This document shows positions 1 to 64,000 of a stretch of DNA of 64,000 nt, piece after piece. This stretch comes from Candidatus Thorarchaeota archaeon (lineage in GTDB: Archaea; Asgardarchaeota; Thorarchaeia; Thorarchaeales; Thorarchaeaceae). The position numbers were made by a program, and so were the translations under genes. Numbering within the stretch: the stretch's first letter is position 1; every line of letters starts with the position of its first letter. The notes below the pieces were generated by a model. It searched no databases, had not been told where the DNA came from, and worked only from the letters and a program-made list of their open reading frames with translations. The stretch is taken from NCBI GenBank assembly GCA_020348985.1, contig CP070761.1, positions 760,990 to 824,989 on the forward strand, in the 5' to 3' direction.

Positions 1-67
1 GGTACATTGTCCCGATGCTTATCTCTGAAATCTTGACGCCAGTCTTTCCCAATTTTCGATATTCCAT
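1..67 (-). CDS. Aldo/keto reductase, N-terminus only (cut by window edge)
   Basis: Reading leftwards from an ATG at 67, the 22 visible codons spell MEYRKLGKTGVKISEISIGT followed by MY. This is the standard first beta-strand of NADPH-dependent aldo/keto reductases (LGxTGxxVSxIxxGT). The rest, including the Asp-Tyr-Lys-His catalytic residues, lies outside the window. A GAGGAG purine stretch sits about 10-15 bases upstream of the ATG. It is divergent from the GNAT gene at 219, and the roughly 150 bp between them must carry both promoters. The family call is fairly sure because the N-terminal motif is distinctive; substrate cannot be inferred. Confidence 0.75.
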   Translation of the reverse strand, partial: MEYRKLGKTGVKISEISIGTMY

Positions 68-218
68 CAGTCACTTTCTCCTCTCGAGATGATTTGGAAA
101 GCAAACACAATCATAGATATAAGGTTTGTGAAACAAACCATAAGCCATGATTTGCCCCCGGAATAAACCATCTTGCGTTGAGCACAAACCATTTTGCTCT
201 TTGCCACGAGTGAGAGTT

Positions 219-1121
219 ATGCTCGACCAGTTATCAGCAAATGATCTAGACACACTTGATGACGTTTTGGGGAGATTCATTGAAAGTCAAGCAACTCGCG
301 TCACTCTCGACAACCTGAAAGAACAACTAGACAGAGGAATGTCTGAAGGCAGTCTTGAGTTGTTTGGAGAGAAGCAGAGCGACGAAGTTGTAGGACTTGT
401 AGCTGTTGGCTTGAGTAGCAACCGGATTGGTTTGCTCTTTTCTGGGGGCAATGAAGCCATGGATACCCACCTCTTCGAGTTTGCCTACGATCGTATGAGG
501 AAACGCGGAGGCCCCATCAGAGTTGGTGGTTCTTGGCTAACTAGATCATTGATTGACTATGCTTTGAATAGGGGCTTCACCAGGTTTGATAGAGACTACA
601 TGATTGTGGAAAGGAAGACTTTGGAGGCAATAGTAAGCCATGACCTTCCAGATGGCTACACGTTTGCCAACTACGATTCGCACGTTAAAGACTCTGTCGC
701 CGACCTGATTCACAGAAGCCACAAGGGGGCTCTCGACGTGATACTATTCCCAGAGCTATTTGGATCTCTTGAAGCGTGTAGCCTGCTCCTAAGGAACACA
801 CAAGACAATCGATATGGACAGTATTCGTCACATTCGAAAATTCTGAAACACGACGGTAAAGTAGTTGGTGTCATCTTGCTGAGCGTAGTCAGAGAGAATC
901 GTGGCTACATTCCTGATATCTGCATTGATCCTGATTATCGAAGACAAGGGCTTGGACGACTCCTAATGGTACATTCTCTCAAACATCTCCTCGCCAATGA
1001 GGAATGGATCACAGGAGTCAACCTGGATGTGACAATCGGGAATTACGCTAGGAACCTATACGAGTCCTTAGGATTTGTTAAGGAGAGAGGGTATCCTGTC
1101 CTTGTAATGGAGGGGCAATAG
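219..1121 (+). CDS. GNAT-family N-acetyltransferase, double-domain
   Basis: Predicted acetyl-CoA-dependent N-acetyltransferase of 300 aa; substrate unknown. The C-terminal half is a clear GNAT domain: the acetyl-CoA pyrophosphate loop RRQGLG is at about residues 241-246, preceded by the strand GYIPDICIDP and followed by the typical LYESLGF strand. The N-terminal half (about 1-140) has the same alternating organisation but no intact Q/RxxGxG loop, so it is probably a degenerate GNAT half. The frame is open from 147, but the ATG at 219 is preferred because it follows a GAGTGAGAG purine stretch and the upstream residues look non-coding. An AT-rich TATA-like element lies around 113-122. Two other two-domain GNATs occur in this window (4321 and 59008). 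Confidence 0.85.
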   Translation: MLDQLSANDLDTLDDVLGRFIESQATRVTLDNLKEQLDRGMSEGSLELFGEKQSDEVVGLVAVGLSSNRIGLLFSGGNEAMDTHLFEFAYDRMRKRGGPIRVGGSWLTRSLIDYALNRGFTRFDRDYMIVERKTLEAIVSHDLPDGYTFANYDSHVKDSVADLIHRSHKGALDVILFPELFGSLEACSLLLRNTQDNRYGQYSSHSKILKHDGKVVGVILLSVVRENRGYIPDICIDPDYRRQGLGRLLMVHSLKHLLANEEWITGVNLDVTIGNYARNLYESLGFVKERGYPVLVMEGQ

Positions 1122-1159
1122 CCGCAACCGTGCGGCCTTTCCAATGATTATTCTTTGGT

Positions 1160-1981
1160 CTACAGGAGGACAACAGCAAGTATTCCCGTGAGAAACACAC
1201 CGTCCCAGGTTCCCGCGCCGCCAATGGATGCTGAATCTGTCTTTAGTACGGAGAGCTTTCCCAGATTCAGGAAGTCTGCCCCGATTAGAGCTCCCAACGT
1301 CCCAGCAACATACGCAACGGCATACAGGTTGATGATTCCCGGAAATATCATTCCCACTGCAAGAGTCGCGAAAACAGCCGCAAGTGGCGGGAGTAGTGAT
1401 GGGGTGACTATGCCCAGATTCGGCACAACTCTGGCGATACGATTCACGGCGATTGTGACTGCCGTAGTCGCAACGACTACTGGCAGAATAGATGGCAAGT
1501 TCAGCAATAGCAGGTAGCTACTTACTGCGACAGGAATGATGGCTCCTCCCAGATTTATGCTGACCTTGGTTTCTTGAGGAGTACTTGGCTGAAACAGCTG
1601 AATACTGAATCCGCCTTCATACAAATATGGCATGCCAAACGCTTGTGTCGGCTCAGTCTTGATTGTGTAGAGCGGGATGTTCACAAGGCTCCCTACTAGT
1701 GAGCCGGGCACAATCAGGTAAGCAAGCCATACCTCTATCCCAATCTGAACGAACGCAAAGCCTGCCGCCTGGATTAGGAAGACGCTCATCAGGGCAAATA
1801 CGAAGATTCCCAAAGGGGAATTCGGTCGCCGCCTTGACTGCGAGCGACTTTGAGGTTCATCTTCAAAGACAATGGGGACCGCATGGTCCTCGTCTATGCT
1901 TGCCCACTTAAGTGGTCCAAGCACATCTTTCCTGTGGTATGTGTCACGCCTATTCAGCTGACGAAGCATCCTCCCACTCAT
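1160..1981 (-). CDS. DUF1614 family multi-pass membrane protein
   Basis: Integral membrane protein of up to 273 aa. After a polar N-terminus of about 55 residues it has roughly six hydrophobic segments. The conserved parts match what I know of DUF1614: a NLGGAIIPVAVS segment, VPNLGIVTPSLLPPLAA, a VAYVAGTLGALIGADFLNL helix and the C-terminal ASIGGAGTWDGVFLTGI motif. The family is widespread in archaea and bacteria and has no established function. It lies directly downstream of the small zinc protein at 1950-2132 with about 30 bp of overlap, so they may be co-transcribed; the overlap would shrink if the internal ATG at 1969 is used. Confidence 0.85.
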   Translation of the reverse strand: MSGRMLRQLNRRDTYHRKDVLGPLKWASIDEDHAVPIVFEDEPQSRSQSRRRPNSPLGIFVFALMSVFLIQAAGFAFVQIGIEVWLAYLIVPGSLVGSLVNIPLYTIKTEPTQAFGMPYLYEGGFSIQLFQPSTPQETKVSINLGGAIIPVAVSSYLLLLNLPSILPVVVATTAVTIAVNRIARVVPNLGIVTPSLLPPLAAVFATLAVGMIFPGIINLYAVAYVAGTLGALIGADFLNLGKLSVLKTDSASIGGAGTWDGVFLTGILAVVLL

Positions 1982-2132
1982 CTACTGGATTGCCTGGATG
2001 CGCCATCTTGTGAACGAAAAGGTCACAACCACACACTTTGCACTCGGTCTCTCTCTTCACATGTTCCGCTCTGTCGTGATCGCATGTGCACAAATCTAGA
2101 GCTCTCAGATCTAACACTTTGTCTTTCCTCAT
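1950..2132 (-). CDS. Small putative zinc-binding protein
   Basis: A 60-aa frame with a compact metal-ligand pattern: CTCDHDRAEHVKRETECKVCGC, that is CxC-x9-H-type spacing followed by CxxCxC, then FVHK. This is compatible with a small zinc finger, but I do not recognise a named family. It overlaps the start of the DUF1614 frame by about 30 bp on the same strand, which suggests translational coupling. The acidic C-terminus (DEWEDASSAE) is unremarkable. I judge it probably real because six Cys and two His cluster in a short protein; no strong Shine-Dalgarno is visible. Confidence 0.5.
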   Translation of the reverse strand: MRKDKVLDLRALDLCTCDHDRAEHVKRETECKVCGCDLFVHKMAHPGNPVDEWEDASSAE

Positions 2133-2202
2133 ATTTGGACATTACATCTCTCTCGTCAATGCTAATCAACATTTGTTAATGGGCAGAAGCTGAAGGCGAA
2201 AC

Positions 2203-2212
2203 TTTATAAATA
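2203..2212 (+). promoter_or_regulatory. TATA box of the padR gene
   Basis: TTTATAAATA with purine-rich BRE-like sequence (GCGAAAC) just upstream is a strong archaeal TATA element. It predicts transcription starting near 2232-2238, within the GATATC array, about 50 bp before the padR ATG at 2287. Confidence 0.75.
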
Positions 2213-2260
2213 TCAATACCGATATCGCTATTGATATCAAAGCCGATATCTATACCGATA
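2209..2260. repeat. 12-bp-phased GATATC array, probable PadR operator
   Basis: GATATC or its half-site recurs every 12 bp: TATC at 2211-2214, GATATC at 2221-2226, 2233-2238 and 2245-2250, and GATA at 2257-2260. The left part (2210-2237) is a 28-bp palindrome with one mismatched pair: arms ATATCAATA and TATTGATAT flank a CGATATCG core. The array overlaps the TATA box and the expected start site of the downstream PadR-family gene, which suggests autoregulation by cooperative binding of dimers. This is inference from position and symmetry. Confidence 0.75.
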
Positions 2261-2286
2261 AACAATAAATCGAGGTAAACAATTCA

Positions 2287-2895
2287 ATGTGCGACAAACA
2301 TTCAGACAATTTCGAAGGACACCATTTTCAAGGTGGATTCAGGCATATGTGCAGATCACGTTCAGGTTCTCATTGGAAGCGAAGAATGGCATCAGCGCCA
2401 AAGGGACTCCTTAGACACTACGTTCTGAAGCTCTTGAGCGAAGGTCCCAAATCCGGCTCAGAACTGATGAATGAGATCGAGGAGAAGACAGAAGGAAGAT
2501 GGAAACCCAGTCCCGGTTCCGTTTATCCCCTCCTGTCCTGGCTACTCGATTCGGGCTATACAGAAGAAGCGTCGGACCAGGAGGCTGGAGTTAGGCGTTA
2601 TATTTTGACTGACAAGGGGAAGGAGTTTCTCGAGGAACATGAGAAGCGTAGAGAAGAGCAGAGTGAGAGATTCGGTCCGCACTTCTTTGGAGGTCCCGGT
2701 CTGTTTGGAATGGAGAGCTTTCCTGAAGACGCAAAGGAACTTGCAACGAGTCTTAGAAGACTACGGAGAGTAAGCTGGAAGCTACTGAAACGAATAAGTA
2801 AGGACCCATCGGACGAGCTCTTCAAAGAAGTCAGGGAAATACTCGATGAAGCCCTAGCGAAAATGGAGACACTGATAGAGAAGTCAGAGGCATAG
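2287..2895 (+). CDS. PadR-family transcriptional regulator
   Basis: Predicted DNA-binding regulator of 202 aa. A winged-helix domain occupies about residues 35-110: LLRHYVLKLLSEGPKSGSELM, then SPGSVYPLLSWLLDSGY (the PadR hallmark recognition helix) and a wing ending in RRYILTDKGKEFL. The C-terminal part is helical and charged and probably dimerises, as in PadR subfamily 1. The His- and Cys-rich first 30 residues (several HxxH, two Cys) are unusual; translation may instead begin at a later ATG (2347 or 2386). The gene sits behind the phased operator array at 2209-2260, so negative autoregulation is likely. No adjacent transporter on the same strand reveals the regulon. Confidence 0.9.
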   Translation: MCDKHSDNFEGHHFQGGFRHMCRSRSGSHWKRRMASAPKGLLRHYVLKLLSEGPKSGSELMNEIEEKTEGRWKPSPGSVYPLLSWLLDSGYTEEASDQEAGVRRYILTDKGKEFLEEHEKRREEQSERFGPHFFGGPGLFGMESFPEDAKELATSLRRLRRVSWKLLKRISKDPSDELFKEVREILDEALAKMETLIEKSEA

Positions 2896-2913
2896 GTGTC
2901 TATATCCAATCAG

Positions 2914-2948
2914 AGGGGGTTGTAGAGCCCCTTCGTTCAGCTTGTTTT
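2914..2948. terminator. Weak hairpin plus T-run between convergent genes
   Basis: AGGGG (2914-2918) can pair with CCCCT (2928-2932), followed by CTTGTTTTTC on the + strand. It lies between the convergent padR and PPC-protein genes. The stem is only 5 bp, so the T-rich tract may be the working part. Confidence 0.35.
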
Positions 2949-2966
2949 TCATTACTCTTTGTCATG

Positions 2967-4031
2967 TCACCAGTTGTCAGGTATGTGTGCACCACATTCA
3001 TGACAAATGTCTGCCCCAGCTTTCTGGAGAGTTCCGCAGTAGGTGCAGTATCTCGGTTCGTATGTCTGACCATATTGGAATGGATCAGGTCGGCCCGAAT
3101 CCAACACAAAGCCACGATCAACTTTTCTGCTAGGACATGACCGAAAGGCCAGGACGCAAACCACCGCAAGAAATGCCGGGATGATGAACCATGCCACAAT
3201 TGGGGAAAGGAAGAAATCCCCCACCCCTTCAAAGAAGTTGAATGGATCCGCAGGTTCTAGCAAGACAGTTATTTCATATGCTCCGGTACCTGAGAAGGCA
3301 TAGACCATAATGTACCATGTTCCCGTCTCAGGATCATCATGGGTATAGTCTTCTCCCCCGTAATCCGTTGACGCCCAATCATATTCTGATCTGGTTGGAT
3401 ACCGATCCCTTGCCGCGTAAAGATCGAAGTCATTATTGCCACAGTTTAGGAGGACTCTCATGGAGTTAGTAGTATTGACAATCGAAATCTCCCAAATGCT
3501 GATGTCGCCTTCATGCAGCAAAGACCCACTCGATGCTACCCCATCGCTCAGTACGCCCGGAAACTCAACAACGCTGCTCTCTATCCAAACGGTAAGGGTG
3601 TACGTTCCAGACCCTCTCCAGGAGTGGACCATGATATACCATGTGCCCGGACTGGGGTGGGAGAAGGACACGTCCTCCCCTGTTGTCGAAAAGCCTCTCC
3701 AGTCGTAATCATCTATTGTTGGCGGTTCTCCCAATCGGCCATAGACATCAAAATCCGCATCAGGAGGGATTATGAGGACCGTATGCATCGTGACTGCGAA
3801 TAATCCGACATCGATTGTATACATGTCAGATTCATTAGTGTCTTCTAGGCTTCCAGAGACAGAGACGCCGCTCGTCATCTCAATCTGTGAGATGAATATT
3901 CCTGGAACTCTCGTTTCTGGAGGCATGGTCGCACTGAAACTTGGGTCTCCAGCTCCAAGCAAGGTTGCGGCGGAACCTAACATAAGCAAAGAGATGATGT
4001 AAGCGATGACAAACTGAGAGACTTTCTTCAC
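2967..4031 (-). CDS. Secreted, membrane-anchored protein with two PPC domains and a zinc ribbon
   Basis: A 354-aa protein with an N-terminal signal peptide (MKKVSQFVIAYIISLLMLGS), two tandem bacterial pre-peptidase C-terminal-like (PPC) beta-sandwich repeats at about 55-150 and 165-258, a transmembrane helix at about 275-295, and a C-terminal tail with a CTYCG-x9-CHECG zinc ribbon at about 330-348. Both PPC repeats share the FDVYG/FDLYA, EDYTH/EDVSF and GTWYIMV motifs. With the signal peptide cleaved, the PPC repeats should be outside and the zinc ribbon in the cytoplasm, an uncommon architecture that could link extracellular binding to an internal partner. No protease domain is present. It is convergent with padR. 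Confidence 0.85.
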   Translation of the reverse strand: MKKVSQFVIAYIISLLMLGSAATLLGAGDPSFSATMPPETRVPGIFISQIEMTSGVSVSGSLEDTNESDMYTIDVGLFAVTMHTVLIIPPDADFDVYGRLGEPPTIDDYDWRGFSTTGEDVSFSHPSPGTWYIMVHSWRGSGTYTLTVWIESSVVEFPGVLSDGVASSGSLLHEGDISIWEISIVNTTNSMRVLLNCGNNDFDLYAARDRYPTRSEYDWASTDYGGEDYTHDDPETGTWYIMVYAFSGTGAYEITVLLEPADPFNFFEGVGDFFLSPIVAWFIIPAFLAVVCVLAFRSCPSRKVDRGFVLDSGRPDPFQYGQTYEPRYCTYCGTLQKAGADICHECGAHIPDNW

Positions 4032-4227
4032 AAATGTTCGAATATCAAATTCAGCTCATAAGGGTATGTCTTGTCAAGATGTCAAAGAGCGCGAACACGC
4101 TGTTATTTGACATGAATACTGCAGTTCTTATAATGCAGATTTGCTGCAGATCAGGCGGACTTTATCTTTTGGAGTCCCTGCAAGAAATCTATGGACTATA
4201 CTGTGAACATTTCCCTATTTCTTGCCC

Positions 4228-4253
4228 GGGAGAAGGACTGTCCCCCTTCTCCC
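4228..4253 (+). other. 9-bp hairpin in the 4032-4320 intergenic stretch
   Basis: GGGAGAAGG (4228-4236) pairs with CCTTCTCCC (4245-4253) around an 8-base loop, followed by pyrimidine-rich sequence. It lies just upstream of a TATA-like element (TAATTTATC, about 4280-4288) expected to drive the GNAT gene at 4321. The rest of the 289-bp gap between the divergent PPC-protein and GNAT genes shows no convincing gene. The hairpin could be a regulatory site or the remnant of a terminator. Confidence 0.45.
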
Positions 4254-4320
4254 CCCTATTCACTATTGCTTTTCCCGCGTAATTTATCCGGAGTACTATA
4301 CCATCAGTATTCGCTTGAAC

Positions 4321-5157
4321 ATGTACATTCGTCGTATGATTAGTCATGACCTAGACTTCGCCCACAAGTTGACAGTCAAAGAAGATTGGGGAAACACGAA
4401 AGAGGAAATCGCCGAGATTCTGAAGTTCAACCCCAGCGGCTGCTTCGTGTGCGAAGTCTCTGGTGAGTCTATCGGAATGGTCATGACAACAAGATATGAC
4501 AGAATCGCCTTCCTTGGTAACCTCATCATTTCCGAAAGCTTCAGAGGCGAGGGGCGCGGAGAGGACCTGACGAAGCATGCCCTGACGTATCTTGAAAATG
4601 CCGGCGTAGAGACGGTGATGCTGGACTCAGTAGAAAGAGCGGTGCCGTTGTACGAGCGACTAGGGTTCCGCAGGGCCTGTCGTTCGCTTCGGCTGAGAGG
4701 GTCAATCGAATCTGAGCCCTCAGAATCTCTCAAAACCGCGACTCGGAACGACTTGTCTTCTATTTCCGAGATTGACAGGAAACACATCGGCGCAGACAGA
4801 GTACGATTCTTAGAAAGCGGCTTGATGTCCAGCAACTCGATTGGTCGTGTAATGGAATTGCAGGACCGTATTGCCGGATACATATTCGCAACCAAGAAGA
4901 CCGATTTCGTATGGTTGGGACCTTGGATCCTGTCAGACGAGCTGTCTAGAGATGAAGAAATGCTCAGAGATGCTGCAGCTCTTCATGCCATCGATTCTCA
5001 ACGAGTTGGCGTACTCGAGACCAATAGTCGCGCATTGTCATGCTTTCAGAAATGTGGACTCGAAATCACAGGATTCTCCTGGAGGATGGTCAGGGGCTCT
5101 TCACAGCCGGTCTTCTCGATGGCAGAGTACGCCATAGGCTCTCCTGCAAGAGGCTAG
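4321..5157 (+). CDS. GNAT-family N-acetyltransferase, two-domain
   Basis: 278-aa predicted acetyl-CoA-dependent acyltransferase. The N-terminal GNAT domain contains the strand FLGNLIIS and the cofactor loop RGEGRG at residues 75-80, then the VPLYERLGFRR strand. The C-terminal domain (about 135-278) resembles a second, degenerate GNAT fold, with a SRALSCFQKCGLE motif near the end, as in the YitH/GNAT_18 type of two-domain acetyltransferases. The frame is open further upstream from 4222, but the ATG at 4321 starts exactly at the canonical first GNAT strand (MYIRRM) and has a TATA-like element about 35 bp upstream. Substrate unknown. Confidence 0.85.
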   Translation: MYIRRMISHDLDFAHKLTVKEDWGNTKEEIAEILKFNPSGCFVCEVSGESIGMVMTTRYDRIAFLGNLIISESFRGEGRGEDLTKHALTYLENAGVETVMLDSVERAVPLYERLGFRRACRSLRLRGSIESEPSESLKTATRNDLSSISEIDRKHIGADRVRFLESGLMSSNSIGRVMELQDRIAGYIFATKKTDFVWLGPWILSDELSRDEEMLRDAAALHAIDSQRVGVLETNSRALSCFQKCGLEITGFSWRMVRGSSQPVFSMAEYAIGSPARG

Positions 5158-5244
5158 GCGTGCCGTCAGTTCTGTTCAGAATGCACGCTCGAAACTGAAA
5201 ATCTCTGTCATGTGTCCCCTTAATAGGCTAAACAACACAAGATT

Positions 5245-6144
5245 GTGGTGATCCAAACGACTGGTAGAGTGTTACATTTCGATGTACACTACCAAGTGCA
5301 TCCGGGTGATGATTTCGTCCGGGAACTTATCATAGCGACGGCTATTTCTGGACGCAGAGTCCTATCTGACATGAAGTCAAAACTAGCGTGGGTCCAATTG
5401 ACCGCGCAGCACAAGAACATACAGCTGAGTGGTAGTGACTTCAGGGTTCTTGAAGGGAAGGGTGTACTCAGGCTGCGAGATGTGTCAAGGTTCACAGTCT
5501 TCAAACGTGATTTCATGGAGCAATACTGGGATCTAATTCAGACCTACGAAGAGGTAAGATTCCATACTTCAGTGTCCATTCTAGGCTACCGTGGCAAGTT
5601 CTTCATCAACGACGAAGATCTCCTCATCATTGTGCCTGACCCCTGTCCTGATGTGGTTCGTGCATTCAGGGTTGTTAATGCATTTGGACATAGAAACGAG
5701 AATTGGCTTCAGCAAGCTCTGCTATATGCAATCGATAACCAAGACAACATGAGACTACTCGAGGTCTACTGGGAAGAAGAGTGGATTCCATCTTGGCCAA
5801 ACTCGGAGCCTTCTCCAGCATTGACGGACATTGTTCACACTTTGATTGGATCAGACACCGCTCCTCCGCATCTTGTACTTGATCTCTACGAGAACTATTG
5901 GTCGATGGAAGTCAAAGACGTCACTTCCCCTCGAGGATCTTCTCCATCAACAGGTGAATGGGATTACGAGGCAGAGAATGGAGACAGAATCTCACTCAAG
6001 ATGTACTCGGCGACAGAAGGGACCTATGATGTCGGCGTGTGGATAAACGACAAACCGATACGTCCTAGTGAGCCAACTAGGATCACGATTGGTGAATACC
6101 TTGCAGACTTGACTGGCTATCCGCTATGCGAACCAAGGGAATAG
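5245..6144 (+). CDS. Hypothetical protein, 299 aa
   Basis: I do not recognise this protein. It is soluble-looking, without a signal peptide or membrane segment, mixed alpha/beta, with a rather acidic middle containing many Trp and Tyr residues (VYWEEEWIPSWP, LDLYENYWSMEV). There are no Cys pairs or nucleotide-binding loops. The start is GTG at 5245, with a second GTG directly following, and a CTTAATAGG TATA-like element about 25 bp upstream. It is convergent with the PLD-like gene at 6168 with a 23-bp gap. Codon use resembles its neighbours, so it is likely a genuine lineage-specific gene. Confidence 0.65.
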   Translation: MVIQTTGRVLHFDVHYQVHPGDDFVRELIIATAISGRRVLSDMKSKLAWVQLTAQHKNIQLSGSDFRVLEGKGVLRLRDVSRFTVFKRDFMEQYWDLIQTYEEVRFHTSVSILGYRGKFFINDEDLLIIVPDPCPDVVRAFRVVNAFGHRNENWLQQALLYAIDNQDNMRLLEVYWEEEWIPSWPNSEPSPALTDIVHTLIGSDTAPPHLVLDLYENYWSMEVKDVTSPRGSSPSTGEWDYEAENGDRISLKMYSATEGTYDVGVWINDKPIRPSEPTRITIGEYLADLTGYPLCEPRE

Positions 6145-6167
6145 TCTTGTTACTTGGTTGAACAGTT

Positions 6168-6986
6168 TCAGTTCACGAGTCGCAGCGCCGAACTCAAGAC
6201 ATTGTCGACGACATGCTGTTCGAAAGTCACCAAGCCTGGTTGCCAAATAGTATCTGTCTCGTGTGTCTCTATAGACTCAGACGTTGAAATGACCGCAACA
6301 GAGACATCGACGATGAGGACATCCGACTTGATGCCACCTCTGTATGTAATGTCAACGCCCGCTTTTGCGAGTTCCTCGTGGAATAGGGTCCCCTTGCTCC
6401 TCTCGGTTCCGGCATTCTCCAGTTTACAGGTGACAATAACAACCTCAACACCATCAAGAGAAGCATTCCATAGAAGCTCTCCCACTTCATCCTGAACAAT
6501 CGAGGGGTGGACCACGACTATCTGTTTCCTGGCCGCCGGCAAGATTCGTCTCTTTAGGGTGGTGATTGCATCGTTTTCTACAAAGCAATGTGTGAGATCA
6601 TGAGGCAATCGTGGCACATTCTCTTGTAACCACTGCATCGTAGCTCTTTGACAAGAGGGAATGAGCTGACCTCGAGTGTCTGTGAAATGGGCTACTGGAG
6701 TGTTCTGTAAAATCAGATTACTATCCGATTTAGACAACGATGAAAGGTGTTCATCCATACTTGCAGGAGTGCTTACTTTTGCCATGGTCTGCTGTAAATC
6801 AAGCGATGCTTCTGTGTATCTTCTTTGCCTTCTCTTCTGACTCTGATAGATCCATATCACAGTGAGTGACGGTACCGTCACAAGGACCGCCGCAGAGAGT
6901 AATGGAGAGACCATCAATCCGCCTGTGGCCAGAATCATAGTTGATACGATTCCTGTGACAAAGCACTCCTGAGTCTGCTTGCTCAA
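6168..6986 (-). CDS. Membrane-anchored protein with a degenerate PLD-like domain
   Basis: 272 aa. Two N-terminal hydrophobic stretches at about 8-48 form a membrane anchor, followed by a basic patch (QSQKRRQRR) that suggests a cytoplasmic C-terminal domain. Residues about 145-270 have the layout of phospholipase D/TrmB-C-terminal-like domains: AARKQIVVVHP, then a helix, GVEVVIVTC, LAKAGVDITYR and the strand SDVLIVDVSVAVIST. The catalytic HxKxxxxD is absent, so a sensor or binding role is more likely than hydrolysis. The TTG start at 6986 is supported by an AAAGGAG sequence about 8 bases upstream. Function unknown. Confidence 0.6.
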   Translation of the reverse strand: MSKQTQECFVTGIVSTMILATGGLMVSPLLSAAVLVTVPSLTVIWIYQSQKRRQRRYTEASLDLQQTMAKVSTPASMDEHLSSLSKSDSNLILQNTPVAHFTDTRGQLIPSCQRATMQWLQENVPRLPHDLTHCFVENDAITTLKRRILPAARKQIVVVHPSIVQDEVGELLWNASLDGVEVVIVTCKLENAGTERSKGTLFHEELAKAGVDITYRGGIKSDVLIVDVSVAVISTSESIETHETDTIWQPGLVTFEQHVVDNVLSSALRLVN

Positions 6987-7129
6987 TCTCAGGTCTCCTT
7001 TGATTTGTAATCGATCCGACAGATAGAATCAAACTACTGTACACATAGGGATTTCGAACAACGCTTCTTGTTCTGATTATCAAAAGAAGGGAGGATAGGG
7101 GGCCGAGATCCTTCTCAGCCACCTCCTTT

Positions 7130-7156
7130 GAACTAGATGAACTAGATGAACTAGGT
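7130..7156. repeat. Three tandem copies of a 9-bp unit
   Basis: GAACTAGAT, GAACTAGAT, GAACTAGGT run head to tail. Next to them on the - strand is a perfect AAAGGAGGTG Shine-Dalgarno-like sequence (7120-7129) with no convincing gene behind it. The tract lies between the small - strand gene at 7161 and the PLD-like gene. Confidence 0.7.
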
Positions 7157-7160
7157 TCTC

Positions 7161-7352
7161 TCAATGGCGTTTTTCTAGAGATTCATAATACGCCCAAAAT
7201 GTCAGCGGGAGATTGCTATGGTTAGGAGTCTTCCTCATTGTCCTACCATTCATCATGACATCTGAGAAGATCTCTACATAGTGTCTGATTTCGTCTTTAT
7301 CTTGTTGTCGTTTCATCTTCGATTTCCGTCTTCTTGCTTCACGTGCTGACAT
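7161..7352 (-). CDS. Small basic hypothetical protein, 63 aa
   Basis: Starts MSAREARRRKSKMKRQQDKD, a very basic helical N-terminus, then a short region ending NLPLTFWAYYESLEKRH. The ATG at 7352 has a strong AGGAGGG Shine-Dalgarno 8 bases upstream, which is the best evidence that it is translated. I recognise no family; the basic N-terminus could bind nucleic acid. It is upstream of the PLD-like gene on the same strand but separated by about 170 bp. Confidence 0.45.
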   Translation of the reverse strand: MSAREARRRKSKMKRQQDKDEIRHYVEIFSDVMMNGRTMRKTPNHSNLPLTFWAYYESLEKRH

Positions 7353-7607
7353 TTCATTTTCCCTCCTCGAAGAGGATTCGAGCCCGAGCTGCAAGACATC
7401 GCTTGGAGCTCAATGGCATCCTCTTCCCCGAGAGGACCACAATCAAAAGCAGCAGACATCACGAGGAAGAGCGACCTGTTCTAGGCTCCACTATTGTGGA
7501 ACCAATACATCGGGCCAAATCGTCCTCGTGGCATTTTTGTCAGAGCACCTTCAACTAGTTTCCATATAAACTTCGACTTTCCAGTAAGGAATTGTAGACA
7601 GGGCGGA

Positions 7608-7640
7608 TAGTCTCAGATGGGTAATGTGACCCACAGACTA
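7608..7640 (+). other. Hairpin in the 7353-7677 intergenic stretch
   Basis: TAGTCT (7608-7613) pairs with AGACTA (7635-7640) and TGGGT (7618-7622) with ACCCA (7629-7633) around the loop AATGTG, giving 11 base pairs with an asymmetric internal loop. A TATA-like CATATAAAC lies at about 7563-7571, so the hairpin would fall in a leader RNA of the gene at 7678. Nothing else is evident in the roughly 325-bp gap. Confidence 0.45.
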
Positions 7641-7677
7641 ATTACGTACGACTAGGGTCCAGTCAACCTGAACGCAG

Positions 7678-8118
7678 ATGTCATCAGTGTCATCTCGCCT
7701 ACTTGCTGCAATTCTGATTCTCTCTCTCGGGCTCCCTCTTACACTCACGTTCTCAATCCTTTGGTACTTCGGAGTCCTGGACCTAGTTGGTCCCATCCTG
7801 ATGCCTATTCTGATTCCAATTGTCACATTTGTCGTTATCGCGATCATCACTGTCCCGCTTCTGTGTCAAACAGTGACCAGGCAAACCTTTGGTGATGTTC
7901 CTGACAGACAAGTCTGGGATGGTACACGGCCTGACAGGTCAGGACAAGGAACTGTCAGGGACGTGAGCGGAACTTTCTATCTCATTCCAGTCTATTGTCC
8001 TCATTGCGGATATGAAGTAACTCTCGGAACAGCAGAATGGGTCGGCTCGCAAGTTCTTCAATGTCAGAACTGTCTGAGTGATATCGAGATACGAGTAGTA
8101 GAAGGTCACCGCGGCTAG
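7678..8118 (+). CDS. Small membrane protein with C-terminal zinc ribbon
   Basis: 146 aa with two transmembrane helices at about 8-28 and 35-62, then a soluble tail ending in a zinc ribbon: CPHCG at about 110-114 and CQNC at about 132-135. The tail is presumably cytoplasmic. I cannot assign a family; such 2TM-ribbon proteins are common in archaea and usually uncharacterised. A structured leader (hairpin 7608-7640) precedes it. Confidence 0.7.
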   Translation: MSSVSSRLLAAILILSLGLPLTLTFSILWYFGVLDLVGPILMPILIPIVTFVVIAIITVPLLCQTVTRQTFGDVPDRQVWDGTRPDRSGQGTVRDVSGTFYLIPVYCPHCGYEVTLGTAEWVGSQVLQCQNCLSDIEIRVVEGHRG

Positions 8119-8184
8119 ATGTTGCCTCTGGCTTAGAGATTTAAGATACAATATGACGCGCACAACTAATCTTGAGGGAAAGCG

Positions 8185-9024
8185 ATGGACTCTGTGGCAC
8201 TTGTGAAACACACTGGTGATGTGAATGCCTCTTTGGAAGAAGGGATAGGACTGATTGGAGGCTTTGGTGAACTCTTGTCACCGGTGATTGTGAAGCCAAA
8301 CATCTGCACAAACTCTGACAACACAGGATACTCAGTAACGCGGGTTGAAGTTGTCGAGTCGTTGATTCAACTTGTACTGCATGAGGACGAGAGGATATCA
8401 ATAAGAATCGTGGAGTCTGATAGTGAAAGCAAGTTTGCCATGGATGCATTCGACCAGTTTGGATACAATGACCTATGTGACAACATGCAAAGTGAGGGAC
8501 ATGACGTTTCACTCGTTAATCTAAGTAGTCCTCCCCTTGTCGAAGTGGAGTTGAATGGCCAATACTTCGAGAAGCTCGAGATACATGAGATTCTCACCAA
8601 GCCTTGCTACTTTGTGACGATAGCTGCTGCAAAGACACATTATCTCACCTTCATCACTGGAGCGCTGAAGAACCAGTTCGGTTTGCTCCCCAAGAAAGGT
8701 CAGTCTTCATATCACAGGGACATTGATGATGTCATTGTAGACCTCAATAGATTCGTCAAGCCAGATTTGTGCATAGTTGATGGTAGAGTTGGTGTTGAAG
8801 GGTGGAATGGTCCTAGAACGCGGCCACTTAACCTGTTCCTAATTGGTCGAAATCCCGTGTCTGTCGATGCAACACTCACAAGGATTATGGGATTCAAGCC
8901 TCAAATGGCAAGACATCTAATGGAATGCGGCAAGATTGGTCTAGGAACGCTGAATCCAGAAGTCCTGGGAGAGAGCATCGAGTCTATGGCGGTTGGCTTT
9001 GATTCGCCCTCTAAGCCAAGCTAA
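8185..9024 (+). CDS. DUF362 domain protein
   Basis: 279 aa, a DUF362-type protein. Characteristic segments are the N-terminal VIVKPNICTN, the central KTHYLTFITGALKNQFGLLPKKGQ and PDLCIVDGRVGVEGWNGP, and LIGRNPVSVDATLTRIMGF. The family is often linked to iron-sulfur proteins, but no CxxCxxC ferredoxin motif is fused here. Biochemical function is not established. ATG at 8185 has GAGGG 6 bases upstream and a TATA-like TTTAAGATAC at 8140-8149. Its stop codon overlaps the stop of the convergent gene 9021-9782 by 4 bp. Confidence 0.85.
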   Translation: MDSVALVKHTGDVNASLEEGIGLIGGFGELLSPVIVKPNICTNSDNTGYSVTRVEVVESLIQLVLHEDERISIRIVESDSESKFAMDAFDQFGYNDLCDNMQSEGHDVSLVNLSSPPLVEVELNGQYFEKLEIHEILTKPCYFVTIAAAKTHYLTFITGALKNQFGLLPKKGQSSYHRDIDDVIVDLNRFVKPDLCIVDGRVGVEGWNGPRTRPLNLFLIGRNPVSVDATLTRIMGFKPQMARHLMECGKIGLGTLNPEVLGESIESMAVGFDSPSKPS

Positions 9025-9782
9025 TCACGTTCGCTCTCAGTGTTTGAAGCCAAGTTCCTTCTCCACCGACGTTCTATCTTCCTTTCTCGATTGAAATGCG
9101 CCATCTCTCCGCCTATCTTCTTCGTGGTTCCACTGACTATGGCTGCACCTTCGGAACCGCCTAAGAACAGCGCAACAAGAATTCCTGTCCAGTCGCCAGA
9201 TATGAGAAGTCCAATGACCCCCAGTGCCAATGCTGTGATTACTGTCCAAGCTCCGCCAAGAAAGAAAAACCACTTGCGTCTAGGGACGTGTAGTCTTAGG
9301 AAACTCTCGTAGTTCATCTTCAGTGCGGGCTCATTGTACATCCCCCTGCAGAATCCTTCGATTTTGATTCCCAACCATCGTCCGGCTATCAATCGTCCAA
9401 AAGGATAGAGCAGAAAGACAAGTAAGAGCACATCGAGGAGCCGCCTCGTGAAGAGCCACCAATCCGATGATGACCACGCCAGCATATTGGCCCAGTCCAA
9501 TGGAATTCCAAGCAGTCTAACATACCACACGAATGGGAAAACAGCTACGATGGACAGCATAGTGACTACTGTCAGCGTGGGGTATGTTCTTCCTCTCTGT
9601 GCCTCAAAGAGCATATCACGAATCTCCGAAGCCAGAACGATTTCATCCTCGTCTGGTTTTGGACTTCGTTTGACCTGTCTCACGAGTTTCCAGAAGCGCT
9701 TTCTTGTTTGAAGTGGCGTATCCTTTGGATTCCCTGCCACGACACCTCTGATTTCCTGGAGTTCTGCCAACCTCTCCGACAC
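9021..9782 (-). CDS. Hypothetical membrane protein, 253 aa
   Basis: A basic cytoplasmic-looking N-terminus of about 75 residues with helical charge pattern is followed by four hydrophobic segments (about 73-92, 115-140, 178-200 and 203-222) and a basic C-terminal tail (HFNRERKIERRWRRN). I recognise no family. It overlaps the 3' end of the DUF362 gene by 4 bp in convergent orientation. Regulation is not visible. Confidence 0.6.
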   Translation of the reverse strand: MSERLAELQEIRGVVAGNPKDTPLQTRKRFWKLVRQVKRSPKPDEDEIVLASEIRDMLFEAQRGRTYPTLTVVTMLSIVAVFPFVWYVRLLGIPLDWANMLAWSSSDWWLFTRRLLDVLLLVFLLYPFGRLIAGRWLGIKIEGFCRGMYNEPALKMNYESFLRLHVPRRKWFFFLGGAWTVITALALGVIGLLISGDWTGILVALFLGGSEGAAIVSGTTKKIGGEMAHFNRERKIERRWRRNLASNTESERD

Positions 9783-9902
9783 GCGATCACCCTGAAAGAA
9801 TAACGCTACCTTCCCGCAAAAGGCAAGTTTTCAGCGCAATCATATCAGTCTCGGCATGAAACCCAATAAAACATTAGGAGGATTCGCTATCCACATGCGG
9901 AA

Positions 9903-9918
9903 TCTGACATATGTCAGA
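9903..9918. promoter_or_regulatory. Perfect 16-bp palindrome, candidate operator
   Basis: TCTGACATATGTCAGA is a perfect palindrome directly in front of the Shine-Dalgarno AAGGAGG (9918-9924) of the small membrane protein gene at 9933. A TATA-like CAATAAAAC lies at about 9864-9872, so the palindrome is expected at or just after the transcription start, where a dimeric repressor could act. Confidence 0.6.
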
Positions 9919-9932
9919 AGGAGGAAGAAGAT

Positions 9933-10286
9933 ATGACTCGGCCTACTGGAATATCGATTCTGGCTATAATTCAGCTACTCTCCTCGCTTCTCTACCTTGT
10001 CATAGGAGGTTTGGCAGTGTGGGTGGCTTTTGAGCTTGGAGGGATCTTAGGAATATTCGCGGCCTTCTTTAGCTTGATTCTCTTCATAATCGGGCTGATT
10101 GGCTTGATCATCTTTTGGGGACTTTGGAACCTAAAGACTTGGGCTTACTGGTTGGCTCTATTCCTGAACCTTTTAGCACTGCTCACCCAGAGTGGCGATA
10201 TCTACGGGAACATATTCAGCTTTGCAGTTAGCTTGATAGTTGTGATCTACTTGCTGGTTCCCCAAACGAGAAACGCATTCTACTGA
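9933..10286 (+). CDS. Small multi-pass membrane protein (DUF2127-like appearance)
   Basis: 117 aa, almost entirely hydrophobic, about four transmembrane helices. The layout RPTGISILAIIQLLSSLLYL, a central GLWNLKTWAYWLALFLNLLAL and a short polar end resembles the archaeal DUF2127-like or GLWxxKxWA small membrane proteins of unknown function. The start is well supported: ATG 9 bases after AAGGAGG. A perfect 16-bp palindrome lies immediately upstream, so transcription may be regulated. A terminator hairpin follows at 10309. Confidence 0.75.
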   Translation: MTRPTGISILAIIQLLSSLLYLVIGGLAVWVAFELGGILGIFAAFFSLILFIIGLIGLIIFWGLWNLKTWAYWLALFLNLLALLTQSGDIYGNIFSFAVSLIVVIYLLVPQTRNAFY

Positions 10287-10308
10287 AGGTGGAAAACGTC
10301 ACAGAGGA

Positions 10309-10345
10309 AGAGCGCACGAGGAATCTAAGATCGTGCTCTCTTTCT
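10309..10345 (+). terminator. Hairpin terminator after the small membrane protein gene
   Basis: AGAGCGCACGA (10309-10319) pairs with TCGTGCTCT (10331-10339) with a small bulge, followed by CTTTCTCTC. It lies 23 bp after the stop of the upstream gene. Confidence 0.5.
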
Positions 10346-10905
10346 CTCACACAGGTCTTGTTAGTGAATCATCCGAATAAGATGAATCTAGGCCCGTGAA
10401 TGGGACTTCTCGAGCCATTGGGACCTATTGTCCACATATCACCAGCGAATCCGTATCTAAGGTGAATCCTGGTGGTCCGTCGAGAGAGGCCTATACTGTG
10501 AATAATGGCTGATTTTGGGAGAGAGGAGAAGCTCACTTCTCCTTCCCCCCGACTAGTTATGCTTTGTTTCTTTTGAAACCCAATGCTATCAGGCACGATG
10601 TCAATATTCCGAGTGACAACCTTAATAGCAAAATCAGCGTTCGAAGGTGTGGCGGTCGGGGGCCAACGGGGCTTATTTGTTATGTAACATGCCCTCATAA
10701 CTCCCCCCTCCTACCAGGAGCTCTGTTGGTCCGACTGCCACATTCTTCTAGCTGATTGTCTCGCAAATCTTTTCAGGGTTCAGAAAGAGAGTTATGCAGA
10801 GCAGGCATGTTATGCGAAGAAAGCTCAGCAATTCTCGAGTTGGTATTATCTGGTCATCACATCGATTATCCTGGCTTTGTGTCCCAAGGTCTTGCGTCTG
10901 ATAGC
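10346..10905. other. Intergenic stretch without a convincing gene
   Basis: Between the terminator at 10309 and the probable start at 10906 I see no frame with family resemblance or good codon use. A TTG-started extension of the following gene back to 10756 is open but looks non-coding. C-runs at 10549 and 10704 give no clear structure. Confidence 0.4.
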
Positions 10906-11628
10906 ATGATCATTACTCTCACTATATGCGGTATTGCTGCAATGATGGCACTTGTCTTGGGTCTGGTGATGGAGGGTAACAGCGACTCTCCCGAGCGAGG
11001 TTTGGCAAGACGAAAGCCCCTTCTTATTCCCTCGATAGTGTTTACTGCCACCGCAATTCTCGTCGTCTCACTAGCACCAATTCCAATGGCACAATTTCGA
11101 GGATATAACGAAACTCGATTTGCCCTAAATGAAGACCAAACTATATCGTTCAGCCTCTACGACAGTGAAGCATACTCACGTACGTTGAATTTCATGGCAA
11201 CCACGTATTTAGAGACTGACGAATCGATTGTTGTCTATCTCCGTATCTACCAGAATGATTCACTGGTCCTATCTGCTGCACTTCCGCTTCTCTCCCCCTT
11301 GATTGATGAAATGGTTGTGGATGATACGGACATATCTATTCAACCAGGTGTCTTCACAGCGAATCTTTCGTACGCGTACACTGGAAGTCTACCCTCTAGC
11401 ACAAGTGACCGTTGGATACAAGTGACCCTGTCTCAGCCATTGGCTCCAGGTTTCCTATCAGAGATTATCATCTGGGACGGGTACAGATTCATCCTCGGCG
11501 TAGGTTCTTTCTTCTTCATCCTTGGGGGAATCTGCGTAGGTAAGGAAGAGAGGAAAAGGCGAAGTCTGAAGCGGGTCGACCAAGAGCCACCTAGAGAAGG
11601 AGAGATCTACGTGAGGAAGTGGGGTTGA
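10906..11628 (+). CDS. Hypothetical membrane protein with extracytoplasmic domain
   Basis: About 240 aa if started at the ATG 10906. Two hydrophobic segments near the N-terminus (MIITLTICGIAAMMALVLGLV and the segment after RRKPLLIP) flank a short loop, then about 120 residues of beta-rich, N-glycosylation-sequon-containing sequence (NET, NDS, NLS) that is probably outside, and a final helix (FILGVGSFFFILGGICVG) with a basic cytoplasmic tail. I recognise no family. The frame is open to 10756, but no start is clearly better than another, so the N-terminus is uncertain. Confidence 0.6.
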   Translation: MIITLTICGIAAMMALVLGLVMEGNSDSPERGLARRKPLLIPSIVFTATAILVVSLAPIPMAQFRGYNETRFALNEDQTISFSLYDSEAYSRTLNFMATTYLETDESIVVYLRIYQNDSLVLSAALPLLSPLIDEMVVDDTDISIQPGVFTANLSYAYTGSLPSSTSDRWIQVTLSQPLAPGFLSEIIIWDGYRFILGVGSFFFILGGICVGKEERKRRSLKRVDQEPPREGEIYVRKWG

Positions 11629-11676
11629 GTTGCAGCCTCCTCTCGTGTCCTACATATGAAAAGAATCCGCAAACGA

Positions 11677-12144
11677 TCAGGGGTAGCGCGTTTCTTTCAG
11701 AGATTCTGCGTAGAAATCAATTGTCCCCACTTCTGCCATCCTCTTGTTCTTCTTCCGCCATCTCTCATCCAGGCTTGGATGAAATTGTGGTTTGTCACAG
11801 GGAAACTGGTCACATTGGAAACAGAAGTCTATGTCCTTCGATTCGATACTCGGGCACGTAGCCACGCCACAGTTTGGATACAACGGATGTCCGTTACGAC
11901 ACCCCGGACAGTCTGCATCAATGAACTTCTGAAGCATCTCCTTGAAGGCAGGATAATTGCTGAAGACTGGGAAGAACCTAGAGTATCTCTCTGCATAAGC
12001 ATCGAAGTTTCCTAGAAGTTCCTTCAAGTGCATACTGGAATCGGAGATGTCGCCGTCAAGATACGCGACACACCTCTTACAATCCAACCCGCATGGAGCA
12101 AGGATTTCAGTAATCTCATCTTCTCTCATCTGAGCGCACATCAC
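11677..12144 (-). CDS. DUF3795 cysteine-rich protein
   Basis: 155 aa (or 150 from the ATG at 12129). It shows the DUF3795 cysteine pattern: LAPCGLDCKRCVAYLDG near the N-terminus, a central CPGCRNG, then CGVATCP and the signature FCFQCDQFPC. The nine or more cysteines suggest zinc or iron-sulfur binding. The family is common in anaerobic archaea and bacteria and has no known function. It stands alone, convergent with the membrane protein gene at 10906. Confidence 0.85.
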   Translation of the reverse strand: MMCAQMREDEITEILAPCGLDCKRCVAYLDGDISDSSMHLKELLGNFDAYAERYSRFFPVFSNYPAFKEMLQKFIDADCPGCRNGHPLYPNCGVATCPSIESKDIDFCFQCDQFPCDKPQFHPSLDERWRKKNKRMAEVGTIDFYAESLKETRYP

Positions 12145-12252
12145 ATCATCATTCTGGGAGAGTGATTAGCATCGGCTTCAGAGCAATGTCATTGCTTTAA
12201 CCATAAATCCCTCACTCCGGGCCCTGACTTCTTCTTGAAACAGATTTCTGGT

Positions 12253-13362
12253 TCACAATCCTCGGCGATAGCGACGAAGGACAATCACAATCGCGACTAT
12301 TGACACAGTTGCTGCAACTCCCACAATCAGCAATTCTGGTGGAAATGCAACTCCTCCATCTTCTGGGATGGGCTCCGCAACAATGACAGTGAAAGAGCCG
12401 TCTAGGGTATATCCCTGAGTATCATTGACCCAGACATGAATTCCATACTCTCCGATTCCTAGCGTAGTCCGATTGGTTACTACGCCCTCATTGTCAATCG
12501 CAAACCGCACTGTGTCATTCAACCACCAGCTATCTATCCCTGAAGGATCAGATGCATTCAGGTCGTATCTGAGAGGTTGATTCAGTTCGATCGTCTTATT
12601 GTCGAGTTCAGTTGGAATCCAAATGGGTGGGGCCTTGTCAATAGTTATGAGATCGTTTGTCACCGTGACATTGTCAATGCCTTGCCCAGACTCTCCACAG
12701 AAACCAAAGAGGACACTGGAACGGATAAGAAGATCGACCGTGGTAAGATGCAGTGTACCATTTAAGTACACACAAATATGTCCAGAACGGTCACGAGTAA
12801 TGTCTATGTGCTGCCACCCAGTCATATTCCCGGTTGGGGCCTCATCCAACCACACAATATCAACAGGCCACTGAATTACCCTTACTAGTGTGATTGTGGG
12901 TTCTGTGTAGTAACGATAGGGGCCTGTTACCAACTGAACTATGTAGCCATTCTTCCACCAATCATATACTCTGTGACTCTCCAAGATGAACGGCAGTAGG
13001 ATTTCGTTATGTTCCCTGTCGACGGGATAAACATCTATGCTCCAAGTCCCGTACACAACTGAACTATTGTGGAATGCAAGATTCCAGTTTTCTCCTTGCG
13101 CCATAATTGCACCATTTGTGACAGTGAAGTTACTCGGGAGCTCACTTCCTTGCGACCCTGACCCTATTGCTCCGTAGGTTGTCCATCCGTCGAAGTTGCC
13201 ATCCTCGAAGTCATCTGACCAAGATGGGTCTTGGACAGACAACTCTCGAGTCGTTTTACTGTCGTATGCTGTCGACCCCGCGTTCCATCCAAAAAGCAGA
13301 AGCAGTACAATGATTGTCCTCTTGAACACGCTCTCCACCACCATACTGGGTACCGCAATCAT
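12253..13362 (-). CDS. Exported LamG/concanavalin-like protein with C-terminal membrane anchor
   Basis: About 369 aa from the ATG at 13362 (frame open to 13428). A hydrophobic signal segment (RTIIVLLLLFGWNAG) is followed by WSDDFEDGNFDGW, a typical entry into a concanavalin-like/LamG beta-sandwich of about 190 residues ending SGQGIDNVTVTND, then an Ig/cadherin-like domain (about 100 residues, WVNDTQGYTLDGSFTVIV) and a C-terminal helix with RRYRRGL stop-transfer residues. Many N-x-S/T sequons fit an extracellular, glycosylated protein, probably carbohydrate-binding. It is a paralogue of the protein at 17670-18497, which shares the first domain and anchor but lacks the Ig-like domain. Confidence 0.75.
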   Translation of the reverse strand: MIAVPSMVVESVFKRTIIVLLLLFGWNAGSTAYDSKTTRELSVQDPSWSDDFEDGNFDGWTTYGAIGSGSQGSELPSNFTVTNGAIMAQGENWNLAFHNSSVVYGTWSIDVYPVDREHNEILLPFILESHRVYDWWKNGYIVQLVTGPYRYYTEPTITLVRVIQWPVDIVWLDEAPTGNMTGWQHIDITRDRSGHICVYLNGTLHLTTVDLLIRSSVLFGFCGESGQGIDNVTVTNDLITIDKAPPIWIPTELDNKTIELNQPLRYDLNASDPSGIDSWWLNDTVRFAIDNEGVVTNRTTLGIGEYGIHVWVNDTQGYTLDGSFTVIVAEPIPEDGGVAFPPELLIVGVAATVSIVAIVIVLRRYRRGL

Positions 13363-13484
13363 TGACGCTTTGAAATCCTCAACGGTGCTTGCACTCTTTG
13401 AATATCTAGGAAGCTCTGACCCAGCCACGTTCTATTGCTTGCTTTCTTTATCCAAGAATTAAGTCTTCGCAATCCCTTGTAGGC

Positions 13485-14132
13485 TCACTGCTCCGACGTA
13501 GATTGTGATTCGCTCGTGTATTCAATCCAGCTCTTCTCTCTTGGCATTGGCGGGATGAACCGAATCATCAGGAGGCCAAGTACCAATAGCAAAGGAAGTG
13601 GAATGAAGATCATGTACTCTTGGCTTGCCACCATAATGACGTACAAGTTTCCGACCAATGCAAGAATGGGCATGACAAGTTCACTAAAGAGCCCTGTCAT
13701 TATGACTCTCCTTCTGGTAGTCTGACCTATCAGGAACCTGTGAACCATGTACACAAATGCCAATCGTGGAATGGCAAGCGGGATGCCCGCGATGAGCATT
13801 AGAGGATCTATCATTGTATCTGTCAATGACAGACCTATTGACATCCACCACAGTCCCATGACGTAGACCAATGGCAATCTCTCTGGATCAAAGTAGATGT
13901 TGATGGAAATAGGCGCCGTTACTGCGAGAATCACTAACACTGCTGGGCCTATCCGGATTAGAGTCGCTTTCAAAGAAGGATCCTGGTCCATTTCTTCTTC
14001 GCTCTTTGAGTAAAGCCAGTAGGCTGAGTAGACCACAAACAGGGTGAAAATGAGGACATTCAGCATCACTATTGAGAATATCAGCGGATCCGGCGCGGGA
14101 ACATCAGTCGTGATTTGTAGCATTGTCGACAA
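13485..14132 (-). CDS. Hypothetical membrane protein, 215 aa, about six helices
   Basis: Hydrophobic segments at roughly 18-40, 62-82, 88-110, 112-135, 145-165 and 172-192, with short polar loops and a Ser/Glu-rich cytoplasmic tail. No transporter signature or catalytic motif is visible and I do not recognise a family. It lies upstream of the LamG-like gene on the same strand (120-bp gap) and divergent from the UbiA gene. Confidence 0.6.
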   Translation of the reverse strand: MSTMLQITTDVPAPDPLIFSIVMLNVLIFTLFVVYSAYWLYSKSEEEMDQDPSLKATLIRIGPAVLVILAVTAPISINIYFDPERLPLVYVMGLWWMSIGLSLTDTMIDPLMLIAGIPLAIPRLAFVYMVHRFLIGQTTRRRVIMTGLFSELVMPILALVGNLYVIMVASQEYMIFIPLPLLLVLGLLMIRFIPPMPREKSWIEYTSESQSTSEQ

Positions 14133-14289
14133 TCCCAGTCAGTTGTTTTGAGAGATAAGTCTGATGTAGATCATCAGGAATCCTATAGGTTGTACTCAAT
14201 GATAATCTCCCAGACAAAGGAGTATCGGAGCATTTTTCGTCTCTGATCCCCTACATACTGTAAATCTAATGTAACTGAGAAGGCACGTG

Positions 14290-15096
14290 ATGTTTGGGAG
14301 AATCCTACTCTTCAGGAACTTGGTCGACAACATACCAAAGAACATTGGACTCTATTCAGTAGGTCTGTTGTTCCTCATCATCAATCAGTATACATTTGAT
14401 GTTTCATCGATGGTTCTGGGGCTTCTTGCATTTCTCATCTCTTACTCTTCGGTTTACATTCTTAACGACATTTGGGATGCCGCGGACGACCGATTGGATG
14501 AATACAGAATTGAGAGAAAGCCTCTGGCCCGAGGAGAAGTCAAAACAGGCGAAGCAACCGTGATAGCTGCTGTTCTACTAGCTACAGGGCTCATTCTCTC
14601 AGCTGCACTGGGCGTAATCTTCTTCGCCTTTGCTTTTGCGATGGTTGGAATCAACGCACTCTATTCTAGTCCCTCTATTGGCGAAATTCGGTTGAAGCAC
14701 TCACCAGTTGGGATTCCGCTTGTCTTCATAATGCAGTTTCTGAAGATACTTCTCCCTTGGACACTCAGTACAGAAATCTACAACTTCCCAATCTTCTTCG
14801 GATTAGGATCATCATCGTTTTACACGGTCTTCTTCAAGGGATACAAGCGAAACAAGACAATCGCAGAGTGTTTCAAGCATAGTCCTGGACTTTCTCTCTT
14901 GACAGTCGTTGTCTTCTCCCTCTCGTTGTGCATTCACCCACAACCAGTTTTGCAGGCATTCATACTCATTTACTTGCTCATTGGTGTCGGCATCTTCTGG
15001 AGATCACGCTTCACCGACAAGAAGGTCATAGTCCTAGGCTCTGTCTATATTCTGCTTGGCGTCTTGATTCTATTCTACTTAATGTCAATCATGTAA
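14290..15096 (+). CDS. UbiA-superfamily prenyltransferase (DPPR-synthase-like)
   Basis: 268 aa, eight to nine predicted helices, membrane-embedded transferase acting on a polyprenyl (di)phosphate. The first Asp motif, NDIWDAADDRLD followed by ERKPLARGE, is complete at about residues 59-83. The second Asp-rich motif expected on helix 6 is missing; the corresponding segment reads FFKGYKRNKTIAE, reminiscent of the FGKRRAEL segment of decaprenyl-phosphate phosphoribosyltransferases. I therefore favour phosphoribosyl transfer to a polyprenyl phosphate over quinone or ether-lipid synthesis, as a hypothesis. Start ATG 14290 (or GTG 14287) after GAGAAGG. The convergent GT87 gene next door fits surface glycan or glycolipid synthesis. 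Confidence 0.75.
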   Translation: MFGRILLFRNLVDNIPKNIGLYSVGLLFLIINQYTFDVSSMVLGLLAFLISYSSVYILNDIWDAADDRLDEYRIERKPLARGEVKTGEATVIAAVLLATGLILSAALGVIFFAFAFAMVGINALYSSPSIGEIRLKHSPVGIPLVFIMQFLKILLPWTLSTEIYNFPIFFGLGSSSFYTVFFKGYKRNKTIAECFKHSPGLSLLTVVVFSLSLCIHPQPVLQAFILIYLLIGVGIFWRSRFTDKKVIVLGSVYILLGVLILFYLMSIM

Positions 15097-15253
15097 TCAG
15101 AGGCATCTCACAAGTGAACCAAACATGATTTGATTTACTAGCTTTTGTGTAGCGTCAGCACTAGTCTTGGATTGTGCGTGATACGTAAGGAGATTGTATA
15201 GGCACTTTATGGTTGGTAGATAATGGTCTCTTGCCAGTGGGATTGCAGAAGAA

Positions 15254-16546
15254 CTAGTTTTCGACGGAAGACCTCGCAACCTTGTAGACTCTGTGATAAA
15301 GGATATACAACATTGCCACCCAAATTGGATTTATCGGGTCAAAGCCAATGAGCAAGTAATGGAACACTATTCCAAACGAGAAGAACGCTAACAAGTTGTT
15401 AGCTCCATGCCAAAGGAGATCGAGATTGTGAGATTCTCTTTCCGTTAGATGACTTGTATTATAGAGCTGTAGCATTGAGGGAGCAAGAAAAGCATACAAA
15501 AATGCCAGGAAAAGGAACCAGGAATCAGGAAAGACTAGTAGTATGAGAAACATCATGTCTGCAAAATGACGAACATAGTTCTTTCTTTCACTTCTATCCA
15601 TCACAAACGTGACATAGCTTCTCAGAAAGATGAAACCGCCTAAGACCAAGATGACCGAGAATTGAAGAAGACTTGTTTCCACAAATGGAAGAAGCGCCAC
15701 TACAAGTCGGGTGATGCTTGTACTATGATGATAGGAGAGTTCCCCAGCGAAGTTGACTTGGAGGAACTCATTGAATGTTTCAGGATAGGTGAAGAAGTAG
15801 ACAATGTTAGGCACCATTGAAAGCAATAGTCCCAGGAAAGCACCAACAAGCTGTTTGATGGATAAGCTTGGACGATGGCGTCCCACGACAGTTATTGGTA
15901 CAAGAAAAGGAATCAATACAACACAAAATGGTTTGAGAGTGGACGCAATCCCAATGAGAAGTCCAACCCAGAAGAATGGAAGAGTAGTATCCTTTGATGA
16001 AGACAGCAGAACATACAATGCAACAAGAACAAGAAGGATGACCAATTGCGAGATCTGGCCGAGGATCAGGTTGACAACATGAGGAGGTGTAATCGCCACA
16101 ATCGTAAGTGTCTTTTCGAAGTTCTTGGTTGAAGTTGTGACTCCGATCTCCAAACTGACCCTGTAGACCATGTAGACTGTAAAGAGATGAATTGCTGTCA
16201 TCAATATGATGTTCATCAAGTAGAGAGAATAGAGGGGAATCGCAGCGAAAAGAGACATGAATGCAGCAAAGGCGGGTAGATATCTGAATGGGAGTCCACC
16301 GGGACTCACGGTGTAGATGTAACCAGGTGAGCTGATGAATGCCTGTCCAGCTTCGTAGAAGACATGGAAATCCATTGTATAGACAGTTGATTCTAGATTG
16401 CCAGTCAGAGTGAGGAAGGCGAAAACTATCATAACAGATGAAAGCGAAAGCAGATTAAAGACGAATCCAAGTTTCAGCAATCTGGATGTCTTGAGGTAGT
16501 TTTGGAATGAAACAACCTCTGAGCTCACCATACTGACACGCCCCAT
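15254..16546 (-). CDS. GT87-type (DUF2029) polyprenol-phosphate-dependent glycosyltransferase
   Basis: 430 aa integral membrane protein with about ten helices. The first extracytoplasmic loop carries TMDFHVFYEAGQAF followed by PGYIYTVSPGGLPFRYLP, matching the catalytic Asp loop of GT-C family 87 mannosyltransferases (DxxxxYxxA...YxYxP). Such enzymes use polyprenyl-phosphate sugars on the outer face of the membrane. A cytoplasmic SSSKD loop and a LKPFCVVLIP segment also fit. The start overlaps the end of the upstream membrane gene (16525-17049) by about 22 bp, or 7 bp if ATG 16531 is used, so the two are translationally coupled. Confidence 0.75.
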   Translation of the reverse strand: MGRVSMVSSEVVSFQNYLKTSRLLKLGFVFNLLSLSSVMIVFAFLTLTGNLESTVYTMDFHVFYEAGQAFISSPGYIYTVSPGGLPFRYLPAFAAFMSLFAAIPLYSLYLMNIILMTAIHLFTVYMVYRVSLEIGVTTSTKNFEKTLTIVAITPPHVVNLILGQISQLVILLVLVALYVLLSSSKDTTLPFFWVGLLIGIASTLKPFCVVLIPFLVPITVVGRHRPSLSIKQLVGAFLGLLLSMVPNIVYFFTYPETFNEFLQVNFAGELSYHHSTSITRLVVALLPFVETSLLQFSVILVLGGFIFLRSYVTFVMDRSERKNYVRHFADMMFLILLVFPDSWFLFLAFLYAFLAPSMLQLYNTSHLTERESHNLDLLWHGANNLLAFFSFGIVFHYLLIGFDPINPIWVAMLYILYHRVYKVARSSVEN

Positions 16547-17049
16547 AGGAAAGCCTCAGCAAGCAATAGTGAGGCTCCAGAAGAAGTAAGGAGCCCAATG
16601 ATAAGAACCGCCTCAGGCCATTTGTAGCGTTTGGTCCATCGTACATCAAGCAAGAAGAACGGAAGAAACAGAACAATGATCACCAACCCCATGATAATCA
16701 GATTTGGTGGCTCTATGAAGTTTCTACCTCCCATGAGAATCATGTAGACGGCAACCAACACCACCGGGGGATGTAGGGTTATCCTTTCTAGTAGCCCCCA
16801 TCTCCAGGTCTTTGCCCAATGTTCCTGTGATTTGAAACGCCGCATGAAATTGATGTCCCAAATCGATGTCACTATGAGAATTGGAAATGCGACCATGACC
16901 ATTACGTTGAAGGGCCAAAATCCAAGGTCCATGGATAGTGCCAGGCAAGTATAGTACGAGAAAAAGCGACTAAAGTATCTCCGTCTGAATTGAAGCTGTT
17001 CGGTCAATTTGAACTCTACAATCCATACACGAAAAACGAGGAAGGCCAT
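16525..17049 (-). CDS. Membrane protein coupled to the GT87 gene
   Basis: About 175 aa from ATG 17049, with five hydrophobic segments (MAFLVFRVWIVEF; FFSYYTCLALSMDLGFWPFNVMVMVAF; HPPVVLVAVYMILM; NLIIMGLVIIVLFLPFFLLDV; AVLIIGLLTSSGASLLLAEAF). The open frame extends to 17334, but the added 95 residues are charged, Cys- and Arg-rich and look non-coding; a GTG at 17070 preceded by GAGGGTGAG is an alternative start. Its 3' end overlaps the start of the GT87 gene. It may be the detached remainder of a larger GT-C membrane protein or an accessory subunit; I cannot name the family. Confidence 0.6.
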   Translation of the reverse strand: MAFLVFRVWIVEFKLTEQLQFRRRYFSRFFSYYTCLALSMDLGFWPFNVMVMVAFPILIVTSIWDINFMRRFKSQEHWAKTWRWGLLERITLHPPVVLVAVYMILMGGRNFIEPPNLIIMGLVIIVLFLPFFLLDVRWTKRYKWPEAVLIIGLLTSSGASLLLAEAFLWGVSVW

Positions 17050-17166
17050 GCCAATAATGCTGATGATCACCTTCTCACCCTCAAAGCTCAAATCCACCTC
17101 TCGATCATGAACCTCTTCAAATCTCAGGCATATTTGGTCAAAACATCGAGTCCGTCTTCTGTCACA

Positions 17167-17499
17167 ATGGAAGATGCTGGAAACTTGGCAGAAAATAACT
17201 CTTCTTTTAGGGATTCTCACTGCCGATACACATTCTGTGTATACACGTTCTGTGAAATCATAGGCACCAAGTACCAAGCTGTTGATTCGGGCGCGGAGAC
17301 CTTGGAGTGGGCGCTGCAAGACCTTGTCCACCAAGTGGAAGAAGCTGCAGATGAAGATGGAGCGGACAAATCGCTCAAGCAGGAATTAGTGGGAAGAATA
17401 AAGAGCCTGGGCATGTCGAAAGCTGAAGAGGAATCGGCAAGCACTCTTTGGACGATAGCAAAGGCAGGACTCCGAATTCTGGGAATCCCAATTCCATAG
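17167..17499 (+). CDS. Possible small acidic hypothetical protein
   Basis: About 110 aa from ATG 17167. The C-terminal 65 residues have a helical amphipathic pattern with good codon use (QVEEAADEDGADKSLKQEL, then SKAEEESASTLWTIAKAG), while the N-terminal 40 residues with several Cys look less convincing, so the true start may be further in. It opposes the implausible N-terminal extension of the - strand membrane gene. No family recognised. Treat as tentative. Confidence 0.35.
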   Translation: MEDAGNLAENNSSFRDSHCRYTFCVYTFCEIIGTKYQAVDSGAETLEWALQDLVHQVEEAADEDGADKSLKQELVGRIKSLGMSKAEEESASTLWTIAKAGLRILGIPIP

Positions 17500-17541
17500 T
17501 CACCGTGTACTCTCTGTCGGTCTACTCAATCCTCAGTTTCT

Positions 17542-17564
17542 CAACCACTGCAAGATTGTGGTTG
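17542..17564. other. 7-bp perfect hairpin between convergent genes
   Basis: CAACCAC (17542-17548) and GTGGTTG (17558-17564) around a 9-base loop, in the 170-bp gap between the convergent genes ending at 17499 and 17670. It may help terminate transcription but has no T-run. Confidence 0.4.
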
Positions 17565-17669
17565 GCATGAAGGAGCTTGGTGAGCCACATGAAGGGCTAG
17601 AATCGATAGACACTCGATTGCTTTTTCCTGCTCCACTCACTCTGCTCTTGTTGATACGCCCATGGATTC

Positions 17670-18497
17670 CTAATCAATTCGCTTTCTTTGCCTGAGGACT
17701 ACGACAAGTATCACTACCAATGCAATTCCTCCACCAACGATGAGGGGGAATGTTATGTCTACTGGTTCCCCATCGGTTGCAGTTGGAGTTGACGTTGGTT
17801 CAGAATATGGAATAACAACTATGTTGTCGATTGCTATTCCGGCTTCAGCAGAGAATGTGAACAGGTCACATGTTGTGTGAAGCGAATCACTGACTGTGAT
17901 TCCCAAAGTGCCGTTAAAATGCACCTCAAAGCTGCCATCAAAATCTCTGGTGATATTGATATGATACCATCCAGAAACCTCCTCCACATCATACTCTCCC
18001 AATGAAGATAGATACGGACTCGTTGAAGGTCTACGATACAGGACGAATGTATGGTTCCCATAATCGTGCTGACCCACAACTGGTATTATGCCATACTCGA
18101 ATGGCATTGTGTTAATGTCCTCAGGATCCAAAGGAGGACTTCCAGATACAAATGCAATATAGGAACGATTCGATGGAGTGTCTACACAATGGACATCAAA
18201 AGCCCACGAGCCATAAGCAACGTTACTTGTCCGATATGCTTGACTCCACCCCTCACCATAAACCCGCATTGTGTTGTCGTATTCAGCTGTGATGTTCCCA
18301 GGGAGTGCCGTCCATGGAACGGTAGACGCATTGAATCCCTGGACATTCCATCCATCGATGTTTCCATCATCAAAGTCATCTGACCATGCTCCCTCCTGAC
18401 TGATTGCGAAATCAATCTGGTTGGCAGAAGACATGGTTGGGATCATCAAACACAGAACGAGTGTTAGTGTTAGCAAACTCACCTTCTTCCTAATCAC
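17670..18497 (-). CDS. Exported LamG-like protein with C-terminal membrane anchor
   Basis: 275 aa. Signal peptide at 1-25 (MIRKKVSLLTLTLVLCLMIP ending at SSA), then a beta-sandwich beginning WSDDFDDGNIDGW and ending AGIAIDNIVVIPY, a short Thr/Pro linker, a membrane helix (FPLIVGGGIALVVILVVVL) and an RQRKRID stop-transfer tail. It is a shorter paralogue of the protein at 12253-13362, sharing the WSDDFxDGNxDGW entry, SxxxYGxWxxDV and GWxHINITRD motifs. Probable extracellular carbohydrate- or surface-binding protein. Divergent from uvrB with a 400-bp gap. Confidence 0.75.
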   Translation of the reverse strand: MIRKKVSLLTLTLVLCLMIPTMSSANQIDFAISQEGAWSDDFDDGNIDGWNVQGFNASTVPWTALPGNITAEYDNTMRVYGEGWSQAYRTSNVAYGSWAFDVHCVDTPSNRSYIAFVSGSPPLDPEDINTMPFEYGIIPVVGQHDYGNHTFVLYRRPSTSPYLSSLGEYDVEEVSGWYHINITRDFDGSFEVHFNGTLGITVSDSLHTTCDLFTFSAEAGIAIDNIVVIPYSEPTSTPTATDGEPVDITFPLIVGGGIALVVILVVVLRQRKRID

Positions 18498-18900
18498 AAT
18501 CTCTCCACTCCTACTAGTGCTGAAACCAAGAAATCACTTAATTCTCTCAGGCCAGCTGAGAGAGCTTTGAAGCCGTGTTATAGGGATGACAACACTGTGA
18601 ACAAGACTGTGTACAGAGCTTCGACATAAGGTTTCCTCATCGATTGCGACTCAGTTGCTCTCGGACAGCTCTGGAACTCGTCGATTCGGAAACAGCTCGG
18701 ACTATCCGAGCTCAATACTCATCTTGTTGATAGTTAGTTTCGAGCACCTCTCTGGGGCTCGTCTGTCTTACTCAGTGAACTCCTCGCCGCACGAAACTCC
18801 TAGTAGGAGCAAGTCACAGGCCGATGCTGTAGTGCGTGGCAGTTACCGCAACAGTTACTTACATTCGTGTTTGAGCGCCGGAGAGAAGAGGCAGTCGCAG
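18498..18900 (+). promoter_or_regulatory. Upstream region of the uvr operon with inverted repeats
   Basis: No gene is evident in this 400-bp stretch, although the uvrB frame is open back to 18655 by chance. It contains three compact inverted repeats: CTCTCAG/CTGAGAG (18544-18562), AGCTCGGA/TCCGAGCT with a 3-base loop (18694-18712), and CTCCTA/TAGGAG (18797-18809). The middle one is the most symmetrical and could be an operator or a leader hairpin. I cannot place the TATA box with confidence. A GGAGAGAAGAGG purine stretch begins about 20 bases before the uvrB ATG. Confidence 0.5.
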
Positions 18901-20886
18901 ATGTCGGACTTCAAACTGGAGGCACCATTCAAGCCTGTCGGAGATCAGCCGAAGGCAATCGCTGAGCTGATAGAAGGCTTGGAAAGTGGTCTGCAACATC
19001 AGACATTGCTCGGTGTCACAGGTTCTGGAAAGACATTCTCTATGGCCAATTTAATAGCCGCATACAATAGACCTACACTGGTAATCTCGCACAACAAAAC
19101 CCTGGCTGCTCAGCTTGCCTCCGAGTACAGACAGTTCTTCCCAGACGCAGCTTGCGAATACTTTGTCTCATACTACGACTACTACCAACCAGAGGCCTAT
19201 GTCCCGAGCAAGGACATGTACGTCGAGAAGGAGGCGGACATCAACAAGGAGATTGAGCGTCTGCGCCATTCCACGACTCATTCCCTGACGACTCGAAACG
19301 ATGTCGTTGTCGTTGCTTCTGTGTCCTGCATCTACGGCGTTGGCAATCCCGAAGAGTACAGCGCACTCACGCTCATGCTTGAGGTAGGTATGCAGACCGA
19401 AAGACGTGAGATTCTCGAGAATCTTGTTGCGATGCAGTATGAGCGAAATGATATGGAAGTCGCACCTGGCACTTTCAGGGTCCGAGGGGATGTAATCGAT
19501 GTTCATCCTGCCTACTCGAGTAACAGCCTGAGGATAGAACTTGATGGTGATACGATAGAACGTTTGACTGTCCTTCAGCCTCTGACATCAAGAAGGCTGT
19601 TCGACGAGAAGTGGGCAGAGATTGGACCTGCTCGTCACCACGTCGCCAGACACGAGCGGATATTGGAGGCTCTCGAACCAATAGAGGCTGAGATGTGGGA
19701 ACGGGTTGAATGGTTCAAGAAGCAAAACAAGCTCGTTGAGGCTGACCGGATTAGGCGTAGAACACTATACGATCTTGAGATGCTCAGAGAGACAGGTCAC
19801 TGCCACGGAATAGAGAATTACTCACGCTTCATCGATGGCCGGGACAAGGGACAGAAGCCCTACACTCTGCTTGACTACTTCCCAGAAGACTTCCTCATGA
19901 TAATAGACGAGAGCCACATGACGATCCCTCAGATTCGAGGAATGTACTTCGGAGACCTATCCAGAAAGGAAAACCTGGTTGAGTATGGATTCAGATTAGA
20001 GTCCTGCCTTGACAACCGTCCTCTGAAGTTCCACGAATTCGAGAACTACATGCGACACGTCATCTATACAAGCGCAACACCAGGTCCGTTCGAGCGGAAG
20101 GTTAGCGGACAGATTGTTGAGCAGCTGCTGCGTCCTACTGGACTCCTCGACCCAGAAATCAAGGTCATGCCAGTGGAGAATCAGGTGGACCACCTCATCT
20201 CTGAGATCAGAAGGACCGTGAAAGACGGTGACCGCGTTCTCGTTACGACGCTTACGAAGAAGACTGCTGAGATGCTCTCAGAGTATCTGATTGAGAATGG
20301 TGTCAGGGCACGGTATCTTCATTCCGACATCGGGACCGTTGAGAGAATCGAGATTATACGCGAACTCCGTCTCGGGAAGTTCGACGTTCTTGTTGGAATC
20401 AATCTTCTGAGAGAAGGATTGGACCTGCCTGAGGTCGCACTCGTAGCGATACTGGATGCCGACAAGGAAGGGTTCCTACGAACTGATTGGGCGCTTATAC
20501 AGACTATGGGCCGAGCGGCAAGGAACGTCAGAGGACGCGTATTCCTTTACGCAGATCATGTATCCGCCGCGATGCAGACTGCAATCGATGAGACAAACCG
20601 AAGACGGAACGTTCAGGTGAAGCACAACGAGGAATATGGTATCATTCCGATGTCAATCAGCAAACAAGTGCGAGACATTGCAGAGGGCATTCACGGGAGG
20701 CCGACGACGACTCAGACGAAGCTGCCTGAGTACGATGTCTTCGAGTTGGAAGAGATAATGGACCTAATCGTCGACCTTGAAGAACGAATGAAGGACGCGG
20801 CAAGAGACCTCGAGTTCGAGAAGGCCGCGAAACTCCGAGACGAGATTGTCAAGCTAAGAAAGCAGGTAGAGGGCATCGAGCAGTGA
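18901..20886 (+). CDS. uvrB: Excinuclease ABC subunit B
   Basis: 661 aa, normal UvrB length. DNA helicase-like damage verification subunit of bacterial-type nucleotide excision repair, loaded by UvrA and then bound by UvrC. Visible: Walker A GVTGSGKT at 38-45, the damage-probing beta-hairpin YYDYYQPEAYVPSKDMYVEK at about 91-110, Walker B/DESH at 336-339, motif III-like YTSATPGPFE, motif VI QTMGRAARNVRGR, and a C-terminal UVR domain (about 615-657, LEFEKAAKLRDEI) for UvrC contact. Start ATG 18901 gives the canonical N-terminus; upstream in-frame codons to 18655 do not look like protein. Its TGA overlaps the GTG of uvrA (GTGA), so subunits are translationally coupled. Confidence 0.97.
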   Translation: MSDFKLEAPFKPVGDQPKAIAELIEGLESGLQHQTLLGVTGSGKTFSMANLIAAYNRPTLVISHNKTLAAQLASEYRQFFPDAACEYFVSYYDYYQPEAYVPSKDMYVEKEADINKEIERLRHSTTHSLTTRNDVVVVASVSCIYGVGNPEEYSALTLMLEVGMQTERREILENLVAMQYERNDMEVAPGTFRVRGDVIDVHPAYSSNSLRIELDGDTIERLTVLQPLTSRRLFDEKWAEIGPARHHVARHERILEALEPIEAEMWERVEWFKKQNKLVEADRIRRRTLYDLEMLRETGHCHGIENYSRFIDGRDKGQKPYTLLDYFPEDFLMIIDESHMTIPQIRGMYFGDLSRKENLVEYGFRLESCLDNRPLKFHEFENYMRHVIYTSATPGPFERKVSGQIVEQLLRPTGLLDPEIKVMPVENQVDHLISEIRRTVKDGDRVLVTTLTKKTAEMLSEYLIENGVRARYLHSDIGTVERIEIIRELRLGKFDVLVGINLLREGLDLPEVALVAILDADKEGFLRTDWALIQTMGRAARNVRGRVFLYADHVSAAMQTAIDETNRRRNVQVKHNEEYGIIPMSISKQVRDIAEGIHGRPTTTQTKLPEYDVFELEEIMDLIVDLEERMKDAARDLEFEKAAKLRDEIVKLRKQVEGIEQ

Positions 20887-23774
20887 AGGCCGCACAGAAC
20901 TCCGACATCAGTAGCCCTCCGATGGAAATAGACGGTCCTCAGTCAATAATAGTCTTGGGGGCCTCAGAGCACAACCTGAAGAACATCTCAGTCGAGATTC
21001 CGAAGAACAAACTCGTTGTTGTCACAGGTGTCTCAGGGTCTGGCAAGTCTAGTCTTGTTTTCGATACTATCTTCGCCGAAGGTCAACGGAGATTCGTAGA
21101 GTCACTTTCTCCCTACGCGCGACAATTCCTTGGAATGCTCGAGAAGCCAAAGGTCGATTTCATGTCCGGTCTTTCGCCGTCAATCTCTATCGATCAGAAA
21201 AGCGTAGGTCGAAACCCGCGGAGTACCGTGGGCACAATCACGGAGATCTACGACTTCTTGAGACTGTTATATGCCAGAGTTGGACAACCTCACTGTCCAC
21301 AGTGTGGCAAGGCCATTGAGCCCCAGACATCTCAGCAGATGGTCGACCGTGTTCTTCAGATTGACGAAGGAACTCGCATCATGATTGTTGCCCCGATTGT
21401 TAGGGGGAGAAAGGGGGAGTACCGTAGGGAGTTCAAGGACCTTCTCTCCAAAGGTTTCGTAAGAGCCCGAGTTGATGGAGAGATTGTTGACATCGAAGAA
21501 GGCATGTCATTAGATCGTTACTTCGAGCACACAATTGAGGTTATCATTGACCGCCTCAAGGTTTCTGCTGAACAACGTGACCGAATCTCTGAGGCTATTG
21601 AGACCTCATTGGATATGGCCGAGGGAGTCGTGTCGATGATCTATGGATCAGATACTCTGACGCTTTCTGAGCAGTTCGCCTGTGTTGATTGTGGGATTGG
21701 GCTTCCCGAAATGGAACCGAGGATATTCTCGTGGAACACGCCGCATGGTGCCTGTCCGAACTGCACCGGAATGGGTGTTGTCAGAGAGTTTGACCCAGAG
21801 CTTTTCATCGAAGATCCAGAGCTGACCCTGCTACAGGGTGCAGTAAAGACAGACAAGTGGGTTCTCAGACGCAAGATGTTTAGAGATGTCGCAGAGTACT
21901 ACGGATTCACACCGGATACGAAATGGAAAGACCTGACAGAGGCACAGAAACACGTCCTCTTCTACGGCTCGGGAGACAAAGAGTTCGAGTCGAAATGGTC
22001 TGGTGACAACCCAGAATACGAAGTGACGTATGAGGGCACGTTTCAAAGATCGTTCGAAGGGTTCATTCAGAGAGCGAAGAGGCTGTACCGCCAGACAAGA
22101 TCTGACTGGCGACGGAAGCAGATGGAGAAGCTGATGGCTTCCGTACCATGTCCTGCGTGCAACGGGCATAGACTTCGTCCAGAGTCGCAGGCTGTGACGT
22201 TTGGTGGGAAGTCAATCAACGAATTGGACGCAATGTCAATCAAACAGCTTCGAGAGTTCTTTGATAAGGTCAAGATAAAGTCAAGAATCAGGCCAGTGGC
22301 CGATCCCATAATCAGAGAAGTCAGGGGACGGATAGGCTTCCTCGAAGAGGTGGGACTGGAGTACCTCACCCTCGACAGAACTGCTCCGACTCTTGCTGGT
22401 GGTGAAGCTCAGAGAATCCGCCTTGCAAGCCAGATAGGATCTGATCTTGTTGGAGTCACCTATGTCTGCGATGAGCCCTCAATAGGTCTCCATGCACGAG
22501 ACAACATGCGCCTGCTTAGATCCCTGATGAAGCTCAGAGACCTTGGAAACACGGTTTTGGTCGTAGAGCACGACGAAGAGACAATGAGAAACGCAGACTA
22601 CATCGTGGATCTCGGAGTTGGAGCTGGGGCTGAGGGTGGAGAAGTTGTTGTGACTGGGACTCTTGATGATGTCCTGAAATCACGCAAGTCTATCACATCA
22701 CGTTATCTCCGGGGTGACGACTCGATACCCACACCGAGGACTCGCAGGAAACCCAACGGGAGATTCATCGAAATCAAGGGGGCTCGACACAACAATCTCA
22801 AAGATCTGAACGTGCGGATTCCCTTGGGCATGTTTGTTTCAGTAACTGGGGTCAGTGGTTCCGGAAAGTCGAGCTTGATTGTAGAGACCCTACAGAGAGA
22901 GCTTGCCCGGAGGTTTCACAACGCTGAGACTCCCCCAGGGCCGCATGATGCAATCGAAGGTGCAGAGCAGCTTGACAAGGTAATTGTGATCGACCAGAGT
23001 CCCATTGGAAGGACACCGAGGTCAAACCCGGCTACCTATGTTGGGCTTTGGACACCACTCAGAGAGCTCTTCTCAAGCCTGCCCGAGGCTAAGATTCGAG
23101 GTTACAAACCGGGACGGTTCAGTTTTAACATGAAGGGCGGACGTTGCGAGAAATGTCATGGAGCTGGTGTTGAGATCATTGAGATGCAGTTCCTGCCTCC
23201 TGTACAGGTCACTTGCACGGAGTGTAAGGGCAGACGCTACAATAGAGAGACCCTTCAGGTTCGATACAGAGGGAAGAACATCGCCGACATTCTGGAAATG
23301 AGAATAGATGAGGCAAGAGAGTTCTTCGATGCCATTCCGTCCATCCGGAGACGTCTTGAAACGCTTTGTGCAGTTGGCATGGGATATGTGAAGCTCGGGC
23401 AGCCCGCAACAACCCTTTCCGGTGGGGAAGCCCAGAGAATCAAGTTGAGCAAGTTCCTCTCTAGACCAGCAACCGGCCAGACTCTGATCATGTTGGACGA
23501 GCCAACCACGGGTCTTCATTTCGCGGACATCAAAAAGCTGCTTGAAGTCCTGCACCGCCTTGTGGATCTCGGAAACACAGTCTTGGTCATTGAACACCAA
23601 CTGGATGTTGTCAAGACCGCCGATTGGATCATCGACCTCGGACCCGAAGGTGGAGATGAGGGTGGCTATCTTGTTGCAGAGGGAACTCCTGAAGATATCG
23701 TTGAAAATGGAGAATCATTCACTGGTGTGTACCTAGGGGAGCTTCTCCAACCAGGAGGGAGGGCTGGAAAGTGA
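20883..23774 (+). CDS. uvrA: Excinuclease ABC subunit A, first copy
   Basis: 963 aa, full-length UvrA, the damage-scanning dimeric ABC ATPase of excision repair. It has two ABC modules, each split by insertions: Walker [10 protein letters not shown] at about residues 48-56 and again in the second half, the UvrB-binding region after the CPQCG zinc module, the second zinc module CVDCG/CPNC, and the large C-terminal zinc finger CEKC-x20-CTEC. The second signature is canonical [13 protein letters not shown] with DEPTTGLH. The first signature reads [12 protein letters not shown], with Ala in place of the usual Ser. GTG start overlaps the uvrB stop; its stop overlaps the next uvrA start. Confidence 0.96.
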
Positions 23775-26629
23775 CTGGCGAGATTAAAGTGCGGAAGGCT
23801 GAGGAGCACAATCTCAAACGGATTGATGTCGATGTTCCTCGCGACCGCTTGGTTGTTGTCACTGGTCCCTCAGGTTCTGGCAAGTCCACGCTTGTCTTCG
23901 ATACCATCTTCGCTGAGGGACAAAGAAGGTATGTAGAATCACTGTCATCCTACGCAAGGCGATTCCTAGGTCGACTAGACAAACCGAAAGTAGAGAAGAT
24001 ATCTGGATTACCTCCTGCTATCTCGATTGAGCAGAAGGGAAGGACCAAGAATCCGCGGAGCACGGTCGGCACAAGCACTGAGATACACGACTATCTCAGG
24101 TTGCTCTATGCGAACATTGGGACTCCGCACTGTGTCAACTGCGGTCTCCCCATGGAGCAACTCACGGCAGACACAGCGGCTCGTCTCTTGCTTGAGGAGA
24201 ATGGAGGTCAGAGAGTGTTTGTGCTGGCCCCAATAGTCCGAGGCGAGATAGGCAAGAACGAGGAGGCGCTTGAAGACCTGCTGAAAAGTGGATTCGCAAG
24301 AGTGAGAGTCGATGGTGAGATTCGTGAAATCGAAGATCTCGAGCTTGATGGTCGCAAGAAGCACGATATCGATGTTGTTGTTGATCGTCTCGAACTCAGT
24401 CAGAAGTCACGTGAACGTCTGATTGGCTCATTGGAGACTGCCCTTGAGACCGGGGAGGGACGAGCCCTTGTGTCACGAGAGGGAGAAGATGACCTTATCT
24501 TTGCTGAACAGCTCATGTGTCCGAAGTGTGGAGTGCAATATGACAAGCTAGATCCGAAAGCGTTCTCGTATAACAGACCCGATGGTGCGTGCCCCACATG
24601 TAACGGTTTGGGAGTTCTGATGTCGATTGACCCTGATCTCGTCATTCCGAATGACACCATGACAATACGGCAGATAAGTAGGAGAATCAACCGAGGTGAG
24701 AAATCTTGGTTCCTCAAACGTCTGGAAGCGCTGGGAGAGAAGATTGGCTTCACACTTGAGACATTCTACTTTGAGCTCGACGAAGCTCAGCGCGAAATGC
24801 TTGTGTGGGGGCGGCCAGAGCTGACTCTTCATTACGTTATGGAACGAGAGAACTCAAAGTGGGAGATTACCAGGAAATGGTACGGTCTCGTTCCTTGGTT
24901 GAAAAGGATGTTTGACAACGCCAAAAGCAGCGAGAAGCAGTGGCATCAATGGTGGGCCACTAGGATTGCTAACGAATTCTCCCGGAAGATTCCTTGTGAA
25001 GCCTGTAATGGTAGAAAGCTGCGGCCAGAGAGCTTAGCAGTCACCGTCGGCGGTAAGCCAATCGACGAAGTCTCGACCATGACTATTGAGATGGCACTTG
25101 ATTTCTTTGAGGGGCTGGAACTCAGTGATCGTGAGAGAAAGATAGCCGAGCTGGTACTCAAGGAGATAGTGTCAAGGCTTCGATTCCTCGTCTCGGTCGG
25201 CTTAGACTATCTGAATCTCGATAGAGCTTCGATGACCCTGTCCGGAGGTGAGAGTCAACGGATTCGGCTAGCGACGCAGATTGGATCCGCCCTCACTGGC
25301 GTTCTCTATTGTCTTGATGAGCCCAGTGTGGGTCTTCATCCCCGCGACATATCGAGGTTAGTTGATACATTTAGGCACCTTAGAAGCCTAGGAAACACGG
25401 TTGTTGTAATCGAGCACGATCGTGACACAATTGAGGCCGCAGACCATATCATTGATCTTGGTCCACTGGCAGGGATTCATGGAGGAACCGTTGTAGCCAG
25501 TGGAACACCCTCAGAAGTCCTGACGCATCCGAAGTCTCTAACAGCACAGTATCTTGCAGGAGAAAAGCAGATACCTGTCCCACTTGAGAGAAGGACCGGT
25601 AACGGGCATGAGATTGTGATTCGAAATGCCCGACAACACAACCTGAAGGGGATAACGGTCGGATTCCCACTCGGGAAGCTCATCTGTATATCTGGAGTTA
25701 GCGGTTCTGGCAAGAGCACGCTTACCCATGAAACGCTCTACAAGTCCTTGGCCAGAGAAATCAATGGTGCCAGCCATGTTCCAGGAGCACATGACGGCGT
25801 GGACGGTGTCGAATACATTGATCGTCTTGTCTTGGTAGACCAATCGCCGATTGGCCGCACACCCCGTTCTAACCCGGCCACGTACACAAAGACCTTCGGC
25901 GAAATACGTGAGCTCTTGGCAAGGATGCCGGAGGCAAAGCGACGAGGGTATTCGCCTGGAAGATTCAGCTTCAATACAAGGGAGGGTCGTTGCGAGAAGT
26001 GTCAGGGTAGTGGTCTTCTGCGAGTCGAGATGCACTTCATGAGCGACGTATACATGACCTGTGATGTATGCGACGGGCGACGATTTGACAGAGAGACTCT
26101 TGAGGTCACCTACAAAGAGAAGAACGTGAATGAGATTCTTCGAATGACCATAGAAGAGGCGCTGGAGTTCTTCTCAGACATTCCGAAGATCGCAGACCGG
26201 CTGCAGACACTTGTCGATGTCGGATTAGGATACCTCGAACTCGGTCAGCCTGCAACTACGCTTTCAGGCGGCGAAGCACAAAGGATGAAGCTCGCTTCAG
26301 AACTCTCACGAAAGAGTACTGGCAAGACTCTATACGTTCTCGATGAACCGACAACCGGTCTCTCTGCATCAGATGTGCATGTCCTCCTGCGAGTACTCAA
26401 TCGTCTTGTTGACAGTGGCAACACGATTGTCGTGATTGAGCACAATCTGGAAGTGATCAAGACCGCGGACCATGTCATTGATTTGGGTCCTGAAGGAGGA
26501 GATGGTGGCGGCCACGTGGTCGCAGTTGGCGCTCCAGAGGATCTTGTAGGTATTCCGGACTCCTATACTGGATTCCATCTTAGACCAATACTTTATGGTC
26601 ATAAGACAGCCTACGGTTCAATTGAATAA
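23771..26629 (+). CDS. uvrA: Excinuclease ABC subunit A, second tandem copy
   Basis: 952 aa, also full-length, so not the short UvrA2 class lacking the UvrB-binding domain. The zinc modules are present (CVNCG, CPKCG/CPTC, and CEKC-x20-CDVC), as are Walker A GPSGSGKST and GVSGSGKST. The first signature is canonical TLSGGESQRIRL with DEPSVGLH; the second is [13 protein letters not shown] followed by DEPTTGLSASD, where the usual His after GL is Ser. It differs from the first copy throughout, so it is an old paralogue rather than a recent duplication. GTG start overlaps the upstream uvrA stop by 4 bp. It may form heterodimers with the first copy or have distinct damage specificity; both are hypotheses. 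Confidence 0.95.
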   Translation: MTGEIKVRKAEEHNLKRIDVDVPRDRLVVVTGPSGSGKSTLVFDTIFAEGQRRYVESLSSYARRFLGRLDKPKVEKISGLPPAISIEQKGRTKNPRSTVGTSTEIHDYLRLLYANIGTPHCVNCGLPMEQLTADTAARLLLEENGGQRVFVLAPIVRGEIGKNEEALEDLLKSGFARVRVDGEIREIEDLELDGRKKHDIDVVVDRLELSQKSRERLIGSLETALETGEGRALVSREGEDDLIFAEQLMCPKCGVQYDKLDPKAFSYNRPDGACPTCNGLGVLMSIDPDLVIPNDTMTIRQISRRINRGEKSWFLKRLEALGEKIGFTLETFYFELDEAQREMLVWGRPELTLHYVMERENSKWEITRKWYGLVPWLKRMFDNAKSSEKQWHQWWATRIANEFSRKIPCEACNGRKLRPESLAVTVGGKPIDEVSTMTIEMALDFFEGLELSDRERKIAELVLKEIVSRLRFLVSVGLDYLNLDRASMTLSGGESQRIRLATQIGSALTGVLYCLDEPSVGLHPRDISRLVDTFRHLRSLGNTVVVIEHDRDTIEAADHIIDLGPLAGIHGGTVVASGTPSEVLTHPKSLTAQYLAGEKQIPVPLERRTGNGHEIVIRNARQHNLKGITVGFPLGKLICISGVSGSGKSTLTHETLYKSLAREINGASHVPGAHDGVDGVEYIDRLVLVDQSPIGRTPRSNPATYTKTFGEIRELLARMPEAKRRGYSPGRFSFNTREGRCEKCQGSGLLRVEMHFMSDVYMTCDVCDGRRFDRETLEVTYKEKNVNEILRMTIEEALEFFSDIPKIADRLQTLVDVGLGYLELGQPATTLSGGEAQRMKLASELSRKSTGKTLYVLDEPTTGLSASDVHVLLRVLNRLVDSGNTIVVIEHNLEVIKTADHVIDLGPEGGDGGGHVVAVGAPEDLVGIPDSYTGFHLRPILYGHKTAYGSIE

Positions 26630-26724
26630 TTGGAATCAGATGGCGCGTTTATCTACTCCCCTATCGAACACTCTATCAGGGGAAAACCACAGATGTGAGA
26701 TTAGAGAGAAAGAGATGCGACCTC
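26630..26724 (+). promoter_or_regulatory. Gap before uvrC with TATA-like element and inverted repeat
   Basis: TTTATCTA at about 26649-26656 resembles a weak TATA box and CCCCT/AGGGG (26658-26662 and 26678-26682) can pair around a 15-base loop. The uvrC gene may therefore have a secondary promoter in addition to read-through from uvrA. Confidence 0.35.
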
Positions 26725-28533
26725 ATGACAAACCTTGCGAAACTAGTAGATGATCTTCCTGACTCTCCAGGTGTCTACATCTGGAAGAATGAGAAGGACG
26801 AGGCACTCTACATAGGCAAGGCGAAATCGCTGAAGAAGAGGGTTAGTTCCTATCTTCGAAAGAAGGGTCAGTTTAGAACGACTTGGGAGATGATGTCAGA
26901 GGCCAAAGACCTGGAGGTGATTCTTACTGGTTCTGAACGCGAGGCCCTACTGCTTGAGGCTACACTCATCAAGACAAGGCAGCCCAGGTACAATATTCGT
27001 CTTAAGGATGACAAAGTCCAGACATGGGTCAGAGTTGACCTAAGACGAAACATTCCATCATTCGAAGTGACTCGTGACGTAGATCGCGACGGAGCTACCT
27101 ACTACGGACCCTTTGGCGGATCACGCAGAATGGAGCGAGTCATGGACACAGTACGCCGACACATTCCCGTCTGCATGTGCAAGGAGCCAGAGAATGTCAA
27201 ACGTGAGTGTATGGACTTCCATCTGGGGAGATGCGTTGCACCTTGTATAAACAAGGTCTCTAAGGAAGACTACAGATCCCTCGTCGATCAAATGGGGCTG
27301 TATCTCGATGGACGCTTTGAGAAGCTAACCGAGCTGCTCAGCGAGCAGATGAACGACGCCTCAGTCAACTTGGAATTCGAGAGGGCGGCAACACTGCGTG
27401 ACCGTTTGGATGACATCAGGATGATTCTCAGAAAGCAGAAGGTGGTCGAGTTCAATGGCGCGAATAGAGACGTTCTAGGAATCTCAAGGACCGAACAGGC
27501 GGCACTTGTTGAACTGCTGATTATCAGAGGAGGTCGGTTGATTGGACATGACAACTTCTACTTCGAGGTTGACCTAGAGACCCCCGACAGTGAGGTCCTG
27601 AAAGCATTCACGGAACAATACTATCTGACAATCCCACGGCTTCCCGACGAAGTGATTGTTCCCTCTCAGTTTCCAGACATGAGGAAACTTGGCAAATGGC
27701 TGAGTGAGACCCACAACACCTCAATCTCATTGGTTCTCCCGTACGACGAGAAGAAGCAGGACTTGGTAATAATGGCCAATGAGAATGCCAGAAGAGCTCT
27801 ACGTAAGATACTCATCCTTGAAGATCAGGACACAGCTATCATACATGATGGAGTGAAGGAACTTCGAGAGGCTCTTGGCATGGACCATGCGCCTCTTCAC
27901 ATAGAGGGATTTGATATCTCAAATGTACAAGGAACCGATCCAGCCGGTTCGTGCGTCGTTTTCAGAAACGGGGTGCCAGACAACAAAAGCTACAGAATGT
28001 TCAGGATCCGCGTCAAAGAGAGTCCGGATGACTACGCTATGATGAATGAGGTTGTTTTCAGGCGATATCGGGGCGTCTTGGAGCGTGGAGGTAATCTGCC
28101 GGATCTTGTCGTCGTAGACGGAGGAAAGGGTCAGCTCGGTGTGGCGTTGAAAGCACTAGAAGAGTTAGGCTTGGATACTGTGCAAGTTGCAGCGATTGCT
28201 AAACAAGATGAGGTCTTGTTTACAAGAGAGGATTCTGATGGCGTTCTTTTGGAATTTGGCTCTGACGCACTGCATCTGATTCAGAGTGTTAGAGACGAAG
28301 CACACCGGTTCGCTCAGCGTTATCACCACAAGCTGCGCGAGAAAAGATTCTCTGGGTCGATATTGGAGGAGGCTCCTGGAATTGGCAAGAAACGTCGTGC
28401 TGCTCTTATCAAGAAGTTCGGTAGCTATAAGGGTGTCCGCTCCGCGTCAGTCAAGGAGATTGCATCTGTTGAGGGGATGACTCTAAGCGCCGCCAAGAAG
28501 CTTCACGAGTGGATGGAAACCGAAGGGAACTAA
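26725..28533 (+). CDS. uvrC: Excinuclease ABC subunit C
   Basis: 602 aa dual-incision nuclease. GIY-YIG domain for the 3' cut at the N-terminus (GVY at 16-18, YIG at 29-31); UVR domain for UvrB binding at about 199-234; RNase H-like domain for the 5' cut with FDISNVQG, VVVDGGKGQLG and DEAHRFAQRYHH; and a C-terminal helix-hairpin-helix pair (EAPGIGKKRRAALI and SVEGMTLSAAKKL). Cysteines at 150, 162, 170 and 174 have the spacing reported for the UvrC iron-sulfur cluster. The ATG at 26725 gives the conventional N-terminus; a GTG at 26695 is possible. It completes the uvrBAAC locus. Confidence 0.96.
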   Translation: MTNLAKLVDDLPDSPGVYIWKNEKDEALYIGKAKSLKKRVSSYLRKKGQFRTTWEMMSEAKDLEVILTGSEREALLLEATLIKTRQPRYNIRLKDDKVQTWVRVDLRRNIPSFEVTRDVDRDGATYYGPFGGSRRMERVMDTVRRHIPVCMCKEPENVKRECMDFHLGRCVAPCINKVSKEDYRSLVDQMGLYLDGRFEKLTELLSEQMNDASVNLEFERAATLRDRLDDIRMILRKQKVVEFNGANRDVLGISRTEQAALVELLIIRGGRLIGHDNFYFEVDLETPDSEVLKAFTEQYYLTIPRLPDEVIVPSQFPDMRKLGKWLSETHNTSISLVLPYDEKKQDLVIMANENARRALRKILILEDQDTAIIHDGVKELREALGMDHAPLHIEGFDISNVQGTDPAGSCVVFRNGVPDNKSYRMFRIRVKESPDDYAMMNEVVFRRYRGVLERGGNLPDLVVVDGGKGQLGVALKALEELGLDTVQVAAIAKQDEVLFTREDSDGVLLEFGSDALHLIQSVRDEAHRFAQRYHHKLREKRFSGSILEEAPGIGKKRRAALIKKFGSYKGVRSASVKEIASVEGMTLSAAKKLHEWMETEGN

Positions 28534-28541
28534 TTCCTTCA

Positions 28542-28572
28542 TCGTTCTATCGATTCGGATGAACGACACCTT
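28542..28572 (+). terminator. Possible uvrC terminator hairpin
   Basis: TCGTTC (28542-28547) pairs with GAACGA (28561-28566) around a 13-base loop, 9 bp after the uvrC stop. The following CACCTTTATTCC also resembles the TATA element of the RAM-domain gene at 28622. Confidence 0.35.
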
Positions 28573-28621
28573 TATTCCTAGGGAATTTCGACAGCAGTCA
28601 GGCAACGCGTGGTGAACTGTT

Positions 28622-28867
28622 GTGGCCATTCGGATATTCCTAACAATAAGAACCGAGGAAGGCAAGGCTGAATCAGTTCATAAAACACTCACGAGATTTC
28701 CCGAGGTTGTAGAGTCCCATAGGGTCTTGACTGGTGACTACGATGTGGTTGCATTTGTGGAGGTCAAGACAATGGACAGATACCGAGCATTCTCTGTCGA
28801 TCAGATTGCCACTATCGAGGGAGTCATCGACTATACATCATTTCTCACAATCGGGCCTGGTGAATGA
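28622..28867 (+). CDS. Stand-alone AsnC/Lrp-type ligand-binding (RAM) domain
   Basis: 81 aa comprising only the beta-alpha-beta-beta-alpha-beta RAM domain of Lrp/AsnC regulators: FLTIRTEEGKAESVHKTLTR, then the hallmark VLTGDYDVVAFVEVKTMDRY, and a final strand YTSFLTI. No helix-turn-helix is present. In other archaea such proteins bind amino acids and may associate with full-length Lrp proteins. GTG start with GGTGA a few bases upstream and TTTATT at about 28571. It is convergent with an amino acid permease gene 4 bp away, which is suggestive of, but does not prove, amino acid sensing. Confidence 0.85.
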   Translation: MAIRIFLTIRTEEGKAESVHKTLTRFPEVVESHRVLTGDYDVVAFVEVKTMDRYRAFSVDQIATIEGVIDYTSFLTIGPGE

Positions 28868-28870
28868 TAC

Positions 28871-30244
28871 CTAGGACTCATTTGCCAAGTGTATTTTGTT
28901 TCTCTTGCGGCCGTATGCTAGATATATCAATAGACCAATGATTGCTATCCACAGTCCCATCCATAACGATTCTACACCCACGTTTGCGATGAAGAGAAGA
29001 CAAACAGCAGCCCCAAGAATGGGTCCAAGTGGATAGAATCTGGCCTTGAATGTACCAGGAACGGTCAGTCCTTTTTCTCTTAGGGCAATTACAGAGGAGT
29101 TGACTATTGTCTGGCCGACAAGGTAGGCCAGTCCTGACAATGATGCCACTAGTTCCACCCTGCCAGTTGATGCAAAGACAGCAACTGCAACAAACGAGAC
29201 TATAAGCGCTGGTATCGGTGTCTTGGATCTAGTGTGCACACGTTCCAAGAATCTCGGGAAGTATCTGTCTCTTCCAAGAGCAAATGCAACTCTTGCCGTG
29301 GATAGGAATGTGGCATTCAGTGCTGCGAAATTCGAAGCAGCCATTCCTGCGAGACCAAAGAAGAACGCTGCAGTGCCCAGCATGTTCCCGTAGACATAGG
29401 CGACAGGAGTGAAGTTGTCCTGAACTGTACTATAGGGTACAACTCCAACTATCACAAATGTGGCAGCTACGTAAACCACAGTCGCAATCAACAATGTGAG
29501 TAGGATAGCTCTGGGGATAGTCCTTGCTGGATCTTTGATTTCTTCAGATGCAGTTGTGATGAGCTCGTAGCCGATGAAACTAATGTAGATGAACGACACC
29601 GTCGCCATCAGCTCAAAGAATCCGCCACCAGCGACAAAGAGAGGTTCAAGATTTTCGGGTTGTACGAAGAATAATCCAATCCCGATGAAGGAGAAGAGAA
29701 CAACCGACTGGGCGATATTGAGAATGCCCAACACCCCACTGACACCTCTCACGCTCACAACATTGGTGATGAAAGTGAAAGCAATAATCGCAATAGCTAT
29801 GAGTCCCACTGTGATACCATTCGAGCCAGGGATGAACACTGCGAGTACATAGGCGACAGCGAGAGAGTACAGGCCGCAGGCAACGATGTTTCCAATGAAG
29901 AGGAACCAGCCGGTTATGAATCCAGGAAAGCCTCCGATGGTGTCATGTGCAAATGTATAGCCTCCTCCCTGCTTAGGGATGGAGCTAGCAAGTTCGGCGT
30001 AGTTGATAGCTGTGAATACTGTCATGAGTCCGGTAATCAGGTAGGCCAGCACCACAGCTGGCCCAACCATTCCTGCAGCTACACCAGAAATGACATAGAT
30101 CCCGCCACCAAGCATCGCTCCTAGTCCAAGATTGGTAGCACCGATGAGACCGAGACGTCGAGCAAACTTGCCTTCGGAGTGCTGTGTTTCAGACGACTCG
30201 ATCATCAAAATCAACTCGGGAAGTGAACCGGAAACTCCTGACAT
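28871..30244 (-). CDS. APC-family amino acid permease
   Basis: 457 aa (or 444 from ATG 30205), 12 predicted transmembrane helices. Motifs of the amino acid-polyamine-organocation family: helix 1 LGAMLGGGIYVISG (unwound G-G-G substrate site), GPAVVLAYLITGLMTVFTAINYAELASSIPKQGGGYTF, and helix 6 SFIYISFIGYELITTASEEIKDPARTIPRAI. Most likely a cation-coupled importer of amino acids; the specific substrate cannot be read. Its 3' end nearly touches that of the RAM-domain gene. Confidence 0.9.
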   Translation of the reverse strand: MSGVSGSLPELILMIESSETQHSEGKFARRLGLIGATNLGLGAMLGGGIYVISGVAAGMVGPAVVLAYLITGLMTVFTAINYAELASSIPKQGGGYTFAHDTIGGFPGFITGWFLFIGNIVACGLYSLAVAYVLAVFIPGSNGITVGLIAIAIIAFTFITNVVSVRGVSGVLGILNIAQSVVLFSFIGIGLFFVQPENLEPLFVAGGGFFELMATVSFIYISFIGYELITTASEEIKDPARTIPRAILLTLLIATVVYVAATFVIVGVVPYSTVQDNFTPVAYVYGNMLGTAAFFFGLAGMAASNFAALNATFLSTARVAFALGRDRYFPRFLERVHTRSKTPIPALIVSFVAVAVFASTGRVELVASLSGLAYLVGQTIVNSSVIALREKGLTVPGTFKARFYPLGPILGAAVCLLFIANVGVESLWMGLWIAIIGLLIYLAYGRKRNKIHLANES

Positions 30245-30414
30245 AGGGCAGAAGTGTTTCCCAGACGCCCTCTGAGATGTCTTTTGAAGCTTTTGTAGAC
30301 GCCCTACTTCGAAAGACCGCTAGAGAAATCGTGGAGACAAATCGTTTCACTTAAATGGAGCGCACCGTGCGAAAAAGCTCGTGAAGCTCAGACGAAGAGC
30401 TCAAGGTGATGCGC

Positions 30415-30600
30415 ATGATTTGGAAAGTCGACGATGACTTGTGTACCGCGTGTGGAACCTGTGCAGATGTCTGTCCTGTTGACCCAACACTCTACGTCGT
30501 GAATGACACAGCAGTGTACCAGGTCGACCGCGAAGATGAGTGCACCGAGTGCTGGGCATGCCATGATAGCTGCCCCGAAGGTGCAATCTCAGAAGGCTAG
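30415..30600 (+). CDS. 2[4Fe-4S] ferredoxin
   Basis: About 61 aa. Two complete cluster motifs: CTACGTCADVCPVDP and CTECWACHDSCPEGAI, each CxxCxxCxxxCP, so it should carry two [4Fe-4S] clusters and act as a low-potential cytosolic electron carrier. The ATG at 30415 follows AAGGTG by 5 bases; earlier GTG 30406 and ATG 30409 are in frame. Single gene, followed by a terminator hairpin. Confidence 0.92.
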   Translation: MIWKVDDDLCTACGTCADVCPVDPTLYVVNDTAVYQVDREDECTECWACHDSCPEGAISEG

Positions 30601-30653
30601 TTACAGACTATTGGCACAAGAAATCAGAACTGACAGGAACGTCAGCCCAGGTG

Positions 30654-30698
30654 GTTGACGTGACTGTCACTCAACTTCGCTTATCGTTTTCTTCTTAT
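30654..30698 (+). terminator. Ferredoxin terminator
   Basis: GTTGA-C-GTGAC (30654-30664) pairs with GTCAC-TCAAC (30666-30675), a 10-bp stem with one bulge and a very tight loop, followed by TTATCGTTTTCTTCTTATTC on the + strand, 54 bp after the ferredoxin stop. Confidence 0.6.
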
Positions 30699-30708
30699 TC
30701 TCGACGAG

Positions 30709-30993
30709 CTAGTCTATCACTTTGTAAGGCTCACCAAGAACTGAATCGAAATAGGCTCGTAGAGTATCATCGTGAAGTATAACCCGGACGTGAGCTAATT
30801 CGTCTCTATTTGGATCGAATGTTCCCCTAACCAACTCGATTCTGGATTCATCGTCAAGAGCAAGTGTGGTTCTTTCTTCGTCCACCTCTTCGTTCATTCC
30901 GAATTTGTCTCGAATGGCTTCTAAGCATTCACGGTAGTTCTCAGGATTGATCTTGTAGTATAATTTCACGAATGAATCACCACTGCTTTCCAT
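30709..30993 (-). CDS. Small hypothetical protein, 94 aa
   Basis: Soluble, acidic protein: FVKLYYKINPENYRECLEAI then a beta-rich centre (TTLALDDESRIELVRGTFD, LAHVRVILHDDT) and a helical end. The alpha/beta alternation looks like a real small domain, but I recognise no family. ATG at 30993 with AAAGG just upstream, and an ATTAATA TATA-like element about 15-25 bp further. Divergent from the PLD-like gene. Confidence 0.6.
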   Translation of the reverse strand: MESSGDSFVKLYYKINPENYRECLEAIRDKFGMNEEVDEERTTLALDDESRIELVRGTFDPNRDELAHVRVILHDDTLRAYFDSVLGEPYKVID

Positions 30994-31061
30994 GGTCCTT
31001 TAGAAAGTTATTAATCGAGTGGAGGGGACCTCTCGTCTATCTCACAGCTGAGGAGGAGACA

Positions 31062-32747
31062 ATGAATAGGAACCACCACAAGGCAGCAGCTCTTGTCTTT
31101 GCGGCGCTCATGGTGTCAGGGATTGGTACGCTCTTGATGACCGCAGAAGCAACGGCTGGATCATATGAATTCGACTTCTCTCCGCTAGACTTCACGTGGC
31201 AGACTTTCGACAGAAACATGAATGTCACTACATTCGTTTCACCAGATGGGAGCCGGGAAGCCCTATGGCACATTCTGAATAGTGCGCAGGAGAGCATCTA
31301 TGTTGAGATATTCGGAATCAACAACCCCTACATACTTGACTTGATTCATGAGCTCCACACAACTAAGCCGGCTCTGGACTTCAAGTTTCTCTTAGGATAC
31401 AATAGCATTGGCTACTATATCCCCAACGACCATGTTGCCTACAATCTCACACAACTGGGAATTCCCGTCAGATGGACTAACTCTGACGACTTCACTTATG
31501 CACATCAGAAGTTTGTAATAGTTGACAACAAGACAACAGTGGTTCATTCAGGAAATTGGGCAAAGACGAGCTTTCCACAGGATGGCGACAAGGCAAATCG
31601 TGAATGGAGCATTGCCATGACTGACACAGAGGTAACCAACTACTACAGAGACGTATTCGACTATGATTGGAGCCGCGGTACTGACTATGATGAAGTGTCC
31701 GATGGCATAGGTTCGCCGCTGACTCGCACCGGCACTAGCAGCACATATCCTAACCCCTTCGCAACTCCCGGGCAATTTAGCGGTCAAATGGCTGTGACAC
31801 CTATCTTCAGTCCGGATACTAGTCTGCAAGGCATTCTCTACTGCATCAACAGTGCACAAGCAACACTTGACATCCAGATTCCATACTTCACCAGCGTGGG
31901 AGATGGTGGTGCTGTCGATCAAGTCATTGCTGCGATTCTCGCAGCGAAGGGACGAGGCGTGACGGTCCGTGTAATATCAGAGGAAGAGTATGATTTCGAA
32001 ATAGTTGCAGACCTATTCCATCAACATGACATCCCCATTGCTTGGCAGGACACAAGATGGTTCACTGCCAACCATAACAAGGCCATCATAGTCGATGGTA
32101 TGATCGTTCTGATCAGCAGTATCAACTACAGTGATGGTAGCATTTCTGAGAATAGAGAAGCAGGAGTCATAATAGAAAACCAGAATGTAGCACAATGGTA
32201 CCAAGATGTATTCGATTTTGACTGGGAGATTGCTGATAGCGAAGCAATGGACGAAGTCAATGTTTACTGGGCCCCCAACATACCTACCAGCAGCTCACCG
32301 ATCACTGTTACAGTCTACGCTCATGACCTGTATCCAGATGTGGATGAAGTACAGCTTGATGTCAAGATAGGTGATGGCGCTTGGTCAAACAACACAATTA
32401 CATCGAATGTTGTGGAATCTCTTGAAGGAGATCTTGAGAACTACTTCTACGAGATATCCGCACAGGCTGATGGGACAAACATCACTGTTGTGGGACGCAT
32501 TCGAGTGAGTGCTACATGGCACATTGGAGTTCCAATGGTGATACGAGTGCGGAATTCTATTGCACCTTTGACCACTACTACTACACCGCCGCCTGACTTC
32601 ATGGCCACTTATGGACCTTTGATGATTGCGGCCATAATCGCAGTTCTTTGCGGCGGCGGGGGCTATGCGGCCCGCAGAAGAGGATATCTAGGTGGTCGCA
32701 CTAGGTCTTCAGGCAGAAAACGGAAATCTAAGAAGAAACGCTCCTGA
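31062..32747 (+). CDS. Exported, membrane-anchored phospholipase D-like protein
   Basis: 561 aa. Signal peptide at about 1-33 (basic NRNHHK, hydrophobic LVFAALMVSGIGTLLM, ATAGS). Two PLD catalytic motifs are intact: HxKxxxxD at H148/K150/D155 followed by SGNW, and H338/K340/D345 followed by SSINYS, so phosphodiesterase activity is plausible. A beta-rich domain (about 400-500), a Thr/Pro linker, a transmembrane helix (GPLMIAAIIAVLCGGGGYA) and a very basic tail anchor it at the outer face. The ATG at 31062 has GAGGAGGAG upstream; the in-frame ATG at 30972 is rejected because it would lack a signal peptide. Substrate may be a phospholipid, nucleic acid or other phosphodiester. Confidence 0.88.
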   Translation: MNRNHHKAAALVFAALMVSGIGTLLMTAEATAGSYEFDFSPLDFTWQTFDRNMNVTTFVSPDGSREALWHILNSAQESIYVEIFGINNPYILDLIHELHTTKPALDFKFLLGYNSIGYYIPNDHVAYNLTQLGIPVRWTNSDDFTYAHQKFVIVDNKTTVVHSGNWAKTSFPQDGDKANREWSIAMTDTEVTNYYRDVFDYDWSRGTDYDEVSDGIGSPLTRTGTSSTYPNPFATPGQFSGQMAVTPIFSPDTSLQGILYCINSAQATLDIQIPYFTSVGDGGAVDQVIAAILAAKGRGVTVRVISEEEYDFEIVADLFHQHDIPIAWQDTRWFTANHNKAIIVDGMIVLISSINYSDGSISENREAGVIIENQNVAQWYQDVFDFDWEIADSEAMDEVNVYWAPNIPTSSSPITVTVYAHDLYPDVDEVQLDVKIGDGAWSNNTITSNVVESLEGDLENYFYEISAQADGTNITVVGRIRVSATWHIGVPMVIRVRNSIAPLTTTTTPPPDFMATYGPLMIAAIIAVLCGGGGYAARRRGYLGGRTRSSGRKRKSKKKRS

Positions 32748-32819
32748 AGGTATGAAATCATCCAAGGCAGCCTCTTTGAGGCAATGCCTTGGCTCTTTTG
32801 CTTTCGCAGCTCTCTACAC

Positions 32820-33410
32820 TCAAGAGTTCTCAGCCATCTCAGCAAACTTCAGACAGTACTCTGCCTCGTCCCCCTCTCCTCTCTTCTCATGGAGGCCGCC
32901 AGCAATTCTGTATGCTCTGGAAACCTCCGGCCATCTCTCCTTGGCATCAAGACAGAGCGCAAGGGCCTTCCAGATTTCGGGGTCTTCGGACTCGAACTTT
33001 AGAGCTTCGTAGTATGCCTCTATTGCCTCATCTATCTTGAGCAGGCTCTCCAATGCCCTCGCCTTCTTCACCAAGAGGATTGCACTATCCTTGGCTTCTT
33101 TCAGTCCAGTCTGAGCAGTCCGAAGTGCATCATCGAAGGACCCGGTAGTCAAGTAAGCTTCTGCCTTGTTGGAATGTCCTGTTGGATCCTTTGGATCAAT
33201 GGCAATTGCGCGGTCAAATGCCTCTATCGCCTCTATCTGGTCACCAACGTGAATCTGAACCAAACCGAGTTCGTTCAGTGCCTGAATTGATTCTGCATTG
33301 GCCTCCAGTGCTCTCTTATAGACCTCGATTGCCTTCTTGTTCAAGCCTCTTTGCCTGAGAGACCTTGCTTCCGCCAGAAGGGATTCGAAAGGCTGACCGT
33401 CGGTTGCCAT
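32820..33410 (-). CDS. TPR-repeat protein
   Basis: About 196 aa, with four to five tetratricopeptide repeats from about residue 5 on, for example AIEVYKRALEANAESIQALNE and AIEAFDRAIAIDPKDPTGHSN, then AIEAYYEALKFESEDPEIWK. A scaffold for protein-protein contacts; partner unknown. The frame is open to 33509, but a TATA-like GTTAAAAC (- strand, about 33484-33492) would place the transcript start near 33460, so ATG 33410 is preferred. Divergent from the acidic membrane protein gene at 33537. Confidence 0.85.
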   Translation of the reverse strand: MATDGQPFESLLAEARSLRQRGLNKKAIEVYKRALEANAESIQALNELGLVQIHVGDQIEAIEAFDRAIAIDPKDPTGHSNKAEAYLTTGSFDDALRTAQTGLKEAKDSAILLVKKARALESLLKIDEAIEAYYEALKFESEDPEIWKALALCLDAKERWPEVSRAYRIAGGLHEKRGEGDEAEYCLKFAEMAENS

Positions 33411-33536
33411 GGTGAGTGCAGCTATCAGTTTTCTATTAATCGTTGTCCTGTCATACTGCTCTGTCAACGCGAAAGACAACAACTGTTTTAACTGGGACAC
33501 AGAGTCCACTTTCCATTCCTATCTGAGGTCAGATTC

Positions 33537-34082
33537 ATGATACATGAGGAAGAGGACTACGAAGACGAATTCGAAGAGTACGAGGAATCTGATGAGGACT
33601 ACTTTGAAGAAGACGATGATGAGGAATCCGAAACCGATACTCGCACGTACGATGAGGGACCTCGGATTTCACGAATGGACCGATTCGCTGAAGATCCATG
33701 GCCTCCTCTAACGTTCATTCTGACATTGATAGGTCTAGCAATCGTCTTGTTTACTCCTCCACCTATCTGGGCCGCTGCAAATTACCTGATTTTCGGGACC
33801 TACGTTCTCGTCATTGTGACTGGCGTGGCAACTTCCATGGGGATAACAGCATGGAAAGAAGAGACCGAGTCACGCATGAGGCTTGCAGCGCCGATAGTTC
33901 TGGTCATCACGTTTGCATGCCTCATTGTTGGAGTCCTTGACTCATTGCTCTGGATTCTGAACGGTGTTGGATTGGTTGCAGAATGGGGAAGTCCAGTCGT
34001 AACTTTCTGTATCACAATAGCCCTGTTTGGTGTCTACAGCCTTTATTTCATTAGAAGAACAGTCAGAGGCGAAAGCCGCTAA
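33537..34082 (+). CDS. Membrane protein with a highly acidic N-terminal tail
   Basis: 181 aa. Residues 1-42 are almost all Glu/Asp interspersed with Tyr and Phe (EEEDYEDEFEEYEESDEDYF), followed by four transmembrane helices (about 58-75, 80-103, 115-138 and 150-170) and a basic end (RRTVRGESR). The acidic-aromatic tail is expected in the cytoplasm and looks like a disordered interaction segment. I recognise no family. ATG 33537 is preceded by GAGGT at the usual distance. The next gene follows within about 15 bp, so it is probably in an operon with the MazG-like gene. Confidence 0.7.
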   Translation: MIHEEEDYEDEFEEYEESDEDYFEEDDDEESETDTRTYDEGPRISRMDRFAEDPWPPLTFILTLIGLAIVLFTPPPIWAAANYLIFGTYVLVIVTGVATSMGITAWKEETESRMRLAAPIVLVITFACLIVGVLDSLLWILNGVGLVAEWGSPVVTFCITIALFGVYSLYFIRRTVRGESR

Positions 34083-34097
34083 CAGAGAGTGTCCTTG

Positions 34098-34469
34098 ATG
34101 AGTTACCCCGACTATTCACTACGTGAATTGATCGGCTTTATCAAGGCGTTTGTGGATGAACGTAATTGGCACAGATTTCACACGCCTTCTGCACTTGCCC
34201 TGTCAGCTGCAATTGAGCTGGGGGAGCTCCTGGAGTTGTTTCAGTGGCGGTCGGAAGAAGACGTGGTTGATGCTCTTGCAGACAACAAGTTCAAAGAGTC
34301 ACTCTCTCAGGAGATTGCTGACGTTCTGATCTATCTATTGAGACTGACTGACGTGGCAGGCATCGATCCTTCGGCGGCAATTATCGAGAAGCTGAAGAAG
34401 AACGCATTGAAGTATCCGTCAAAGGAATGGAGAGGAAGGGCACCAAACAAGACTAGGACGGATCGATAA
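34098..34469 (+). CDS. MazG-like nucleotide pyrophosphohydrolase (dCTPase/RS21-C6 type)
   Basis: 123 aa, all-alpha NTP pyrophosphatase. It matches the RS21-C6/DCTPP1 branch: FVDERNWHRFHTPSALALSA, IELGELLELFQW (metal-binding ExxE), EIADVLIYLLRLTDVAGID (ExxD) and KLKKNALKYPSKEW. Such enzymes hydrolyse non-canonical or excess dNTPs, notably modified dCTP, protecting the nucleotide pool. ATG 34098 follows GAGAG; GTG 34089 is also possible. The 3' end overlaps that of the convergent nitrilase gene by 17 bp. Confidence 0.88.
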   Translation: MSYPDYSLRELIGFIKAFVDERNWHRFHTPSALALSAAIELGELLELFQWRSEEDVVDALADNKFKESLSQEIADVLIYLLRLTDVAGIDPSAAIIEKLKKNALKYPSKEWRGRAPNKTRTDR

Positions 34470-35253
34470 GCCTTCCATACATTTCGGGTTTCCTGTCCTT
34501 CAGGACATGGTTTCTCTTGGTTATCATTTTGTCATCAGCCAATGAGAGGTCTATGTCGACCCAGTCGATTGATGTTCCAGAAGAATTAGCTCTGACTAGC
34601 ACCTCGCCTTTTGGACTTGTGACTTGGGATTTTCCTGAGAACTGTATGCCACGTTCCAATCCTACCCTATTAGAGGTGAGTGTGAATACACGATTCTCGA
34701 TAGACCGTGTTATCATGGCTTCCTGACAGTACGGAAGGACTAGATTTGCAGGATGCAGAATGATCTGTGCGCCGTCGATTGCGAGAATCCTCGCCATTTC
34801 CGGGAAGATCCAATCAAAGCAAACCATTAGCCCGAACCTTGCGTCTCGGTAATCAAAGACTGGAGGTTTGCTATCACCCGCTTCAAACCAATGATTCTCG
34901 CGATCAAACAGATGCACTTTGCGGTAGGTGATGGCATGCTCTCCATCACAGAACGCCGCGGCTGAATTTGAAAACACATGTCCAAATCTTTCACATATTC
35001 CTGAAACAATCATCATGCCAGATGATGATCCCCTTTGGAGAATTCGACTGAAGGGTCCATCAGGGATCACTTCGCTCATCGCCTCGACTTCATCCCCGGA
35101 TTCAAAGACATATCCAGAGTTCGCAAGCTCTGGCAAGACTAAAATGTCAACGTTTGATTCTCTCGCAGAAGCAATTGCTTCCTCAGCTCCGGCAAGATTG
35201 GTCTCAGCTTCCATTATCTTTGGCTCAAGTTGGGCAAAGCCGACTCTTAGCAT
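34453..35253 (-). CDS. Carbon-nitrogen hydrolase (nitrilase superfamily)
   Basis: 266 aa amidase/nitrilase-fold enzyme. The Glu-Lys-Cys triad is visible: E42 in LPELANSGY, K112 in YRKVHLF and C145 in GLMVCFDWIFPE. The order and spacing fit omega-amidase-, carbamoylase- or N-carbamoylputrescine amidohydrolase-like members; substrate not determinable. It is a single gene divergent from the tiny acidic protein at 35371 and overlapping the MazG-like gene at its 3' end. Confidence 0.9.
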   Translation of the reverse strand: MLRVGFAQLEPKIMEAETNLAGAEEAIASARESNVDILVLPELANSGYVFESGDEVEAMSEVIPDGPFSRILQRGSSSGMMIVSGICERFGHVFSNSAAAFCDGEHAITYRKVHLFDRENHWFEAGDSKPPVFDYRDARFGLMVCFDWIFPEMARILAIDGAQIILHPANLVLPYCQEAMITRSIENRVFTLTSNRVGLERGIQFSGKSQVTSPKGEVLVRANSSGTSIDWVDIDLSLADDKMITKRNHVLKDRKPEMYGRLIDPS

Positions 35254-35370
35254 TCTTCACAGCTCGTCTCACGATAGGCGGTATGTCCTATCTGTCCTTC
35301 GGTGGAGGGCGAAGACGAAGGTAGTTAGAAAGTGTTATTGCTTGAATTGATGTAGGGGGTCCTGGCCACG

Positions 35371-35487
35371 ATGAGCAAAGAGAAGTCCCCTCGCTCAGAT
35401 GAAGATGAAGAAGTCTGGAAGGATGATGTTGACTGGGAAGAGGAGGACTGGGGAGACGATTGGGACGAATCCGACGATGATTGGTAG
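35371..35487 (+). CDS. Acidic, tryptophan-rich microprotein, 38 aa
   Basis: Short frame from ATG 35371 to TAG 35487. Of 38 residues, 20 are Asp or Glu and five are Trp (positions 16, 22, 27, 31, 38); the core reads VWKDDVDWEEEDWGDDWD, with a short basic N-terminus (MSKEKSPR). Regular D/E-W spacing is unlikely in random sequence. A purine/GGGGG stretch lies 12-17 bases upstream but is not a clean Shine-Dalgarno. The gene fills the only gap between the nitrilase gene and the 3' end of the MTA phosphorylase gene. Composition recalls eukaryotic DSS1/Sem1 acidic-Trp segments and acidic DNA-mimic peptides, but no homology is established. Confidence 0.55.
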   Translation: MSKEKSPRSDEDEEVWKDDVDWEEEDWGDDWDESDDDW

Positions 35488-35494
35488 CCTATGT

Positions 35495-36355
35495 TCAGAA
35501 TAGGCCTCCCTTCATTGCGGCCTGACAATCACAGCTTGGTTTCTTGGGAATGTTATCAATCATCTCAAAAGTGAGCTTCCTGACACGTTCAATGTTCTTT
35601 GCCATGGTCGCCAAGACTGCTTCATGTGTCACGTGCTCTTCTCCATGCACATCATAGTCTGTGGGCATAGAGATGTTTACGAAGCATATTCCTGCCTCCC
35701 TTGCGAGCGCCGCTTCGGGATAGGCAGTCATTCCAATCACATCGAATCCTTGCTTGTGATAGAACATCGACTCTGCTCGTGTTGAAAACCTTGGCCCGTT
35801 GATGCATACGTAAGTTCCCGTATTATGGACCTTGTAGTTCAGCTGTGCCGCAGTATCAATGGCAACTTCCCTGAGTTGGGTACAAAATGGCTCCGCAAAA
35901 GGAAGATGCGCGATTGGCCCACCTTCGAAGAAGGTGTCCTTTCTGGTCCCGAAGGTTCTGTCAAAGATCTGGTCTCCTATTACGAATTCACCGAGTTTGA
36001 TGGTGTCTGGCTGAAGACTTCCGCAGGCTGCCGGGCTTATGATCCGTGTAACGCCAAGAGCTTTCATCCCCCAAATATTGGCCCTATAATTGATTGCGTG
36101 AGGCGGAATCGTGTGACCTCTCGCATGTCTGGCCAAAAACACAAAACTTCGGCCCTTCACTTCTCCCACAATGAAATTGTCCGAGGCGGCTCCAAAGGGA
36201 GTGAAAATCTTGATCTCTGCAGGATTCTCGATAACATCAGAGTCGTAGTTTCCGCTGCCGCCGAAGAGTCCGATCTCAATTGGGAGCAGGTTCTCTATCG
36301 CTTCTTTCTGTTCTCTGTCAATGGGTACAAAATCCAGTTTTGCCTCAAAAGCCAT
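35495..36355 (-). CDS. mtnP: S-methyl-5'-thioadenosine phosphorylase
   Basis: 286 aa purine nucleoside phosphorylase-fold enzyme that converts methylthioadenosine and phosphate to adenine and 5-methylthioribose-1-phosphate. Seen: GLFGGSGNYD near the N-terminus, FLARHARGHTIPPHAINYRANIWGMK (phosphate/ribose site), the substrate loop NGPRFSTRAE, VIGMTAYPEAALAREAGICF and SMPTDYD. A C-terminal CDC pair (PSCDCQAA) resembles the CxC disulfide motif of thermophilic MTA phosphorylases. It follows a phosphoribosyltransferase gene on the same strand (89-bp gap), consistent with purine salvage. Confidence 0.93.
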   Translation of the reverse strand: MAFEAKLDFVPIDREQKEAIENLLPIEIGLFGGSGNYDSDVIENPAEIKIFTPFGAASDNFIVGEVKGRSFVFLARHARGHTIPPHAINYRANIWGMKALGVTRIISPAACGSLQPDTIKLGEFVIGDQIFDRTFGTRKDTFFEGGPIAHLPFAEPFCTQLREVAIDTAAQLNYKVHNTGTYVCINGPRFSTRAESMFYHKQGFDVIGMTAYPEAALAREAGICFVNISMPTDYDVHGEEHVTHEAVLATMAKNIERVRKLTFEMIDNIPKKPSCDCQAAMKGGLF

Positions 36356-36444
36356 TATCGTTCAACTCGTGTTGATTTCTAGGGCAATCAGGGACAAGCT
36401 CCCATTTATAGATGATGAACTAAATGTGGAGAGACCCGTGTGTC

Positions 36445-37119
36445 CTATTCTTTCAATCGCCATGCCTTGTCGAGAGGATACTCTATCTTTCCAAGAAATC
36501 CCATGTGTGATTTGATTTTTGATAGTCTCTCATCAGATAGCACAACGTTGTTGTATTCTCTAAGGTGCTTCTTCAGCTCCATCGTGCTCATTTCTGTAAT
36601 CTTCTCTCCTTCGAAGATCTTCATTATCAGAGCAGTAAGGTCTTCATAGAAGTTCCAAGGCCAAATCTCCCAGGCCCATGTAACTTCAACACCGAAGAAG
36701 TCAGGCTCGAATTCAGAACCAACAATGTGCATTAATGTAGCCGACCTGACTTCATCAGGACCACATTCCTTTACATGATCAACTGCAAGAGTCAAGCTCT
36801 GGCCTGTGTCCGTGATATCATCAACTACTAGCACTTTCTTCCCTGTAACGTCAACAGTAAGTGGACAAGTTAGCTTTGCCTTTCCATCTCTTGTGGCTGT
36901 GACTCCCCAGTGGTCAACCTTGACACTGTAGAGATCCTTCACACCAAGGAGGTCACATTGGATTCTGGCATGAACCCATCCGCCCCTGGCAATCCCAACA
37001 ATGACGTCAGGCCTCCAACCTGATTCCTTGATCTTTTTTGCAGTCTGAAAAGCATAGTTGTGTATATCATCGAAGTCGAGTACGTAACAGAGTGGACCTT
37101 TTAGTTGCATAGTTGTCAC
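36445..37119 (-). CDS. Purine-type phosphoribosyltransferase
   Basis: 224 aa type I phosphoribosyltransferase. The PRPP-binding loop is VLVVDDITDTGQSLTLAVDHV; the flexible-loop side has IVGIARGGWVHARIQCDLLG, and the C-terminal hood WAWEIWPWNFYEDL is like archaeal COG2236-type enzymes. It probably converts a free purine base (hypoxanthine, guanine or xanthine) plus PRPP to the nucleotide. With the MTA phosphorylase downstream it suggests a salvage pair, although adenine itself may need another enzyme. About 65 residues of the C-terminus extend beyond the core fold. Confidence 0.88.
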   Translation of the reverse strand: MTTMQLKGPLCYVLDFDDIHNYAFQTAKKIKESGWRPDVIVGIARGGWVHARIQCDLLGVKDLYSVKVDHWGVTATRDGKAKLTCPLTVDVTGKKVLVVDDITDTGQSLTLAVDHVKECGPDEVRSATLMHIVGSEFEPDFFGVEVTWAWEIWPWNFYEDLTALIMKIFEGEKITEMSTMELKKHLREYNNVVLSDERLSKIKSHMGFLGKIEYPLDKAWRLKE

Positions 37120-37180
37120 AACCAGAACTTCGCCTATTCAAGTCACATAAAAGTGTGTCTTCATTCTCGGTTTTTCCCTG

Positions 37181-38017
37181 CTACTCCACGGAAATACTCA
37201 GAGAGTCATATCTTCCAGGGGTGAACCTGAATCTCACTTCAAGCGTCGATCCATTTGAGACCTCCTTCTCTTCTCTTAATGGCAGGAAAAGAGGCCTCCA
37301 TCCGTCGTCCATCTTTAGAGTCAGGTCTTCACCAAGATCTGCCTCAAAGAGCCCTAGGAATCCGTGGACAGTTCCTTCATCCACGATTTCGAACACAAGA
37401 ACTTCATCAACATTTTGAGTGTCTTCTGAGGCGAAATCAAATCTGGTTAGGATTTGTGTATCCGACATGTCTCTGGTCTCATCGGGACCTGCAGTCTGAG
37501 GCAAGGTCGGGAATGTGATATCCTCAATATTGAAACGTTTTGCGAGTGCATCTGATTCGACAGGAACTACATACACTACAGCCGAGTAAGGTAGAATCAC
37601 TCCGTCCGGCTTTAGAATGTGTTTGACAGCGTGAGCGCATGCTGGCACTTGTTGTTCAATCAGCATCATTGATGATAACATCTCGCAGATTACTAAGTCT
37701 GCCCGCCTATCAGGAAAGTAGTCAGCATAATGGGCAACTTCGAAGTCAATCTTGTCTGATAATCCGTTTGCTTCAGCGGTCCTCCTTGCGTAGTCAATAC
37801 ATTCAGGATTTACGTCAATTGCAGAGACATGTTCTGCCCCCGCTCTTGCCGCCAGCATTGCAAGCACACCTGACCCAGTTCCCATATCAACCACGTATGA
37901 GTCCGTACTAATGACTGAGCTAATTGCTAGATCGAATTTCCCAATCCTCTCTCTGTGACTCAATAGACTGACAGCATGCAATATGTCGAATGGAGTTGCG
38001 TATTTTCCGCGCTTCAT
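37181..38017 (-). CDS. PRMT-like SAM-dependent methyltransferase
   Basis: 278 aa from ATG 38017. The SAM-binding Rossmann part has motif I VDMGTGSG at 43-50 and D68 for the ribose. A PRMT-type double-E loop is present: E112 (CEML) and E121 (LIEQQ), nine residues apart as in PRMT1/CARM1, then LKPDGVILP. The C-terminal half has the PRMT beta-barrel pattern, with DGWRPLFLPL in place of THWKQTVFYL, so the Trp is kept but the Thr-His is not. Likely a protein (arginine) methyltransferase homologue; product and substrate unproven. A TATA element at 38042-38047 predicts a start at about 38017, hence a leaderless mRNA and rejection of the ATG at 38029. Confidence 0.8.
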   Translation of the reverse strand: MKRGKYATPFDILHAVSLLSHRERIGKFDLAISSVISTDSYVVDMGTGSGVLAMLAARAGAEHVSAIDVNPECIDYARRTAEANGLSDKIDFEVAHYADYFPDRRADLVICEMLSSMMLIEQQVPACAHAVKHILKPDGVILPYSAVVYVVPVESDALAKRFNIEDITFPTLPQTAGPDETRDMSDTQILTRFDFASEDTQNVDEVLVFEIVDEGTVHGFLGLFEADLGEDLTLKMDDGWRPLFLPLREEKEVSNGSTLEVRFRFTPGRYDSLSISVE

Positions 38018-38041
38018 TGAAACTGCCATATCGCGAGGTAC

Positions 38042-38047
38042 TTATAA
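38042..38047. promoter_or_regulatory. Palindromic TTATAA shared by two divergent genes
   Basis: TTATAA in ACTTATAATCC is the only good TATA element between the divergent PRMT-like and TPR genes. Measured leftwards it lies about 27 bp from ATG 38017 (leaderless); rightwards it predicts a transcript start near 38071, with GAGGA before ATG 38119. Confidence 0.55.
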
Positions 38048-38118
38048 TCCGTGCGAGAGCCGCAGCCAAGAACAACAACTTCGATAGCCTAACTCATTCC
38101 CTTCGAGGACGACAAGAT

Positions 38119-39276
38119 ATGACAAAGATACTCAAACGTGCAGCGGAAGCGATTCAAGAAGGACGCTTCGCCGAAATCCTTCCGTTGCTCGAGAGTGCGT
38201 CCAAGGCTGCGGACCCAGACCCTGAGGTGCTTGTCTATCTTGGCATTGTCTATGTTCAGCTTGAAGAACCCGCGAAGGCTGTTGAAGTGCTTCAGAAGGT
38301 ACAGGAGCAAGTCGAGGATTACTGTGTTGTTTCTCTCTTTCTGGGTAGAGCGCTTCACGGGCTTGGGAGGTTTGACGAAGCCGCCTTTGAATTGAAGAAA
38401 GCCCTCTCCATGGACCCCAGTCCCTTTGAGGGATGGACGGATTTGGGAGACCTGCTGATAACCATGAAAGAGTTCGGAGAAGCTGCCCAGACCCTGGAAA
38501 TGGCATTGAAACATTTTCCAGATGAGCCGGCCCTACGGAGTCTTTATGCCACAACGCTCCACAAACTGGGTGACTACCGAGGTGCGGCAAAAGAATGGGG
38601 CATTGTCTCCCAGCTGACGCCAGATTCAGTAATGGCGCTTTCGAATCATGCGTATCTTCTGCTGCTTCAGAGAAAAGTGTCAGAGGCCGAGCCGATCATT
38701 AGTCGTGCTGAGAAGATAGACCCCAAAGACTGCCGATTGAAGATACTTCATGCAGAAATCCTCATCCAGAGAGGAGAATATAAAGAAGCCGAGACCTTCC
38801 TGATGGACGCAGTTGAATCAGACGATTGTTATCCTCCTGCACTGGCGCGTCTTGCCGTCACATCTTTCAAGCAAGGAAACGATGCCTTATTCAGTAGGTA
38901 TCTTCAGAAGACAAAAGAGGCACTAGTTGAAGATCCTGACAAGTGGTGGGCGCTCTACTACATCTACAGATTGATTGGATGGACTGAGAGAATGACCGAT
39001 GTACTAATCGATGGCACAAAAGAAGACAGGGGATCAGCAGCGCCGTGGGTTACCATTGCATGTCATTATGAAAGCATGGGAATGCTGGAAGATGCAGAAC
39101 AAGCTTGGCAAGTTTCCTTCCGGATTCGACGATACGTTAAGCTCTACTGCAAACACTGTGGTGAAGACAGCCGAATTCCCTACGATGATGCGCATGGCTT
39201 CGATATTCATGTTCCGCTCACTTGTGAAAAATGTGAAAGCGACATTGCGATGCCCCAAGGTCTAGCCTCGATTTAG
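38119..39276 (+). CDS. TPR-repeat protein with C-terminal zinc-ribbon-like motif
   Basis: 385 aa. Eight or so tetratricopeptide repeats fill residues about 5-340, for example AAFELKKALSMDPSPFEGWT and AAQTLEMALKHFPDEPALRS. The C-terminus has two Cys pairs, YCKHCG and LTCEKCES, about 26 residues apart, suggesting a zinc ribbon. ATG 38119 has GAGGA upstream; the open frame to 37990 overlaps the divergent gene and is rejected. The Nudix gene follows after 19 bp on the same strand. Scaffold role inferred; partner unknown. Confidence 0.85.
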   Translation: MTKILKRAAEAIQEGRFAEILPLLESASKAADPDPEVLVYLGIVYVQLEEPAKAVEVLQKVQEQVEDYCVVSLFLGRALHGLGRFDEAAFELKKALSMDPSPFEGWTDLGDLLITMKEFGEAAQTLEMALKHFPDEPALRSLYATTLHKLGDYRGAAKEWGIVSQLTPDSVMALSNHAYLLLLQRKVSEAEPIISRAEKIDPKDCRLKILHAEILIQRGEYKEAETFLMDAVESDDCYPPALARLAVTSFKQGNDALFSRYLQKTKEALVEDPDKWWALYYIYRLIGWTERMTDVLIDGTKEDRGSAAPWVTIACHYESMGMLEDAEQAWQVSFRIRRYVKLYCKHCGEDSRIPYDDAHGFDIHVPLTCEKCESDIAMPQGLASI

Positions 39277-39295
39277 TGTGTCAGGTTGAGTCCCC

Positions 39296-39739
39296 ATGAA
39301 GGATAGAAGCTATCCGTCGTTTCCTATACCTGGAGTTGGGGCAATAGTTGTAGGGTCCAAAGGGATTCTTCTTGTCAGACGCGATAAGGAACCCGCAAGA
39401 GGACTTTGGAGCATCCCTGGTGGGGCCGTAGAAGTTGGTGAAGGTCAAGAAGAAGCTGTGTACAGAGAAGTCTACGAGGAGACCGGTGTCAGAGTTGAAG
39501 TGTTGGGACTTGTCGATACATTCGATGTTATCCTTCAAGATGAGGCCGGGGAAACCGAGTTTCACTACCTATTGAATCACTATCTCTGCGAGGCACATAC
39601 AGAGGAGACAACGCCTGAGAGTCCAGAGGCAGAGGTTGGATGGTTCCACCCAGATTCAATGCCTGTGGATGAAATGCCACCGCCTGTCATCGATTTGCTT
39701 GCAAAGCTGAAAGAACGCATCTCTGAACTCATGGAATAG
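39296..39739 (+). CDS. Nudix hydrolase
   Basis: 147 aa, one Nudix domain. The Nudix box GGAVEVGEGQEEAVYREV followed by YEETGV matches Gx5Ex7REUxEExGU, at about residues 41-63. The early strand PGVGAIVVGSKGILLVRR and the LWSIPGG entry are typical of ADP-ribose pyrophosphatase/MutT-like enzymes that clean up nucleotide derivatives. The FHYLLNHYLCEA strand is also characteristic. Substrate cannot be fixed. Probably co-transcribed with the TPR gene upstream. Confidence 0.9.
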   Translation: MKDRSYPSFPIPGVGAIVVGSKGILLVRRDKEPARGLWSIPGGAVEVGEGQEEAVYREVYEETGVRVEVLGLVDTFDVILQDEAGETEFHYLLNHYLCEAHTEETTPESPEAEVGWFHPDSMPVDEMPPPVIDLLAKLKERISELME

Positions 39740-39784
39740 CCAGTTTCTGGATTGCAAAGTTGTGCAACGAATGGTTCCAAGAAG

Positions 39785-39791
39785 TATAAAA
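39785..39791 (+). promoter_or_regulatory. TATA box of the gene at 39831
   Basis: TATAAAA within GAAGTATAAAAGAG is a near-consensus archaeal TATA box. It predicts a start near 39813, about 18 bp before the ATG at 39831. Confidence 0.75.
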
Positions 39792-39830
39792 GAGATGATA
39801 GCTCTGGGCCATTGAAACATTCAGTTTGGA

Positions 39831-40313
39831 ATGGATGTGGCACTAAAAATGTTCAGAACCATTACAGCGTTGCTCGTGGCTCTTCTGGTCGCCGTTCTGA
39901 TAGGCGCTTTCCAGATAGTCGGACTCGGAATAGCCGACCTTGAGGCGTTATTGACCTCCGGAGACTTTGTAACGCAACTTCAAGCTTGGGGCACAGCCCT
40001 GTTTCAGGTGCTTTTGCGGCCCTATACTGCTGCTACTGCTTCCACACCTGCGTACGCACCGATTGTTGCACTTGGTGTAGCAGGCTTCATTTCTGGCCTA
40101 ATCTCCAAGAGCGGTGTCAGGATGCTTTTCGTATCCATAATTGCTCTAGCAATCTTCTTTGTCGGATATGTAGTGTTATCACTTGGACTTGCATTGGAAC
40201 TTGCTGTTCTTCAGGCGGAGGCAATCGCTATCGCGATTGACCTGGGTGCATCCTTTGGGTTGCTCTTCATTCCAGGTGTAATTGGTGCTTCACTGACTGC
40301 CGAGGAGTACTAG
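39831..40313 (+). CDS. Hypothetical membrane protein, 160 aa
   Basis: Four hydrophobic helices: residues about 7-32, 74-94, 98-120 and 128-155, separated by a Thr/Ala-rich loop (RPYTAATASTPAYAP). No family is recognised. It is a single gene between a strong TATA box and a clear hairpin terminator, convergent with the RecJ-like gene. An ATG at 39849 is an alternative start. Confidence 0.65.
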   Translation: MDVALKMFRTITALLVALLVAVLIGAFQIVGLGIADLEALLTSGDFVTQLQAWGTALFQVLLRPYTAATASTPAYAPIVALGVAGFISGLISKSGVRMLFVSIIALAIFFVGYVVLSLGLALELAVLQAEAIAIAIDLGASFGLLFIPGVIGASLTAEEY

Positions 40314-40323
40314 AATTGTCATC

Positions 40324-40357
40324 AAGGGGGTCCAAGCCCCCTTTACCCATTTTTGTA
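40324..40357. terminator. Strong hairpin terminator between convergent genes
   Basis: AAGGGGG (40324-40330) pairs with CCCCCTT (40337-40343) around a 6-base loop, followed by TTACCCATTTTTG on the + strand. It overlaps the stop codon of the RecJ-like gene on the other strand. Confidence 0.75.
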
Positions 40358-41848
40358 TGCGAATATCTGGTCTATTCTTTCTGAGATCCTCTCAAGGAAC
40401 TCAAGAAGGAAGTCCTCATGTACAAACGCACCTGCGGCCATGGGATGTCCACCTGCTTCTGCAACTAGCTCACTATTACCCGAATTCAGCTTATCGGAGA
40501 CATCGACAAAGACATCCCTTAGATTCACACCAAGGTCAACAATCGACTTGTGAGCACGTCCTGAGATTTTGATTGTGGGACCCTCAACGGATCTATTCGT
40601 TGCAATACCTATGACCGGCTTATCGATTGGAACCATCCTCGATCCCTGCGCCATACCTATGACTATCCCGATAATGGTGTCAGGAGTCTCTGGGTCATCG
40701 ACCACGTACATTCCTGGCATTTCACGATAACCTTGAGTTTCCAGTCTATGAAGCGCTGTTGCAAGATTTGATCTGTGCTGTTTGAGAAGCACCATTCCTT
40801 CTCGATAGGCTACTTTGTTTCCTAGACAGATTTCGACCCCGATTTCGGGCTTTCGGTTTCTACCACACGCATTGAGAAGTGTAGAAAACTCCTTGGCGCT
40901 GCGAAGAACCGTTCGTGGCGGTCGATGTGCGAGAGTGATGACATCCCCAATAATGCCTGATGCAACTCTGGAATCTTCGTAGGAGTCCAGAATTATGCCA
41001 ATGAGGTGCTGGACAACTTGGCTTTTCTCTTCTGATGTAAGGTCAACCCACATTCTCCATGTGTCGTCACTGTCCTTCAGAGGAATCCCAATTTCATTGA
41101 AGAAGGCCAGACAAGCATCCCCGTTTCCGGTCAACCCAGGTAAATAGGGATCTGTGGCATATTGAAGTAGATATGGCAAAGGTCTCGTGTTGATTCCGAA
41201 GAACCGCAAGTCCTTTTCGACCTCAATAAAGCCGCCCTTCTCTCCGGCTTCAACAATCACTTTGTTCAGTCCAGTGAACCCCTTTCCATAGTAGTCCTGA
41301 AGGTCACCACTGGCTCCTACGATAGCCATCTCTGTTAGGTCCAAATTCTCCCTTGAAAGTCCATAGGCCATCAGGAAGGCTGTTCCCGCACCTGAAAGCT
41401 CATAGCTTCCACTCATATTATGCAACCAGGGATTGATCTCGATTATTGAATCAGATTTTGTTCGAGGCCCAGTCAATTCTCCATTGTCAGGCAGATGATG
41501 ATCTAGTACAATAACACAATTTACGCCATCCTCGTTTGCTATGAACTGTTGAATGAGGTGCATTTGCCCTGTTCCGAAGTCGCTGAAGACAACAACATCT
41601 GGCTTCTTCTCTCTGACCAATTCCCTCACAGTGATGATTGTCTCAGAATTCAATTGATGGATATTGTGCCATGAATGGGCCTTGCCCGCACGTTGAAGCG
41701 CCTGAACAATGATTGCTAGAGCGGCAATGCCATCACTGTCTATGTGTGACACTGCAAGGATTCTCGAAGAAGTCTTCAGCACGTCAACTGCACGCATCAA
41801 TTCCTCTAGCATGCTATCCGGGAGGGCATCCAAAACAGCGTCCATCAT
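40343..41848 (-). CDS. RecJ/GAN-like DHH-DHHA1 phosphoesterase
   Basis: About 501 aa. DHH-family metal site: SHIDSDGIAA (H35, D37, D39), SDFGTG and LDHHLPD (D116-H117-H118); C-terminal DHHA1 domain with ISGRAHKSIVDLGVNLRDV and AGGHPMAAGA. This matches archaeal RecJ homologues (GAN, related to Cdc45), single-strand exonucleases that work with GINS at replication forks or in repair. The frame opens at 41905, but a TATATCG element at about 41870-41878 places transcription start at about 41848, so an ATG at 41848/41845 with a leaderless mRNA is preferred. Whether it is the replisomal GAN or a paralogue cannot be told here. Confidence 0.88.
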   Translation of the reverse strand: MMDAVLDALPDSMLEELMRAVDVLKTSSRILAVSHIDSDGIAALAIIVQALQRAGKAHSWHNIHQLNSETIITVRELVREKKPDVVVFSDFGTGQMHLIQQFIANEDGVNCVIVLDHHLPDNGELTGPRTKSDSIIEINPWLHNMSGSYELSGAGTAFLMAYGLSRENLDLTEMAIVGASGDLQDYYGKGFTGLNKVIVEAGEKGGFIEVEKDLRFFGINTRPLPYLLQYATDPYLPGLTGNGDACLAFFNEIGIPLKDSDDTWRMWVDLTSEEKSQVVQHLIGIILDSYEDSRVASGIIGDVITLAHRPPRTVLRSAKEFSTLLNACGRNRKPEIGVEICLGNKVAYREGMVLLKQHRSNLATALHRLETQGYREMPGMYVVDDPETPDTIIGIVIGMAQGSRMVPIDKPVIGIATNRSVEGPTIKISGRAHKSIVDLGVNLRDVFVDVSDKLNSGNSELVAEAGGHPMAAGAFVHEDFLLEFLERISERIDQIFAYKNG

Positions 41849-41911
41849 TAGCGAGAGCATCAATTGGGCACGATATAAGAACGCTGCTCTGAGAACACGA
41901 GTCAAAGGTCT

Positions 41912-42307
41912 TCAGTCACTGCCGCGAGCAACTCTTGAAAGGGCCAGGAAGATGACCAAGAAAACACTCGCAATTGCTGCTAGTCCCTTTGCAACCTTCT
42001 GCCAGAGCGTCATCGGAAGCTCGTGATTCCTAATCTCATTTCTCACTCGTTTGAGGTATACGCGAGTCTCTGTGTAGAGCGCTTCGGAATCATCTCTTTG
42101 GGATGAGAACTCTGACCAGCTGAGGTAGTAGGGCGGCACAGGGTCCGTGTCCAACCAGTCATTCCAGATATTCAAAATGTCCTCTCGGTAAGGCGATGGA
42201 AATCTCTCAATCTCAGTTCTCACTTTATCTTCCCATTCATCCGTGATCAGTTGATGTACACCCCTTTTTGCTCCCCACAGGGGACAATACTTTCTGTAGT
42301 AGAGCAC
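41912..42307 (-). CDS. Hypothetical tail-anchored protein, 131 aa
   Basis: A soluble N-terminal region of about 100 residues rich in Trp and charged residues (NIWNDWLDTDPVPPYYLSWS) precedes one C-terminal transmembrane helix (GLAAIASVFLVIFLALS) with a short tail, so it looks tail-anchored with the domain in the cytoplasm. GTG start at 42307 is uncertain. I recognise no family. Upstream of, and on the same strand as, the RecJ-like gene, which has its own promoter. Confidence 0.5.
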   Translation of the reverse strand: MLYYRKYCPLWGAKRGVHQLITDEWEDKVRTEIERFPSPYREDILNIWNDWLDTDPVPPYYLSWSEFSSQRDDSEALYTETRVYLKRVRNEIRNHELPMTLWQKVAKGLAAIASVFLVIFLALSRVARGSD

Positions 42308-42399
42308 TATTAAGACTTGAGCTCATAGACCCGAATCTGCGCGAAACAGCGAATCTTCTTCCTAAATCGAACATATCTCCAATTTTCCGTCAATGTATT

Positions 42400-42918
42400 C
42401 TAGCGCATCTTTGCGACTTCTTTGCCCCACTCTTTGAGGTCTCCGCGCAGTTTAGTAAGGTCTGCAGGACTGATTGGGTCAACTCGGCCGTAAGTCCTCA
42501 AGATTCTTGTCCATCTCTTCATTTTCACTACGAGCTGGCTGCTCCCGCCCCTCTGCTCCATCATGTCTGCTGAATCGCTGATCTTCTTTGCAAGATCGCT
42601 TGCAATGACCCCCTCACGAATCTGAGACTCCAATGTGTCTAAGACTGCCTGTAAAGTTGATGCTGTGCCCATGTCCCCAACAGCTCTTGCTGATGCGACC
42701 GACGTAGCCTGTGTTGGGAGATTCTGAATCATCTGCATGAGTTCGTCTATCTTCTCGCTGTTTGCAGTCACTCCGAGAGAAATGTCTGATTGCGCATCTT
42801 GGACTTCTGTGATTTTTGAGATGACTTCGATCATTCTGTTAAGCATTTCAGTAAGTCGCTCAATTGCAGAGTTAATCTCTGTTAGTTTCGCTCTTACATA
42901 GGTATCTTCTTGACTCAT
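42400..42918 (-). CDS. Hypothetical coiled-coil protein, 172 aa
   Basis: Predicted almost wholly helical. Residues about 10-65 form a heptad-like coiled coil (INSAIERLTEMLNRMIEVIS and ITANSEKIDELMQMIQ-type repeats); a second helical part follows a low-complexity TQATSVASARAVG linker, and the C-terminus is basic (KMKRWTRILRTYGR). No enzymatic motif. ATG 42918 has AGGAG 8 bases upstream. Function unknown; a structural or adaptor role is likely. Confidence 0.65.
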   Translation of the reverse strand: MSQEDTYVRAKLTEINSAIERLTEMLNRMIEVISKITEVQDAQSDISLGVTANSEKIDELMQMIQNLPTQATSVASARAVGDMGTASTLQAVLDTLESQIREGVIASDLAKKISDSADMMEQRGGSSQLVVKMKRWTRILRTYGRVDPISPADLTKLRGDLKEWGKEVAKMR

Positions 42919-43034
42919 GCTAACTGTCTCCTAGCTAGACTAGTTCAGATGACGTCGATACTGGAGGTGCACAGATTAAGCTTTCTGTGTCGTTTGGTCT
43001 GAAGACACACAATCGCTGTACATAACCGAATCCT

Positions 43035-43043
43035 CATATATCC
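43035..43043 (+). promoter_or_regulatory. TATA-like element of the cupin gene
   Basis: CATATATCC about 60 bp before the cupin ATG; GGAGG at 43086-43090 is a good Shine-Dalgarno 7 bases before the ATG at 43098. The rest of the 42919-43097 gap shows nothing else. Confidence 0.5.
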
Positions 43044-43097
43044 GCCAATCACATCAGCGCGGTACTGGAGCTCATTGAGGTACTTGGAGGAACAGCA

Positions 43098-43448
43098 ATG
43101 TACGTGATAAATTACAAGCAGCGTGAAGCCATCGATATTGAAATGGCAGGTAGTAGAGGAGCAAAGATGAGATGGCTAGTCGGAGTGCGTACAGGGGCTA
43201 GCACCTTTGCGATGAGACATTTCGAGATTGCTCCAGGAGGAAAGGTACCGCTTCACACACATGCTGAAGAACATGAGGTCTTCGTACTCGGAGGCAAAGC
43301 TCGGCTGCTCGGGTCTGCAGAAGATCAGTTTGCTCAAAAGGACGACGTAATCTTCATACCTTCAGAAGCTCCACACGGCTACGACAATTCGAAGAGTACT
43401 GAGCCCTTCACATTCATCTGCGTCATCCCGATTCTAAATAGGGAATAG
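43098..43448 (+). CDS. Cupin-domain protein
   Basis: 116 aa single cupin_2 beta-barrel. The first motif G-x5-HxHxxEHEVFVLGGKA-like segment (PLHTHAEEHEVFVLGG) and the second motif DDVIFIPSEAPHGYDN supply the metal-binding His and Glu ligands. Metal-dependent small-molecule isomerase, dioxygenase or binding roles are all possible in this family. Start is well supported by GGAGG at 7 bases. The B3/B4 gene follows 65 bp later on the same strand. Confidence 0.88.
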   Translation: MYVINYKQREAIDIEMAGSRGAKMRWLVGVRTGASTFAMRHFEIAPGGKVPLHTHAEEHEVFVLGGKARLLGSAEDQFAQKDDVIFIPSEAPHGYDNSKSTEPFTFICVIPILNRE

Positions 43449-43513
43449 ATTGACCTTCCCCATCTTTCCGGAAGACTCAAACGATTCTCGATTATTTTGA
43501 CCTGACGAGAGAC

Positions 43514-44203
43514 TTGACCGCTAGTGGACTGAAGATATCGTTTGACACGCCGACAAATGATCTTGCACTCTTCGTGACGAGGCTCACCAACTACTCACAC
43601 ACGCAATCAAGTGAAGACTTCTCCGAATATGAAGAGCGAATCTTCTCGCAAATCAGGTCATCAAATTCGCTTGAAACTCTGAAGGATGTTGAGACTCTCA
43701 GGATGTACAGAGACCTTTACTGGTCGTTTGGTATGGATCCCACGAAACTTAGAGTCTCCAGTGAGGCTTTGATGAGACGCGTCCTACGAGGGGAGAATCT
43801 TTGGAGAATCTCCAGTCTTGTTGATGTCGTAAACCTGGCCTCTGCCTATCATGGAGTGCCAATTGGATTGATCGACGAGGGCGCCCTAGTAGGGAATCTC
43901 CGCGTAAGAACAGCCCGGAAGGATGAGGTCTTTGTCAGGATAGGGGGCAAAGGACTTGTCTGCAAAGGTCGAGAAGTTGTCCTGTCTGATGACGAGAAGA
44001 TTGTCTGCTTCGGTTACGCAACACATGATTCGGAAATGACTAGGGTCACTCCACAGACGGCGACGATTCTTCTCATTCTATATGGTGCTCCTGGGGTCTC
44101 CTATAGCAAGCTTGAGCAAGCAAACTCGATTACACTTGAAATGGTAGACAAGTGGGTGGACTGTCAAGTTACGGATTCTGAGTACTACCGAGCGATGCAG
44201 TAG
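43514..44203 (+). CDS. B3/B4 tRNA-binding-domain protein
   Basis: 229 aa stand-alone B3/B4 domain, the editing/tRNA-binding module found in phenylalanyl-tRNA synthetase beta and as a separate protein. Seen: YRDLYWSFGMDPTKLRVSSE followed by ALMRRVLRG, SLVDVVNLASAYHGVPIGLID, GNLRVRTARKDEVF and the end strand TPQTATILLILYG. Free-standing members are thought to act in aminoacyl-tRNA editing or as unknown enzymes. TTG start at 43514. The stop is 3 bp from the end of the convergent HerA-like gene. Confidence 0.85.
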   Translation: MTASGLKISFDTPTNDLALFVTRLTNYSHTQSSEDFSEYEERIFSQIRSSNSLETLKDVETLRMYRDLYWSFGMDPTKLRVSSEALMRRVLRGENLWRISSLVDVVNLASAYHGVPIGLIDEGALVGNLRVRTARKDEVFVRIGGKGLVCKGREVVLSDDEKIVCFGYATHDSEMTRVTPQTATILLILYGAPGVSYSKLEQANSITLEMVDKWVDCQVTDSEYYRAMQ

Positions 44204-44205
44204 TG

Positions 44206-46278
44206 CTACGCGAACTCCAACAGTGGTTGACCCAATATCACTCTCTCAAGTAGAGAAGTTCCCTTGGCTCTTTTGACAAGATCCTCAAACTTTCTCCTAA
44301 GTCGCTTCTCGTCGACGTAGTCTGGCTCACGCACTCCGACGCTTTCTATCACGGATGTCAGCAAGACTTCGAAGTCGTATACAAGGTACTCCCTCTTTCT
44401 GCCCTTCTTATCTTCCTTCTTGACCTTCTTCGCAAGCCCAAACTTCACTGATGCTCTTGTTTCTGATAGATAGATTGTCAGGGCTTTCTCGTAGAGAAGT
44501 TCACCTCTCTTTACCAGTTCCTTGAGGAACGGTAGACCAAACCTAGTCTTGGCCACCTGTTCAATTCTGGCAATGAACGCATTCATAATGTCTTCATAGG
44601 ACAACATACCTGCTTTTCCGCGAGTTGAGAATACTTTCTCAGCATCGCTTGCCTTTTGGAACTTCGATTTCTTCTCTGCAAGCTCTCTCTCTTTCCTTTT
44701 GCGTTCTTCTTCCTGCCTTCGAAGCTCTTCCTGCCTCTTCTTTTCTTCTTCCTTCGCTCTCTCAGCTTCTCTTCTCTTCTTCTCTTCTTCCTTCTTCTCT
44801 AGTTCTGCCTGCCGCTGTCGTTCCAGCGCGGCTTGCTCTCGCTCTCTCTTCTTCTTGGCTTCCTCTGCGAGACGCTGCTTCTCTAGTTCTTGTAAGAGCT
44901 TCTGCTGTTGCTCCACCAACTTGGCCATGTGCGTCTGAACATCTTTCTCTGTAAGTGTGATGTGTTCTGTCAGGAGCCACCTAACCGCTATGCTGTTTAC
45001 CTTTGGCTTGAGGTCTGCAGAGGAGAAGATGAAGCTTGCAGTCTGCTGTCCCGGAAGGGCCGTGATTATCTGTTCAGCAGCCTTCTCTCCAGCTATTGGT
45101 TCAAGGATTCTCTCAAGCACTTTCAGTGACTGCTCGCTACTAACCCTTCCTGCAGCAATCGTGTTGAATTGCTCAAATGCCTTGTAGTCAATGTCCTTGG
45201 GACTCTGCGTAGCGATGAGACACTCAATGCCGTACTTTCTGGCTTGTCTAAACAGGAGAAGGTACGTCTCTTTCGGGCCAGGAGCTTTCATCCCTGCTGG
45301 TATGAATGGTGCCGCTTCGTCCTGGAATATGACCATTCTTGGCTTGTCCGTGAAGCCCTGTCTGAGCATCCAAGAGTATAGTTGGTTCAGCACTATCGCT
45401 ATGAAGAAATGCTTCTCTTCTTCGCTTCTAAGCGTCTTGAGGAATATGACATTGATTGGAGTCTTCCCTCCAACTGGTCTAATCAGTTCATCAAAGTCAA
45501 TCTGACCTTCTTCCTTGAACAGGAGTTGAGAAGATCCGACCGTCAATGAGCGAATTGCCGCCGCAAGCTTCGTTCTCTCAGTTTGTTTCATATAGGGTTC
45601 CAAATCCACTCCTATTTCCTCGGCTGGTGCGTCGAGCATATTGGCCAACTCAAGCAGATCGGAGATGTCTCTTTTCTTGTCTTCCCAGATTGTCCGGAGA
45701 AGTTCGTATAGAGCTGCGAATGATTTCGCCTCCCATGATCTCGAAAGCCCAGCCACCTTGGCAAGCACTTTCACCAACGTTCTTGCTGAGTTGTCAAGAA
45801 GACGAATCACATCATCCTGGTCAGCTTTCTTATCCGGCAACTTGAGCGGATTGATTGAGACTGATAGTCCCTTGGAGCTTGCCGGCGTGTATACTCTGAC
45901 TATTACTTTGTCCATGTACTCCTTCAGTCTCTGTGGATCTACTCCTTTTGATTGGAGAACCTTCGGGTCTCCTGGAATCATAAGAGAGGCTATGTCTCCC
46001 TGGGGATCAAAAGCCAAAATGGGAATCCCCTGCAGGGCTGCCTCCTCAAGAATGACTTTGCTCAGAACGGTCTTCCCAGATCCGGTGGACCCAAAGACTC
46101 CGCCATGTCTACGAAGCAAGTCGACAGATATTTCGAACTTCTCAGCCGTCCTCTTTCCATCTTTGTCCAGTTTTGAGCCTAACCAAAGCTTACCATCGCC
46201 CATGATTATCACCACAAGTCGTCCGGTTTCCCGAAATCCCACCTGTTCTTCGCTTGTAGAGCCATTGTGGCTCGACAT
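44206..46278 (-). CDS. HerA-like ATPase with long charged coiled coil
   Basis: 690 aa. FtsK/HerA-type P-loop ATPase in the N-terminal 435 residues: Walker A GSTGSGKT at 63-70 preceded by LRRHGGVF, AFDPQGDIASLMIPGD, the Walker B/DE segment MVIFQDEAAPFIP at about 320, and a sensor ATQSPKDI. Residues about 440-555 are an uninterrupted run of E, K, R and Q, a long coiled coil or single alpha-helix. A C-terminal domain of about 130 residues contains a basic KKVKKEDKKGRKREYLVYDF segment. Similar to DUF853/HerA-like DNA-translocating ATPases; partner nuclease not adjacent. M27 (46200) is an alternative start. Confidence 0.85.
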   Translation of the reverse strand: MSSHNGSTSEEQVGFRETGRLVVIIMGDGKLWLGSKLDKDGKRTAEKFEISVDLLRRHGGVFGSTGSGKTVLSKVILEEAALQGIPILAFDPQGDIASLMIPGDPKVLQSKGVDPQRLKEYMDKVIVRVYTPASSKGLSVSINPLKLPDKKADQDDVIRLLDNSARTLVKVLAKVAGLSRSWEAKSFAALYELLRTIWEDKKRDISDLLELANMLDAPAEEIGVDLEPYMKQTERTKLAAAIRSLTVGSSQLLFKEEGQIDFDELIRPVGGKTPINVIFLKTLRSEEEKHFFIAIVLNQLYSWMLRQGFTDKPRMVIFQDEAAPFIPAGMKAPGPKETYLLLFRQARKYGIECLIATQSPKDIDYKAFEQFNTIAAGRVSSEQSLKVLERILEPIAGEKAAEQIITALPGQQTASFIFSSADLKPKVNSIAVRWLLTEHITLTEKDVQTHMAKLVEQQQKLLQELEKQRLAEEAKKKREREQAALERQRQAELEKKEEEKKRREAERAKEEEKKRQEELRRQEEERKRKERELAEKKSKFQKASDAEKVFSTRGKAGMLSYEDIMNAFIARIEQVAKTRFGLPFLKELVKRGELLYEKALTIYLSETRASVKFGLAKKVKKEDKKGRKREYLVYDFEVLLTSVIESVGVREPDYVDEKRLRRKFEDLVKRAKGTSLLERVILGQPLLEFA

Positions 46279-46334
46279 TTATCTTATTTGTTGATGGGGG
46301 TCCCTAGAAGAGTTCTGTATCCACAGACTTTCTA

Positions 46335-46368
46335 AAACAAGGAGAAAGGATGAGGGAGTCCCTCATCC
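46335..46368 (-). terminator. Perfect 10-bp hairpin terminator (- strand)
   Basis: GGATGAGGGA (46348-46357) and TCCCTCATCC (46359-46368) form a perfect inverted repeat. On the - strand it is followed by TTTCTCCTTGTTTT. It ends the MFS/membrane-protein operon 11 bp after the stop at 46380 and precedes the HerA-like gene. Confidence 0.85.
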
Positions 46369-46379
46369 GTTGTTCTGTT

Positions 46380-47012
46380 CTATTCTCCACCGACTGGTTC
46401 GTATCTTCTTCCCAAGAAGAATACAATCAGGAGCACGAGCACTATGGCAAACACACCAAGAGTTCCTGCCGCTATGTTATACGAGTTTGTGGTCACCCAG
46501 ACCCAGTCAAGACCTAGCTTGATTCCAGCCATTATTCCACCAATGAAGAGTGAAACCAGCATGAATCTTGAGGTCATTTCCTTTACCTGTCCAACCTCTC
46601 CCGCCTCCATGATAGCAGCGCTGAAGAATACAAACACAAACAGAAACACATACGCAATAACAATCATTGATCCGATATCAAAGAGAAATCTCTGAATGGT
46701 GTCATCTCCCGCAATACTTGGAGGGTATTGGATGCCAATTATCAGGATAGCGGCAATGGCGTAGAGGAAGACAAACATATTGCTGATTAGCTTGTCTTCG
46801 GGATGCACAAAGCCTGTAATCTCAGTGAATGTAGTAATTGTGGACATTACTAACACAACTATGAATAGTCCAGCACCTGCGATCCAAGTATAGTAAGGAT
46901 ACGGAGTTGCAGCACCGAGACCAAGGAGCAAATACCATAGGATTGCTGAAAACCCAAGAACCGCAATACCAAGCCCTGAAAGGATATTGCTTATTGTCGT
47001 AAGCCTAACCAT
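46380..47012 (-). CDS. Hypothetical membrane protein, 210 aa, six helices
   Basis: Six hydrophobic segments (about 10-32, 40-62, 78-98, 112-136, 147-165 and 175-203) with minimal loops and a short tail (GRRYEPVGGE). No transporter motif recognised. Gap of 39 bp to the upstream MFS gene, followed by a strong terminator, so the two form a short operon and may act together. Confidence 0.7.
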   Translation of the reverse strand: MVRLTTISNILSGLGIAVLGFSAILWYLLLGLGAATPYPYYTWIAGAGLFIVVLVMSTITTFTEITGFVHPEDKLISNMFVFLYAIAAILIIGIQYPPSIAGDDTIQRFLFDIGSMIVIAYVFLFVFVFFSAAIMEAGEVGQVKEMTSRFMLVSLFIGGIMAGIKLGLDWVWVTTNSYNIAAGTLGVFAIVLVLLIVFFLGRRYEPVGGE

Positions 47013-47051
47013 AGACGACCTCCCCTTAAGGGACTCTGCACGGTCGGTAAG

Positions 47052-48299
47052 TTAGGCGTCTATTAACTTTTGCTCAGCCAACGATTTTTCGGTTTTCTCA
47101 CTTCTAACCTCTGGCATGAAGTACGTTCCTGCAATCGCTACAGCAATCAGTATTGCAACCAGCACAGCCATGCCAATTAGACCGTAGGTTCCATAGGCAA
47201 CGCCTCCCAAGGTTGGCCCAATGATCATTCCGGAACCAAAGAAGATGCTGTACACACCCATGGTGGTACCCCGTGAATCTTCTGCTGCAACGTCCGTCAG
47301 ATACGCCATTGCGGCTGGTGGAAATGCTCCTGCAATGAAACCAAAGGTGGGCAACAATGGCCATACTGACCAAAGAGCTTCGATACCACCAGGCCCGGAG
47401 TTTGATACCAGCAAGAATGCCAAGATTCCGAAGCCTATGAGGCCGAACGCGATAAAGGGTCTTCTTTTCATGTAGTAGTCTGAAAGGTGGCCCATGACAA
47501 TTATGCCAAGTATCAATGCCCCACCGAGCATCCCGAACAGAATAATCATGTCTATTGCGGTAAGTGTGAAGTAATCGTGTAGAATGATCTTGGCATATCC
47601 TATTAGCATTCCATACATTGAGATGATAGGGACATAGACCGGGATCAGTTGCTGAATCTTTCTGTCAGAAGCTACCTCTCTTAGGAGTCTGAAAATGCTG
47701 ATCTCAACGTGGATGTGCTCCCGAGTCTCTTTGATTGAGAGTAGGGCGATGACTCCGCTAACTGCGCATGCTGAACCCGCAGAAGCAAGTACGATGAACG
47801 GAGTGAATCCGATCTCGGGTGTAAGCAGTAAGACTCCGAGTCCAAACCCGCCGACCAGCCCAAATAGCGTTGATAGGTCGTAGTATCCCATCAACCTCGC
47901 GCGATTATGCTCATCTGACATATCTGCTATCATTGAAAGGGTTGTTGAGACCTTGGAAGCCGCGCCAATACCAAATACGGCTGAGGCTAAGAATAGAACA
48001 ATGATGTTCGGTGTGATCGCGAAGAGGAACGCAGCAGCACCTGTTATGAATAGACTGCCCACAAAGATGGGTCTTCTGCCAATCCGGTCGCTGTATGAAC
48101 CAAAGAATGAAACAGAAGCGAGTTCAGCGAACGGATAGATTACCAATACTGCTCCAATTGCCCAGAGCTCAAGTCCTGTTCCCATGTAGGCGGGGTCCTG
48201 AATGGAGGCAATGCTGATGTAGAAGGAAGCGCGCATTATTAGAGTGACAAAGTACAGTGCCAATAGATTCCATTTGTGTTCAGAGGCTCTAAGACCCAT
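47052..48299 (-). CDS. Major facilitator superfamily transporter
   Basis: 415 aa from ATG 48299, 12 transmembrane helices. The MFS loop motif FGSYSDRIGRRPIFVGS between helices 2 and 3 is present and repeated in the second half as GHLSDYYMKRRPFIAFG. Drug/proton antiporter-like efflux is plausible but not demonstrable. The frame opens at 48344, but a TTATAA at 48347 would place the transcript start near 48322, and AACAGGAG lies about 8 bases before ATG 48299, so the shorter form is preferred. Confidence 0.88.
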   Translation of the reverse strand: MGLRASEHKWNLLALYFVTLIMRASFYISIASIQDPAYMGTGLELWAIGAVLVIYPFAELASVSFFGSYSDRIGRRPIFVGSLFITGAAAFLFAITPNIIVLFLASAVFGIGAASKVSTTLSMIADMSDEHNRARLMGYYDLSTLFGLVGGFGLGVLLLTPEIGFTPFIVLASAGSACAVSGVIALLSIKETREHIHVEISIFRLLREVASDRKIQQLIPVYVPIISMYGMLIGYAKIILHDYFTLTAIDMIILFGMLGGALILGIIVMGHLSDYYMKRRPFIAFGLIGFGILAFLLVSNSGPGGIEALWSVWPLLPTFGFIAGAFPPAAMAYLTDVAAEDSRGTTMGVYSIFFGSGMIIGPTLGGVAYGTYGLIGMAVLVAILIAVAIAGTYFMPEVRSEKTEKSLAEQKLIDA

Positions 48300-48345
48300 C
48301 TGGGGCAACTCCTGTTTTGAGGTGCGCTGGCGAAACAGCATCATC

Positions 48346-48353
48346 GTTATAAG
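48346..48353. promoter_or_regulatory. Palindromic TATA shared by MFS and DUF3303-like genes
   Basis: GTTATAAGC holds a TTATAA palindrome in the gap between divergent genes. Rightwards it lies about 27 bp before ATG 48377 (a leaderless start); leftwards it lies about 50 bp from ATG 48299 of the MFS gene. No other TATA-like element fits either gene. Confidence 0.5.
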
Positions 48354-48376
48354 CTATCCCGTATCCCCTCCTCGGC

Positions 48377-48739
48377 ATGGGCGTGAAAAGGGTCCCCACC
48401 GATGTGGTGGGGTCGGAGTTTGTCTACATTGTATTGTATAGACTCCGAATCATGACAGATGAGGAATCCCGTGATTGGCTGAAACGCTGGGCTGAGATCC
48501 GCAAGAGTCTGCCAAAGGGCATCAAAATTGTAGCAGAAGCTGGCAATGCTTTTGGCACTGAGTTCACTGGATTCACGATATTTGAAGGGCCCTTTGCCAA
48601 GTTTGAGGAACTCCATTCGAATCTGGAGCTCTACTCAAGTCATCTTGTTGAGAAAACCAGAACTATCATTGGAACAAAAGGAATTGGGGCGCCAAAATCG
48701 CAGCTTCAGAAGATTCTCAGAGATCGCCCAATAGACTGA
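48377..48739 (+). CDS. Small alpha/beta protein, DUF3303-like
   Basis: 120 aa. After a short N-terminus it shows a ferredoxin-like alpha/beta layout: strand EFVYIVLYRLR, helix DEESRDWLKRWAEIRKSL, strand IKIVAEAGNAFGTEFTGFTI, helix FAKFEELHSNLEL. This resembles the DUF3303/GYD-like small dimeric domains; I cannot name a function. ATG 48377 is preferred (TATA at the right distance for a leaderless mRNA, and the first strand would be lost from ATG 48452). A perfect hairpin (48394-48412) lies within the first codons. Confidence 0.6.
   Translation: MGVKRVPTDVVGSEFVYIVLYRLRIMTDEESRDWLKRWAEIRKSLPKGIKIVAEAGNAFGTEFTGFTIFEGPFAKFEELHSNLELYSSHLVEKTRTIIGTKGIGAPKSQLQKILRDRPID
48394..48412 (+). other. 7-bp perfect hairpin at the start of the 48377 gene
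   Basis: CCCCACC (48394-48400) and GGTGGGG (48406-48412) around GATGT. In the mRNA it would form a stable stem 17 bases from the start codon and could limit translation. Confidence 0.5.
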
Positions 48740-48791
48740 GACTCTTCCACGCTGTGGTCCGATTACCACTTAAAAGACTGAGGCTGACAGT

Positions 48792-50555
48792 TTGTCGTAC
48801 AGTTTTCCGCGAAAGACGGGCATTGTCCTACTATTCGCCGCTGCAGTGGGAATCATTCTCTTTATGGTGGCTCCTGATGACATTACACCAGGAATCTATC
48901 AGGCTCGGCTGACCATCGATTCGCCTACAATCAGGGTTGATGAGGAGTACAATGTCACAGTCTTGCATGAGGGACCTGACCATTACCAGACGGTACACTA
49001 TGTTGGTGACGGGACAAACGCAACAATCGTAGCTAGAGACGAACTGCAAATACTACCAGGCAGCCGCTTCTCATTTGTAATCACAGCACAAGGCACTCCC
49101 CTTCAGGCCGGCCAAATTCTCGTACAGATCACGAACGAAGCCGGATACAACCAATCACTTCGAACAACAAGGCAATCTGAACAGACTTTCTATGTTGAGC
49201 TCCAACCATTGGTTCAGTCCAGGTATGCTGTCATGATTCTTGCCGTTGTGGCGATTCTCTGGTTCACAGAGGGCATCAGCCTGGTTGCGACATCCCTTCT
49301 AATACCGGTAATGATCGTGATGTCTGAGATTCATTCACCGCGAGTTGTTCTTGCATCCTTCTTCGATCCTGCTGTTGCTTTGATACTTGGAGGGTTTCTG
49401 ATTGGAAGGGCTCTCAGCAAATACGAGCTGGACAAACGACTGGCACTACTTATTCTCTTCAGGGGGCCTGGAAGTGGTTCAAGTCTTCTTCTTACCGTCA
49501 TGGGAGTAACGGCGTTCTTGTCGATGTGGATAAGCAATACAGCGTCCGCCGCTATAATGATTCCAATTGCATTGGCCGTCATCTCTAGAATCAGGAACAG
49601 CGGCGTGAGAGATCAGTACGCCAAGGCGCTCGTATTGGGAGTGGCATATTCTGCAACTGTTGGAGGAGTTGGCAGTCTCGTGGGCTCACCTCCCAATCCG
49701 CTCGCAGCAAGCTACATCAACTCTTTTCTCGGGATACAGTTCTCTTTCATTTCATGGTTGCCGTTTGGCTTTCCAGTTCTCCTGATCATGCTTCCAGTTG
49801 TCTGGCGCTGGCTAATCTATCGATTCAAACTGCCCAAAGATATCGAGGAAATGCAAGAACTTAAGCTAGTCTCGGAGAAAGAGCTTCTAAGATTGGGTCC
49901 AATGACCGCACAACAGAGATTGGTCGTGGCAGTCTTCATTGCAGTGGTCGCATTGTGGCTGACTGAAGAGCTGCCTGACTTCATCTCTGTAGTCGTTGGC
50001 TGGACCGGTCATGGCATTTCCAGCTCCATCGTTGCACTCATTGGCGGTGTCACACTAATGGTTCTACGACTACTTGATGAACGAGATGTGTCTAGAGAAG
50101 TTGGATGGTCTTCAATATTGATCTTGGGTAGCGGCATCGCATTAGGGGGCGCAATGATTGATACTGGTGTATCCGCCTTCTTGGCCTATCAAATGGGCGC
50201 CCTAGGTCTATTCCCGCCTTTGATTGTCATATTGATTGTTGGTGTCATAGCAGTTATGCTGACCATGGTGGCCTCAAACACTGGAGCAGCGGTCATACTC
50301 ATTCCAATAGCGATTCCTCTAGCTGCGAGTCTTGGAATAGACCCACTTCTGTTGACCATGGTTATAGCGATAGCCGTGTCAATGGACTTTGCACTGCCGA
50401 CCGGCACCCCTCCATCGACAATTGCCTATAGCACAGGGGAGCTCGAATTAGGTGAGATGATACGGACCGGACTAGTTATCGATTTCATTGCTATCGTCGT
50501 TGTCTCAATCGCCGCAGTGTCACTCTGGGCATTCCTTGGTCTTGTGGTCTTGTAG
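48792..50555 (+). CDS. SLC13/DASS-family anion symporter
   Basis: 587 aa. After one N-terminal helix (about 8-26) comes a beta-rich extracytoplasmic domain (about 30-135) not found in standard family members, then about 11 transmembrane helices of the divalent anion:sodium symporter family (CitT/ArsB relatives). The two SNT motifs that bind substrate and Na+ are intact: WISNTASAAIMIPIA and VASNTGAAVILIPIA, with GGVGSLVGSPPNPL and DFALPTGTPPS as the hairpin partners. Likely substrate is a dicarboxylate, sulfate or similar anion. TTG start at 48792; no better start is available. Confidence 0.88.
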   Translation: MSYSFPRKTGIVLLFAAAVGIILFMVAPDDITPGIYQARLTIDSPTIRVDEEYNVTVLHEGPDHYQTVHYVGDGTNATIVARDELQILPGSRFSFVITAQGTPLQAGQILVQITNEAGYNQSLRTTRQSEQTFYVELQPLVQSRYAVMILAVVAILWFTEGISLVATSLLIPVMIVMSEIHSPRVVLASFFDPAVALILGGFLIGRALSKYELDKRLALLILFRGPGSGSSLLLTVMGVTAFLSMWISNTASAAIMIPIALAVISRIRNSGVRDQYAKALVLGVAYSATVGGVGSLVGSPPNPLAASYINSFLGIQFSFISWLPFGFPVLLIMLPVVWRWLIYRFKLPKDIEEMQELKLVSEKELLRLGPMTAQQRLVVAVFIAVVALWLTEELPDFISVVVGWTGHGISSSIVALIGGVTLMVLRLLDERDVSREVGWSSILILGSGIALGGAMIDTGVSAFLAYQMGALGLFPPLIVILIVGVIAVMLTMVASNTGAAVILIPIAIPLAASLGIDPLLLTMVIAIAVSMDFALPTGTPPSTIAYSTGELELGEMIRTGLVIDFIAIVVVSIAAVSLWAFLGLVVL

Positions 50556-50576
50556 GCGCCACGATTTCACGTCAAG

Positions 50577-50583
50577 TTTAAAT
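50577..50583 (+). promoter_or_regulatory. TATA box of the gene at 50620
   Basis: TTTAAAT followed by CTCAAGG; expected transcript start near 50607, about 13 bp before the ATG. The same TTTAAATC core precedes the next gene. Confidence 0.5.
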
Positions 50584-50619
50584 CTCAAGGCTGTCGCTAT
50601 GGCCGGTTAGTGATGCGAG

Positions 50620-51390
50620 ATGAATTGGCTTGCGAAAATCATCGCAGGAGAACCTGACGAATTCGTGCATGCTAAGCTGATGAAGTATGGCATCGGCGAA
50701 CATCCCGGACCAAGAATCAAATTGACAATCAGCGGCACAAAGATTGGATTCAAGGGTGATCTTGATACAGAGAAGATCCTAGTCAGAGGCTACCTCCATG
50801 GTGTTGCAGACGGTGCTCAGAAGGTCAAGGGCATTGTGATCTGCTACTCAGATAGACAAGAGGCATTCACTGAACAGCCTGTTCCGTTGTACTGGCAGAA
50901 GTCAAAGGGTAAACTCGCTAGTGTATTCAAGGCGAAACTTGATGATCGAATTCCATTGGACGACATTCGTCAGCTTGTCAACGTTGACGATCCAACTACG
51001 TTCTTCCTCCTGAGCTTGTCTCCGGGCGACGGTACGAAACCTTGGAAGTTGACTACAAAGACATCTTTTCCAAAGAGTGGCCCTGCAGATGAAGAGGATG
51101 AGGAAAAGGAAAAGGATCCTGTCTTCGTGAAGGGGTCATTTGCTAACTCGCCTGAGATGATGGACTATATTCTTGACGTCATCTTTCCAGACTTTAAGGA
51201 TGAGATTGGTCCCAAGTCTAAGAAGATAAGCCTCAAACACAAGATTGTCATTGAAGACATAGAAGTTCCAGACGATCCGAGCCTTTCCTTCAGTGAGAAG
51301 CGGAAGTTGGCAAAGAAGAAGTCGCGTCTCGAAAGAACTCTTTCCGTAGATGACAAAGAACTAACGAAGGAGTACTCGTTCTCAGCATGA
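50620..51390 (+). CDS. Hypothetical protein with sporulation-protein-like beta domain, 256 aa
   Basis: Soluble, highly charged protein. Residues about 1-140 are beta-rich (PRIKLTISGTKIGFKGDLDT, ILVRGYLHGVADGAQKVKGI, then VPLYWQKSKGKL) and superficially recall SpoOM/arrestin-like beta-sandwich proteins; I do not claim homology. A very acidic linker (DEEDEEKEKD) leads to a helical, Lys-rich C-terminus (SEKRKLAKKKSRLE). No family recognised. Preceded by its own TATA element. Confidence 0.6.
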   Translation: MNWLAKIIAGEPDEFVHAKLMKYGIGEHPGPRIKLTISGTKIGFKGDLDTEKILVRGYLHGVADGAQKVKGIVICYSDRQEAFTEQPVPLYWQKSKGKLASVFKAKLDDRIPLDDIRQLVNVDDPTTFFLLSLSPGDGTKPWKLTTKTSFPKSGPADEEDEEKEKDPVFVKGSFANSPEMMDYILDVIFPDFKDEIGPKSKKISLKHKIVIEDIEVPDDPSLSFSEKRKLAKKKSRLERTLSVDDKELTKEYSFSA

Positions 51391-51409
51391 TAATTGAACG
51401 ACCATCATC

Positions 51410-51416
51410 TTTAAAT
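51410..51416 (+). promoter_or_regulatory. TATA box of the gene at 51465
   Basis: TTTAAAT followed by CGAGTTC; expected transcript start near 51440, about 25 bp before ATG 51465. It shares the TTTAAATC core with the element at 50577. Confidence 0.5.
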
Positions 51417-51464
51417 CGAGTTCAGAGGGGCGGTCACGGCAGATTCTGAAGAGTGGTGCATGCA

Positions 51465-51668
51465 ATGCTACAGACAGGTTTCGAAGCCTTGTACGGATAC
51501 ATCTCATTGGCCTTCATACTTTTTGGCATCTTCGCAATAGGCTGGTTGATTATTCACGTTGAATACAGCAGGCACTTCTCTTGGTTCAAAGTGATATCTG
51601 CCGCGGTGCTTGGCTCACTCTTCCTCGGCTTTGGAATTCACTTTCTCATTCTATCTTTTGCATTATGA
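51465..51668 (+). CDS. Small two-helix membrane protein, 67 aa
   Basis: Two transmembrane segments (YISLAFILFGIFAIGWLIIH and VISAAVLGSLFLGFGIHFLI) joined by a short basic/aromatic loop (VEYSRHFSWFK). No family recognised. ATG 51465 is preferred over the GTG at 51453. Own TATA element at 51410, so probably a monocistronic gene between two unknown genes. Confidence 0.55.
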   Translation: MLQTGFEALYGYISLAFILFGIFAIGWLIIHVEYSRHFSWFKVISAAVLGSLFLGFGIHFLILSFAL

Positions 51669-51750
51669 AGAACGTGTGAAGTCAAAGTGGTAGTTTGACA
51701 CATAATCGACTCAAATGTGACTCTTTCACTGACAATGTACACAAACAACC

Positions 51751-51757
51751 TATATTT
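51751..51757 (+). promoter_or_regulatory. TATA-like element for the helicase cassette
   Basis: TATATTT lies about 25 bp before the TTG at 51778, so the transcript probably begins at or near the start codon (leaderless). Confidence 0.5.
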
Positions 51758-51777
51758 GCCTATGAAATGATTCGACA

Positions 51778-53004
51778 TTGTCTCAGGACGTATTCAAGTT
51801 TCTTCAATTCAGGCCGAGGATATCCCCATTGCTATTAGATTCCGAGCTCGAGAAGCTCGCAGTCGCAAGCCGGCAAAGGCTTACGCAAGAATTCGCTGAG
51901 AAACATGCGAATCTTCAGGAGCGCATTCGTAGAGTTCCTATCGAGGAGGCTAAGCGGATATCTGAGAAGCTGAATTGTCCACTTGAGATTGCAATGATGG
52001 CCTTTCTTTTGGACATGGACGGTATACTCAGTGCTCGGAAAGCTGTTGATCTTCTGGTCAGAGAGCTTCAGCGACGCAGCGAGATTGGTGATGCAGTACC
52101 CAATCTGCCAGGAAACATACAGGAGTTTGCCATCTCTGAAGGCAGATGGTTAGAGTACAATTATGGCTCATTTGTTAGGGACGTCGAAGTGCGTGTAAGA
52201 GAACTAGCGAATCTAGAAGCAACAGTGGACGATGAGAAGCAGACAATTGAGAAAGCAATCTCTGTTCTGCAGGAAAGGACGAAGCTTGTTGAGACCTTCA
52301 TCTCTCCAATTGTACAGAAATGGATCAATGAGCATGAAAAGTCAACGAGCTTGGACGCACTCCTTGCCTTCGGGCCGCCAATCACAAAGTGGAAACTTGC
52401 AACTCTCGTAGGACGATTTACCAAACTACGCACCAGGAATCAGGCCTTCTTCAGGAGACTCCGCATGACTCTTGCAACTGCTGAAGAATCTGCTACAATT
52501 GGCTCCATCATCGAGTCTATCGACCAAATAGTCGCAGCACTTGAATCGCCGTTGGATCAAATGGATGTCCGAGCGACCTCTCACTTTTTGCTACACATTG
52601 CCCCAAGACCTCGAGGACGTGGAGACATGTCAAGGATCGTCATTGTTGGAGCGGCAACAACCAGGGGTAGCAAAACAGAGCCCGACATGACTTCGCCCTT
52701 CGACTTCTTGGAACGAGACGTCAAACTTGGTCGGAGAAGAAAGGGGAAGGAAAGAAAGACATACCTTTTCGAGCGAATTGAAAGAGTCATCCGAGTCTTA
52801 AGACATCAAGGAATCGACATTATGGAGTGCGTTGGCCGTTCAGTGAAGGAACTTGCAGAAAGAATGAATCTCGAAAACACACCTGTTGACGAAATCGCGG
52901 CAAAGAATGAACAGGAGATGGCATCGACCTCACCGGAAAACAGAGATGAAATGGCAGTGCAGATGGTTTACGATTTCGTGACATCCCATATCTATGGGGA
53001 GTGA
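51778..53004 (+). CDS. Hypothetical protein of the helicase cassette, 408 aa
   Basis: Predominantly helical, soluble protein. Residues about 20-170 alternate charged helices (SELEKLAVASRQRLTQEFAE), 150-200 look coiled-coil, and a conserved-looking centre PRPRGRGDMSRIVIVGAATT is followed by a basic LGRRRKGKERKTYLFERIER segment and an acidic end. The basic patches could contact nucleic acid. I recognise no family. TTG start at 51778 with a TATA element about 25 bp upstream suggests a leaderless mRNA. Its TGA overlaps the GTG of the next gene (GTGA), so it is the first gene of a coupled set ending in a large helicase. Confidence 0.7.
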   Translation: MSQDVFKFLQFRPRISPLLLDSELEKLAVASRQRLTQEFAEKHANLQERIRRVPIEEAKRISEKLNCPLEIAMMAFLLDMDGILSARKAVDLLVRELQRRSEIGDAVPNLPGNIQEFAISEGRWLEYNYGSFVRDVEVRVRELANLEATVDDEKQTIEKAISVLQERTKLVETFISPIVQKWINEHEKSTSLDALLAFGPPITKWKLATLVGRFTKLRTRNQAFFRRLRMTLATAEESATIGSIIESIDQIVAALESPLDQMDVRATSHFLLHIAPRPRGRGDMSRIVIVGAATTRGSKTEPDMTSPFDFLERDVKLGRRRKGKERKTYLFERIERVIRVLRHQGIDIMECVGRSVKELAERMNLENTPVDEIAAKNEQEMASTSPENRDEMAVQMVYDFVTSHIYGE

Positions 53005-53780
53005 TTGTCATGTCTGATAGTGGTGCACTCGCTTGGATCCTCGATGTCGAAGCCTACGACTTTGATATTGGTGTTCTCGCTGGCACCGACATCACCGGGA
53101 AAGCTCTGGTCATATCCCGTCAGTTGTGGTCTGTTATCAGAGGGGACAAGGTTGTCTCAATCCTTATTGGGCCGGGTGTGTTTAAGGGAGTGGCAGAGTC
53201 TGGACCCCGTAGAATCGAAGTCATGGAGCATCTTTCGGCTCTGATTTTCGACCCTGCAATGTTGAGATACGATGAACCAGTTCCACAAGTGGACATTGTC
53301 AATCCAGAGGTGATAGATCCGCTGTCCACATCAAAACCCGAGGAAATCTATGCCGTGATTAGGAAGCTGATAGTCGAGAAAGGAAACGTCCTAGCAGTTG
53401 ATCCATTGGTAAAAGTCAGCAGCGATGCAAATGTTCCTGAGACAGCGCATTATGCCGAAAGCTTGGAGAAGATCTCAGTCAGTCACGTTTCAGGGGTCCA
53501 AAGAGCCAGATTCATTCTGGCTGGGACCAATAGTCCGCTCTATCGCCCATTCGCTGACTGGTACGTGAAGGACAAGTACAGAAATCCTGAGCAGACCAAG
53601 ATCATGGACACCTTCTCATCAAAGTTCGCTGCGTTTGAGGACAACGAAACTTTGTCAGATTGGACAATAGTGGAGAAGTACGGCATAACCGAGGCAACCG
53701 GAATTGCCGCTCTCCAAGAGGAGTATCAGGCATCTTTCAACATCCTATCTCAGAACGAGGCGGCTTTCCTCTTCGACTAG
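53001..53780 (+). CDS. Hypothetical protein of the helicase cassette, 259 aa
   Basis: Soluble alpha/beta protein. The N-terminal 120 residues are beta-rich (LAWILDVEAYDFDIGVLAGT, KVVSILIGPGVFKGVAESG), the C-terminal part is helical and acidic, ending AAFLFD. No recognised motif. GTG start at 53001 overlaps the upstream stop; an ATG at 53010 is the alternative. The helicase starts 21 bp after its stop, at TTG 53801. Conserved company with a helicase suggests a subunit or regulator, by inference only. Confidence 0.68.
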   Translation: MIVMSDSGALAWILDVEAYDFDIGVLAGTDITGKALVISRQLWSVIRGDKVVSILIGPGVFKGVAESGPRRIEVMEHLSALIFDPAMLRYDEPVPQVDIVNPEVIDPLSTSKPEEIYAVIRKLIVEKGNVLAVDPLVKVSSDANVPETAHYAESLEKISVSHVSGVQRARFILAGTNSPLYRPFADWYVKDKYRNPEQTKIMDTFSSKFAAFEDNETLSDWTIVEKYGITEATGIAALQEEYQASFNILSQNEAAFLFD

Positions 53781-53800
53781 GGCCCCGACCGCAAAGGTCT

Positions 53801-56458
53801 TTGGTACACAGTATTGGCTTCAAAGACGAGGAGTTAGTCTTGGAGGTAGCGGATTCCGATATTCAGAAGCGACTCAAGAGCCCATATGTTCTCGTGCTAC
53901 GCGCCTCCAAGCAAGAGCTGGCAACGAGGATGGATCTCTTTTCTGACGTTCTCCGTGATAGACAGAGAGCATATCTAAGCGGTATGGTTGAATGGGCAAA
54001 GAGACAAGACAGTCTTCTTGATCTGAAACGTGCATGGTTCGTCAAGTACAACAAACCGGTCTACTACCAGCCTAAAGAGTTCAAGAACGTCCTAAAGAGT
54101 GCGAAGAAAATCATCATTCCACGTCACGATAAACCCCCGTTTGTGGGAGAATTGAAAGACTTCTTGAAGCGGAATGGCGTTCTTGGCCCTCGAATCATAC
54201 CACTGTGTGAGAGCTGCTTGCGCGAGAATCGTCTTACAGTCCTGACTCGTCGAAACGCTGTGAAATCCTCTGACACGAGTGCTTCATGCCTAACTTGCGC
54301 ACAATCAGATCTCAAGACCGATCTGAAGAGCCTTGGGTTCGACCTTTCGAAGGCAATGATCTCCCAGCTGGAAAAACAGCTTGCAAGAGTAAAATCTGTG
54401 CCTCGAATGATTGACCTGATGACACCCGGTTTTGACCCTTCACAGCAACCCGACTTGACTTTGGTCGACGAGATTACAGCCGAAATCTCTGAAAGGCGAA
54501 AGGGGATTGACTCACTCCCCCTTCCTGACGAAGTTAAGGAGGTGCTTGCGAGCGAAGGGCTTGAGTCTTTGCTTCCCATACAGGAACTAGTGATTGAAGC
54601 AGGACTCCTAAAGGATGAGAGTCTCCTTATAGTGTCCTCCACATCCTCCGGGAAGACTCTTCTTGGTGAGTTGGCTGGGGTGCCAAAGGCCATGAGCGGG
54701 AAACGGATGGTATACCTCTCTCCATTGGTGGCCCTAACCAACGAGAAGTATGAGCTATTCCGGTCGCGTTACAAGAAACTAGGTCTCAAGGTGGGCATCA
54801 AGGTTGGCATGTCTCGTCTAGATGTTGGTGATGAGGGGCGAGTAATCGTTGACACTGACATAACGAAATCTGACATCATTTGCGCGACATATGAGGCTCT
54901 TGACCTTCTTTTCCGGTCCGGTAATGTGCAGAGCATTTGTGATATCGGTACCGTCATTATTGATGAGATTCAGAACCTGTCTGATCCTGAACGTGGCCCC
55001 GAATTGGATGGCCTGCTTGCAAGATTGCGGTTCCATTCTCCCAAAGCACAAATCCTGGGCCTCTCGGCAACAATCGGCTCCCCCGAGAAATTGGCCAGGG
55101 AGCTCAAGTTGAAGTTGGTCAACAGCGTTGGCAGACCAGTCCCCCTTGAACGCCATCTCGTATTCGCACGAAATGATGATGCAAAAAGAACAATCATACG
55201 CCGGCTAGTGAAAAGTGAGTACAAGAAGGTCAGCAGCTTTGGCAAAAGGGGTCAATCGATAATCTTCACGTTCTCTCGCCGAAGGTCGCATGCTCTGCAA
55301 GAATGGTTACATAGCAACGGGGTCTCTAGTGCACTGTATCATGGGGGTCTGTCGTACGTAGAACGAAGAAGAACAGAGAAAGCATATGGCAAGCAGAGAT
55401 TCTCTTGCATTGTCACTACAGCGGCCTTGGGGGCCGGAGTAGATCTTCCTGCGTCTCAGGTAATATTCGAATCATTGGCCATGGGCGCCGACTGGTTGTC
55501 AACTGCCGAGTTTGAACAGATGCTTGGCAGAGCAGGTCGGTTAGGAAAGCATGACCGCGGCAAAGTGTATCTGGTTGTTGAACCCGGCCGCAAATATCAC
55601 GGAGGGCAAGACAAGTGTGAAGATGAAATCGCGGCAGACTTGCTCCGGGGCGATATTGAGGAAGTCGAACCGTTTGCCGATACTGAGACTAGCGCTGAGC
55701 AGATTCTGGCAACAATCTGCTCAACAGGACTAGTCAAGCTGAAAGACATTGCACGTGCCTACAACAGGATGCTCTCAGTTAGTGTTCCCCCCTCTGATGC
55801 ATTGAAACGTTTGGTGCGAACGCACATGATTCGCGTCAAAGAGGGCGGTGCACATCCGACTGAGCTAGGATTGGCGACTTCCCTTTCATTCCTCACACCA
55901 AGTAGAGGCTATGATGTCTTGAAGGCGTCGGAATCTTTGGATGTACTTGACATTGCAATCAGTCTCGACACGTTCGAGAATGTCTATCTTAGCTCAAGAC
56001 TTCAGGGCGAGGTAGATACTGCATTCAGAACTCACATGCCGACAAGGTTGTTCTCAGGTGTTTTCGCTGACTTGACAGATTTGAAGAAGCCCACTGGAGG
56101 ATCCGGAAGACTTCCAAAATGGGTCTTCGAGGTTTTTGGGAAATGGACTACTGACTTCTTCAATTGCGGATGTAGAGACTTTCCTGAGTGTGATCATGGC
56201 AAGATCAAGTTAGGGAAATGGATTGTGGAACGTCGACTAGAAGGATTGAACCCTTCTGTCATAGCGAGGAAGCTGATCAACTCGTATGAGCTGTGGGCCT
56301 ACCCGGGAGATCTCTTCTCTTGGCTCGACTCTCTTATCCACAATCTTAATGCAGTGAAGCGCATTGCGGCAGTTGCTGGAAAGACCGACCTTGGTGAGCA
56401 AATCGAGGATCAGATCGCACGTATCGAGAGACCTCTGACGTTCTCGAAGAGCGAATGA
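53801..56458 (+). CDS. Large Ski2-like superfamily 2 helicase
   Basis: About 885 aa from TTG 53801 (with AAAGGTC just upstream); the open frame back to 53660 overlaps the previous gene and is rejected. An N-terminal domain of about 230 residues carries a CxxC pair (136/139) and CxxC (163/166), a probable zinc finger. The helicase core follows: motif I SSTSSGKT 279-286, motif II DEIQ 388-391, SAT 422-424, and motif VI QMLGRAGRLG. The C-terminal region ends with a Cys-rich FFNCGCRDFPECDHGK and a helical domain (LELWAYPGDLFSWLDSL-like). This layout matches archaeal Ski2-like helicases of the MJ1401 type, of unknown substrate. Confidence 0.88.
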   Translation: MVHSIGFKDEELVLEVADSDIQKRLKSPYVLVLRASKQELATRMDLFSDVLRDRQRAYLSGMVEWAKRQDSLLDLKRAWFVKYNKPVYYQPKEFKNVLKSAKKIIIPRHDKPPFVGELKDFLKRNGVLGPRIIPLCESCLRENRLTVLTRRNAVKSSDTSASCLTCAQSDLKTDLKSLGFDLSKAMISQLEKQLARVKSVPRMIDLMTPGFDPSQQPDLTLVDEITAEISERRKGIDSLPLPDEVKEVLASEGLESLLPIQELVIEAGLLKDESLLIVSSTSSGKTLLGELAGVPKAMSGKRMVYLSPLVALTNEKYELFRSRYKKLGLKVGIKVGMSRLDVGDEGRVIVDTDITKSDIICATYEALDLLFRSGNVQSICDIGTVIIDEIQNLSDPERGPELDGLLARLRFHSPKAQILGLSATIGSPEKLARELKLKLVNSVGRPVPLERHLVFARNDDAKRTIIRRLVKSEYKKVSSFGKRGQSIIFTFSRRRSHALQEWLHSNGVSSALYHGGLSYVERRRTEKAYGKQRFSCIVTTAALGAGVDLPASQVIFESLAMGADWLSTAEFEQMLGRAGRLGKHDRGKVYLVVEPGRKYHGGQDKCEDEIAADLLRGDIEEVEPFADTETSAEQILATICSTGLVKLKDIARAYNRMLSVSVPPSDALKRLVRTHMIRVKEGGAHPTELGLATSLSFLTPSRGYDVLKASESLDVLDIAISLDTFENVYLSSRLQGEVDTAFRTHMPTRLFSGVFADLTDLKKPTGGSGRLPKWVFEVFGKWTTDFFNCGCRDFPECDHGKIKLGKWIVERRLEGLNPSVIARKLINSYELWAYPGDLFSWLDSLIHNLNAVKRIAAVAGKTDLGEQIEDQIARIERPLTFSKSE

Positions 56459-56480
56459 ACAATAGACTCCGAATCAGTGT

Positions 56481-56735
56481 TCACTTTGATTCGTCAAAGG
56501 AAACCGATACACGAATACTGGAGACCTCTTCGGTGCTCATTGTGTCTATATTGAGGTCAATCCACTTGTGAAGGTCTCTTCGAATCTTCTCCTTGGTAGT
56601 TATCTCTCCAGGAAGACTCCACTTGTCATCATTTGAAACTAGTTTGAAGTGGGAGCAACCGCACTTACATGATCCATTAAGCACAGTATCTATGTCGTCT
56701 GAGGTCTCACCACAGTTCCTGCACTTGAACAGCAT
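56481..56735 (-). CDS. Zn-ribbon protein, OapC/COG3364-like
   Basis: 84 aa from ATG 56735 (frame open to 56753). N-terminal zinc ribbon FKCRNCGETSDD...GSCKCGCSHFKLV, with the CxxC and CxC pairs and the final FKLV strand typical of archaeal COG3364 proteins. The C-terminal part ends in a short strand (SSIRVSVSFDESK) like the peptide tail in that family. Function poorly known. Convergent with the helicase gene, 22 bp apart. Confidence 0.65.
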   Translation of the reverse strand: MLFKCRNCGETSDDIDTVLNGSCKCGCSHFKLVSNDDKWSLPGEITTKEKIRRDLHKWIDLNIDTMSTEEVSSIRVSVSFDESK

Positions 56736-56874
56736 CGTAGAATTCTCCAACAAGAACGCATCACTTTACTTCTATGAGGCTTCGTACTCTCGGCGTATTA
56801 CTAGGATAGTAACTCTTAGGCCGAGGATTACACTTATCTATCCCATATTTGGCCACATGTCGGGGCGAGATGGA

Positions 56875-57132
56875 ATGTCCAAATCCTGTGCAGTGTGTCG
56901 CTCAAAGGGCAAGTTCCGATGCGACCGTTGTAGAAACGAATTCTGTTCAGACCATGCCATCAAATGCTCCTCTTGTGGCACAATCACGTGTATTCGAGAT
57001 TTGAACCGAAAGAGTATCTGCCCATTCTGTAGCAACACATTGGCGATATGCCCAGAGTGTCTCATGAACACCAAAATTGTGCGGACAATCGCCAACAACA
57101 CACTCTGTCCAGAGTGTGGCTGGAGTTCCTAG
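56875..57132 (+). CDS. Small cysteine-rich multi-zinc-finger protein, 85 aa
   Basis: Seven CxxC-type or CxxH pairs in 85 residues: CAVC, CDRC, FCSDHAIKCSSCG, CPFC, CPEC and a final CPECGW. The first half resembles B-box/RING-like cross-brace fingers (CxxCxxxxxxxCDRCRNEFCSDH), the second half double zinc ribbons. Such fingers mediate protein or nucleic-acid contacts; the partner is unknown. ATG 56875 follows GAGATGG; an earlier ATG at 56857 adds six residues and the 56593 extension is non-coding. Its stop overlaps that of the convergent DUF131 gene by 4 bp. Confidence 0.7.
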   Translation: MSKSCAVCRSKGKFRCDRCRNEFCSDHAIKCSSCGTITCIRDLNRKSICPFCSNTLAICPECLMNTKIVRTIANNTLCPECGWSS

Positions 57133-57383
57133 AAGAGAAACAGAATCACCCACATTACTATGACGATCAAACATAATGCGGTCGCTATTTGTCTGCCTCT
57201 TGTACCGAATCCCCATACTATCGGTATTGGACCAAGCAGAATGATGCCCTTACTCCTAGTCTGACCATTCCTAGGATCTCGGACTGGTTGTTGGGCTCTT
57301 AGAAGCAAAGCAATTAGGACGAGGACGAAGCCAATGAAGAAGAGAATCAGACCCAGCACAAATGTTGAGCTGCTAAGTTGCAT
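57129..57383 (-). CDS. DUF131 small membrane protein
   Basis: 84 aa from ATG 57383. Two transmembrane helices (TFVLGLILFFIGFVLVLIALLL and the C-terminal ALCLIVIVMWVILFLF) flank the DUF131 signature SKGIILLGPIPIVWGFGTRGR. The family is archaeal, function unknown. The frame extends to 57461 but overlaps the upstream gene; the shorter form has the usual family length. Last gene of the MBL-57388-DUF131 set. Confidence 0.75.
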   Translation of the reverse strand: MQLSSSTFVLGLILFFIGFVLVLIALLLRAQQPVRDPRNGQTRSKGIILLGPIPIVWGFGTRGRQIATALCLIVIVMWVILFLF

Positions 57384-57387
57384 TTCT

Positions 57388-57924
57388 TCAATCACCCAGT
57401 GGCCTAGCAGGAACAGGGAGAACAAACTCCATTCGCTCATATCCCCCAACGTCGCTTCCATCGAGAGCCCACAGACTCACTAGGTTGTCATAAATCTCGA
57501 AGTCCAAGAGAGACTCGATTTCAGTTATCCTAGTTCCTGATGGGAATCTCCACATGATTTCGAAATCATAAGGTGCTGTTTCTTCTTCCAACCAAGTCTC
57601 AATCTTATTGGTACCTACCCTGAATCTGCCAAAGAAGTCTATGAGATACACGACTGCAACCACGTCACTCTTGCCCTTTGGGAAGATGTCAACAAATTCG
57701 ACGATGGATCGCACTCTTTCGTCATTGATTTCCACTCGCTCCTTGTCGAGAAAGAATTGCATGTTTGTGGCCAGCTTTCTGATTTCGTCAGTGAGTAGAG
57801 CATCGTCTTGAGTCACTTTTCGATAGTATCCATCTGGGTCGTAGTACTCAAACGCCAGCCGCTCATGGATTTCACCGGTTGCTGATACAGAGAAGAATGA
57901 ATCTGCATGAACTGGGTCTACCAT
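57388..57924 (-). CDS. Hypothetical protein between MBL nuclease and DUF131 genes, 178 aa
   Basis: Soluble, acidic alpha/beta protein: YYRKVTQDDALLTDEIRKLA helix, a central strand VVAVVYLIDFFGRFRVGTN and a C-terminal beta-rich domain (YDFEIMWRFPSGTRITEIES). No recognised family. ATG 57924 has AAGGGG 8 bases upstream; a GTG at 57954 immediately follows the stop of the MBL gene and is the alternative. It ends 5 bp before the DUF131 start, so all three are tightly coupled. Confidence 0.65.
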   Translation of the reverse strand: MVDPVHADSFFSVSATGEIHERLAFEYYDPDGYYRKVTQDDALLTDEIRKLATNMQFFLDKERVEINDERVRSIVEFVDIFPKGKSDVVAVVYLIDFFGRFRVGTNKIETWLEEETAPYDFEIMWRFPSGTRITEIESLLDFEIYDNLVSLWALDGSDVGGYERMEFVLPVPARPLGD

Positions 57925-57954
57925 TTCGTCTGCCCCTTCAAGCAATATGACCAC

Positions 57955-58959
57955 CTACTCCAAAGGAACCGCTTTCAACCCCTCATCCATAAGGTGGGTT
58001 GAGAACTCATTTGCTTTGTCAGTGAAGCAATACACAACTCTTGGATTTACATCCTTTGCGAATCTAATCAGACCCTGGAAGTCCGTGTGTGCACTCAAGG
58101 GGAATCCAGTGTCTATTGAATTGCCCAGGACCCATCCAGAGAGGTTCAGGATCTCAATCCGCATTTCGATTTCTCTGGCCTTTCTATCTCCAACTAGCCT
58201 TCTCAGATTCCGTAATGTGTGTCCAGGATGAGAACTAACAATCACACAACCCGAATCGAGGAGCTCGAAAGCATTGGCTGAATCGATAGACAGCAGACTT
58301 AGTTTCGCTCCATAGTCACAATACACCTTGTTGACTTCCAGGATCGGGGGATTTCCGCCTATCGCATCCAGATTCTCTCTATGAAGGAGGGCAAGAGCCT
58401 CCTGTGCCTTTCCCAATGAATATGCTTGAAAGACGGGAATTCTATCTTCACTCAGAATCATGCGCGCACGAGATACGATGTCCTCGTGTATCGACTTTCT
58501 GTCAGGGAAGACCCAGTAAGGCGATCCATACGTTGCTTCTGTGATTAGCACATCGGCATCAGTGGGTTCTGCGGCTTGATGTACAATGCTGTCTACGTTG
58601 TTGAAATCTCCAGTGTATAGTAGACGCAGACCGTCTCTGAACTTCAGAAGAAACATTGAGGATCCTAGCACATGTCCAGCGTTCAGTGGCGTTATCTCCA
58701 CTCCCTTGCTCATGTATGAATCTCCATAGTCAACTACAATGTTCTCCCATCTCACTCTTCCATTTCGCGCGAGATAGGTGTCTATCGTGCCTTTTGTTGT
58801 CACAACCTTGGCTGCATCACTCAAGTCGGAAATGTGGTCCATGTGAGAGTGAGATAGAAGTGTTAACCGGCCTGGTAGACTAGTGTCCAATGCAATCTTC
58901 AATCCCTGATATCTAATAACGATGCCAGACCCATGTTTCACGACATTCAGGGAGCTCAT
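57955..58959 (-). CDS. Metallo-beta-lactamase-fold nuclease (COG1236/SNM1-like)
   Basis: 334 aa. Metal ligands: SHSHMDHI (HxHxDH), NAGHVLGSS, GDFNNVDS and the beta-CASP-like end LSAHTDFQG. ITEATYG and SHPGHTL also match. This pattern fits the small exonuclease branch of COG1236 (ligase-associated/SNM1- or RNA-processing-type enzymes), acting on DNA or RNA. It starts a three-gene set with an unknown protein and DUF131; the 48-bp gap to the GNAT gene upstream suggests possible co-transcription with it. Confidence 0.88.
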   Translation of the reverse strand: MSSLNVVKHGSGIVIRYQGLKIALDTSLPGRLTLLSHSHMDHISDLSDAAKVVTTKGTIDTYLARNGRVRWENIVVDYGDSYMSKGVEITPLNAGHVLGSSMFLLKFRDGLRLLYTGDFNNVDSIVHQAAEPTDADVLITEATYGSPYWVFPDRKSIHEDIVSRARMILSEDRIPVFQAYSLGKAQEALALLHRENLDAIGGNPPILEVNKVYCDYGAKLSLLSIDSANAFELLDSGCVIVSSHPGHTLRNLRRLVGDRKAREIEMRIEILNLSGWVLGNSIDTGFPLSAHTDFQGLIRFAKDVNPRVVYCFTDKANEFSTHLMDEGLKAVPLE

Positions 58960-59007
58960 TGGAAGACAGTCCGCTAAGCATGGCTGGATTTCTAAAGGTT
59001 TCCCACG

Positions 59008-59916
59008 CTACAGATGCTTTCGGAGCAATTTGAGTTTCTTCACGACGGGTTCTTTGTGGCAGTGAGAAGCTATGGCTTCGACATACTCGACCTGACCTTT
59101 GCCCACAAGAGGGATTTCCAATGTTGAGCAGTCTCGGTGAATTGCCTTTCCAACAATATCACCTGCAAGCGCTGATGGCTCAACTTCCTCCTTGTCAATC
59201 ATCAACGGACCGACAACACAACTTGCACCTAGCTTTTCAAGACTAGTAGCAACAATCAATTCTCCGGTTGTCAACGACGCAGTCATCACATTCCCTGCAC
59301 TTGCTGCATAGGATTGGGCAAGCCACACATGCGAGAAGTCTATGTGGGACTCGTCCTTGACTTTCCAGTACAGACTAGCTATTTCAGACGAATCGTGTTC
59401 TTCCCCCCAATCAAGGGCATCTCGAGTCGATTCTTGAGAATGACCTAGGTCAAACGAATAGCATAGAACGGACTCGATCTCTTTGAATTCAAGTCTGTCC
59501 AAGCCCGGCTTGGTCCACTCTTCAAACGAGTACGCCAATGGAAATGGAACGCGATTCTCTGATTCGGAAACACTAAGCAAGACATCAACTTCTCGAATCA
59601 ACACAGTCCGAAAGAAAGGGAGTGATGACTTCAGCAGAGTGTAGAGCAATCTATCACGAAGATATGTCTTCAGTACGACATCGACGAATGCGAGTGCTCT
59701 GCGTGTTCTGTCCACAAATACGGCAGTACCTCCAACTGGGTCTCCACTTATGGTAGACACATAGCATATCGTGTCCTCCATACCTAGAAACCGCTCCATA
59801 TGGCCTCTATCGATTTCGGGCCTGGACAATACCTCGGTCATATCGCTGACCATGGCAAGCCAGACGTCTGCTTCTGAGTCGGCCAGTCTTCTGCTGTAGA
59901 GGGTTGAGTCACTCAT
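59008..59916 (-). CDS. Probable two-domain GNAT acetyltransferase
   Basis: 302 aa. The first domain has GNAT-like strand order (WLAMVSDMTEVLSRPEIDRG, FLGMEDTICYVSTISGDPVG, TAVFVDRTRRALAFVDVVLK) but its acetyl-CoA loop (TYLRDRLLYTLLKSSL) lacks the classic Gly-rich Q/RxxGxG. The second domain (about 165-302) again resembles a GNAT fold (SLTTGELIVATSLEKLGASC, VVGPLMID). I am less sure of activity than for the other two GNATs. It follows the mer gene by 19 bp on the same strand. Confidence 0.6.
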   Translation of the reverse strand: MSDSTLYSRRLADSEADVWLAMVSDMTEVLSRPEIDRGHMERFLGMEDTICYVSTISGDPVGGTAVFVDRTRRALAFVDVVLKTYLRDRLLYTLLKSSLPFFRTVLIREVDVLLSVSESENRVPFPLAYSFEEWTKPGLDRLEFKEIESVLCYSFDLGHSQESTRDALDWGEEHDSSEIASLYWKVKDESHIDFSHVWLAQSYAASAGNVMTASLTTGELIVATSLEKLGASCVVGPLMIDKEEVEPSALAGDIVGKAIHRDCSTLEIPLVGKGQVEYVEAIASHCHKEPVVKKLKLLRKHL

Positions 59917-59935
59917 AGCATCCAGCTATAGCTAC

Positions 59936-61000
59936 TCAGTCCCCTTTGAAGTATGGGATAATGTCCTTTCCTATCTGCTTGATTGCATCACTCTTGTCTG
60001 GTCCTATCGGTGATCCGACAACAAACTGTGTAACGCCAGATTTCTTGAGTTCCTCAATCCGCCCAATGCACTGGTCCTTGTCACCGACAACAGCAAAGGC
60101 ATCAACCATTTCATCTGTGACAGCTCCAGGAAGTCCACCAAAGTCGCCCTTACCCAGCAACTCTTTGACTTTGTTGCAGGCCTCCATGTCAAGTCCATGG
60201 CGTTCGAGTACAACATCAGGGGATCCTGCGACTATGAAAGCTACCACAATCTTTGCATCGCCCTTGAGAGCCTCTTCTCTAGTGCTGCCAATGCTAAACG
60301 AAGCATAGGCCGTCACATCGACCTCGCTGATGTCTCTACCGGCGGCATCCACACCTTCCTTGATTTTGGTCATAGCAATCTCAAAGTCCTTCGGATGACT
60401 TGCATTGATGAGAATCCCGTCTGCCACCATGGCCGTGTTCTTCAACATCATGGGACCTTGGGCTCCAGCGTAGATTGGTATCTTTGGACCCCGTTTGACA
60501 GGTTTCCCGTCTTTCATTACCGGATTTCCGTCTGCGTCAAGTACAGGCTCCCTCTTCACTATTGCAAGCTTTGCCCCTTTGACTTTGTAGACTTTCCCAT
60601 CAAGCTTGAACTTGCTTCCCTCTGTAAGGGTGCGCATGTACTCAATGGATTCAACAACAGTCGAAACCGGCCTGTCCCACTTGATACCCAAACCGCTTAG
60701 TGTAATCTTGTCGCCGGCTCCAATTCCGATGACTGCTCTGCCATTACTGAGTTCATTTATTGTCACGGCGGCAGAAGCCGTCAAGGCTGGGCTAATATGA
60801 AATGGATTGGTCACACCTGGACCAAGCATTATTCTGTCGGTCTGAAGCGCAATGGCTGTAAGGGCGGCCCACACGTTCCGATTGTTGTAGTGGTCAGTTA
60901 TCCACACATTGTCAAAGCCTGCATCTTCAGCAAGCTTCGTCCATTTGACTAGCTTTTCGATTGGCTTGTCAGGAACAAATTCGATTCCTATCCGCAGCAT
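59936..61000 (-). CDS. mer: F420-dependent 5,10-methylenetetrahydromethanopterin reductase
   Basis: 354 aa luciferase-like (beta/alpha)8 flavin-free F420 enzyme. Seen: IGIEFVPDKPIEKLVKWTKL, WITDHYNNRNVWAALTAIAL, PGVTNPFHISPALTASAAVTIN, GIGAGDKITLSGLG and GAQGPMMLK. It reduces methylene-H4MPT to methyl-H4MPT with F420H2, part of the archaeal C1/Wood-Ljungdahl branch. An extra stretch of about 25 residues (about 149-173, DADGNPVMKDGKPVKRG) interrupts the usual substrate-side loop before PIYAGAQGP. Possible alternative: another F420-dependent luciferase-family oxidoreductase. Divergent from the alcohol dehydrogenase gene. Confidence 0.82.
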   Translation of the reverse strand: MLRIGIEFVPDKPIEKLVKWTKLAEDAGFDNVWITDHYNNRNVWAALTAIALQTDRIMLGPGVTNPFHISPALTASAAVTINELSNGRAVIGIGAGDKITLSGLGIKWDRPVSTVVESIEYMRTLTEGSKFKLDGKVYKVKGAKLAIVKREPVLDADGNPVMKDGKPVKRGPKIPIYAGAQGPMMLKNTAMVADGILINASHPKDFEIAMTKIKEGVDAAGRDISEVDVTAYASFSIGSTREEALKGDAKIVVAFIVAGSPDVVLERHGLDMEACNKVKELLGKGDFGGLPGAVTDEMVDAFAVVGDKDQCIGRIEELKKSGVTQFVVGSPIGPDKSDAIKQIGKDIIPYFKGD

Positions 61001-61170
61001 GTGCTCCTACTCCGAGCTCCGAGCGAGTATGAACCACGACAAAAGGTTTTCTCCTAAGAGCAGAGTTTCAAGACGAAACCAACACAGAAGCCGCATCAAA
61101 GTACCTGATGATATCGAAGCATTTATGCTCAGGAACAATCCGAATATAGAATCAAAACAGGGGAGCCTCT

Positions 61171-62160
61171 ATGCAGTCACTTGTATTGACTCATGATGGA
61201 CTACAGATAGCTGATACGCCATTGCCCCCTCTGATGCCCGGACATGTCAGGATTGAAGTAAGGTCAGTTGGAATCTGTTCACTAGATCTTGCCATCTGGA
61301 AGGGCAATGTGGAAGCGGAAATGCCCATCATTTTGGGTCATGAAATATCGGGCGTCGTCCATGAGAGCTCACTTCCTGAATTCCGACCGGCAACTCATGT
61401 TGCAATTGAAGCAGATCAGCATTGTGGAACGTGTTGGTTTTGCCGCCGAGGACGCAAGAACGTTTGTTTGCAGAAAAAGACTCTTGGAATCGACTTGGAC
61501 GGAGGAATGACTGAGTATCTAACTGTTCCAGTAGACTCTGTGTTTCCGCTTCCAGAGGGAATAGACGATAATGCGGGGACTTTCATTGAGCCTTTGGCAG
61601 CAGCCATTCAGACATATGAGACAACACCTTCACAGCCCGATGAGGCCGTCGTTGTGATCGGTAGTGGGAAACTTGGACTCCTGATTGCCCAGGTCTACGA
61701 TGCCTATGGTGCAGATGTACACGTTGTTGGCAAGAATAAGTGGCAATTGGGGTTGGCACGGCAGCTGGGCCTCAGAAACACACACAACATCAAGGAATCA
61801 AACTGGAGGCAGTCTGTGTTGAATGCCACGGCAGGAGTCGGTTCAAGAATAGTAGTTGAGGCAACCGGCTCACCGACAGGTTTTGACATGGCCACAGAGA
61901 TTGTTCGCAGTGAAGGAGTAGTAGCGATAAAGAGCACTCATGGATCAAAACATGGCGTTGATTTGAACGAGATTGTCCAGAGAGGACTTCGTATTCAGGG
62001 CACAACCGGAGGGTCATTCAGCAAGGCCATCGATCTTCTTTCAAAGGGCAGAATTGAAGTGAAGCGTCTAATCTCAGGTCAGTTTGGACTGGAGCAAGGG
62101 GCAGAGGCATTCAGATTCGCAGACCGGCCTGAGAACACCAAGGTAATCGTAAATGTCTGA
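61171..62160 (+). CDS. Zinc-dependent medium-chain alcohol dehydrogenase
   Basis: 329 aa MDR enzyme. Catalytic zinc ligands: C36 in VGICSLDLAIWKG and H-E in LGHEISG; structural zinc CGTCWFCRRGRKNVC (four Cys); NAD(P) Rossmann VVIGSGKLGLLIAQ. The best fit is the sorbitol/threonine dehydrogenase branch, acting on a polyol or secondary alcohol; substrate unknown. GGGGA before the ATG at 61171. EndoQ follows after 11 bp and the next gene overlaps, so it heads an operon with DNA-repair-related members, an odd pairing. Confidence 0.88.
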   Translation: MQSLVLTHDGLQIADTPLPPLMPGHVRIEVRSVGICSLDLAIWKGNVEAEMPIILGHEISGVVHESSLPEFRPATHVAIEADQHCGTCWFCRRGRKNVCLQKKTLGIDLDGGMTEYLTVPVDSVFPLPEGIDDNAGTFIEPLAAAIQTYETTPSQPDEAVVVIGSGKLGLLIAQVYDAYGADVHVVGKNKWQLGLARQLGLRNTHNIKESNWRQSVLNATAGVGSRIVVEATGSPTGFDMATEIVRSEGVVAIKSTHGSKHGVDLNEIVQRGLRIQGTTGGSFSKAIDLLSKGRIEVKRLISGQFGLEQGAEAFRFADRPENTKVIVNV

Positions 62161-62171
62161 GGAACCATGGA

Positions 62172-63449
62172 ATGGAGGAATTTGACGCAGATCTCCACAT
62201 TCACTCGCACCACTCCATTGGTGTGAGCAAGAATATGACAGTCCCAAACCTGGTTGAGGGTGCTAGGCAAAAGGGACTTAGCATTCTTGGCACAGGCGAC
62301 GTCACACAACCGGGCTGGTTAGGGCATCTGAGGAACACGCTCAAAGAGAGGGATGAGACTCTCATTCATGATGACATTGCATTTGTATTGTCAGTCGAAA
62401 TAGAGGATGTCGAAGCGATTCATCATCTAGTATTTCTTCCAGGCTTTGAATCAGTTGTAGCACTCAAGGAGAGTCTTCGGGAATACTCGTCGAATTTGGA
62501 TCATCAGTGGGGCGGGCGACCACGTGTAAACATCAGAGGTGAGCAACTCGCAGGGTTCGTCAGAGATGTGGGTGGACTAATCGGTCCTGCGCATGCATTC
62601 ACACCATTTCGATCCATCTTTCGTGAAGGCAGGTATGAAGACCTCGTTGGATGCTACGGCAGTGAAGTGGATAGCGTCAAATTCATTGAGCTTGGATTAT
62701 CCGCTGACTCCAAGATGGCTGATTGTATACCATCTCTACGGGAGCTGACATTCTTGACATGTAGCGACGCACACTCCCCTTCACCAGCCAAGCTGGGCAG
62801 AGAGTTCGTCCGGTTCAGAATAGAGCGTCGCAACTTCCCGGAGATTCGTCTGGCGATTCTAAGGGAGAAAGGGAGGGCGCCTGTTCTAAACGTTGGTCTG
62901 AACCCGAGACTTGGTAAGTACTACCTGTCATTCTGTTCTGCATGCAGACGAACAATCATTCTTGAACCAGGGGATTCCAGTCCCAGCTTTGATGATCTTA
63001 ACATATACATTTCATTCTCTGATGCCAAAGAGCGACAGTCAATATTGAGGGCAATACATGACCGCGCGGTCTTTTGTCCGCATGATGGAAAGACCCTCCG
63101 TCTTGGTGTTAGGGATAGAGCAGTGATGATCGGTGGAGGTGACGAATCCAAACCTCTTCACCGCCCGCCATATATCCACATTCCGCCTCTTCTCGAACTG
63201 ATTACATCAGCATTGGGAGTCTCCTCGCCCTCTTCAAAGAAGGCTAGGACCCTCTACGAAAGACTCCGTGAATCACTTGGCCCGGAAACAACCATTCTCA
63301 CATCAACTCCTATCGATAGCTTGCATGAACTTGACTCAGCAGTCGCAGGAATGATAAGCGCGTTTCGGGAGGGTTCTGTTAACTACATCCCTGGCGGTGG
63401 AGGCAGGTATGGCCGTCTGATACCACCTTGGAAGAATGATTCGCAATGA
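62172..63449 (+). CDS. Endonuclease Q
   Basis: 425 aa. The PHP nuclease domain starts ADLHIHSHHS (D7, H9, H11), followed by GTGDVTQPGWLGHL and, at about 197-203, CSDAHSPSP, as in the TIGR00375/EndoQ family. A zinc module follows with CSAC at 255-258 and CPHDGKTLRLGVRDRAV from 302; the usual CPxCGG is altered so that the fourth Cys is Asp (an adjacent His may substitute). HRPPYIHIPPLLELI and the C-terminal helical part also fit. EndoQ cleaves 5' to uracil, hypoxanthine, xanthine and abasic sites. GAGGA before the ATG overlaps the ADH stop. The next gene overlaps by 4 bp (ATGA). Confidence 0.9.
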   Translation: MEEFDADLHIHSHHSIGVSKNMTVPNLVEGARQKGLSILGTGDVTQPGWLGHLRNTLKERDETLIHDDIAFVLSVEIEDVEAIHHLVFLPGFESVVALKESLREYSSNLDHQWGGRPRVNIRGEQLAGFVRDVGGLIGPAHAFTPFRSIFREGRYEDLVGCYGSEVDSVKFIELGLSADSKMADCIPSLRELTFLTCSDAHSPSPAKLGREFVRFRIERRNFPEIRLAILREKGRAPVLNVGLNPRLGKYYLSFCSACRRTIILEPGDSSPSFDDLNIYISFSDAKERQSILRAIHDRAVFCPHDGKTLRLGVRDRAVMIGGGDESKPLHRPPYIHIPPLLELITSALGVSSPSSKKARTLYERLRESLGPETTILTSTPIDSLHELDSAVAGMISAFREGSVNYIPGGGGRYGRLIPPWKNDSQ

Positions 63450-63772
63450 CCGTGGTTCGAGGAATAATCAGGGAAGTCGGGCCTACCCGTACAAGACAAG
63501 TTAGTGCTCGTAGATGGACATCTTCAACCGAGATTGTCATTCAGGATGAATCGACCATGAAGACTTACAGTGTACATGTATCAGGACGTACACTACAGAA
63601 GTCTAGCTTCCTTCCCCGTGTAGGAATACAGGTTGTCGTTCACGGATATGTTGAGGAAGCTGAATATGGCATCTCCGACTTTGTGGTGACCAGAGTAGTG
63701 AGCATCAAACACGTGGGGGCGGACCGAAAACGCACAATCAGATTCGACGATGTCGAATCCGAAGGTGATTAG
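63446..63772 (+). CDS. OB-fold-like small protein coupled to EndoQ
   Basis: 108 aa, all-beta prediction: TVVRGIIREVGPTRTRQVSA, then TSSTEIVIQDESTMKTYSVH, LPRVGIQVVVHGYVEEAEYG and DFVVTRVVSIK. The five-strand layout with a GxVE/GYVEE turn before the fifth strand is like an OB-fold nucleic-acid-binding domain (RPA/NucS type). The C-terminal tail is charged (DDVESEGD). The ATG overlaps the EndoQ stop by 4 bp, so translation is coupled; a single-strand-binding partner of EndoQ is my inference. The fold call is moderate. Confidence 0.6.
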   Translation: MTVVRGIIREVGPTRTRQVSARRWTSSTEIVIQDESTMKTYSVHVSGRTLQKSSFLPRVGIQVVVHGYVEEAEYGISDFVVTRVVSIKHVGADRKRTIRFDDVESEGD

Positions 63773-63777
63773 GATGT

Positions 63778-64000
63778 CTAGTTTCTCGAGTCCCTGACTA
63801 TGAATCTCGCATCAAGAATCCATCCTGATTTGCACTTTGGACATTTTGACGGTTTCTTTGTGGACTTCCTTCCTTTGAACACAAATCCACACTTGCCGCA
63901 ACTAGCGGGTAAACTGACAAGCTCCTTCCCCTCGTTCCGGACTGAAAGTGCTATGTGTTGAAGGTCTTCATACACAATGGATCTGGATTTGAGACCCAGC
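63778..64000 (-). CDS. HTH plus Zn-ribbon regulator, COG3357-like (cut by window edge)
   Basis: The visible 74 codons read in from the window end: SRSIVYEDLQHIALSVRNEG, then ELVSLPASCGKCGFVFKGRK, PSKCPKCKSGWILDARFIV. This matches the archaeal COG3357 pattern of a helix-turn-helix followed by PA-x-C-x2-C-GFVFK and CPKC zinc ribbon. The frame stays open to 64000, so the N-terminal HTH is truncated by the window rather than the GTG at 63975 being the real start. Predicted transcription regulator; convergent with the OB-like gene. Confidence 0.75.
   Translation of the reverse strand, partial: LGLKSRSIVYEDLQHIALSVRNEGKELVSLPASCGKCGFVFKGRKSTKKPSKCPKCKSGWILDARFIVRDSRN

Follow-up and report, generated by a model that had tools for sequence, protein, structure and literature searches.

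We identified a gene for a small protein with a predicted OB fold that overlaps the endonuclease Q (EndoQ) gene in a chromosome of the Thorarchaeia (Asgard), and the tight pairing of the two genes is kept in most genomes of the Thorarchaeia family. The chromosome consists of one contig of 3.16 Mb, from which a stretch of 64,000 nucleotides, called the window in the following, was analyzed. An earlier note on this DNA had considered an operonic OB partner of EndoQ as not previously known, and indeed no earlier report of such a partner was found in the open-licence PMC literature. Tentatively, we favor the reading that the OB protein is an accessory, non-obligate SSB-like factor which is co-produced with EndoQ and belongs to the same repair setting. 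All functional conclusions are predictions from sequence and fold. The following features of the window are considered here:

61171..62160, + strand: MDR gene (zinc-type alcohol/threonine-dehydrogenase-like), 329 aa; ADH_N 1.2e-24, ADH_zinc_N 3.2e-16
62172..63449, + strand: EndoQ gene, 425 aa, with PHP domain, Zn-finger region and C-terminal domain, without a C-terminal PIP box
62184..62966, + strand: N-terminal PHP/Zn part of EndoQ, residues 5-265; first phmmer stretch to 5zb8, 222.9 bits
63446..63449, + strand: ATGA overlap, in which TGA is the EndoQ stop and ATG the start of the OB gene
63446..63772, + strand: small gene with predicted OB fold, 108 aa, with a basic core and a low-confidence tail; tip RFDDVESEGD
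63778..64000, - strand: PF0610-like helix-turn-helix and zinc-ribbon gene, convergent, 100 aa, extending past the window end; position conserved

Judged by its sequence matches, the product of 62172-63449 is a genuine EndoQ, and this identity is secure. It was matched by phmmer to PfuEndoQ (5zb8) with E=8.4e-86 in two stretches (residues 5-265 and 301-419) and to 7k30 and 7k31 with E of about 4e-85; the match to TIGR00375 (2.4e-71) is under the curated cut-off of that family. The residues of the PHP metal site (D7, H9, H11, E76, H84, H141, D199, H201) are invariant among 24 Asgard EndoQs. With the Pyrococcus/Thermococcus EndoQ (TIGR00375, COG1379; 5zb8, 7k30-7k33) the protein shares a nearly full-length family match, the PHP residues and the GGGG-x-YG motif in the C-terminal part. 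In contrast to these enzymes, it has no C-terminal PIP box, the segment between the halves of the Zn finger is about 28 residues longer, and its gene overlaps an OB gene. A further difference concerns the four-Cys Zn motif between the two parts of the protein, in which C255, C258 and C302 are retained and the position of the fourth Cys is taken by Asp (CPHDG; residues 302-306, window 63075-63089). Several Thorarchaeia relatives likewise carry Asp at this position, others Cys.

The C-terminal end of the window EndoQ reads ...GGGGRYGRLIPPWKNDSQ, with PPWKNDSQ as the last residues, and stops before any PIP box. Among 37 Asgard EndoQs inspected (set L111-L150), a textbook C-terminal PIP box was found in only five, belonging to the families f4, f26 and f27 (e.g., QTKLTDF, QLSLDEF, QRLLTDY), and it is absent from all EndoQs of the Thorarchaeia and of the Asgard family f20 in this set. 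Most EndoQs of archaea, though not all, have a PIP box for PCNA. EndoQ of the Thermococcales binds PCNA via a PIP box, which is not obligatory in the EndoQ family, as the Methanomicrobiales proteins lack it (PMC4858679). An interactome study in Pyrococcus also linked the EndoQ homologue Pab0431 with PCNA (PMC3820547). The link of EndoQ with PCNA, named in the earlier note, is known from the Thermococcales; its direct transfer to the Thorarchaeia is improbable, because their EndoQ ends before a PIP box. Several f20 genomes encode a second, shorter EndoQ-like protein of about 396 aa, also without PIP box (L135, L136).

The overlap of the EndoQ stop with the next ATG, described in the earlier note, is present as ATGA at 63446-63449, with both open reading frames on the + strand. 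EndoQ is located immediately upstream of the OB gene at 34 of 36 Thorarchaeia loci measured. The spacing of these directly adjacent junctions is between -4 and +6 bp in 33 of 34 cases and exactly -4 in 19 of them; the sole outlier (-58) is found at a locus where the EndoQ frame contains an internal TGA. ATGA overlaps are common enough in this genome, being possible at 4 of the 32 co-directional neighbor pairs of the window. Given the spacing kept across the Thorarchaeia loci, the overlap of EndoQ and OB is not due to chance. We infer a shared transcript for the two genes. At some loci of relatives the expected start codon of the OB gene (ATG, GTG or TTG) is replaced, by CTG at four and by ATA at one (L009, L148, L017, L061, L013). 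At two of these loci, L009 and L013, no canonical in-frame OB start was found upstream. The replaced codons point to a non-canonical start or a shorter protein.

Within the family the OB gene was detected in 40 of 47 genomes and EndoQ in 39 of 47. Both genes are located on one contig in 36 genomes, and in 35 of these they are immediate neighbors on the same strand; among 13 sampled genera, 11 show the coupling. In genome G012 the two genes are 1.5 kb apart and separated by an unrelated gene on the opposite strand. In genome G037 the OB gene is found in its usual place between the genes for the MDR and the Zn protein, and EndoQ is cleanly absent from the locus. EndoQ was not found elsewhere in G037, a MAG of about 90% completeness, so that a copy elsewhere is conceivable. 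A common loss of the EndoQ C-terminus and the OB gene in G034 was considered and rejected: a run of N at L058:8392-8491 cuts EndoQ, so that the apparent loss represents an assembly gap, although the genome is listed as one contig. The loci of G013, G033 and G035 stop at contig edges and are uninformative on gene loss.

Outside the Thorarchaeia, EndoQ was identified in 102 further Asgard genomes. The expectation that EndoQ is always accompanied by the OB partner in relatives was not borne out, since in none of these 102 genomes an OB relative adjoins EndoQ. Close homologues of the OB protein are absent from Asgard genomes outside the Thorarchaeia family, and no small co-directional OB gene was present directly downstream of EndoQ in about two dozen non-Thorarchaeia Asgard neighborhoods examined. 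Distant homologues of 96-100 aa (L094-L108) were found in 24 genomes, all from a single further Asgard family, f20, which probably represents the Lokiarchaeia. They were matched by a profile built from Thorarchaeia members only with E values of 1e-4 to 1e-6, and down to 3e-35 with a joint profile that itself includes some f20 members. A common YSV...FLPRVG...G...D motif marks them as homologous to the Thorarchaeia OB protein. They differ from the window protein in their low identity (22-29%), the missing acidic tip and their other neighbors, and they are located far away from EndoQ or on different contigs, adjoining TPR or Zn-ribbon genes and not repair genes. EndoQ and the OB gene thus each exist without the other. 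Therefore, the OB protein has the appearance of a helper of EndoQ, or a neighbor in its operon, that is specific to this lineage, and not of a required part of the enzyme. A different tight neighbor of EndoQ was observed in the Asgard family f6, where only 14-15 bp lie between a ZPR1-like gene and EndoQ downstream of it (L125:2461-3042, L127:4621-5223; jr-ZPR1 2.6e-16 and 2.3e-20).

The 108-aa open reading frame is, on the grounds of its conservation in sequence across the family, a real gene: it recurs with 45-70% identity in 40 of the 47 genomes of the family, and an alignment of 20 sequences contains 20 invariant positions. Searches against Pfam, NCBIfam and PHROGs gave nothing above noise, and viral relatives were not found. 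As suggested in the earlier note, the partner is OB-like. The AlphaFold model, computed from the 20-sequence alignment, has a mean pLDDT of 86 and contains strands at residues 2-20, 23-33 and 40-46, a helix at 47-52 and strands at 62-71 and 79-89. This is the topology of an OB barrel, five strands with the helix placed between the third and the fourth, and the fold is predicted confidently. In a Foldseek search of the PDB the nearest structures are domains of archaeal RPA, bacterial SSB and PriB; the best match is 3dm3 (E 2.6e-3, probability 1.00, TM 0.65), and no match is below 1e-3. The protein resembles the archaeal RPA OB domains (3dm3, 2k50, 2k5v) and bacterial SSB/PriB (4dam, 5gqo, 2ccz) in fold and size, but it is only 14-21% identical to them and gives neither a significant sequence-profile match nor a match to a family model. 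By these comparisons it constitutes a new small OB family that is not represented in the libraries searched (Pfam, NCBIfam, PHROGs). All 22 members tested are basic (pI 7.9-9.8). After residue 89-90 the model has no helix and a low pLDDT. Although it is part of this low-confidence tail, the C-terminal tip is kept, running from basic over hydrophobic to acidic ([RKHS][FLI][DE]; e.g., RFDD, KFDDE, KLD) in 36 of 38 Thorarchaeia members. This hydrophobic-acidic tip is reminiscent of the acidic SSB tail in bacteria, as a resemblance only. From the modeled fold and the basic charge, the 108-aa protein is probably a nucleic-acid binder, presumably with an accessory role on single strands. Separate RPA-type proteins are encoded elsewhere in the genome: a multi-OB protein of 593 aa, a protein of 235 aa whose gene adjoins a FEN1-like gene, and small OB proteins (PF01336; the names FEN1 and RPA were assigned by reading). 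Therefore, the role of the main ssDNA binder probably does not fall to the 108-aa protein. In genome G000, a 264-aa protein (L168:2505-3299, - strand) appears by reading to be a fusion of a GNAT acetyltransferase with an OB domain of RPA type (PF01336 match).

The gene pair is embedded in a syntenic block of 8-10 kb, with the gene order MBL, GNAT-like, LLM-like, MDR, EndoQ, OB, PF0610-like Zn protein, Nre and two membrane-type genes in most of the family. The MDR gene is the first of the co-directional run, ends 11 bp before EndoQ in the window and keeps this place immediately in front of EndoQ at almost all Thorarchaeia loci. The PF0610-like gene, taken in its full length (L149:4771-5070), was matched by PF21476 (1.9e-16) and PF23470 (9.6e-13). 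The Nre gene, conserved in the locus, starts about 0.4 kb downstream in the window genome; its product was matched by PF04894 (1.3e-87) and has a PIP-like end (QSTLTDF). In Haloferax, Nre functions in PCNA-dependent repair (PMC4929162), and its presence in the block gives the surroundings of the Thorarchaeia EndoQ a repair flavor. Elsewhere in the window (53660-56458, + strand) a 932-aa protein shows superfamily 2 helicase motifs (SSTSSGKT, DEIQ, QMLGRAGR), read from the sequence alone.

This conserved surrounding has to be weighed against the idea of a functional pair. The OB protein could be an operon passenger with an unrelated housekeeping role, e.g., in RNA binding or translation, which adjoins EndoQ by frozen gene order; we regard this as somewhat unlikely. 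Since the whole locus is equally conserved, the EndoQ-OB pair is not set apart by adjacency alone: its adjacency is no better kept than that of EndoQ and the MDR gene on the other side, which looks functionally unrelated. A co-evolution of EndoQ and OB, apparent as a distance correlation (partial r 0.65), was rejected because the signal vanishes without two divergent genomes. The partial r is then 0.45 for EndoQ-OB as well as for MDR-OB, and the correlations of OB with its neighbors are alike. The retention of the OB gene in G037 and the TPR or Zn-ribbon surroundings of the f20 homologues also agree with a passenger. On the other hand, the length of the EndoQ-OB junction is fixed to a few bases, in contrast to several variable flanking distances of the locus, and the same conserved block contains the repair factor Nre.

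A closer relation was proposed in the idea of a dedicated EndoQ subunit or loader, in which the OB protein would substitute for the missing PIP/PCNA tether and bring EndoQ to single-stranded or damaged DNA. In its favor, the Thorarchaeia EndoQ has no PIP box, in contrast to the PCNA-binding Thermococcales enzyme (PMC4858679), the overlap is conserved and the partner has a predicted OB fold. However, we consider it unlikely, as the OB gene persists without EndoQ in G037 and the pair is split by the unrelated gene in G012. As a general replacement of the PIP box the OB protein is not supported, because f20-type Asgard EndoQs lack both the PIP box and an OB neighbor.

It is very improbable that the OB protein represents a divergent subunit of the Rpa3 (RPA14) type in the archaeal RPA complex. 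Both are small proteins with one OB fold and share an LPxVGxxVxVxG stretch, RPA subunits are among the Foldseek matches and Pyrococcus RPA14 was the best match in the sequence-profile search of the PDB, but this match is non-significant (E=0.58) and confined to the generic stretch. Moreover, Rpa3 contains a trimerisation helix at its C-terminus and is itself no ssDNA binder (PMC10122647), whereas the model ends in a helix-free tail after residue 89.

The reading of the OB protein as an accessory, SSB-like factor, which we hold possible and prefer with reservation, takes up the tight same-strand junction (35/36), the modeled OB fold near RPA, SSB and PriB, the basic charge, the conserved tip (36/38), the nearby Nre with its PIP-like end and the separate RPA-type proteins. 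Against it stand the equal adjacency of the MDR gene, the missing specific distance correlation, the OB gene without EndoQ in G037 and the f20 homologues away from EndoQ. Under this accessory reading, EndoQ and the OB protein would be made from one message and may act jointly. The OB protein would most likely bind and cover the short single strand at a deaminated base, or the one left after EndoQ has nicked 5' of the base. Its tip may dock a repair partner, i.e., EndoQ, Nre or a downstream enzyme, like the acidic tail of bacterial SSB. An extended version, to which we give little credence, would be a PCNA-independent EndoQ repair in the Thorarchaeia, in which EndoQ, itself without PIP box, is co-translated with a dedicated SSB-like OB protein; the latter would bind to the strand with the lesion and, via its conserved acidic tip, pass the nicked end on to downstream factors.

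The finding bears on the recruitment of EndoQ to lesions and on the steps after the nick outside the Thermococcales. It names a small OB family that was missing from the libraries searched, and it gives a concrete set of three proteins, an EndoQ without PIP box, the product of the conserved OB gene overlapping it and the nearby Nre, in the Asgard lineage, which among the archaea is closest to eukaryotes.
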